From Armatimonadota bacterium (lineage in GTDB: Bacteria; Armatimonadota; UBA5829; DTLH01), in assembly GCA_029551395.1 (NCBI GenBank), contig JAKPFN010000115.1, positions 1 through 32,313 of the forward strand: 32,313 bases of DNA, read 5' to 3'. Shown piece after piece: positions 1 through 32,313 of the stretch. Under the pieces are notes generated by a model. The model was not told the DNA's origin. It did not search any database and worked only from the letters and a program-made list of their open reading frames with translations. The position numbers and the translations under genes are program-made. Within the stretch, counting starts at the first letter, position 1. Every line of letters begins with the position of its first letter.

Positions 1-506
1 GCGGACTCTTCAGGACTTACAACAACCCTCATTTGGTCGTCTTCAGGATCTATCTCAATGCCTAAAGGCTTTAGAAGACTGAGATAACAACGGATGCCAT
101 GATGACAGCGTCGAGTTTTGGGAGCATCTTTGCATGATGTCAGCTCGTTATATGCTAACTTGCTGAATTCACGACCATTACGATACCCAATCCGTCTGGT
201 TGCGCCGGATGCCATAGTAACAAGCGCACTTCTTGCAAGCCCTTGAAAATCGATTGCTACATCGAATTTCTCCCGTCTCAACGTGCGTGTCAGCTTCAGG
301 AATGGACCTACACCGCGCTCATCCCAGACAATGATGTTATCGATATCGGGATTTCCCTCAAGTATACTGGCTGAACGAGGCTCGACAACCCATGAGGTTC
401 TGACCTGCGGCAGCTTGCTTTTGAGTGCACGAACGGCTGCAGTGGTCATCACTACATCCCCTATTGCACTCAATCTTACAATCAATATAGATAAGTCTTT
501 GGACAT
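1..506 (-). CDS. Glycosyltransferase family 9 (ADP-heptose:LPS heptosyltransferase-like), C-terminus cut by window edge
   Basis: This is the N-terminal half, about 168 residues, of a GT-B glycosyltransferase of family 9, the family of WaaC, WaaF and WaaQ. These enzymes add heptose or a related sugar to the LPS core on the cytoplasmic face of the inner membrane. The N-terminus reads MSKDLSILIVRLSAIGDVVM, the typical strand and glycine loop of the family. A later stretch contains FDVAIDFQGLARSALV, also typical. Full family members have about 330-350 residues, so roughly half is missing beyond base 1. The ATG follows directly after the TAA of the LolA-like gene, so it is the next gene of the lipid A operon. 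Family assignment is firm; the sugar transferred cannot be deduced. Confidence 0.85.
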   Translation of the reverse strand, partial: MSKDLSILIVRLSAIGDVVMTTAAVRALKSKLPQVRTSWVVEPRSASILEGNPDIDNIIVWDERGVGPFLKLTRTLRREKFDVAIDFQGLARSALVTMASGATRRIGYRNGREFSKLAYNELTSCKDAPKTRRCHHGIRCYLSLLKPLGIEIDPEDDQMRVVVSPEES

Positions 507-1250
507 TTACTCGAATTCTTTATCTTCTATGCCTGTATTAATTTCAATATCTTTTGTCTCTGTTGATGCTGCAAGCTTGCCTTCACCATTATAGACTTCT
601 GCTTTTATAGGAATCCAGAGACCTCCGAACAACTTGTGGTCTGAATAGATTGTTTTAACTTTCAGAGAGCCATCATCAAATAACCTGTCACGTCTCAACA
701 TCCTGAGGTCAGTGCTATCTATCCAAATCTCCTGAGATTTCTTGCTGCCGGCAGTCTGCAGTTTCAACACGTAAATATCTGTGCCGGACTCACTTTTTTC
801 CTTCCGAGCAAGCTTTACACTGTAAATATCCCAAACCGCATCAGAGATAAACCCAATGTCCAGGGAACTCATTCTCTTTTCCTGTTCCTCTGTGATATCC
901 TCATGCTTCTTGAACCTGATGGTCGGAATACGAATGTGCCTATCATTACCTGCCGTTACAAATTCTACTTTCATCATTCCAAGCTCACCGTTGATCTTCA
1001 GGCAGTCCGGCAGCTTGAAACATAGATTTGCCTTTTTAAACTGGTATGTCTCCGCAAAGACCTTACCCATCTTCTCAAGCTCCTTGCGGTTAGAATCCTT
1101 AACAACTACTGTTGCTTTTAAGTCCTTGATACCGGAATTACTCTGTTTGACTCTGATCCTCAGGTCTGCTGATTCGTCTGCATTTAACTGAACTATAAAC
1201 GCTGCCAGACATAGTCCTATAACAGCAATGATTGTAATCCTTTTTCTCAC
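507..1250 (-). CDS. LolA-like / outer-membrane lipoprotein-sorting-type periplasmic protein
   Basis: A protein of 247 residues with a signal peptide (MRKRITIIAVIGLCLAAFIV, then QLNADES). It is followed by a beta-rich domain resembling the LolA/LppX superfamily: YQFKKANLCFKLPDCLKI in the first half, then IWIDSTDLRMLRRDR and a pattern DG-x-LK...YSDHKLFGGLWIP. I chose the GTG start at 1250 because its GTGA overlaps the stop of the upstream acyltransferase, a GGGGA lies 7 bases upstream, and it places the signal peptide at the N-terminus. A longer frame to 1304 would only add residues overlapping lpxL. Proteins of this fold bind acyl chains in the periplasm, so a role in lipoprotein or lipid traffic to the outer membrane is inferred. 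True LolA identity is not proven. Confidence 0.7.
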   Translation of the reverse strand: MRKRITIIAVIGLCLAAFIVQLNADESADLRIRVKQSNSGIKDLKATVVVKDSNRKELEKMGKVFAETYQFKKANLCFKLPDCLKINGELGMMKVEFVTAGNDRHIRIPTIRFKKHEDITEEQEKRMSSLDIGFISDAVWDIYSVKLARKEKSESGTDIYVLKLQTAGSKKSQEIWIDSTDLRMLRRDRLFDDGSLKVKTIYSDHKLFGGLWIPIKAEVYNGEGKLAASTETKDIEINTGIEDKEFE

Positions 1251-2182
1251 TTCAATGTCCCCAGAGATGGCGCCTGATCCGGCGCTTCCGATGTGCGTTT
1301 CCATCTGTCATGCAGCCAAAGCCACTGCGCTGGATCTTTGCGTATCTCATCTTCTATTTTCTTAGTCAGTGCAGATGTGATTGCATGGACATCGGCTTCT
1401 TCATTACCAGACAACGGCACTTCAATCGGCGGGTAAAGCACAGCTTTGAACCTACCGCCTTCCATGCGTCTGGCAAATCCGCAGATAATCGGTGCGCCAG
1501 CCTTTAAAGCAAGTACAGCCGGCCCAGGTGCCGTCGCTGCAGGCCTTCCAAAGAAATCCACGAATATTCCAGAATAGGTATTCTGGTCAGGTAATATCCC
1601 CAGCAACTCGTTTCGCCGCAGACAACGCAATGCAGGAAGCGCTGAACCATCTCTGGGCAGAACTCTATAACCTGCATTTTGACGCATTTCGTTAGCAACA
1701 CCCGTCATTGTCGGGTCATCGCTGTCTCTGGCAATAACGTTTATCTTGTACCCTTGCAGGACAATCTTTCTTGCAAACAACTCCCAATTGCCAAGGTGGG
1801 CTGTAACACAAACAACACCACGGCCTTTGGCAAGTGCTGTTTCCAGATGTTCTATGCCTTCGACGTCTATCCATTTGTCCAGATCTTCACTTGGCAGCCG
1901 CAGAAGATAGAAGAACTCAAGTACTCCACGGCTGAAGTGCCTGAATGTGTCTCGGGCAATGCTGCGCACCTTCTTGCTGTCCCATTCAGGAAAAGCCGCA
2001 GCAAGATTCTTGAGCGCAACCCGGCGGTAACGGCGAGATGCTACATAGATGAAGTCGCCCAGGAGTCTGCCCAAACGCTCAATCCTCTTGGGATTGAGCC
2101 ATCCGGACAGCCTGAGAAGACCTGTAACGGCAAGCCTGCCGCCGAACAACTCTATTCGTTTTCTCAACGTTCGGCGTTTCAT
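1247..2182 (-). CDS. lpxL: Lipid A biosynthesis (lauroyl) acyltransferase, LpxL/HtrB family
   Basis: 311 residues, the normal size for the family. These inner-membrane enzymes transfer a secondary acyl chain from acyl-ACP onto Kdo2-lipid IVA or a related precursor. The catalytic H-X4-D/E motif is visible as TAHLGNWE (H129, E134). It is followed by the family pattern GILPDQNTYSGIFVDFFGRP and the PAVLALKAGAPI segment. A hydrophobic N-terminal segment sits around residues 15-50. The ATG overlaps the stop of lpxK (ATGA) with GAGGTGG just upstream, so translation is coupled. The donor chain and acylation position cannot be told. The nearby DUF374 gene may act as a second acyltransferase. Confidence 0.9.
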   Translation of the reverse strand: MKRRTLRKRIELFGGRLAVTGLLRLSGWLNPKRIERLGRLLGDFIYVASRRYRRVALKNLAAAFPEWDSKKVRSIARDTFRHFSRGVLEFFYLLRLPSEDLDKWIDVEGIEHLETALAKGRGVVCVTAHLGNWELFARKIVLQGYKINVIARDSDDPTMTGVANEMRQNAGYRVLPRDGSALPALRCLRRNELLGILPDQNTYSGIFVDFFGRPAATAPGPAVLALKAGAPIICGFARRMEGGRFKAVLYPPIEVPLSGNEEADVHAITSALTKKIEDEIRKDPAQWLWLHDRWKRTSEAPDQAPSLGTLK

Positions 2183-3240
2183 CCTGCCACCTCAGACCTG
2201 ACTACCAGTTCCAGCAGCCGGTCGACATCCTCTATATTAAGCTCAATGTCCAATACATACATGTTAGATAGACGAAGTTTCACAGCGTCCTTTACCGTAG
2301 TGATAACAACCTCTGCTTTTGTTTCAGCAATCGCCCGTCTAACGATATCTACCTCTACAGTAGAATACGCACAGTGATCGCCAAACCGCACACTTTCCCT
2401 TATATCTGCACCGCATCTTGCCAGCATAGTCTCAAAAGACATCGGGTTAGCAATACCGGAGACAGCCACAACAGGAAGTCCATTCAGAACCGATACAGGC
2501 TTCCGCTCATTAGTGGCGCAATCGATTACAGCAACAGGTTGACGCCGTGCTTGGAACACTTCAACACCGTCAGGCAGCTTCGACAGCACTGTTGGAGAAT
2601 CCCAACGCTTATCGGAATCAAAAACCTCCATTCCAGTAATCACAACTGCATCTGCCCTGGATAAACCGGAAACAGGTTCTCGCAAGTTGCCTGCAGGCAG
2701 TACTTTTCCACTTCCAAAAGGTCTTTGCGCATCCATCAGGACGATTTCAAAATCACGATGCAGTTGCCAGTACTGCATCCCATCGTCCAGCATGATTAAA
2801 TCAGGATTGAACTGCTCGATGAGCATCCAACCGGCCTTTTTACGGTCTTTGCCTATAGCAACTGGCACACCTGGGAGAGAATCAGCAAGCAAAGCAGGTT
2901 CATCGCCGCAGTCTACCGCATCCAAAAGCCGCTTCGTGCCATCCGAAACAATCGCCCCAACATTCGATAACCTTCCGCCATGACCACGGCTGAGCACTGC
3001 CGGACGAACACCGCGTTCCATCAACTTGCTGCACAATGCCCGCACAGTAGGAGACTTTCCGGTACCGCCAAAGGTTAGATTACCGACGCTGACCACCCGG
3101 CACGGCAGCTTGTGCTGCTTCCTGAGTCCGATCTTGTATGGGGCCAGATAAACCTTCAGTCCTGCTGCGTAAAGCCACGACAACGGTACCAATGCGTTAA
3201 ACAGCGGATGGTCGAAGTCAGGCCCTTTTCCACGGCTCAT
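2179..3240 (-). CDS. lpxK: Tetraacyldisaccharide 4'-kinase
   Basis: 353 residues. LpxK phosphorylates the 4' position of the lipid A disaccharide using ATP, giving lipid IVA, at the inner membrane. The N-terminal membrane-associated segment (residues 5-30) is followed by VVSVGNLTFGGTGKSPTVRA, the LpxK P-loop, with GGTGKS at residues 58-63. The central LIMLDDGMQYWQLHRDFEIV contains the DDG(F)Q catalytic element, here with Met in place of the usual Phe. AVSGIANPMSFETML and the C-terminal VITTVKDAVKL (a T-E/V-KDAVK motif) are also typical. The start overlaps the kdtA stop and the end overlaps the lpxL start, each by 4 bases. Confidence 0.93.
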   Translation of the reverse strand: MSRGKGPDFDHPLFNALVPLSWLYAAGLKVYLAPYKIGLRKQHKLPCRVVSVGNLTFGGTGKSPTVRALCSKLMERGVRPAVLSRGHGGRLSNVGAIVSDGTKRLLDAVDCGDEPALLADSLPGVPVAIGKDRKKAGWMLIEQFNPDLIMLDDGMQYWQLHRDFEIVLMDAQRPFGSGKVLPAGNLREPVSGLSRADAVVITGMEVFDSDKRWDSPTVLSKLPDGVEVFQARRQPVAVIDCATNERKPVSVLNGLPVVAVSGIANPMSFETMLARCGADIRESVRFGDHCAYSTVEVDIVRRAIAETKAEVVITTVKDAVKLRLSNMYVLDIELNIEDVDRLLELVVRSEVAG

Positions 3241-4526
3241 TTTGCTCTATTCACCGCTGAAACAATTGCTTCCGCGCACCGTCTTGATGCACCTCTATTG
3301 ACACTAATCATCTCCAAAGCACGCACGCGGATGCGCTCCAACTCATCTGCATCAGAAAGCAGGGATGATATCCGCTCGCCCATCTCCTCACCACTGCCAA
3401 TCTCAAACCCAACTTCAGCAGCTTTTGCCTGCCTGACCAGATCCCTTGCCTTGAAGGTATAAGGTCCAAAAAAGACCGGTTTGCCCTGGGCTATCGGCTG
3501 CAGGATATTGTGACCGCCCTTCTCGATAAGGCTTCCGCCGACAAAAGCAACATCCCCTATGCTGTACACAGCAGCAAGTTCGCCGAAAATATCGAGAACG
3601 ACAACATCCTCACTCCCTGTGAGCGATTCGTTTTTACTCCTGAATCCGCAGGTAAAGCCAAAAGCCTGAGCCATCTCGGCTATCGTTTCGGCTCGCTCTA
3701 TCTGCCTGGGCGCGATTATAAGTTTCAGGTCTGGATGAGCCTTCCTTGCTAGCTTGAATGCAGTTAGTACCGGTTCGTCTTCGCCAGGATTCGTGCTTCC
3801 GGCGATAAATGCTCTCTGGCCTGACGAAAAGCTGTATCTGCTCCTTATTTCCTCGACCTGTTCAGGGTTGAGCACATCCGATTCCTGGTCAAACTTGCAG
3901 TTGCCGACCACTTCAACCCGCTCCGGTGAAGCTCCAAGGCTTACAATACGGTCAGCATCCAGTTTTGTCTGCATCAAAAGACATTGTATATTATCAAGAG
4001 CCCATTTATAGATAAATCTGAGCCGTTTTCCTGTCTTAACGGTCTTGTCAGACACAATTCCATTGACCATAAGCGCCGGAACACCTCTCCGGCGGACCTG
4101 AAACAGGAAATTGGGCCAGATTTCGCTTTCCATACAGACGTAAACATCGGGCTTCACGGAAGCAATCGAGCGTCTGACAAACGGCAACAGGTCCAACGGA
4201 AAGTAGATTACATAATCTGCCTCTTTAAGCGATTTTTTTGCCATTTGTTGGCCTGTAGTCGTTGTTGTGGACACTACAATCTCCACATCAGGCATCAGTT
4301 TCTTCAATTCGCGCAAAACAGGCCCGCTTGCAACTGCTTCGCCTACCGAAACAGCATGAATCCAGACTCTTGGCCGACCTGACCGCTTCCGCAAGCTCTG
4401 AGGCAGGCATCCCATCTGTTGACGCCATGCCCCACGAGATTTGCCATTACCAACTACTCTCCAGATGTAATAAACGGCAATTAACGGGCTTAACAGGAGA
4501 AGCAGCAGGTTATATAGTACGAACAT
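3237..4526 (-). CDS. waaA: 3-deoxy-D-manno-octulosonic acid (Kdo) transferase
   Basis: About 429 residues from the ATG at 4526 (MFVLYNLLLLLLSP). That start has AAGGA 8 bases upstream and begins with the usual N-terminal membrane anchor; the frame is open to 4562. KdtA/WaaA moves Kdo from CMP-Kdo to lipid IVA on the inner face of the inner membrane. Visible hallmarks are VWIHAVSVGEAVASGPVL, VSTTTTTGQQMAKK, SEIWPNF with the catalytic-type Glu in the N-terminal half, and FVGGSLIEKGGHNILQP near the C-terminus. The start lies inside the end of the DUF374 gene (17-base overlap). One or two Kdo residues could be added; the sequence does not tell. Confidence 0.93.
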   Translation of the reverse strand: MFVLYNLLLLLLSPLIAVYYIWRVVGNGKSRGAWRQQMGCLPQSLRKRSGRPRVWIHAVSVGEAVASGPVLRELKKLMPDVEIVVSTTTTTGQQMAKKSLKEADYVIYFPLDLLPFVRRSIASVKPDVYVCMESEIWPNFLFQVRRRGVPALMVNGIVSDKTVKTGKRLRFIYKWALDNIQCLLMQTKLDADRIVSLGASPERVEVVGNCKFDQESDVLNPEQVEEIRSRYSFSSGQRAFIAGSTNPGEDEPVLTAFKLARKAHPDLKLIIAPRQIERAETIAEMAQAFGFTCGFRSKNESLTGSEDVVVLDIFGELAAVYSIGDVAFVGGSLIEKGGHNILQPIAQGKPVFFGPYTFKARDLVRQAKAAEVGFEIGSGEEMGERISSLLSDADELERIRVRALEMISVNRGASRRCAEAIVSAVNRAK

Positions 4527-5196
4527 CTTGCTTTTCCTTGCCGGCAAGCAGCGCTTCAGCATCAGAATCAGCCTTGTTTATTTCATCACCTATAATCCTG
4601 GCCCACTTTTCTTTTTCTTCATCCGACTCACAGGTAGTCACACATATAGGTTCGTTTATAATAATGACAGCCTTTGAGAATGGTTTTGGAATCATATGCC
4701 TATCCCAGGTTCCAACTCTCCAAGCAGGATGACAGGCTACTCCCAATGGCAAAACCTTACATCCAGCGCGTTCAGCCATCAAAACCGTACCTTCCTGAAC
4801 GACTTTGGCAGGGCCTCTTGGGCCATCAGGCGTGATGGCGACGACCGCACCTTCTTTGATGCGCTTTACAGCTTCAAGAAACGCTCTGACTCCTCTGGGG
4901 CCGCTGGAACCGCGTATTGTCTTGAACCCGCGGCTCATTACCAACCTGTTCTGCAATTCACCGTCGCGAGACCAGGAGATTATCGCCCATAGCCCCATAT
5001 TTCGAAGCCGATAGATTGGTAGTATGGTCTTATCATGCCAGGTTACGAGGATACCTCCCTGTTTTGAGTTGATAAGCTCCTCGACACGTTCAAGACCAAC
5101 CAACCGAATCTTAACCGTACAGGCTATAGCTGTTGTGATTAACCACAACAATCGCCATAATACTGCTGTTCTAACCTTTTTCCAAAGGGGTTTCAC
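4510..5196 (-). CDS. DUF374 lysophospholipid acyltransferase family protein
   Basis: About 228 residues from the GTG at 5196, which has AGGTGG five bases upstream; an ATG at 5211 has no visible ribosome site. Most of the DUF374 pattern is visible: an N-terminal hydrophobic segment (LLWLITTAIACTV), GGILVTWHDKTILPIYRL with the His of the acyltransferase H-X4-D type site, ISWSRDGELQNRLVMSRGF, TIRGSSGPRGVRAFLEAVK, and AITPDGPRGPAKVVQEG. DUF374 proteins resemble PlsC/LpxL acyltransferases and often sit next to waaA or msbA in non-proteobacterial lipid A clusters. A role as a second acyltransferase for lipid A is inferred. The gene overlaps msbA upstream by 26 bases. Confidence 0.85.
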   Translation of the reverse strand: MKPLWKKVRTAVLWRLLWLITTAIACTVKIRLVGLERVEELINSKQGGILVTWHDKTILPIYRLRNMGLWAIISWSRDGELQNRLVMSRGFKTIRGSSGPRGVRAFLEAVKRIKEGAVVAITPDGPRGPAKVVQEGTVLMAERAGCKVLPLGVACHPAWRVGTWDRHMIPKPFSKAVIIINEPICVTTCESDEEKEKWARIIGDEINKADSDAEALLAGKEKQDVRTI

Positions 5197-6946
5197 TGGA
5201 ACCACCTGCATCAACAATCGTATTGACCGCTTGAAGATCAAACTGTGTATGATACAACCGGGCAAAGAATCCATCTGACCGCATCAGATCCTCAAATGCC
5301 CCCTGCTCTACTATTTTACCGCACGCCATTACAATAATCCGGTCAGCTTTGGTTATCGTGGAAAGCCTGTGTGCAATTACCAATGTTGTGCGACCTTGCA
5401 TAAGTTTTTCCAGCGCATCTTGGACTAACCGCTCAGATGTAGCATCCAGCGAGCTTGTTGCCTCATCCAGAATCAGTATACGAGGATCTTTGAGAATTGC
5501 CCTGGCTATGGAAATTCTCTGCCGTTCACCGCCGGAAAGCCGAACTCCCCGCTCTCCAATTACTGTCTGATAACCATCCTCAAGCTGGGAAATAAAATCA
5601 TAAGCATTAGCAGCTCTTGCAGCCTGTTCTATCTCTTCATCTGTAGCATCGGGTTTTCCGTAAGCGATGTTGTCTCTAATCGTCCCGCTGAAAAGTATGG
5701 TCTCCTGTGGAACGATGCCGATGTGTTTGCGAAGAGACTCCATAGTAACATCGCGCACATCGTGACCATCCACCAAAACGGCTCCGTCTGTTACGTCATA
5801 GAACCTTGGTATTAGATTCGCTATCGTAGACTTCCCAGACCCGCTTGCGCCTACCAGCGCCACAGCCTTACCAGGCTCCATGACAAATGAGATGTCCGTC
5901 AGAACCTGCTCCCCAGTCTGGTAAGAGAACGAGACATTACGAAACTCTACTCGGCCTTCCACTTCATCAATTACCTTTGCATTAGGTGAATCGATAATAT
6001 CCGGCTGCTCATTAAGAATGTCTAAAATCCGCTCCATACCAGCCATTGTCTGGTGGTATGTTACATTCAATCTCCCCATATTCTTAGCTGCACTGGCGAC
6101 ATAAAAGGAGATTGCGCCAAACTCAAACAAATTATGAGGCTCTATCCTGCCCATGGACACCAGGTAGCCGCCTACCAAGATTATTGCAACAACAGCAAGT
6201 GCGCCTGCCGTTTCCGTAACCGGATTCACCAGAGCATTTCTTCTGGCTCCCGTAAGCGCTGCATTTAGACTTGCTTTATTATACTGCCCGAATCTTTCGA
6301 CTTCATTCTTCTCAGCATTGAAAGACTTGACCACACGTATGCCAGCTATGGTTTCTTCCATTACAGCAGTCACATCCGCAAGTCTCAACTGCAAAGACAT
6401 AGTCAGCTTACGCATTTTCTTAGTGACTCTATTAATCAGGAAACCCATACCGGGAACGAATACCACAGCTATCAACGCAAGAATCCAGTTGATAGTAAAC
6501 ATCCTTGCGATACCGCCGATGACTACCAGCGGATCTTTTATCACATCTGTTACTGCGTGACTACCGTTCTGAATGAGGCCTACATCGTTCGTCATTCGAG
6601 ACATCAAGTGACCGACCTTGCTGCGCTCAAAAAAGCTGAGTGATAACTTTTGCAAATGTGCGTATAACTCCTCGCGAATCCCGGTAGCTATACGATTCGT
6701 GGCTGAAGCAACAAGATAGAACTGACCATAAGCAGAGATACCTCTTGGTAGTTGCAAGCCGATGAATAATAACGCAATAATACGAACCTGCGCCCAGTCT
6801 TCCTTGACTAACGCTTTGAAAAACAGACCTGTTAGATATGGCACAGCTAAACTCGAAACGGCGACCACTGCACCAAGGAGCGCACTACAGATAAACTGCC
6901 ACTTATATTCAAGTATATATCTGACCAGCCGTTTACGAACTTCCAA
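5171..6946 (-). CDS. msbA: Lipid A export ABC transporter, ATP-binding/permease protein (MsbA-type)
   Basis: 591 residues with fused transmembrane and ATPase halves, the MsbA layout. Such transporters work as homodimers that flip core-lipid A across the inner membrane. The membrane domain covers about residues 15-310 with six hydrophobic segments. The nucleotide-binding domain has Walker A GASGSGKST at 366-374, the signature LSGGERQ from 470, Walker B LILDE ending at 495, and the H-loop in IAHRLS. The start is a TTG with AGGAG six bases upstream. The gene sits 15 bases downstream of the membrane methyltransferase and overlaps the DUF374 gene. Sequence alone cannot separate MsbA from other multidrug-type exporters, but the context makes MsbA the best reading. 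Confidence 0.88.
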   Translation of the reverse strand: MEVRKRLVRYILEYKWQFICSALLGAVVAVSSLAVPYLTGLFFKALVKEDWAQVRIIALLFIGLQLPRGISAYGQFYLVASATNRIATGIREELYAHLQKLSLSFFERSKVGHLMSRMTNDVGLIQNGSHAVTDVIKDPLVVIGGIARMFTINWILALIAVVFVPGMGFLINRVTKKMRKLTMSLQLRLADVTAVMEETIAGIRVVKSFNAEKNEVERFGQYNKASLNAALTGARRNALVNPVTETAGALAVVAIILVGGYLVSMGRIEPHNLFEFGAISFYVASAAKNMGRLNVTYHQTMAGMERILDILNEQPDIIDSPNAKVIDEVEGRVEFRNVSFSYQTGEQVLTDISFVMEPGKAVALVGASGSGKSTIANLIPRFYDVTDGAVLVDGHDVRDVTMESLRKHIGIVPQETILFSGTIRDNIAYGKPDATDEEIEQAARAANAYDFISQLEDGYQTVIGERGVRLSGGERQRISIARAILKDPRILILDEATSSLDATSERLVQDALEKLMQGRTTLVIAHRLSTITKADRIIVMACGKIVEQGAFEDLMRSDGFFARLYHTQFDLQAVNTIVDAGGSSETPLEKG

Positions 6947-6961
6947 TTCCTGCTCCTAAAC

Positions 6962-7507
6962 TCAATTGGCTGGCCAAAAAGCCAGCTTCACAGCAAAAGC
7001 TGCCACTGTAATGATAACTCCCAAAATTGCCTTGTGCTCTTTGTTTATCAGCACCTGTTCGAAAGAAAACTGATGCATTTTGCCTGCTACATTACGTGGT
7101 CCACGAGGAATTATACCTGGCACCTCACGGCAATACCGCTCAAATGCTTCACCAAACTGGATGAGCAGGAACCTTTCTTCCCAAATAACTGCACACCAGT
7201 GCAAGAGAATAAATACCGGAATGAATATGACCCAGGCTAACCACGAGCCAGTCATGGAGCAGTAACCACAGGTGATGAAGAAAGTGCCAATGTAAAGCGG
7301 ATTTCTAACCCAGCGAAACGGCCCGGATACTGTCAACACTCTGGACTTGACCAGATGACCGGCTGCCCAGATTCGGATTAACTGTCCCAGGACCACTAAA
7401 ACAGCCCCTGAAACAAACCCACGAGCAGTTGGGGTGCCTAAAAGCACCATGATTACCGGAGCAAGGAGCAAAAAGAATGTCCGACGGCGAAAAAGGAAAA
7501 AAGTTAT
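6962..7507 (-). CDS. Isoprenylcysteine carboxyl methyltransferase (ICMT/Ste14)-family membrane methyltransferase; possible lipid A methyltransferase
   Basis: A polytopic membrane protein of about 180 residues. Hydrophobic segments include TFFLLLAPVIMVLLG, GAVLVVLGQLIRIWAAGHL and a C-terminal pair. The family core is clear: SGPFRWVRNPLYIGTFF (the RNPxY SAM-binding motif), then WEERFLLIQFGEAFERYCREVP, matching the E-E-x-L...FG-x-x-Y-x-x-Y-x-x-x-V-P element. Ste14-like enzymes methylate using SAM. In Leptospira a Ste14-like enzyme, LmtA, methylates the 1-phosphate of lipid A, and this gene lies between lpxB and msbA. The start is unclear. The frame is open to an ATG at 7702, but that region overlaps lpxB and has no family character. 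There is no ATG/GTG/TTG near the lpxB stop; ATA at 7507 follows AAGGA, and the first TTG is at 7471. Confidence 0.75.
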   Translation of the reverse strand: MTFFLFRRRTFFLLLAPVIMVLLGTPTARGFVSGAVLVVLGQLIRIWAAGHLVKSRVLTVSGPFRWVRNPLYIGTFFITCGYCSMTGSWLAWVIFIPVFILLHWCAVIWEERFLLIQFGEAFERYCREVPGIIPRGPRNVAGKMHQFSFEQVLINKEHKAILGVIITVAAFAVKLAFWPAN

Positions 7508-8697
7508 TCTGTCCTTGACAGACCCATCGTCCTCAACACCATTTGTGCCGCTCTGGCGGTTCCTCCAGGCTCGCCAAGCACCGCTCGAACCGAGTTGAGC
7601 TCTTGCCTGACTTTCTGCAGTTCTTCCTGCCGCTCCAGCCATTTCACCGCCAACTTCGCTATCGCTTCCGGTGATGCCTGGTCCCCCAGCAATTCCGGAC
7701 ATACTTCCCTCCCAGCAACAATGTTGGGCATCCCGATAAAATCTTCGAGTATACCCTTACGAAGCAGATATTCGACCTTCATCCATTTAGAACCGCGATA
7801 AACAATAATCATCGGCGTACCGAGAATCATCGCCTCAAGTGTCGCAGTTCCTGAACAGGTCAATAACAGGTCCGAGTGCGCCATAACATCATACGTTAGA
7901 CCTCGGACAACAATAATCTTTTGAACAATATTATTTTCACCAGCTTGCGACCGCCAGTGCTTTATAACTTTATCGATTTCTCGATATGCCCTATCAGACC
8001 CGGCGGCAACCACAAATGTATCTGCCGAGGATACTTGTTTTAATATAATACTACAAGCATCTAGCATTACCGGCAGGATATGGTGTATCTCATGAGACCG
8101 ACTACCCGGCAATAAACCGACAATCCGTCCAACCTGGCTTGGTTCCGATATGCCATTTAGTCTGCCTGCAAATTCCGACCTTGTCAATCCCGGCGATACA
8201 TGGTCCAACAAAGGATGACCAAGAAACGTGGCATCGATACCAGCTTCGCGGAGAATAGTCTCCGACCAGGGAAACGGCGTAATGATTCGGTCTGATGCAG
8301 CCGACAGCTTTGAATAATCCCGTGGTTTCCTCCGCCATGAGCCTGGTGGGAAATAATATATAGAAGGAATCCCCTGAATTCTGGCAAAGCTGCCGAGTTT
8401 GACGTTAAACGCCCCGAAGTCGATTGGAATAAAGACATCGGGGCGGCGTCGAACGAACTCTTTTTTAAGATTCGCAAGCTCAAAAAGCAATCTCGGAGCA
8501 AGTTTGAGTGATTCTATTATCCCTATTGCACCAGCCCATGAGAAATCAGCAACCAGCTCAACGCCGCTTGAGCGCATAGCCGGGCCTCCGGCACCCCAGA
8601 TAGAAATATCCGGCTGCAGTCTTCGCAGTTCTCTGGCTAAAGCACCACCACTTACATCTCCAGAGGCTTCCCCAGCTACTATTGCTACTGATGGCAA
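7504..8697 (-). CDS. lpxB: Lipid-A-disaccharide synthase
   Basis: 397 residues, normal length for LpxB, a GT19 glycosyltransferase. It joins UDP-2,3-diacylglucosamine and lipid X to form the lipid A disaccharide at the inner membrane. The N-terminus reads PSVAIVAGEASGDVSGGALA, with the diagnostic GEASGD. Later come VFIPIDFGAFNVKL, GLLPGSRSHEIHHILPV, and the C-terminal TCSGTATLEAMILGTPMIIV typical of the family. The start is a TTG with GGAG about 10 bases upstream, a few bases after the lpxA stop. Its end runs into the beginning of the methyltransferase frame. No LpxI, LpxH or LpxG gene lies between lpxA and lpxB, although LpxI occupies that place in some related clusters. Confidence 0.95.
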   Translation of the reverse strand: MPSVAIVAGEASGDVSGGALARELRRLQPDISIWGAGGPAMRSSGVELVADFSWAGAIGIIESLKLAPRLLFELANLKKEFVRRRPDVFIPIDFGAFNVKLGSFARIQGIPSIYYFPPGSWRRKPRDYSKLSAASDRIITPFPWSETILREAGIDATFLGHPLLDHVSPGLTRSEFAGRLNGISEPSQVGRIVGLLPGSRSHEIHHILPVMLDACSIILKQVSSADTFVVAAGSDRAYREIDKVIKHWRSQAGENNIVQKIIVVRGLTYDVMAHSDLLLTCSGTATLEAMILGTPMIIVYRGSKWMKVEYLLRKGILEDFIGMPNIVAGREVCPELLGDQASPEAIAKLAVKWLERQEELQKVRQELNSVRAVLGEPGGTARAAQMVLRTMGLSRTE

Positions 8698-8703
8698 ACC
8701 TAT

Positions 8704-9519
8704 CTAACTCCTTGGATGCTCTCTTTGTCTGCCGTGATGACCGCACTTGATGTTTTTGATAAAATCCAACAAGTAGGTCAGCTCTTCACTTGACTCTACC
8801 TCAGCTTCGATACGAGATAAAGCCTGCGAAATATTCAATGAAGACCTATAGAGCAGTTTATAGCTGTGCCGCAGTCCTGCACGTACTCTGGGAGCCACTC
8901 CATTGCGCCTCAAACCGATGACATTGAGGTCGTAGACTTTTATAGGTCTACCATCCGCCATCATAAACGGAGGTATATCCACAACCACTTTGGACATCCC
9001 GCCTACCATTGCGAGTTTGCCAATACGAACATTCTGATGAACGCCTGCCATCCCGCCAAGAACGACTTTGTCCTCAATAAGGACATGTCCGCTGACACCA
9101 GCCATATTAGCCATTGTTATGCCATTGCCAAGTTTGCAATTATGCCCTATATGGCAGTAAGCCATAAGCATATTGTTATTGCCAATGGTAGTAGATTCTT
9201 CCTCGCCGCTTGCACGATGTATCGTGCAGAATTCTCGGATTATATTATTGTCTCCTATATCGAGGAAACTGCGTTCTCCGTGGAATTTATAGTCCTGGGG
9301 AACTCCTCCAAGCACTGCACTGGCGCCAATATGACAATTCTTGCCTAATGTAGTATACCGCTCGATAACGACATGGCTTTCCAGCCTTGTCCCATCACCA
9401 ATTCTGACGTCAGGCCCAATAACACAGTACGGCCCGATCTTCACACCTACCCCTAGCTCTGCTGAAGGATGGATTATCGCGGTCGGGTGTACTTCGGTCG
9501 CGACTTCCGAATTCTTCAT
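8704..9519 (-). CDS. lpxA: Acyl-ACP--UDP-N-acetylglucosamine O-acyltransferase
   Basis: 271 residues from the ATG at 9519, preceded by GAGG; a GTG at 9537 that overlaps the fabZ stop would add six residues. LpxA performs the first step of lipid A synthesis, acylating the 3-OH of UDP-GlcNAc in the cytoplasm as a trimer of left-handed beta helices. Hexapeptide repeats run through residues 10-190 (VHPTAIIHPSAELGVGVKIG and following). The active-site loop reads MAYCHIGHNCKLGNGITM, with the His expected for catalysis, and the C-terminal third is helical. It lies between fabZ and lpxB, the classical order. Confidence 0.95.
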   Translation of the reverse strand: MKNSEVATEVHPTAIIHPSAELGVGVKIGPYCVIGPDVRIGDGTRLESHVVIERYTTLGKNCHIGASAVLGGVPQDYKFHGERSFLDIGDNNIIREFCTIHRASGEEESTTIGNNNMLMAYCHIGHNCKLGNGITMANMAGVSGHVLIEDKVVLGGMAGVHQNVRIGKLAMVGGMSKVVVDIPPFMMADGRPIKVYDLNVIGLRRNGVAPRVRAGLRHSYKLLYRSSLNISQALSRIEAEVESSEELTYLLDFIKNIKCGHHGRQREHPRS

Positions 9520-9533
9520 GTTTTGCCTCTGCC

Positions 9534-10094
9534 TCACTCGCGTGGACTCTCGACCTTTTTGTCGACTGTCTGATTTCGTCCGTTGCGCTCTACCAGAGCA
9601 CAGACAAACTCTCCTTCGGCAACGACTTCGTTGTCAACGCTGGCAACAGCCCATACTTTGCCTACAGAGCCACGACATTTGAGCAACTCGACTTCCAAGA
9701 TTAATGTATCTCCTGGAAATACCGGCCTTCGAAATCGAACCTTGTCCATGCCGCCCAAATACGCCAGCTTGCCTTGATTGCCGCTTAGCGCAAGTAATAA
9801 AACTCCTCCAACCTGTGCTAGAGCCTCAAGCACAAGCACTCCAGGCATAACCGCGTGCCCAGGAAAATGACCTGCAAAGAACGACTCATTTATCGTAACA
9901 TTCTTAAGGCCAACCGCTTTCTTGCCAGGATCCATCTCCAGAATCCTATCAACTAAAAGAAACGGGTACCTATGCGGTAGGATCCCTTGTATCGCCTCTA
10001 CATTAAGCATGTATCCATCCCTTCCAACCACTGACGAAGCATCTACACGCGGATCCTGTGGTTTGGCTCCTGCATCAGCGATTTCGCTCGTCAT
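9534..10094 (-). CDS. fabZ: 3-hydroxyacyl-ACP dehydratase
   Basis: 186 residues. FabZ dehydrates beta-hydroxyacyl-ACP in fatty acid elongation and competes with LpxA and LpxD for the same hydroxyacyl-ACP pool. The hot-dog fold has the catalytic His in [20 protein letters not shown] and the Glu in [19 protein letters not shown]. The protein carries an N-terminal extension of about 28 residues and a short polar C-terminal tail compared with the usual 145-150 residues. An internal Met at residue 29 would remove the extension. The upstream ATG has an excellent AGGAGG eight bases before it, so I keep the long form. It is separate from lpxC here, not fused as in some phyla. The 91-base gap to lpxC is the widest in this stretch. 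Confidence 0.95.
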
Positions 10095-10185
10095 TACTAC
10101 TGCCTCCTGTAAAACATATAATTAAGACTCAACATCGAAGGTTCAATTCGCACTGATTTTCCTGATTTTGAGCCGTACTACCATA

Positions 10186-11040
10186 TCAAGCTGCTTCTTT
10201 ACTCTCCCCGTCTGAGATATGCTCAGTAAGCATACGGGCAAATTCGACATTCAATGCATGGCCTGATTTAACTGCAAGTATATCAGCCATCAGCCTGCCG
10301 CCTACAAGCGCGACATCTCCTATCAGGTCCAGTAATTTGTGTCTGGCCAGTTCATCAGGGAATCTCAGATCAGAAGAGGTTCTGTCTTGCCAAACCACAA
10401 TCGCATTATCAAAACTTCCACCCTTGGCTAAATGCTGAGAGATTAGACCGGCGATCTCCTCATACATCACAAAGGTCCGCGCAGGTGCAATATCTCTGCT
10501 GAAATTTGTTTCAGTTAATACACAAGTAGCAGATTGTGAGCCAATCAAAGGGTGCTCGTATCTTAAGACGTAAGTAAACTTGGGTTGGTTCGATGGCACG
10601 GCAAGAATAAAACTGCCATTACTTCGCAGATAAACAGGTTCTTTCAGTCTAAGCAGGCTGCGCGGCTTTTTCAGGTCAACAGTACCTATAGATAGAATAG
10701 CTTCAACATACGGCATTGAGCTGCCATCTAGCGCAGGCAGTTCAGAACCTTGCACTTCTATACAAGCATTATCAATTCCAAGCCCATGCAGCGCAGCCAT
10801 AAGGTGCTCAATGGTCCGAATCCTGCTCCCGTTCTGACCAATGGTTGTTCCCCTTGCTGTTTCTACAACATTCTCAGCAATGCCCTGGACTCTCTCACCA
10901 TTTCGAGCAAAGATTATGCCGGAATCCGCCTGAGCCGGATGCAGTACGACCACACAGCGATCTCCACTGTGCAAGCCAGTCCCACTTATAGTTACGCGCT
11001 CGGCTAATGTTCTCTGCCGATTACCGCGACTCAACCCCAC
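10186..11040 (-). CDS. lpxC: UDP-3-O-acyl-N-acetylglucosamine deacetylase
   Basis: About 284 residues. LpxC is the zinc-dependent, committed deacetylase of lipid A synthesis. The N-terminus [19 protein letters not shown] is typical. The zinc and catalytic residues are visible in [16 protein letters not shown] (Glu and His), the Asp-containing [17 protein letters not shown], and the late His in [14 protein letters not shown]. The start is ambiguous because it lies inside the end of lpxD: GTG at 11040 fits the family length and follows GGTGG, while the frame is open to a TTG at 11064 with further GTG codons at 11049 and 11052. The overlap implies translation coupled to lpxD. Confidence 0.94.
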
Positions 11041-12088
11041 TTTCGTCACCACCGAAATCTGCAATTCTCCGATTTAGCTCTTCGATTTGCTTTTTTAAAT
11101 TGTCTATTTCTTTCATCATCTCCGGAAGCCGGAGATAAGCTGCTTGCGCTCTCATCGCTTCTTTATGAGGCCGGGCCGGGAAACCGGAATAAACACCTTT
11201 GGTCAAATTTCCAATCACTCCTGCCCTTGCAGCAACTACAACACCATCATCTATATGCACATGGTCCTTAGCACCTGATTGTCCGGCCATTGTCACACAG
11301 TTGCCAATCTCACTGCTGCCAGCTACGCCTACTTGCGCAACAATCAAGCACCCGCTGCCAATCTTTACATTGTGCGCGATATGGACCAGATTATCTATCT
11401 TGGTACCGCTTCCAATACGGGTTGTTCCGGTCTTGGCCCGGTCGATAGAAGTATTAGAGCCAATCTCCACATCATCTTCTATCGTTACGTTGCCGATCTG
11501 CGGCACTTTGCACTGCTTACTGCCTACCGGAATGTAACCGAAGCCATCGCTGCCTATGACGGTGCCTGCATGTATCACTACTCTCGCACCAATCTCACAT
11601 CCCGGATATACAGTCACATTAGGATGGATAACTGTGTTATCTCCTATCCGCACTCCATCGCCAATGTACACAAGCGGATGGATTATCGTGCCATCGCCAA
11701 TCGTTACATCATCGCCAATATAACAGCCGTAGCCAATGGATATGCTTTGGCCATATTTGACTCGTTCACCAATCCTGCAGCTCGGATCAATACCAGGTGA
11801 TGGAACTCCCAGTTGCGATGCGAGCAACCCAAGAATAGTTGAAAAAGCCTGTCTTGGATTCTCAACCTGAATTACAACCTTGCCATCGCAAGAGGATGCT
11901 TCAGGCACTACTACTGCGGTTGCCTGCGAACTCCGCGCAGCAGCAAGATATTTTTCATTTTCTGCCAGGACAATATCGCCTGGTCCGGCATCATTGACGC
12001 TTGCGGCTCCGGTAATTAAGATATCTCCCGAGCCAAAGAGCACTCCACCGACAGCATCGGCAAGCTCTTGAACTATAATGCCGGCCAT
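11021..12088 (-). CDS. lpxD: UDP-3-O-acylglucosamine N-acyltransferase
   Basis: 355 residues. LpxD adds the second hydroxyacyl chain, to the 2-amino group of UDP-3-O-acylglucosamine. The N-terminal uridine-binding domain (about residues 1-100) includes [19 protein letters not shown] long hexapeptide beta helix follows (about 105-310) with the catalytic His region [16 protein letters not shown] and the FGYIPVG loop. The C-terminal end is a predicted helix ([20 protein letters not shown]) that continues into the tail. The ATG has AGGA seven bases upstream and lies nine bases after the coiled-coil gene. Confidence 0.95.
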
Positions 12089-12097
12089 ATAATTTTC

Positions 12098-13222
12098 CTA
12101 GCCCCTGTCTTGATTTGTTATATAAGGTAATCGGCTGCGGAACCAGTCAGTCTTATCATCAGCATCAGGAGATGGCTGGAACGTTACCTCCATACCATGC
12201 TCTCTGGCTATCCGATTTACTACTGATCTCAGTTCAGCCCTGATCCTGTCTCTAAGAGCCTTGGAAAACGCCTTCTGTTCACCTTTCTCATCAGCAGCAA
12301 CCACAGTAAGTCCAAAAGCTGCTGTTGAAGGCGTTTTTACAACTCTATGCTTTGCACCAGCATCATCAGTGAACGACCTGATTGCTTCTTTTGGAGTGAT
12401 AGCAGCATAAGGAACGCAATAATCACTCAATTCCTCATTGAACCGATCACATCGTCCGGATATTATCGACGCAATACGGTTTTCTTCCTGACTTTTAATA
12501 GAGTCAAGCTCTTCCTGAATTGCCTCTGTATGCCGCTGCTTTGCCTCAGCAAGGCTGGAATCCAGATTCATCCGCAGTTCGTTTTCATCCTGCGCTAACT
12601 TGGACCGAACAGCCTCAAGAGCTAATTCACGAGCCTTGATTGCGCTTTGCACCTTCTCAGGCTCAATTCCGGTTGCTGTAAGCTGAGCTTTTAGTGCAGC
12701 CAGTTTGATAGCTGCATCCACACGGTCATACTTATGCTCTTCACTCAATGCCCGCAGGCTTTGGGCAAGCTCCTGCTCGGAACTACGTCTGGCCTCTGCC
12801 TCACTTGCTGCAGCTTCGGCCTCCAACTCCTGCCGCCTTTCTTTCAGCCGCCTGTCCAGAGCCTCACTCAATTGAGCGTTAATCCTGTCAAACTCCCACT
12901 GAGCTTTCTCTTCCAGGCGGACTTTTAGCGCCTCCCGAGATTCAGTGGAAGTCACAGGTTCAGGTAGTGGTGCGATAGACGCTGTGCGTGGAAAATCGAT
13001 TGCCTCCAACCCTCGGTCAGGTGTCGATTCACGTGTTAAAGCATCAACTTGTTTAACCTGGCTCCATGCTGGATGAAGGTGTTCCAGAGATTGAATATCG
13101 CAGAACACCTTCTTCACAGGAGGCGGCTTAGGGCGGTCTTCAAAATACCACCCCAGCCCGGACAACGCCAGGCCAACCACACACACTAATCCTAATGATC
13201 CCTGGACTATCCTAATACTCAC
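12098..13222 (-). CDS. Membrane-anchored periplasmic coiled-coil protein of unknown function (possibly OmpH/Skp-related)
   Basis: 374 residues with a GTG start. I do not recognise it as a named family. Residues 5-27 are an uncleaved signal anchor or signal peptide (VQGSLGLVCVVGLALSGLGW), followed by a proline-rich linker. Residues about 90-260 are almost entirely charged heptad-type helix (EEKAQWEFDRINAQLSEAL and following). A C-terminal module of about 110 residues ends with RAELRSVVNRIAREHGMEVT, which resembles the C-terminal end of OmpH/Skp chaperones. It is much longer than Skp. It sits 18 bases after ompH and 9 bases before lpxD, so it is co-expressed with the outer-membrane protein chaperone. 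A periplasmic chaperone or envelope-spanning tether is inferred only. Confidence 0.7.
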   Translation of the reverse strand: MSIRIVQGSLGLVCVVGLALSGLGWYFEDRPKPPPVKKVFCDIQSLEHLHPAWSQVKQVDALTRESTPDRGLEAIDFPRTASIAPLPEPVTSTESREALKVRLEEKAQWEFDRINAQLSEALDRRLKERRQELEAEAAASEAEARRSSEQELAQSLRALSEEHKYDRVDAAIKLAALKAQLTATGIEPEKVQSAIKARELALEAVRSKLAQDENELRMNLDSSLAEAKQRHTEAIQEELDSIKSQEENRIASIISGRCDRFNEELSDYCVPYAAITPKEAIRSFTDDAGAKHRVVKTPSTAAFGLTVVAADEKGEQKAFSKALRDRIRAELRSVVNRIAREHGMEVTFQPSPDADDKTDWFRSRLPYITNQDRG

Positions 13223-13240
13223 ATTAATAGCCCGTTACTA

Positions 13241-13873
13241 CTACTTGTTTAGCTCCTTGATAACGTCTGCGGTTATATCCATACCACCAGTAAGGACAAC
13301 CATCTTGTCAACTACCATAGAGAGCTTCTTTGCTTTGGCAACTGTTTCAATTGCTTTTAACACTGTAGTTCTTATCTGCTCGTTGAGTTCTCTGCTTTTT
13401 GCTTCAAACTGCTGATTAGCTTCTTCACTGAGCGCCATAACCGCTTCATCTGCTTTGTTTAAGATATTGGTCAATTCGGTAAGGCGGGCTTTCTCAGTAT
13501 CAGTCAATTCTTTCTTGTTCTGAAGATCCTTCAGCTCTTCATCCAAAGCCTTCTCGCGCTCACCCAGTGCTTTTATGCGAGCTTTGTCAGCATCAGTCTG
13601 ATTCGGTTTCGCTACCAGAGTCAGTAACTCATTAATCTCTGCATCACTAAGCAGCCTGTGCTCATCACGAGTCTGAATCTTGGTAAGCAGTTGCTGACGG
13701 AACGCATCAAGCTCCGAGTCAAATGATTTCATCTTCTCGTACTTCTGGGAAATCTCATAAACGTCTACAACGCCAACTTGAGGAACGGGGTCTGCAGCAC
13801 TTACTGGGATGCTTAATATCAGCATTACCGCTAGAATAAATCCTGCCACAACTGCAAAGGAACGATTAACCAC
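13241..13873 (-). CDS. OmpH/Skp family periplasmic chaperone
   Basis: 210 residues with a GTG start and GAGAGG about 11 bases upstream. The signal peptide FAVVAGFILAVMLILSIPVS ends near AADPVPQ. The mature protein begins with VGVVDVYEISQKYEKMKSFD, the usual first strand and helix of Skp. It continues as a long coiled coil rich in Lys, Glu and Gln, and ends with AIETVAKAKKLSMVVDKMVV and DITADVIKEL, the typical closing strand. Skp holds unfolded outer-membrane proteins in the periplasm and passes them to BamA, the preceding gene on this strand. This is the first gene of the second transcription unit, whose promoter lies about 80-115 bases upstream. Confidence 0.9.
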   Translation of the reverse strand: MVNRSFAVVAGFILAVMLILSIPVSAADPVPQVGVVDVYEISQKYEKMKSFDSELDAFRQQLLTKIQTRDEHRLLSDAEINELLTLVAKPNQTDADKARIKALGEREKALDEELKDLQNKKELTDTEKARLTELTNILNKADEAVMALSEEANQQFEAKSRELNEQIRTTVLKAIETVAKAKKLSMVVDKMVVLTGGMDITADVIKELNK

Positions 13874-13904
13874 TTCTGGCTACACCTCTCTACACAATGA
13901 ATAC

Positions 13905-13946
13905 GGAGGCAAGTTGCGCCTGAAACAGCGCATGGCAACCGCCTCC
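13905..13946 (-). promoter_or_regulatory. Strong hairpin in the 5' leader of the ompH-lpx mRNA
   Basis: On the minus strand GGAGGC at 13941-13946 pairs with GCCTCC at 13905-13910. Inside these, GTTGC (13935-13939) pairs with GCAAC (13913-13917). Together they give eleven base pairs with a small internal bulge and a 17-base loop. The hairpin lies between the predicted transcription start (near 13950) and the GTG of ompH at 13873. No run of T follows it, so it is not an intrinsic terminator. It may stabilise the mRNA or control translation; this is inference. Confidence 0.5.
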
Positions 13947-13951
13947 GCTGG

Positions 13952-13976
13952 CTGCCATTATACCAAAATATGGCAG
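13952..13976. repeat. Inverted repeat overlapping the ompH promoter -10 element (candidate operator)
   Basis: CTGCCAT at 13952-13958 and its exact complement ATGGCAG at 13970-13976 are separated by 11 bases. The arms overlap the -10 hexamer and the spacer of the ompH promoter. Another direct copy of CTGCCAT lies at 13992-13998, just upstream of the -35. The arrangement is what a repressor site would look like; no regulator is identified. Confidence 0.5.
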
Positions 13977-13986
13977 GGCTGGACAA
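13957..13986 (-). promoter_or_regulatory. Extended -10 sigma-70 promoter for the ompH-lpxD-lpx operon
   Basis: On the minus strand a perfect -10 TATAAT (13957-13962) is preceded by TGG, an extended -10. TTGTCC lies 18 bases upstream at 13981-13986. Transcription would start near 13950, leaving a leader of about 75 bases before the GTG of ompH. The promoter lies after the terminator that follows bamA, so it makes ompH to the glycosyltransferase gene a separate transcription unit. The rest of the roughly 300-base gap (13874-14173) holds the leader hairpin and terminator described separately. Confidence 0.7.
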
Positions 13987-14110
13987 GAAACCTGCCATAA
14001 CAGTACCTCACATACAGAAGACGGACTGCGCATACTACCATTGCCCGTCATAGCCAAACGAATGCAATTGTCTTTGAGAATAATTACAGCAACACATCAT
14101 CAGGATGTAC

Positions 14111-14145
14111 AAAATAAAAGGTTCGAAGAACTCAATCTCCGAACC
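14111..14145 (-). terminator. Intrinsic terminator after bamA
   Basis: On the minus strand a 10-bp stem (one G-T pair), GGTTCG-GAGA paired with TCTT-CGAACC, occupies 14120-14145 with a 6-base loop. It is followed by the T-rich tail TTTTATTTT (14111-14119). It starts 28 bases after the bamA stop codon. It should end the lipB-tamB-ECF-bamA transcript. Confidence 0.85.
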
Positions 14146-14173
14146 CTTATCCACAAAAACCGCTCAGTGCAGT

Positions 14174-16015
14174 TTAGAATGCGTGTCCTATGCTGAAGTG
14201 TGTTCTTGCACCGTCGTCTCCGATACCGTAATCGAAGCGAAGGTTACCTATTGGTGTATTTACACGCAGACCAACGCCTACACCCAGACTAGGCTCAAAA
14301 CTGTTATGCTGAGGCAGGTCATCAGATATATCATATAACGTATTGGATCCCCATGCGTCACCATAATCAGCAAAAAGAACACCAGTCAGTCCCTGAGTCA
14401 CTGGCCGCCTATACTCAATATTAGCAACCAGCATCTTATCTCCCCAGAATCTGTCCTCTCTATATCCGCGCAGCGTCTCAGATCCGCCGACGAAGAACTG
14501 CTCAAAGAAAGGAAGGTCACCATTAGACAACCCGCCAAGCAACCTTACAGCAAAGGTAGTGCGTTTATCAGTAGGTGTGACTTTTCGTCCTCCCTTACTC
14601 CAATATCGCCTGATATCGAACTGCAGTTTTCGATACGGCCCAGATAAAGGTTCAGATGACAGAGTCTCTGTCACGGGATCGAAGAATTTTTGGGTTACAT
14701 CAGCATTCCCAAGCTCCAAAGATACTGACCTATACCATCCATCTGCTGGGTCCATGTCGAAGTCTCTGGTGTTGTTGACCAAACGCAGCGTTCCACTACG
14801 AATATCTCCATCAGAGGCAACATAACGAGTGGCAGTCGTAGCAGTGAAATCAGATGTCTCGACAGTCTCACCTCTCATGGTAATAAATGCTCGAGTGACT
14901 TCGTTTAACGGTCTGCTCAAACCCAGAGTGGCACCTTTTCGCCGCTCATTATAAGCATCGCCATCGATGTCGCTGTCGCCGTTAAATGGAGTCGAAGCAA
15001 ACCGGTAGACCAGCTTGTTGAAAACATTTACTGAAAGCGATGTGTGATGTTTGTCGATCCATGGCTCATGGAATCCAACTTCATAACTGCTGGACCCTCC
15101 TAGACCGTTCGAAGTACCAGTCTCCCACAGAAGTGTTAGTCCCTGTCCACGGCCTCTGAAGTTAGTTTCAGTGAGTTCTGCTCGGCCAACAAGTTTGCTG
15201 CGAGAACTGTAACCAACACCAATTCCAACATTTCCAGTCTTCTTCTCTGTGACGGGAATTGCTACGGCAACTTTTCCGATGTTTGATCCAGGCTCGATCT
15301 TTGGTGTCTCTATATGCTCGAAGACGTCAAGATTATACAACCTTGCAATGTCATTCCGGAGCTGCTTCATATTGAACACCTGCCCCGGTCTGGTCTTCAT
15401 CTCACGTATCAACACATAATTTCTGGTCTTCTTGTTTCCGACAATGTCGATATCTTCGACCACATGAACCAAAATGGGGATTGTCAGGACTCCGGTCTCA
15501 CGGTCAATGCCGATATCTTCGGTAACATAAGCCATATAGCCTTCGTCACGATAGTAACGCTGAATGGCATCTATGTCTGTATTGAGCGTACTGTAGTTCA
15601 AGACCTGGTTTGTCTTGGTTCTAAGAAGTCCCTTGATTGTTTCATCAGAGATTGGCTCGGAACCAATCACCTCAATCCCCTTAACAACAGGATTCTCAAC
15701 CACATCGTAGATTACGCTCAAGCCTTCAGGGGTCTCTTCAGTACGAACAGAGACTGCGCTGAAATAACCGAGGGCGTTTATTGCCGCCCGGTCTTTCTCT
15801 GTGGCTTCTTTGCTATACTCAGCGCCAGGAGCCAGCTTAATTGCGCTTTCTATTGTCTCTTTATTAATGTTCTGATTGCCGCTGATTACTATTCGTGTAA
15901 CCTTAACCTCATTTTGAGCAAATGCAGCACTCGACGGAAGTAACAAGGCAGCGAACATGACCAACGCAAGTATCATGTGCGTCCTCCGCCACAATCGAGA
16001 CTTTGTTAACAACAT
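14174..16015 (-). CDS. bamA: Outer-membrane protein assembly factor BamA (Omp85 family), three POTRA domains
   Basis: About 613 residues from the ATG at 16015 (frame open to 16045); GGAGG lies 12 bases before it. A signal peptide (LALVMFAALLLPSSAAFAQ) is followed by three POTRA repeats at about 37-107 (VTRIVISGNQNINKETIESA), 109-185 (VKGIEVIGSEPISDETIKGL) and 186-258 (VEDIDIVGNKKTRNYVLIRE). The rest is a 16-strand-type barrel with the conserved LRGY of the L6 loop (VGGSETLRGYRED). It ends in Phe (THFSIGHAF), as expected of a barrel. E. coli BamA has about 810 residues and five POTRAs, so this is a short form. BamA folds outer-membrane proteins. It lies directly after the ECF sigma gene and shares a transcript with tamB. 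Confidence 0.93.
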   Translation of the reverse strand: MLLTKSRLWRRTHMILALVMFAALLLPSSAAFAQNEVKVTRIVISGNQNINKETIESAIKLAPGAEYSKEATEKDRAAINALGYFSAVSVRTEETPEGLSVIYDVVENPVVKGIEVIGSEPISDETIKGLLRTKTNQVLNYSTLNTDIDAIQRYYRDEGYMAYVTEDIGIDRETGVLTIPILVHVVEDIDIVGNKKTRNYVLIREMKTRPGQVFNMKQLRNDIARLYNLDVFEHIETPKIEPGSNIGKVAVAIPVTEKKTGNVGIGVGYSSRSKLVGRAELTETNFRGRGQGLTLLWETGTSNGLGGSSSYEVGFHEPWIDKHHTSLSVNVFNKLVYRFASTPFNGDSDIDGDAYNERRKGATLGLSRPLNEVTRAFITMRGETVETSDFTATTATRYVASDGDIRSGTLRLVNNTRDFDMDPADGWYRSVSLELGNADVTQKFFDPVTETLSSEPLSGPYRKLQFDIRRYWSKGGRKVTPTDKRTTFAVRLLGGLSNGDLPFFEQFFVGGSETLRGYREDRFWGDKMLVANIEYRRPVTQGLTGVLFADYGDAWGSNTLYDISDDLPQHNSFEPSLGVGVGLRVNTPIGNLRFDYGIGDDGARTHFSIGHAF

Positions 16016-16060
16016 CTGTAAAATGCACCTCCAGCACATCATCAATAACTCTTAATAAGA

Positions 16061-16630
16061 TCAGCCCAAGTAATGCTGAAGCCTTCTGCGCAGCATTCCA
16101 CGCGCACGGGCAAGTCTGGTTTTGACTACGTCGATTGATAAATCAACAGCTTCAGCTATTTCTCTATACGTTAATCCGTGAATATCTCTCAGCACGGCAA
16201 CGATTCTATAGTCTTCGGGCAGGTCAGTTATCGCTTCTTCAACCAGCCTGCGCATTTCTTCGCGTTCAAGGGCTTTTTCCGGAGTTGGAATCGGCTCTGA
16301 AAGGCCGCCATCAGTCACATGCTCAATGAAGCACATCTCCTGATCATCCAGAGAGAGTGCCTCTACCCCACGCTGTCGGCTCCTTTCCCGGAATCTATTT
16401 TTGCAGACGTTTACAGCGATGCGATATAGCCAAGTATATGTGGTAGAGTCGGCTCGGAAGTTATCAAAAGCACGATAAGCTGCCACAAATGTGTCTTGAG
16501 TGAGGTCAGCAGCCTCATCGAAATCGCCTATGATGCGGTAGATGAGGTTAAAAATCCTCCGTTCATACCTGTCTACCAACTCGTCGAAATCAACCGAGTA
16601 TTTTTCATCCTGCGGCAAAAGAAAAAGCAT
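16061..16630 (-). CDS. ECF-family RNA polymerase sigma factor (RpoE/SigW-like)
   Basis: 189 residues from the ATG at 16630; TTG and GTG codons at 16636 and 16639 are alternatives. Region 2 is at about residues 15-85, with YERRIFNLIYRIIGDFDEAA, DLTQDTFVAAYRAF and TWLYRIAVNVCKNRFRER. Region 4 is at about 130-185, with LPEDYRIVAVLRDIHGLTYR, EIAEAVDLSIDVVKTRL and a basic end. An acidic linker joins them. Such factors direct RNA polymerase to stress promoters and are usually held by an anti-sigma factor; none is adjacent. It sits between tamB and bamA, so control of envelope-assembly genes is a reasonable guess. A candidate promoter and a palindrome lie in the 174 bases before it. Confidence 0.92.
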   Translation of the reverse strand: MLFLLPQDEKYSVDFDELVDRYERRIFNLIYRIIGDFDEAADLTQDTFVAAYRAFDNFRADSTTYTWLYRIAVNVCKNRFRERSRQRGVEALSLDDQEMCFIEHVTDGGLSEPIPTPEKALEREEMRRLVEEAITDLPEDYRIVAVLRDIHGLTYREIAEAVDLSIDVVKTRLARARGMLRRRLQHYLG

Positions 16631-16674
16631 CGCCAACACCCGTACTTATTCTCATGATTACACATTCTGCCGCC

Positions 16675-16704
16675 ATACTAACAGACCTAATCAGCCGAAT
16701 GCAA
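16675..16704 (-). promoter_or_regulatory. Possible promoter upstream of the ECF sigma gene
   Basis: On the minus strand TTGCAT (16699-16704) and TAGTAT (16675-16680) are 18 bases apart, a moderate sigma-70-type match. A GGAAACTT at 16706-16713 resembles an ECF-type -35, but its distance to the next TCT-type element (about 20 bases) is longer than usual. Either would give the sigma gene and bamA some expression independent of tamB. Confidence 0.35.
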
Positions 16705-16813
16705 GAAGTTTCCGCAAGTTTATTAAAAGAGTTTAAAACTTAATACTTATGAGTATCTGAACGAATACACAGTGTATGTATTGGCACTGTAAAAGACTGA
16801 TTCACAGGTAATC

Positions 16814-19800
16814 TCAGAACCTGCGATTGTATGAGAACTGAAGAATACTTACCCGCCGGGAATCCGTAACATAACCGACTTCAAACCAATCACGCAGCCG
16901 GTAGCTTAGAGTAAGGGAGTAAGTTGCGCCTGTAATCGATGGCGTTCCTGTCACTATCCTCCAGTATGAAAGGTAGAAATCATCCAGCAGATGCCTTGTC
17001 AAAAAGACTGCCAGAGGTTGTTCGAAACCATATTCGATATCGAACTCCTCCAGACCTAAAGCTTCAATAAAACTGCTTTCCAGAGGATCGAACAGCATTG
17101 GTGAAACAGCAACAGCAAAAAGATCTCTGATCTGCTCTCTGAGCGCGAATTCACCACTGCCAAACAGGTCCTCAAAGTGCCCCAGGGCTGCTAGTATCTG
17201 CGTGCGAGTTAATCCCGCCGGATCGCTCCTTAGATCAATGTCTTCAGGTTGTAAACTGTCCAATGGGCCATCAACCTCAAGAACAATCGTATAACGCCTT
17301 GGTGTTCCGGTAGGTGAAGTAGCCGTCACCGAAGTCTGTGCCCTGAGATCAACATTTATACTGGTATTATCGGCACCACGAGTCCAACCGACGGTGATTA
17401 TACCTCTTGTAATCCGCATTCTTGCGGTAGGCAGCCTGATTTGACCGCTTGCGACTCGCAGATTCGATGATAAATGCGGGTCCTGTAGCGATCCCGTAAG
17501 AGTCCCCTGCCCTTCAAGAAGCGCAACCATAGATGGATTTCGGAACCAAACATCATCCCTAAGCCGGAATGAAAGGTCGAACCTTGGATTGAAGCTGAAC
17601 TCATGAGGTGATGGCAGAGATGTCTCTGGAACACGAGCAAGCAGCACTGAGGCGTCAGAAATTACAATGGTACCAGCAACGAATGGCTCATTTAACGACC
17701 CTGTAAGAGTCAATGAATCAGTAGTCGTAAAGCTGCCCGTAATCCGCTCCTGATAACCTAACAGGTCCTGCTCGACAACTTTTAACTCGTTCAATACTAA
17801 TGCCAGATTGATTTCACCCTGAGGTTGCCCCTGCACAGATTGAACCAGATTTCCAAGAGATATCGTCCCACCTGGCACTATCTGGAATGTGCCGCCTGCA
17901 CTCGATGCTCCCGTGAACGTCTCTACCCTCAACAGATCCTGCTCAAAGATTATATGCGCCTGCACGTTGTTGAATGATGTCTGGAAGTTCTTAATCCCGA
18001 TGTTCCCGTTAGATATCATCATCTGTCCGCTTAGATTGGGATTGGCAACTGTCCCGGTGACATCGACCGCTGCAGATATAAGCCCAGGATCGTCTGTTGG
18101 TGTGGTAACAGCATCTGTCAGTATCGTAAGTATCTCAAGAGTCTGTTCTTCCAAAGTAGCGTGCAGGTCAATCGGCCGATCAACCGGTACTGAGAAAGTC
18201 TCCCAATTCCACGGAAGGACGCCGTAGAACACTGCCGAATGATCATCTCTGGTCAAAAGAACACGGCTTATGTCTATATTCTCTTCAGCGATAGTAATCT
18301 GCGATGCACGTAGACGGTCGAACTCTATACCATAAATAGTCGGCTCGACCATTTCAATTGAGGCCGTGACCGTAGGAGCATCAATAGGGCCTTCAATGTC
18401 TGCACGGGCAGTTGCGATACCGGAAATGTGGGTTGGACCTGTAGCAGGTGTTAACGCCACGAGATCAACGTTGTAAGCGTCAACTTCCAAGTCTATCTGT
18501 CCATTGGCAATCAAAGTGCCTTGAGCTGTCACGTTGAGAGCATCCGCTGCCGCTTCAAAGCTCTCCAAGAGCACTTCTCCCCTGCGTGAGACAGCTTCAA
18601 CACTCAACTGGACATTTTCAATCTCGCCGATATCGATCTCCTGTGCATCCAAGCTGACACGAGCTTCAATCTGGTCTATTGGACCTTCTGCCATGAATGA
18701 TGCACTAATCATACCCTCGTCCGGCCGACTCAACCGAGCCAACAGAGACCGCACACTTTCAGCATCAGGTTCATCTATATAGGGACTCTCAGCTATCAGC
18801 ACATAAAGCGCAGGATAAGAGAATTCTTTCAATTCCCCACCTTGAACCTGCAGCCTGTTGTTTTGTGTATCAAGCGAAACACGGTCCACCGTAAGCGCTC
18901 CCCTGTCCGAGAGCAACACGAGTTGAGTAACCGTCAGCGTATCTTCACTCCAAGCCAGGTCTGCCGCAACTCTGTTAAACTGCACAGTGTTTATCGTCGG
19001 GCTTTCTGAAACAACCGTCGCTGCAACTACCGGACTTTCCGTTGTACCGGCAATATTCCCGCTGATATCAACTGTTCCTGAAAGCACAGCATACGGCCTT
19101 GCCAGGTCGTTCAGGCGAACAAGAGATACATCGTTAGCTACGAAATCCAGATTCAGATTCCCCTGCCGGTCGACTGTGCCTTCTGCAGTTAGAATTGCAC
19201 TGTCACTGCGAGCAAGCAGGTCAGTCAATCTCAACTGCCCGTCCGAGTAAGAAAATGCAGTCCTTGCTTCAGCAACCGGGTATCCCGCCACAGCTCCATC
19301 AGTAAAGACGAGATTACCTTCGGCCTGAATGTCGTCAGTAGTGCCTCTTACACTAACAGTGCCGGTAACATTGCCAATAACATCAGCCTGCACTTGCAGC
19401 ATTGTCAGGATTCTATCTGCCGCAGCTTCCGCAATATCTGCATCTATTTCTATGACCGGTGCCTTCGTACCGATACCTGCAATCCTACCCCGTACAATAA
19501 CCTCGGCTGGCAGCACTCTGATCAGCGTATCCTCAATAGCAATAGATGTGCGGGTGGCTGATAAGTTGCCTCTTGCATAATCGAACTGGTAGCGGTCGAA
19601 TCCACCGTCGAATACCTCTACACTGCCGGTAACAATCGGATCTTGAGTTGGCCCGACTACCTGACCATTGAAATTTGCCGTACCGGATAGATTAGATACC
19701 TGCAGAACATGTTCAAATTGGTTCAGATCTACTCCAGTTGCCGCTAACTGCAGATCAAGCTGATTGGCAGTAATGTCTCCAGATACTCTGACTACACCAC

Positions 19801-21373
19801 GAGCAATTGATGCCGTCAAACGCTCTATTCGTATCCGATCTCCCGCTATCGTTATATCAGCCGAAGCATTGTTGAATACAAGGCTGTCCAGGGTTCCACG
19901 TGAAACTTGAACAGTTGTTGCAAACACCGGATCATCAGCCGTGCCTGATACCGAGAACCTTCCTGAGGCTGTTCCTTGTAGTCTCGCCTGCCGTAACTGC
20001 GGTATCTGTGCAAGATTAACGTCAGAAGCTATACCTGACAGAGATAGCTGTGCGGTATTGTTAAGCGCAATTACTCCGGATAAAGAAACCTGACCGCCAA
20101 ATATCCGAGCGCTTGCCCGATCTACATCTACTGTCTCATTAGCATAAGTTGCCTGTATACGAACATCTGAAGCTCGATAACCATCCATACCGACAGCAGG
20201 AACCACAGCTCGGAGACTCACTACAGGATCATCAGTTGGCCCGATGATGTTCACTGAAAGCGGCCCCTGACCCGACAGAGCTACCTGCCTGAGCGATTCG
20301 ATATCTCTTGCAGCACTAGCCAGCCTGGAATAATCCGCTCTATTTGAGATAATTCGAAGATCTAATCGAGGATTGCTGAAACCAACAACCTTTCCATTCA
20401 GTTCTATTGGAGAACCAGCAAGATTGGCTGATAAATCAAGGTTAAAAGTCTGATTTACAAGCTCTATTCTGCCTCGAAGGTTTGTTGCAGGCTCAGTCAG
20501 GTTAGCGATAGTTGCTTGACCGTTATTAATGTTAGCTGAACCTGCGTAGCTCCATTCTCTTTTGCCATTTGATACTTGTCTTGTGGCACTGACTCTTAGG
20601 TCAGCGTTACCCTGAGTCAGATTGACCGCTCCTGGGCTTAGGAAGTAACTCGACCAGTATCCGGCAGCGATGTCATCAGCCCTCAGGTCTATCGATAAAG
20701 TGCCGGTTCGATCATTGATGGAGCCGGACAGGCTGAGTCTTTCGAAACGCTGCCCTTTTGGCCCACGGGCAGTGAGATTGTATACATAGAATGGCGCTTC
20801 AGCAGCATCAAAGAAGCCGTCAACAGCTGCTACCTTTGTTACAACGGGTTTTTGCCCCGGAACCTGAGCCAGCCAATCACGAAACGTGACATTTCCATTG
20901 ACTATCTCTACAGAACCAGTGAATGGTGGCCGAGGTGGACCTGGCTTTGGCGTGATCAAGTCCTGAATATTCAACTGGCCTGTTCTGAAACGTTCTATGA
21001 ATATATTCGGGGAGACCAGCTTGACATTTCTGATCGTCTGTATTGCAGGCTTACGCCCTAACACCAGATCGATGAACTGGAAATCCACTACAAGCTTTTC
21101 AGCCGTAAGCAGTGTACCTGATTCGAAAGTTTCACCGTTGGCTATTCTAAGCCTGTAGATTGTTGCGCTGCCTTGAAGTAGTGAAGTTTCGACGCGTTTG
21201 ACTTCGACTGCTCGACCTGTCTGCCGCTTGAGTTCATCCACAAGCAGCACATCGAGCTGTCCCATAACGCTTTGAACCTGTAGAAATATATAAAAAACGG
21301 CGCCAACAATCAATGCGATGACTGGAATCACCGCTACCAAAAGGATTATCAGCCGCCGATGTCTTGCAATCAT
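16814..21373 (-). CDS. tamB: TamB-family translocation/assembly module protein (DUF490/AsmA-like)
   Basis: 1519 residues. The N-terminal membrane anchor (IILLVAVIPVIALIVGAVFY) is at about residues 8-30. It is followed by an AsmA-like start (LLVDELKRQTGRAVEVKRVE) and more than a thousand residues of repetitive beta strands, the bridge-like structure of TamB and other AsmA-clan proteins. The C-terminal DUF490 domain has RLPTARMRITRGIITVGW, NVDLRAQTSVT and AALGHFEDLFGSGEF, and the protein ends in a beta-signal-like YNRRF. TamB spans the periplasm and serves outer-membrane protein assembly or phospholipid transport. The start overlaps lipB (ATGA). No tamA lies beside it; the only Omp85 gene in the window is bamA, on the same transcript. 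Confidence 0.9.
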   Translation of the reverse strand: MIARHRRLIILLVAVIPVIALIVGAVFYIFLQVQSVMGQLDVLLVDELKRQTGRAVEVKRVETSLLQGSATIYRLRIANGETFESGTLLTAEKLVVDFQFIDLVLGRKPAIQTIRNVKLVSPNIFIERFRTGQLNIQDLITPKPGPPRPPFTGSVEIVNGNVTFRDWLAQVPGQKPVVTKVAAVDGFFDAAEAPFYVYNLTARGPKGQRFERLSLSGSINDRTGTLSIDLRADDIAAGYWSSYFLSPGAVNLTQGNADLRVSATRQVSNGKREWSYAGSANINNGQATIANLTEPATNLRGRIELVNQTFNLDLSANLAGSPIELNGKVVGFSNPRLDLRIISNRADYSRLASAARDIESLRQVALSGQGPLSVNIIGPTDDPVVSLRAVVPAVGMDGYRASDVRIQATYANETVDVDRASARIFGGQVSLSGVIALNNTAQLSLSGIASDVNLAQIPQLRQARLQGTASGRFSVSGTADDPVFATTVQVSRGTLDSLVFNNASADITIAGDRIRIERLTASIARGVVRVSGDITANQLDLQLAATGVDLNQFEHVLQVSNLSGTANFNGQVVGPTQDPIVTGSVEVFDGGFDRYQFDYARGNLSATRTSIAIEDTLIRVLPAEVIVRGRIAGIGTKAPVIEIDADIAEAAADRILTMLQVQADVIGNVTGTVSVRGTTDDIQAEGNLVFTDGAVAGYPVAEARTAFSYSDGQLRLTDLLARSDSAILTAEGTVDRQGNLNLDFVANDVSLVRLNDLARPYAVLSGTVDISGNIAGTTESPVVAATVVSESPTINTVQFNRVAADLAWSEDTLTVTQLVLLSDRGALTVDRVSLDTQNNRLQVQGGELKEFSYPALYVLIAESPYIDEPDAESVRSLLARLSRPDEGMISASFMAEGPIDQIEARVSLDAQEIDIGEIENVQLSVEAVSRRGEVLLESFEAAADALNVTAQGTLIANGQIDLEVDAYNVDLVALTPATGPTHISGIATARADIEGPIDAPTVTASIEMVEPTIYGIEFDRLRASQITIAEENIDISRVLLTRDDHSAVFYGVLPWNWETFSVPVDRPIDLHATLEEQTLEILTILTDAVTTPTDDPGLISAAVDVTGTVANPNLSGQMMISNGNIGIKNFQTSFNNVQAHIIFEQDLLRVETFTGASSAGGTFQIVPGGTISLGNLVQSVQGQPQGEINLALVLNELKVVEQDLLGYQERITGSFTTTDSLTLTGSLNEPFVAGTIVISDASVLLARVPETSLPSPHEFSFNPRFDLSFRLRDDVWFRNPSMVALLEGQGTLTGSLQDPHLSSNLRVASGQIRLPTARMRITRGIITVGWTRGADNTSINVDLRAQTSVTATSPTGTPRRYTIVLEVDGPLDSLQPEDIDLRSDPAGLTRTQILAALGHFEDLFGSGEFALREQIRDLFAVAVSPMLFDPLESSFIEALGLEEFDIEYGFEQPLAVFLTRHLLDDFYLSYWRIVTGTPSITGATYSLTLSYRLRDWFEVGYVTDSRRVSILQFSYNRRF

Positions 21374-22077
21374 TGCTCTGCCTTACTTAACCTCGTCCTA
21401 AGGCATGTTTCCTGTTCAAAATGATCAACTAACCGGGCGCGAACCGTATTAATATCAGGAACCGGGGTGATTAAGCTGGAAATCGATGTAATCTGCGCGG
21501 CATTTAGTCCACAGGGATTTATAAATGCGAAATGTGCCATATTCGGATTAATATTCAGGGCAAATCCGTGATAAGTTACACCTTTTCTGATGGCTATTCC
21601 TATGGAACAGATCTTCTTGGCTCCGACCCACACCCCTGCCGGTCCGTTTCTGCTGCCTGTAATGCCAAAATCGGCCAATGTTGAGATTATCACACTTTCT
21701 ATTAGACGTAAAAACCTATGCACATCGCTCCCTATACTGCGCAGGTTTATGATCGGATAACCAACTAATTGACCTGGGCCGTGGTAGGTAGCATCTCCTC
21801 CCCTATCCGTTCGCACAAGTTCGATTCCCTGAGATTCCAGTACGCTCTCTGGTACAAGTAAGTTTATCGGATCAGCACTCGCACCTAAAGTTATGACGGG
21901 AAAATGCTCAAGCAGTAACAACGCCCCGGACAGGCGTCCTTCACATACATCTGAGTGAAGCGACAACTGAAGGTCCAACGCTTCCTGGTAATGAACCAGC
22001 CCAAGTTCGAGCAGACAAAAACCATGTGAGTCGACCGTACCGCAATATGCCTTGTGCGAGCGAAGATCGCTATCCAA
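21370..22077 (-). CDS. lipB: Lipoyl(octanoyl) transferase
   Basis: 235 residues. LipB moves octanoyl from octanoyl-ACP to the lipoyl domains of dehydrogenase complexes and the glycine cleavage H protein. The signature RGGDATYHGPGQLVGYPI is complete. WVGAKKICSIGIAI carries the catalytic Lys and FINPCGLNAAQITS the acyl-thioester Cys. The start is a TTG at 22077 with GGAG seven to eight bases upstream. The gene is the first of the tamB-bamA transcription unit, with a good promoter at 22107-22136, and overlaps tamB by four bases. Use of the same octanoyl-ACP pool is the only obvious link with its lipid-related neighbours. Confidence 0.94.
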   Translation of the reverse strand: MDSDLRSHKAYCGTVDSHGFCLLELGLVHYQEALDLQLSLHSDVCEGRLSGALLLLEHFPVITLGASADPINLLVPESVLESQGIELVRTDRGGDATYHGPGQLVGYPIINLRSIGSDVHRFLRLIESVIISTLADFGITGSRNGPAGVWVGAKKICSIGIAIRKGVTYHGFALNINPNMAHFAFINPCGLNAAQITSISSLITPVPDINTVRARLVDHFEQETCLRTRLSKAEQ

Positions 22078-22106
22078 TGAACAACTCCGGGGATAAATTT
22101 GTTCCT

Positions 22107-22136
22107 AGTATACCCAGCAGTAGACCGCAGGGTCAA
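22107..22136 (-). promoter_or_regulatory. Sigma-70 promoter for lipB-tamB-ECF-bamA
   Basis: On the minus strand TTGACC (22131-22136) and TATACT (22107-22112) are 18 bases apart, five of six matches in each hexamer. Transcription would start near 22100, about 23 bases before the TTG of lipB. It is back to back with the panD promoter, with 32 bases between the two -35 elements. Confidence 0.75.
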
Positions 22137-22168
22137 CCAAGCCTGCATTCCAAACAAGACTGACGAGC

Positions 22169-22197
22169 TTGATTATGCTTGGTCATGTTGGTATACT
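22169..22197 (+). promoter_or_regulatory. Sigma-70 promoter for panD
   Basis: TTGATT (22169-22174) and TATACT (22192-22197) with a 17-base spacer. Transcription would start near 22204, leaving a leader of under 30 bases that holds the GGAGG and a two-codon frame before the panD TTG. Confidence 0.75.
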
Positions 22198-22231
22198 GAA
22201 TTGGCAAGATTTATGGAGGAAAATGAGTTAA

Positions 22232-22579
22232 TTGAGGCTGTTGAACCTCTGCAAAAGTAAAATACATAGAGCTACCGTGACGTGCTGTGATATCAATTAT
22301 GTGGGCAGCATAACTATCGACGAGGATCTGATGGATGCAGCGGGAATCGTTGATGGTGAGTATGTTCACGTCTGGAATATCAACAACGGCGAGCGGTTTG
22401 AGACTTATGCAATACCTGGACAGCGAGGATCAGGTGAGATATGCGTTAACGGAGCTGCTGCACGCAGATGCGCCGTTGGGGATCAGGTTATCATCGTTGC
22501 ATTTGTCTTAACAGATGAGCAAATCACACGGCAGGTAGTTTTAGTAGACGAAAAAAATAGAATTACTCAGAAACTATAA
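22232..22579 (+). CDS. panD: Aspartate 1-decarboxylase (pyruvoyl-dependent)
   Basis: 115 residues. PanD makes beta-alanine for pantothenate and CoA from aspartate. The proenzyme cleaves itself to form a pyruvoyl group. The site is seen as YVGSIT (Gly25-Ser26), and the [27 protein letters not shown] and [10 protein letters not shown] blocks are all present. The TTG at 22232 gives the normal N-terminus. The GGAGG at 22215-22219 lies 12 bases before it and only three bases before an ATG-AGT-TAA that ends exactly at the TTG, so the leader may act by re-initiation. The gene has its own promoter and is followed by a terminator. Confidence 0.95.
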
Positions 22580-22603
22580 CTACAGATATATTGCTTATAA
22601 GTT

Positions 22604-22640
22604 AAAAGCCCTTCCGATAATAGGGAGGGCTTTTTGTTTT
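22604..22640 (+). terminator. Intrinsic terminator between panD and the convergent DUF1801 gene
   Basis: AGCCCTTCC (22607-22615) pairs with GGGAGGGCT (22623-22631), nine pairs including one G-T, with a seven-base loop. TTTTTGTTTT follows on the plus strand. Four A bases precede the stem, so it could also work for the minus-strand gene. Confidence 0.85.
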
Positions 22641-23031
22641 ACTTTTTATTGAGCTCTTTCCAGTTGTCTATAAAGTACGGTAGTTTGTCTATAGCCTGGC
22701 TTACAAGGTTACTTATTATCTGTTCATCAATGTCGGATAACGTACAGAACTCGATTTTCCTAAGAAATTTACTCGCTCCTGATTTGAGGACATTATTTGT
22801 ATCATCCAGCAGCCCACCGAAATGAAATAATAGATTTACACTTTTCTTTGTTAGTGCAATAGCACAAATCCAGTGATGAAAGTCGCCATTGAGAGCAAAG
22901 GTCAACTGCTTCCACTTTACAGCCATAGTAAAGCTGGGGTCTATCGATTCGATGACGGATATTACTCTTTCGGCAATCTCTCGATACTGCGGGTCAACAC
23001 CATATAGATATTCGTTAGCAATTTCATTCAT
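22639..23031 (-). CDS. DUF1801 (YdhG-like) domain protein
   Basis: About 130 residues from the ATG at 23031 (MNEIANEYLYGVDP); the frame is open to a TTG at 23055. The pattern is that of DUF1801: a helix ending in MAVKWKQLTFALNGDFHHWI, then CAIALTKKSVNLLFHFGGLL, a strand pair around KSGASKFLRKIEF, and a final helix after DIDEQIISNLV. The fold is small and iron-chaperone frataxin-like, and its biochemical role is unsettled. It stands alone between panD, converging from the left, and the tRNA-Ser gene 66 bases upstream, and may be read from the tRNA promoter. Confidence 0.75.
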   Translation of the reverse strand: MNEIANEYLYGVDPQYREIAERVISVIESIDPSFTMAVKWKQLTFALNGDFHHWICAIALTKKSVNLLFHFGGLLDDTNNVLKSGASKFLRKIEFCTLSDIDEQIISNLVSQAIDKLPYFIDNWKELNKK

Positions 23032-23096
23032 AGTGCAATTTAATTCCAGGAGCAATAACTAATAGATAGTTGTTCTTGAAAGACAGGTAAAATGCG

Positions 23097-23186
<90 letters not shown>

Positions 23187-23248
23187 AGTCCCGTTTGTAG
23201 TTGATAGTTCGCAGTTCATAGGGCTTGCGAATTGTTTATGAGCATGTG

Positions 23249-23274
23249 AAAACCCGGCCCTTAGAGCCGGGTTT
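23249..23274 (-). terminator. Hairpin terminator after the tRNA-Arg pair
   Basis: AAACCCGGC (23250-23258) and GCCGGGTTT (23266-23274) form a perfect 9-bp stem with a seven-base loop. On the minus strand it is followed by only four T bases. It lies between the tRNA-Arg pair and tRNA-Ser, so it probably ends or attenuates the tRNA-Arg transcript, unless it is only a processing element. Confidence 0.6.
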
Positions 23275-23311
23275 CTCAAATATACTGGTAATATTAACTG
23301 CGAATTGGTCT

Positions 23312-23387
23312 TGGCGCCCTCGGAGGGAATCGAACCCCCTACGCCCTCCTTAGGACGGAGGCGCTCTATCCGGTGAGCTACGAGGGC
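23312..23387 (-). tRNA. tRNA-Arg (anticodon CCU)
   Basis: A clean 73-base cloverleaf plus encoded CCA. The acceptor GCCCTCG pairs with CGAGGGC, the D loop is ACCGGATA with A20, the anticodon arm is CCTCC-GTCCTAA-GGAGG, and the T loop is TTCGATT. Anticodon CCU reads AGG. It starts three bases after the CCA of tRNA-Arg(GCG). Confidence 0.95.
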
Positions 23388-23390
23388 AAA

Positions 23391-23466
23391 TGGCGCGCTT
23401 GGAGGGACTCGAACCCCCGACCTAAAGGTCCGCAACCTTTCGCTCTATCCTCTGAGCTACAAGCGC
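23391..23466 (-). tRNA. tRNA-Arg (anticodon GCG)
   Basis: A 73-base cloverleaf plus encoded CCA: acceptor GCGCTTG with CAAGCGC, D loop AGAGGATA with the A20 arginine identity base, anticodon arm AAAGG-TTGCGGA-CCTTT, variable loop AGGTC, T loop TTCGAGT. The anticodon is GCG with C35, reading CGC and perhaps CGU. Most bacteria use an ACG tRNA, edited to inosine, for these codons, so this isoacceptor is unusual. It is first in the tRNA transcript. Confidence 0.93.
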
Positions 23467-23484
23467 GCGTTTTCGGCAAGACAT

Positions 23485-23513
23485 AGTATACCACGATGGC
23501 GGCCTGAAGTCAA
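23485..23513 (-). promoter_or_regulatory. Sigma-70 promoter of the tRNA-Arg cluster
   Basis: On the minus strand TTGACT (23508-23513), a 17-base spacer and TATACT (23485-23490), five of six matches in each. The start would be a few bases downstream, about 10-15 bases before the first tRNA. One arm of a 10-bp inverted repeat falls inside the spacer. Confidence 0.8.
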
Positions 23514-23537
23514 TATTTTAACTGCCTGGCCGCCATC
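23495..23537. repeat. 10-bp perfect inverted repeat over the tRNA promoter
   Basis: GATGGCGGCC at 23495-23504 and its complement GGCCGCCATC at 23528-23537, separated by 23 bases. The left arm is in the spacer of the tRNA promoter and the -35 is between the arms. As RNA on the minus strand it would also form a hairpin 46 bases after the cysteine-rich gene, but no T run follows. Confidence 0.6.
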
Positions 23538-23582
23538 AGAGTGGTCTAATTATTTATATGCTTGCTCGGGAATAATCACAGG

Positions 23583-24221
23583 TTATCGGCATCCACTTGA
23601 TCCGCAGTTTTTCTGTGCAATTTTATCTTTGCAGGTGCATGCTGCGCCATCAGCGCAACCGCATTCGCAATTTGGAATGTCACATTTACCGATAGAACAA
23701 CCCATAAGCTTCATTGGGCACTGATCGCTCAGCATCATAGCGCAAATTGCAGGCTTACAGTTTCCCTGGCAACACTCGCAACCTTCAACGCAGGCTTGTC
23801 CGGCCGGCAAGTCCTTATGAACAGCAACCCACATATTTATAGTTCGAGCGTATAACTCTCCCTGGAGATCGTTCACACGTCCAACCAGCGCAGCGACTGC
23901 AGCTTCATTGACTGGTCTTGCAAGAAGAGCTGCATTAAGCTCATTGCGGGCATCAGCAAGCTGCTGGCGAAGACCGGCTGTATCTCTCACATAAGCATCG
24001 TAGACTTCCCTGGCAGCGCCTTCTGCGAAGCATTTACAGTTACCGCAATCCATTCGACCAGCACACGGCTTGCACATGGAACATCCGTCTTTACCGTCTG
24101 CAGCATGGACAGCAGCCATCTGATCTCCAGCCACCGCCGGGGTCTGGGATGTCACATATCCGAAGAATAATGCTGTGGCGAGTAATACAATTCCTGCTAA
24201 AACATAATACTTGTTTCGCAT
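23583..24221 (-). CDS. Secreted cysteine-rich protein with ZraP/CnrR-like helical core (putative metal-binding)
   Basis: 212 residues with a strong AGGAGG before the ATG. Residues 7-24 are a signal peptide or anchor (VLAGIVLLATALFFGYV). Six cysteines lie at 47-64 (CSMCKPC and CGNCKC). A cysteine-free helical segment at about 72-140 contains LRQQLADARNELNAALLA, RPVNEAAVAALVGRVNDLQG and KDLPAG, resembling the helical hairpin of periplasmic metal sensors and chaperones such as ZraP and CnrR. Sixteen more cysteines follow at 144-211 (ACVEGCECC, CDIPNCECGC, CTCKDK). Twenty-two cysteines in a secreted protein suggest metal binding or several disulfides. No metal transporter lies beside it. The combination of parts is not one I recognise. 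Confidence 0.75.
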   Translation of the reverse strand: MRNKYYVLAGIVLLATALFFGYVTSQTPAVAGDQMAAVHAADGKDGCSMCKPCAGRMDCGNCKCFAEGAAREVYDAYVRDTAGLRQQLADARNELNAALLARPVNEAAVAALVGRVNDLQGELYARTINMWVAVHKDLPAGQACVEGCECCQGNCKPAICAMMLSDQCPMKLMGCSIGKCDIPNCECGCADGAACTCKDKIAQKNCGSSGCR

Positions 24222-24443
24222 ACAAAATACCTCCTAATTTATATTATCTACACTTTTCAACCTGAGTGCTAAAATCTGCAACCCAACGGTTTCATACCAA
24301 CAAGACGCAGTAAATAATAACCTGGTTCCACAATTTTATGCAAACCATAACTGGCAAGCATACGTATACCTATCAGGGTACGCCTCACTTACCTTTATGC
24401 AGTTGGCCCGGATGTTTATAAAACTTAGTTAATCTTACATTAG

Positions 24444-24473
24444 TTGAAGAATATTTTTATGATCTACTATAGT
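24444..24473 (+). promoter_or_regulatory. Sigma-70 promoter for the membrane protein-ABC-MoxR operon
   Basis: TTGAAG (24444-24449) and TATAGT (24468-24473) with an 18-base spacer. The start would be near 24480, leaving a leader of about 145 bases to the ATG at 24626. The rest of the 404-base gap between the cysteine-rich gene and this operon shows no gene. Confidence 0.55.
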
Positions 24474-24625
24474 CTAACAAGGTAATCATACCGGCATGTT
24501 ACATTATGGCAGTTCAGGCCATTACAGGTAATAATACACCAAAAAATTTGCAGGAAATAACAGCCTGGTTGTCTAACAAGTCAATAATAATTCCAATCTG
24601 GTCAAGCATCTCCCAAGGAGGCGCA

Positions 24626-26692
24626 ATGTTCACGAAGATTCTGGTAGTCTTTTCAATCGCCTTAACAACACTGTCAATCGAAGCGCAAGCGGTGCAGATT
24701 GACGCCGAAGTGGGATTTGGAGGTAAGTGCAGACAAGGAACCTGGGTCCCCATAACTATCAACCTGAAGAACCCCACCAACGACACTATCGCTGGAACGA
24801 TTGCCACAATAGACCTCATTACAAAGCAGCCATCTACACATCGAACCGCCTTCGAACTAGGCGGACCATCAGAAAAACAATATACACACTATTGGCTGCC
24901 AGACCAGCCAGGCTCAGAAGCAATACTCAAGGTAATGGTGGATCGAGGACGCGTCAAAGATGAGAATAAATTGATCGTCAAGTGCCCTTACCAGTATGTC
25001 TATCCTGACAATATGTTTGTTACGGCTGTTGGGCCAGCACAGGCAACATTAAACTTTCTGGATGGTTTTCAGCTTGTCGCTCTAAAACCTGGACAGAGTG
25101 GAATACCGGGATCAACCTCCACTCAGATAAGAATAGAAGCAGGCTTGATAGATGCCGACAACATACCGGATAGACCTCTGGGCTACGATGGCGTTGATGT
25201 GCTTGTGCTTGCTGACCTGGCGCCATCTCGCACAGCCCCCGAGCAGCTTGCTGCCATTGGTATGTGGGTAGCAAGCGGCGGAACTCTCGTAGTGAACGGA
25301 GGCGCTGACTACCAGCGGTTGCAAAACAGCTTTTATGAGGAGATGCTGCCTGTCAAAGTAACCGGAGCCAGAGAACTGAGCAGCCTGAATTCATTAAACA
25401 CAATACCTAATATTGGCATACCAATAGAAAATGCCGCGAGCGTTGTCATTGAAAGCCAATTGAAACCCGATGCTAGGGCTCTTGTAATGCAAGAAGGCAT
25501 ACCCTTGGTTACAGTCTGGGACTATGGATTGGGAAGAGTCATTTTTCTAGCATTCGATTATACTTCACCAACACTTCGAGCTTGGGGCGGACAGATTAAT
25601 ATGTGGAAGGCGATTCTACTGCTATCGAGCAAGAGAGTGCCTTTAGCCTCACCGATAATTGATACTTCATCACACACAACAATGCCTGGTCTGCCACCGA
25701 CACAATCACCAATCCGGCCTCACCAGCGAGAATCAACAACTATGGGATCAATAGAGAGTGTTGCTGGAAACATGCCATCTATAACAACACCTTCACTCCA
25801 GATTATTCTTATATATCTTCTTGCATATCTGTTTTGTCTTGTACCTGTCAACTACTTCATTCTGACTAGAAAAAACCGGCGCGAACTTGCATGGATTACA
25901 ACTCCTGCTGTGATTATTCTATTTACGATAGGCGCGTATGGAATCGGCTATACAATGAAAGGAAGCAGGCTGCTGCTGAACACAATTTCCGTAACTGAAG
26001 CTTCCACAGGCATAAAGTATGCTGCAATCAATACTTATATTGGGATATTCTCACCAGCGCGCAGGTCTTACGGTATGGAAATTTACGATACATTTGCGGT
26101 TACATCAGAGCGTGAACAAGTTAATGCTAACCAATACTGGCTCGGCGGAACACAACAGCAGACTAGACGCCGAGGATGGAAACCTATAAATGTTCACTTT
26201 GCTGATACAACTGTTCTGCCGGAAATATCAATGGATATGTGGTCGATGCGATCATTCCGTGCTGAAAGTGGTTGCGATCTAGGAGGAGCTTTGGATGCTA
26301 ACCTAACCGTTGATACTAAAGCAAAAAAAGTAACGGGGAGGATAAGCAACAACACCAAATACGACCTCAACGACTGCCAGATTTTCATCGGTCAGCAGAC
26401 AGCAATGATTGATAACATAAGAAAGAATTCGGTAGTAGAAGTAGAATCTGACCTAAGTCATATTGGGTCTAATTCAATTCATGCCCAGCATAAGATTAAA
26501 TTATCTGAATTAGAGCTTGATCTGCTGACTTCTATATTGAACCAGCTACCAACTATGCCAAAGAACATCATAATAACAGCTTGGAGCGACCAATCACCTA
26601 CTCCAATTAAACTCAAAAGAGGGCACGCAGAACGCCAGTCTGCGAACTGCTTTTTATTTAGGGTCTCCCCAGATGGAGGTCAGATCAAATGA
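24626..26692 (+). CDS. Large membrane-anchored protein with glutamine-amidotransferase-like extracytoplasmic domain, unknown function
   Basis: 688 residues from the ATG at 24626, chosen because AAGGAGG lies just upstream and the protein then begins with a signal peptide (MFTKILVVFSIALTTLSIEA). Residues about 25-125 are a beta-sandwich-like region (GKCRQGTWVPITINLKN). Residues about 180-330 look like a class I glutamine-amidotransferase-type fold without an obvious catalytic Cys (DVLVLADLAPSRT, AIGMWVASGGTLVVNGGADY, FLAFDYTSPTLRAW). Two membrane helices lie near 395-450 (IILIYLLAYLFCLVPVNYFI, then ITTPAVIILFTIGAYGI), followed by another outside domain of about 230 residues. Similar proteins accompany ABC, MoxR and DUF58 genes in several phyla. 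The stop overlaps the ABC ATPase start (ATGA). Confidence 0.75.
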   Translation: MFTKILVVFSIALTTLSIEAQAVQIDAEVGFGGKCRQGTWVPITINLKNPTNDTIAGTIATIDLITKQPSTHRTAFELGGPSEKQYTHYWLPDQPGSEAILKVMVDRGRVKDENKLIVKCPYQYVYPDNMFVTAVGPAQATLNFLDGFQLVALKPGQSGIPGSTSTQIRIEAGLIDADNIPDRPLGYDGVDVLVLADLAPSRTAPEQLAAIGMWVASGGTLVVNGGADYQRLQNSFYEEMLPVKVTGARELSSLNSLNTIPNIGIPIENAASVVIESQLKPDARALVMQEGIPLVTVWDYGLGRVIFLAFDYTSPTLRAWGGQINMWKAILLLSSKRVPLASPIIDTSSHTTMPGLPPTQSPIRPHQRESTTMGSIESVAGNMPSITTPSLQIILIYLLAYLFCLVPVNYFILTRKNRRELAWITTPAVIILFTIGAYGIGYTMKGSRLLLNTISVTEASTGIKYAAINTYIGIFSPARRSYGMEIYDTFAVTSEREQVNANQYWLGGTQQQTRRRGWKPINVHFADTTVLPEISMDMWSMRSFRAESGCDLGGALDANLTVDTKAKKVTGRISNNTKYDLNDCQIFIGQQTAMIDNIRKNSVVEVESDLSHIGSNSIHAQHKIKLSELELDLLTSILNQLPTMPKNIIITAWSDQSPTPIKLKRGHAERQSANCFLFRVSPDGGQIK

Positions 26693-27624
26693 GCATAATC
26701 CTGCGAACCGAGCATCTTACAAAAGTCTATGGCCCACTCATTGCTGTAAACAACTTGTGCCTGGAGATAAATGCAGGCGATATTATGGGATTTATAGGGC
26801 CAAATGGCGCAGGGAAGACCACAACAATAAAGATGATTGCGACACTCCTGCGGCCTACTTCTGGCACTGCTTACGTTAACGATATGAATGTCCTGGAACA
26901 TCCTACGGAAGTAAGGCGGATGATCGGATACATGCCGGATTTCTTCGGCGTTTACGATGATGTCAAGACCTGGGAATACCTGGATTTCTTCGCTGCTGCT
27001 TATAAAATCCCATCTCACAAGCGAAAGCGTACCATAGACAATGTCCTGGAACTCACGGACTTGATGGGAAAGCGGGACGATTTCGTTGAAACCCTCAGCA
27101 GAGGTATGAAACAGCGTTTATGCCTTGCCAAGACTCTCCTGCATGACCCTGCAGTGCTGCTTCTGGACGAACCTGCATCAGGACTCGATCCCAGAGCGAG
27201 AATAGACATCAAAGAACTGCTAAAAGAGCTTAAATCGATGGGGAAAACCATCCTGATTTCAAGCCACATACTGCCGGAGTTGGCCGATTTCTGTAACAAG
27301 GTAGCTATTATTGAGCGAGGAGAGTTGATCGTAAGCGGAGACGTGGCTGAAATTATGGGGAAAGCCAGAGGTGGAAAACTACTGGAACTACGGCTGGTGG
27401 ACCGCTTCGAAGATGCTATTACTATGCTTTCAGAAATGCAGAATATCAGATCAGTAAAACAGGAAGACGGCATTCTCAGGATTCAATACACAGGAGAACC
27501 TGACCAGCAGTATGAGATTCTGACTGCCTTGGTCAGCTCAGGATTTAAAGTACAATCGTTCTGCGAGGCTCAAATTGACCTTGAGGACATTTTCATGAAA
27601 GTAACGACAGGTGCGGTAGCATGA
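26689..27624 (+). CDS. ABC transporter ATP-binding protein (ABC-2 type)
   Basis: 311 residues. The ATPase domain covers residues 1-225. Walker A is MGFIGPNGAGKTTTIKM, the signature is TLSRGMKQRLCLAKTLL, Walker B is PAVLLLDEPASGLDPRAR, and the switch His is in ISSHILPE. A C-terminal extension of about 85 residues (LELRLVDRFEDAITMLSEMQ onward) is typical of ATPases paired with ABC-2 permeases. The cargo is unknown. The gene overlaps both neighbours by four bases, so all three are translated together and probably form one complex. Confidence 0.92.
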   Translation: MSIILRTEHLTKVYGPLIAVNNLCLEINAGDIMGFIGPNGAGKTTTIKMIATLLRPTSGTAYVNDMNVLEHPTEVRRMIGYMPDFFGVYDDVKTWEYLDFFAAAYKIPSHKRKRTIDNVLELTDLMGKRDDFVETLSRGMKQRLCLAKTLLHDPAVLLLDEPASGLDPRARIDIKELLKELKSMGKTILISSHILPELADFCNKVAIIERGELIVSGDVAEIMGKARGGKLLELRLVDRFEDAITMLSEMQNIRSVKQEDGILRIQYTGEPDQQYEILTALVSSGFKVQSFCEAQIDLEDIFMKVTTGAVA

Positions 27625-29282
27625 CACCATTACAGACAACATTAAAATCTGCATTCCAAGGAATTAAAGGAGTAAAGTACGAAAATCCGGTAGTTACCAA
27701 GGAACTCCGGACACGAATGCGGGGCGCAAAGGCCCATTGGCTGATGATGGGATATGTAGTACTGCTTGGAACGTGCTTAATGATCACATATTACAGCCAA
27801 TGGATAGTTACTGGAGGACAATTCAGCCCTGATTCCTGGGTTAACACCCGCTTCGGATTCAGGTTGTTTTCGGCTCTGACCTGGTGTCAGGCGATTGTGA
27901 TCGCATTGATCGTCCCCAGCTTAACTGCCGGATCGCTTACTCTTGAGCGGGAACAGCAGACCATTGAGATGCTTTCCTTAACAGCGCTTTCGGCTAGAAA
28001 CATCGTTGCTGGAAAGATTACTTCAGCGATGCTATTCATCCTGATGTTGCTTGCATGTTCGCTTCCGCTGTCAGGCATTTGTCTCATGTTTGGCAGTATT
28101 TCGCCGCTTGAGATTCTTGTAACATATCTGATGCTTATAGCATGGGCATTCTTGTTCTCCTCTATAGGAGTATATTTCTCTGCTATTTCCAAAAAAACAT
28201 CAGGAGCCTCACTTGCGGCATTCGGCACGATTGGGATGTATACCTGGTTCACAACAGGGTTTGCAGCCAGCTCCATGTATGGTGGAGCAGATATTGCTTT
28301 TGCTGGGCTAAGTGCTTGTACAGCAGCCTCTCTGAGTGTATCAATGGCTGAAGTATTTGGCGTTAGTATACCTGTCGCATTGGTAGGCATTTTACTCAAT
28401 GTAAGCATTGGATTATTGTTGTTGACCAGTGCAACTACACAGATTCCTTATCATCGAGAGCAGAGGTCTGTCCATATCAGGTTGCTGATCCTGGGGATAT
28501 TTCTCGTTAACATGTTTCTGTTTGTTGGCAATGTATTTGCCAGTCTTGGCGTATACAATACGCAGGATTTGATACATGCAGCATTCATTGTCTTAATGGT
28601 CTCTATATTTCCATTTATCTCTGTATTCTCGACTGGCCCACACCGCAAGGATATCAGCCTTTGGAAGCAGCTATTCTCCGGTCGATGGAAGATAAAAATC
28701 TTCGAAAACCGTCCTGTTGGCGGATTCTGGTTCCTGATTGCATGGTGGATAATTGGATGTATAGCTATTTTGATATGTATCTCTATAGCGGCACCAGGTG
28801 TTGTATTAACAGTCTTTCATCGACCTGCTACCCAGCCAGGCGTTGATCAAATAAATGAACTCGATGCAATATTCCAGATTGCAGTTGGGATTTTGGGATC
28901 AGTGATAGCCTTTACATCGATAGGGTTGTTGGCATCCACCATTGTGCCTAACCGCCAGTCAGCGGCAGCAATCCTTTTGCTAGTAATGGTTCTGGCATGG
29001 ATGGGGTATCCTATCTTAGCATGGCAGACTGAAAACTCATATGACTTCACATGGGGAAAAGCACACGGGCTAAAATGGCAACTTACCTATTTTTATCCAT
29101 ATCTGCCTATAAAAGCAGCTCTTGGTGAATGGAAGCCTGGTAGTAATGCACCTTATCTGTTGACATCTCCCAAGACAACTTGGGTTGGTTGTGCTGTGGC
29201 ATGGGGAATTGTGTCAATAGCAGCATTATCACTTGCTAATCTGCTAAACAAGCGAAAGCTAGGGATACCGGATGATCGATGA
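27621..29282 (+). CDS. ABC-2 type transporter permease
   Basis: 553 residues with about ten to twelve hydrophobic segments. The N-terminal cytoplasmic part reads NPVVTKELRTRMRGAKAHWL, the usual opening of ABC-2/NosY-like permeases. It is followed by the conserved SLTLEREQQTIEMLSLTALS, ARNIVAGKI and a first set of membrane helices. A second set after about residue 360 makes it a long permease, roughly twice the smallest family members. It is coupled to the ATPase by an ATGA overlap and overlaps the coiled-coil gene by 11 bases. The substrate is unknown. Confidence 0.9.
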   Translation: MTPLQTTLKSAFQGIKGVKYENPVVTKELRTRMRGAKAHWLMMGYVVLLGTCLMITYYSQWIVTGGQFSPDSWVNTRFGFRLFSALTWCQAIVIALIVPSLTAGSLTLEREQQTIEMLSLTALSARNIVAGKITSAMLFILMLLACSLPLSGICLMFGSISPLEILVTYLMLIAWAFLFSSIGVYFSAISKKTSGASLAAFGTIGMYTWFTTGFAASSMYGGADIAFAGLSACTAASLSVSMAEVFGVSIPVALVGILLNVSIGLLLLTSATTQIPYHREQRSVHIRLLILGIFLVNMFLFVGNVFASLGVYNTQDLIHAAFIVLMVSIFPFISVFSTGPHRKDISLWKQLFSGRWKIKIFENRPVGGFWFLIAWWIIGCIAILICISIAAPGVVLTVFHRPATQPGVDQINELDAIFQIAVGILGSVIAFTSIGLLASTIVPNRQSAAAILLLVMVLAWMGYPILAWQTENSYDFTWGKAHGLKWQLTYFYPYLPIKAALGEWKPGSNAPYLLTSPKTTWVGCAVAWGIVSIAALSLANLLNKRKLGIPDDR

Positions 29283-30588
29283 GAAGTTCGAGCAAGATTT
29301 AGTGCAGATGAGGCGCAGAATCAGGTTTCTGCTGGTTCAAAAGCGTGCGTTGATGGCTGGAACAGCAGGAGCTGGGCTTGCTACGGTACTGCTCATCGTA
29401 TCGAAGTGGCGTTATGAGCTTGGCGAGCCGGTTTTACTCGCAGGAATAATCTTCTTTGCCTTGATTGCCGGAGTTGTCTGGGGCTTTCTATATAAACTGA
29501 ACCACTTCGTAACAGCCAGAGCCACAGAAAGCCGATTGGACCTGAAAGAGCGGCTATCCAGTGCCGTTGCGCTTGCAGACCAGGACTCGGAGATGATCCG
29601 GTCGCTTATCGATGACGCTTCCAGACACATGAACGGCATTAATCCCAAAGAAGTGTTCCCTTACCGGTTCACGAAAGAAATGGCAGCCTTTGGATTAATG
29701 CTTGTTATACTCTTTGGCACCTACTTTATCCCTCAGATCCCTGCACTGCAGTCTAAAGACAGGCGCGAAGAAGTCAAGGTGATGATGAACGAAGGTAAAC
29801 GGCTGGAAAAACTGGCAAAGAACCTCGAAGAACGAGTGTCACCTGACAATGAGATAGCAAAACAGATTGCCGAGAACATGAAAAAACTCGGCAAAAAGCT
29901 GCAGTCCGGCAGGATGACCCGAAAGCAGGCTATCCTCGAGATGCGCAAGCTGGACAAAGAGATAAAAGATGCTCAGGACAGGATAGCCGCAAGGAATCAA
30001 TCGCCTAAGTCGATGGCTGAAGCAGGTCAAGAACTCCAAAATCTGTCCGCTGCTTTTGCTGGCAAATTGCAGGAACAGGTGGAAAAGGAACTGAAGGAAA
30101 AACTGGCTTCCGGGATAAAAGACCCAAAGCTGGAAGAACTGCAGAAACGCCTGAAAGACCTGCAAGAATCAAAAGGGGAACTCACACCGGAACAAATCAA
30201 GCAGATGGAGAAGAAGGTTCAGGATTACCTGAAATCTCAACAGAACATCTCCGTACCTCCAGAGTTATCTGCACTTATGGCCGAACTTATTAAGAACGAA
30301 GATTTTACAAAGGCTCAGGAGTTGCTGTCCGAACTTTCCAAAAAGCTGAACCAGCAGGGCAGTAAAATGTCTCAAGAAGACCTGAAAAACCTCGAAAAGC
30401 AGCTAAAAGCGCTTGCTGAGGCACTGAAAGACACTGACCTTGACCAGCTTTCCAAGACGTTGCGGGAAGCAGCCGAACAGCTTGCAAAAATGGACCCAGA
30501 AGAAGCTGCAGAACGGCTCAAGCAGATGCAGGCAGCATTCAATATGGCCAAGGACTTGAAAGAACTTAAAGAAGCAGGCGGTGGGTGA
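29272..30588 (+). CDS. Membrane-anchored coiled-coil protein, interrupted by an in-frame TGA
   Basis: 438 residues up to a TGA. Two membrane helices lie at about 28-72 (LMAGTAGAGLATVLLIVS and VLLAGIIFFALIAGVVWGFL) and a third at about 135-152 (AAFGLMLVILFGTYFIPQIP). Residues 160-435 form a long coiled coil dense in Lys, Glu and Gln (ELKEKLASGIKDPKLEELQK and similar). The layout matches a family of uncharacterised proteins found with ABC, MoxR and DUF58 genes in planctomycetes and related phyla. Those proteins continue through a Gly/Cys-rich linker into a C-terminal domain. Here the frame reaches GGG, meets TGA at 30586, and continues open for 133 codons encoding just such a linker and domain. 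Confidence 0.8.
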   Translation: MIDEKFEQDLVQMRRRIRFLLVQKRALMAGTAGAGLATVLLIVSKWRYELGEPVLLAGIIFFALIAGVVWGFLYKLNHFVTARATESRLDLKERLSSAVALADQDSEMIRSLIDDASRHMNGINPKEVFPYRFTKEMAAFGLMLVILFGTYFIPQIPALQSKDRREEVKVMMNEGKRLEKLAKNLEERVSPDNEIAKQIAENMKKLGKKLQSGRMTRKQAILEMRKLDKEIKDAQDRIAARNQSPKSMAEAGQELQNLSAAFAGKLQEQVEKELKEKLASGIKDPKLEELQKRLKDLQESKGELTPEQIKQMEKKVQDYLKSQQNISVPPELSALMAELIKNEDFTKAQELLSELSKKLNQQGSKMSQEDLKNLEKQLKALAEALKDTDLDQLSKTLREAAEQLAKMDPEEAAERLKQMQAAFNMAKDLKELKEAGGG

Positions 30589-30990
30589 CAGAGTTCCATC
30601 TCCGCACTCGTTGGGTGTGGAATTGAAAATGGCGGTAGCCAAGGCAGCGGAAAAGAAGGCGATAAAATGGGTAGTGGAGGCTTGTCGGGTAAACCGGGCA
30701 GTGCAGGCGGCCCGGGAAGCGGAACTTATGAAGATGTAAAAGGCCAGATTGAGAACAGCAAAGAAGGCTACATCACCAAATCATCTTCCCTTGTCGGTAA
30801 GGAAGGCTCTATTTACGTGTCGGGGACAACCAAAGGCGCTCCCGATGAGCCAGGTTCATCATCTGTACCTTATTATGAGGTATATGGAGATTACAAGAAG
30901 AGCGCAGAAAAAGCTTTGTCCAGAGAAGACGTACCCTCAACCCATCGCCAGGGAGTCCGTAAATACTTCGACTCGTTGAATAAAGAATAA
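30589..30990 (+). pseudogene. C-terminal part of the coiled-coil gene beyond the in-frame TGA (or a separate small gene from 30667)
   Basis: This stretch is in the same frame as the preceding gene and has no other stop until TAA at 30988-30990. It begins QSSISALVGCGIENGGSQGS, runs through a Gly-rich linker (GSGGLSGKPGSAGGPGSG), and ends in a compact domain with VPYYEVYGDYKKSAEKALSR and THRQGVRKYFDSL, a pattern I associate with the C-termini of the same family. It could be reached by TGA readthrough or recoding, or be disconnected by a nonsense mutation or sequencing error. It could also be translated alone from the ATG at 30667, where AAGG lies about eight bases upstream, giving 107 residues. 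Confidence 0.6.
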
Positions 30991-31004
30991 CCGGATTATA
31001 TGCA

Positions 31005-31021
31005 CAACTTCGTATAAGTTG
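31005..31021. repeat. Short inverted repeat upstream of moxR
   Basis: CAACTT and AAGTTG with a five-base centre (CGTAT), in the 79-base gap before moxR. It is too short to call a terminator and has no T run after it. It may be an operator or nothing. Confidence 0.3.
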
Positions 31022-31069
31022 CTTGCATTATCTTATACATCTCTATATTCAAACAAGAGGAATTGACTG

Positions 31070-32068
31070 ATGCAGATAGAGGAACGGATTGGAAAGTTCA
31101 GACAGGATTTCAATACACTGAAGGCTGAGATCAGCCGGATGATAGTCGGGCAGGAAGAAATAGTAGAAGGTGTTATCGTATGCCTTCTTGCTGATGGTCA
31201 TGCGCTCCTTGAAGGCGTTCCAGGACTTGGTAAGACGCTCCTTGTCCGCACACTAGCTCAAGCTATGGACCTGAAGTTCTCCAGGATTCAATTCACGCCT
31301 GACCTGATGCCTGCAGACATCGTTGGAACTAATATTCTGATAGAGGATGATTCTGGCAGGAGATGCTTCCAGTTCCAACCAGGGCCGGTGTTTGCAAATA
31401 TCATCCTGGCTGACGAGATCAACCGTGCTACGCCAAAAACTCAGTCTGCGATGCTCGAAGCGATGCAGGAGCACTCTGTGACGGTTGCAGGAGATATCCG
31501 CAAACTGCAGGAGCCGTTCCTGGTCCTTGCTACACAGAACCCGATAGAGATGGAAGGTACTTATCCGCTCCCAGAAGCCCAGTTGGACCGGTTCCTTTTC
31601 AAGCTGATGGTAAGTTTCCCGACACTTGACGAATTGGGTACCATCCTCGACCGAACGACAAAGTCTGAGCAGGTTGAAATCAACAAAGTAACCAATCCTG
31701 AGACAGTGCTTGAGATGAGGCGGCTTGCCAGAGAAGTCGAACTTGCCCCGCATATAAAGGAGTTTGCGCTTAAGGTAGTGCTGGCTACGCATCCTGACTC
31801 CGAGTACGCAACGGATATGGTAAAGAGATTTGTCCGCTACGGGTCCAGCCCCAGAGGCGCGCAGGCTCTCGCGCTGACATCCAAGGTAAACGCACTTTTG
31901 GACGACCGGCGCAATGTGGGCTTCGATGACATCAAAAAGGTAGCCAAACCTGCCCTGCGGCACCGAATCATCCTCAACTTCGAAGGCGAAGCTGAGGGAA
32001 TATCCACCGACGCGATTGTTGCGGATATACTGGAAAAAGTGACACAGGGAGATGAGATTGTGGTATAA
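31070..32068 (+). CDS. MoxR-family AAA+ ATPase
   Basis: 332 residues. Walker A is ALLEGVPGLGKTLLVRTLAQ, Walker B ANIILADEINRATPKTQSAM, sensor 1 LATQNPIEMEGTYPLPEAQL, and the arginine-finger region LDRFLFKLMVSFPTLDE. The C-terminal lid helices have RFVRYGSSPRGAQALALTSK, typical of MoxR. MoxR proteins act as chaperone-like ATPases for partner proteins with von Willebrand domains, commonly the DUF58 protein encoded next. AGAGGA lies eight bases before the ATG. It is separated by 79 bases from the preceding gene, the only sizeable gap in this operon. Confidence 0.95.
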   Translation: MQIEERIGKFRQDFNTLKAEISRMIVGQEEIVEGVIVCLLADGHALLEGVPGLGKTLLVRTLAQAMDLKFSRIQFTPDLMPADIVGTNILIEDDSGRRCFQFQPGPVFANIILADEINRATPKTQSAMLEAMQEHSVTVAGDIRKLQEPFLVLATQNPIEMEGTYPLPEAQLDRFLFKLMVSFPTLDELGTILDRTTKSEQVEINKVTNPETVLEMRRLAREVELAPHIKEFALKVVLATHPDSEYATDMVKRFVRYGSSPRGAQALALTSKVNALLDDRRNVGFDDIKKVAKPALRHRIILNFEGEAEGISTDAIVADILEKVTQGDEIVV

Positions 32069-32143
32069 CTCCGCAATCATCCGTGTAAATCCGTGCTTAA
32101 CGACCTTAACATAACGCAACCAGATACCGAACCGGAGGACTTT

Positions 32144-32313
32144 TTGTCTCCGGAATTTCTGCGTAAGCTTGAACAGCTATCGCTCGTGGCTAAACGTGTC
32201 TTTCCTGGCCGGATGCGCGGCGAGCGTCGGTCAAGTAAACGCGGCGCATCGGTCGAATTCGCTGACTACCGCAACTATACCATCGGTGATGACTTCCGCC
32301 GGGTGGATTGGAA
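32144..32313 (+). CDS. DUF58 domain protein, N-terminal part (cut by window edge)
   Basis: The first 56 codons of a DUF58 protein: SPEFLRKLEQLSLVAKRV, then FPGRMRGERRSSKRG and the diagnostic SVEFADYRNYTIGDDFRRVD. Full proteins have about 290-320 residues with a von Willebrand type A-like domain and work with MoxR. I chose the TTG at 32144 because GGAGG lies five bases upstream; the same frame is open back to a GTG at 32093 and to the moxR stop at 32066-32068, but neither start has a ribosome site. It directly follows moxR. Confidence 0.88.
   Translation, partial: MSPEFLRKLEQLSLVAKRVFPGRMRGERRSSKRGASVEFADYRNYTIGDDFRRVDW

Follow-up and report, generated by a model that had tools for sequence, protein, structure and literature searches.

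Does the TGA inside a membrane protein gene of an Armatimonadota bacterium end the protein, disable the gene, or carry another meaning? We addressed this question in a window (the whole stretch of DNA analysed, 32,313 nucleotides) taken from a 3.58 Mb genome in 165 contigs that is 98.7% complete.

A membrane protein gene with a single in-frame TGA

The frame from 29272 to 30990 on the + strand contains a single in-frame stop, the TGA at 30586-30588, which corresponds to residue 439 and follows the residues AGGG. This reproduces what the first-pass annotation had described, a frame open except for one TGA. The product has 572 residues if the UGA is read as selenocysteine (Sec) and 438 if translation stops there. 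The features of the locus are as follows.

29272..30990, + strand: predicted selenoprotein gene, open except for the TGA at 30586 and aligned over its full length with homologues
30586..30588, + strand: UGA codon for the predicted selenocysteine, residue 439; UGA in 39/138 genomes, Cys in close relatives
30589..30987, + strand: coding sequence 3′ of the UGA, with a Gly-rich linker containing Cys449 and a C-terminal motif; invariant columns in alignments A1 and A2
30601..30621, + strand: predicted bacterial SECIS hairpin, according to a published rule (PMC13188914), with a register kept in the ten closest genes

We predict, with a probability of roughly 0.95, that the UGA at 30586 is decoded as Sec. 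Sec insertion had so far been raised as conceivable, and we favour it because the position is conserved, the sel machinery is present, Sec/Cys pairs occur, a SECIS-type hairpin follows the codon and TAA or TAG breaks are absent. In the proposed mechanism SelB would use Sec-tRNA(UCA) and the hairpin (30601-30621) to decode the UGA as Sec, and a full-length membrane protein would be made instead of a 438-residue fragment.

The TGA recurs at the same site across the phylum

Using the read-through protein as the query, 61 related genomes were searched first, which yielded nine close homologues (37-42% identity) spread over several families of the class. Each of the nine carries one in-frame TGA and no more, at the identical place, and the more distant homologues have either a TGA or none. 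Extending the search to the phylum, we found the family in 152 of 291 Armatimonadota genomes; homologous genes were retrieved and inspected from 138 of the 152, and 128 of these genes are full-length. A TGA is present at the equivalent site in 39 of the 138 genomes, which represent at least 14 family-level groups, and the residues preceding it are mostly AGGT (17/39) or AGGG (6/39). All 128 full-length genes are free of interrupting TAA and TAG codons. A contig search with one peptide pattern recovered eight relatives, apparently genomes that the other searches had already covered.

Furthermore, the frame is conserved beyond the TGA. The residues past it align with homologues of 25-30% identity without any frame break, and this segment holds some of the most conserved positions in the entire protein, with P524, V537, Y541, E546, E552, P555, Y565 and F566 of the C-terminal motif invariant in alignments A1 and A2.

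Three of the 39 genes with a UGA at the site carry a second TGA nearby. In these loci, L100 (G050), L101 (G036) and L136 (G075), the two in-frame TGA codons are 7 to 15 codons apart, as in PGGT-U-NSPGGT-U-EG, and the products are possibly double selenoproteins.

Exchange between UGA and Cys

Comparison with orthologues, which the first-pass annotation had proposed as a check, shows UGA at the site in the 39 genomes and Cys in close relatives. In alignment A1, ten rows have UGA in the site column and three have Cys; the alignment was made with C substituted for U, which favours a Sec/Cys column match. A pair that does not depend on the alignment is found in family f6, where AGGT-U-RACG in G055 corresponds to AGGT-C-QSGG in G028. 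In addition, G044 has a linker Cys where seven other species of the same genus, G030 among them, have UGA. The gene tree (FastTree) requires some 15 switches into or out of the UGA state, counted without regard to direction, and 13 of them are forced by well-supported branches. Such repeated exchange offers a natural series for studying when Sec is worth its cost.

The expectation that the family usually has Cys in this linker holds for the close homologues that lack Sec, but not for some distant members, which have no linker Cys; some homologues have neither Sec nor Cys at the site.

Selenocysteine machinery in the source genome and in the phylum

We found the complete machinery in the source genome: a tRNA-Sec with a UCA anticodon (selC), selA (576 bits), selB (368 bits, with the SelB winged-helix domain) and selD (378 bits), the C-terminus of SelA continuing on the contig that bears selD and selB. 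This answers the suggestion that selA, selB and selC be sought, and adds selD.

Across the phylum, tRNA-Sec is present in 154 of 291 genomes. It is found in 37 of the 39 genomes with the UGA form, compared with 48 of the 99 without it (Fisher p = 7e-8, uncorrected for relatedness), which argues that the machinery would be close to necessary for the UGA form and not sufficient for it. When the gene tree is reduced to independent pairs, the association of UGA with tRNA-Sec keeps its direction, about 4 to 1, but loses significance, as the members of most sister pairs are alike in tRNA-Sec. The two UGA-form genomes in which tRNA-Sec was not found are G046 (L022) and G229 (L070), 88% and 77% complete, respectively; a full SelB match was not found in G005, an assembly of 460 contigs.

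Other observations concern the selenium genes of the source genome. On contig C66, L056:176-1756 encodes a SelD that continues at its C-terminus into a carboxymuconolactone decarboxylase/AhpD-like domain bearing a CxxC motif, and this gene sits directly upstream of selB. The SelD of this genome appears to have Cys rather than Sec. No in-frame TGA was found within the matched domains of its peroxiredoxins (AhpC/Prx) and molybdopterin oxidoreductases.

A SECIS-type hairpin follows the UGA

The bacterial SECIS rule specifies a stem of 4-16 bp, a loop of 3-9 nt with a G in its first two positions, a distance of 16-37 nt from the UGA and an energy at or below -7.5 (PMC13188914). The hairpin of the window satisfies this rule: its arms UCCGCACUC (30601-30609) and GGGUGUGGA (30613-30621) form 9 pairs around the 3-nt loop GUU (30610-30612), which begins with G and lies 21 nt from the UGA, and the energy is -11.6 kcal/mol. 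A stem-loop after the TGA had been noticed before, and it is indeed present; the six pairs then counted were too few. The early loop G that had been reported as lacking is there, since two further inner pairs (U-G and C-G) close the loop to GUU. Rfam matched three tRNAs in the window and nothing else.

The rule is passed by 33 of the 39 UGAs, and the other six miss the strict, unbulged form of it. By comparison, it is passed by 52 of 730 (7%) out-of-frame TGAs of the same genes and by 27 of 179 (15%) linker Cys codons of the homologues without UGA. Furthermore, when the hairpin register is held fixed across the ten closest genes, 69 of 70 pairs are kept, compared with 11-37 when the register is slid. 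Because part of the stem also encodes conserved residues, synonymous recodings were tested, and 16 of the 39 hairpins are stronger than 95% of their recodings (combined p = 1.7e-15, over genes that are related to each other). In distant lineages, whose downstream amino acids differ, a GGUC or AGUC loop recurs at a distance from the UGA that hardly changes, and recognition by SelB would best explain this recurrence.

Alternatives to selenocysteine insertion

The alternative that survives best, and that we still consider improbable, is a programmed or leaky readthrough in which an ordinary near-cognate tRNA, stimulated by the hairpin, reads the UGA and gives a short and a long form without Sec. 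The codon stands in the UGA-C context in 21 of the 39 genes, a hairpin does follow it, and both forms could be useful; however, the context is UGA-A or UGA-G in the other 18, nearly all UGA-form genomes have tRNA-Sec, close relatives substitute Cys, and not Trp or Arg, at the site, and the hairpin has the loop G of a SECIS at the spacing of a SECIS.

Still less probable are two separate genes, the first ending at the UGA and the second starting at the ATG at 30667, where an ORF of 107 aa begins. The Cys-type homologues are single proteins that span the site without interruption, and an internal start would leave the conserved Sec/Cys position and the hairpin unexplained.

A nonsense mutation, pseudogene or assembly error, alternatives that a draft metagenome assembly with just one in-frame stop had left on the table, has a negligible probability and is refuted by the identical codon recurring in 39 genomes that differ in assembly and family. 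Collectively, the recurrent TGA, the absence of TAA and TAG and the conserved downstream residues and frame exclude the error, pseudogene and two-gene readings, and we retain selenocysteine insertion as the predicted decoding of the UGA.

Genes surrounding the predicted selenoprotein

The genes on the same strand around the predicted selenoprotein gene are as follows.

24506..26692, + strand: membrane protein with a DUF7408 domain (Pfam PF24157, 3.8e-9); the same neighbour is found in L089
26689..27624, + strand: ABC transporter ATPase, an ORF that is by eye the counterpart of L088:424-1350 (ABC_tran)
27621..29282, + strand: ABC-2 permease (Pfam PF12679, 2.1e-8)
31070..32068, + strand: MoxR-type AAA ATPase (Pfam AAA_3, 1.8e-63, and AAA_lid_2)
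32096..32313, + strand: start of a DUF58 gene that runs past the end of the window, by eye near-identical to the DUF58 N-terminus of L088:7740-8813

The order in the window is thus DUF7408 membrane protein, ABC ATPase, ABC-2 permease, selenoprotein, MoxR and the start of DUF58, and the ATG of the selenoprotein gene at 29272 overlaps the stop of the ABC-2 permease gene, as expected within an operon. Pfam gave no match for the DUF58 fragment, which is too short. The orthologous loci L088 and L089 (the latter assigned largely by eye) show this order too, followed by two vWA protein genes, the first of which has a BatA N-terminal domain in L088 according to Pfam. Of the genes typical of Bat/MoxR operons, MoxR and a partial DUF58 are present in the window, which ends before any BatA/vWA genes could follow; these are seen in the orthologous loci only.

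The remainder of the window has further features on the - strand. A long block at 507-21373 appears by eye to encode outer-membrane biogenesis (LpxC, LpxD, FabZ, LpxA, LpxB, LpxK, a Kdo transferase, BamA and a TamB-like protein), which is consistent with a diderm member of Armatimonadota. A tRNA cluster at 23097-23466 comprises tRNA-Ser(CGA), tRNA-Arg(CCT) and tRNA-Arg(GCG), and 23583-24221 encodes a small, Cys-rich, secreted-looking protein with many CxxC-like pairs, the middle part of which matches Pfam Metal_resist.

Protein architecture and a possible redox role

The protein consists of three membrane helices, a coiled coil, the predicted Sec, a Gly-rich linker and conserved C-terminal helices. 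An AlphaFold2 model with Cys in place of Sec has a mean pLDDT of 69 (about 70-85 in the helical part) and a pTM of 0.41. In this model the helices 4-44, 53-73 and 135-155 contain the three hydrophobic stretches and are followed by many more helices, residue 439 is near the end of the helix 409-448, the linker 450-539 is disordered and two helices form the C-terminus. A sequence search of the PDB gave one chance coiled-coil match. An N-terminus inside would put Sec439 outside the cytoplasm, a location that we regard as somewhat more probable than not; the charges do not settle the topology.

A Cys is often found near the Sec, as U-x9-C in the window gene and as U-x2-C, U-x4-C or U-x5-C elsewhere. 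We give about even chances to a role as redox centre for Sec439, with which the coiled coil ends and which would often act with the nearby Cys. Under this hypothesis, Sec439 might be a redox sensor or thiol-disulfide exchanger for the co-encoded ABC-2 transporter and the MoxR, DUF58 and BatA-type vWA proteins. Counting against a redox role are the location of Sec in a low-complexity linker with no known redox fold, and the homologues that have neither Sec nor Cys.

According to an old proposal, Bat proteins would export reducing power or act as reductants of damaged proteins in the periplasm; deletion of bat in Leptospira biflexa gave no oxidative-stress phenotype, and the role of Bat in aerotolerance and oxidative stress is disputed (PMC3557215). 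A redox role for Sec439 is favoured because a Sec paired with a nearby Cys is the chemistry that the old proposal lacked. More speculatively, and with the odds against it, the family may supply the redox activity of a MoxR/Bat-type envelope system, in which an extracytoplasmic Sec on a coiled-coil stalk would move or sense reducing equivalents. If true, the earlier idea of Bat proteins as suppliers of reducing power to the periplasm would gain a chemical footing. The link of selenium to MoxR/Bat-type operons makes the idea of an envelope redox function testable.

Novelty and comparison with known systems

Table 1 of a 2026 review (PMC13188914) catalogues 119 families and subfamilies of prokaryotic selenoproteins, and none of the entries fits the Armatimonadota protein in a comparison by description and with NCBIfam models. 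Pfam and NCBIfam 20.0 scans of 23 members gave no convincing match, only chance or coiled-coil matches, and a literature search found no relevant paper linking a selenoprotein with MoxR or Armatimonadota. According to the review, a groundwater MAG survey that it cites (ref. 66) contains further unvalidated candidates (PMC13188914). We propose, without certainty of priority, a new selenoprotein family that would use the standard Sec insertion mechanism; the MAG survey may already list some of the genes. Such a family would extend across the phylum and lie apart from the thioredoxin-like folds that predominate among the catalogued selenoproteins. It also indicates a systematic mis-annotation, in which the UGA forms would be shortened by about a quarter.

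The catalogued families were predicted by the same criteria as used here, namely Sec/Cys pairs, bacterial SECIS elements and UGA homologues in other organisms (PMC13188914). The predicted decoding shares with the fdhF/fdnG-type recoding of E. coli SelA, SelB, SelD, tRNA-Sec, a UGA codon and a hairpin directly downstream with a loop G, mostly 19-23 nt from the UGA. The loop GGUC(U), found in many relatives, presumably matches the fdhF loop. Formate dehydrogenases are, however, unrelated to the Armatimonadota protein, whose Sec lies between a coiled coil and a Gly-rich linker and not at a metal site.

Taken together with their orthologues, the Armatimonadota loci share MoxR, DUF58, a BatA-domain vWA protein and a further vWA protein with the Bat (Bacteroides aerotolerance)/MoxR-DUF58-vWA operons. 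No selenoprotein is reported in the Bat operons of PMC3557215, whereas the Armatimonadota loci add an ABC-2 transporter and a predicted coiled-coil selenoprotein.
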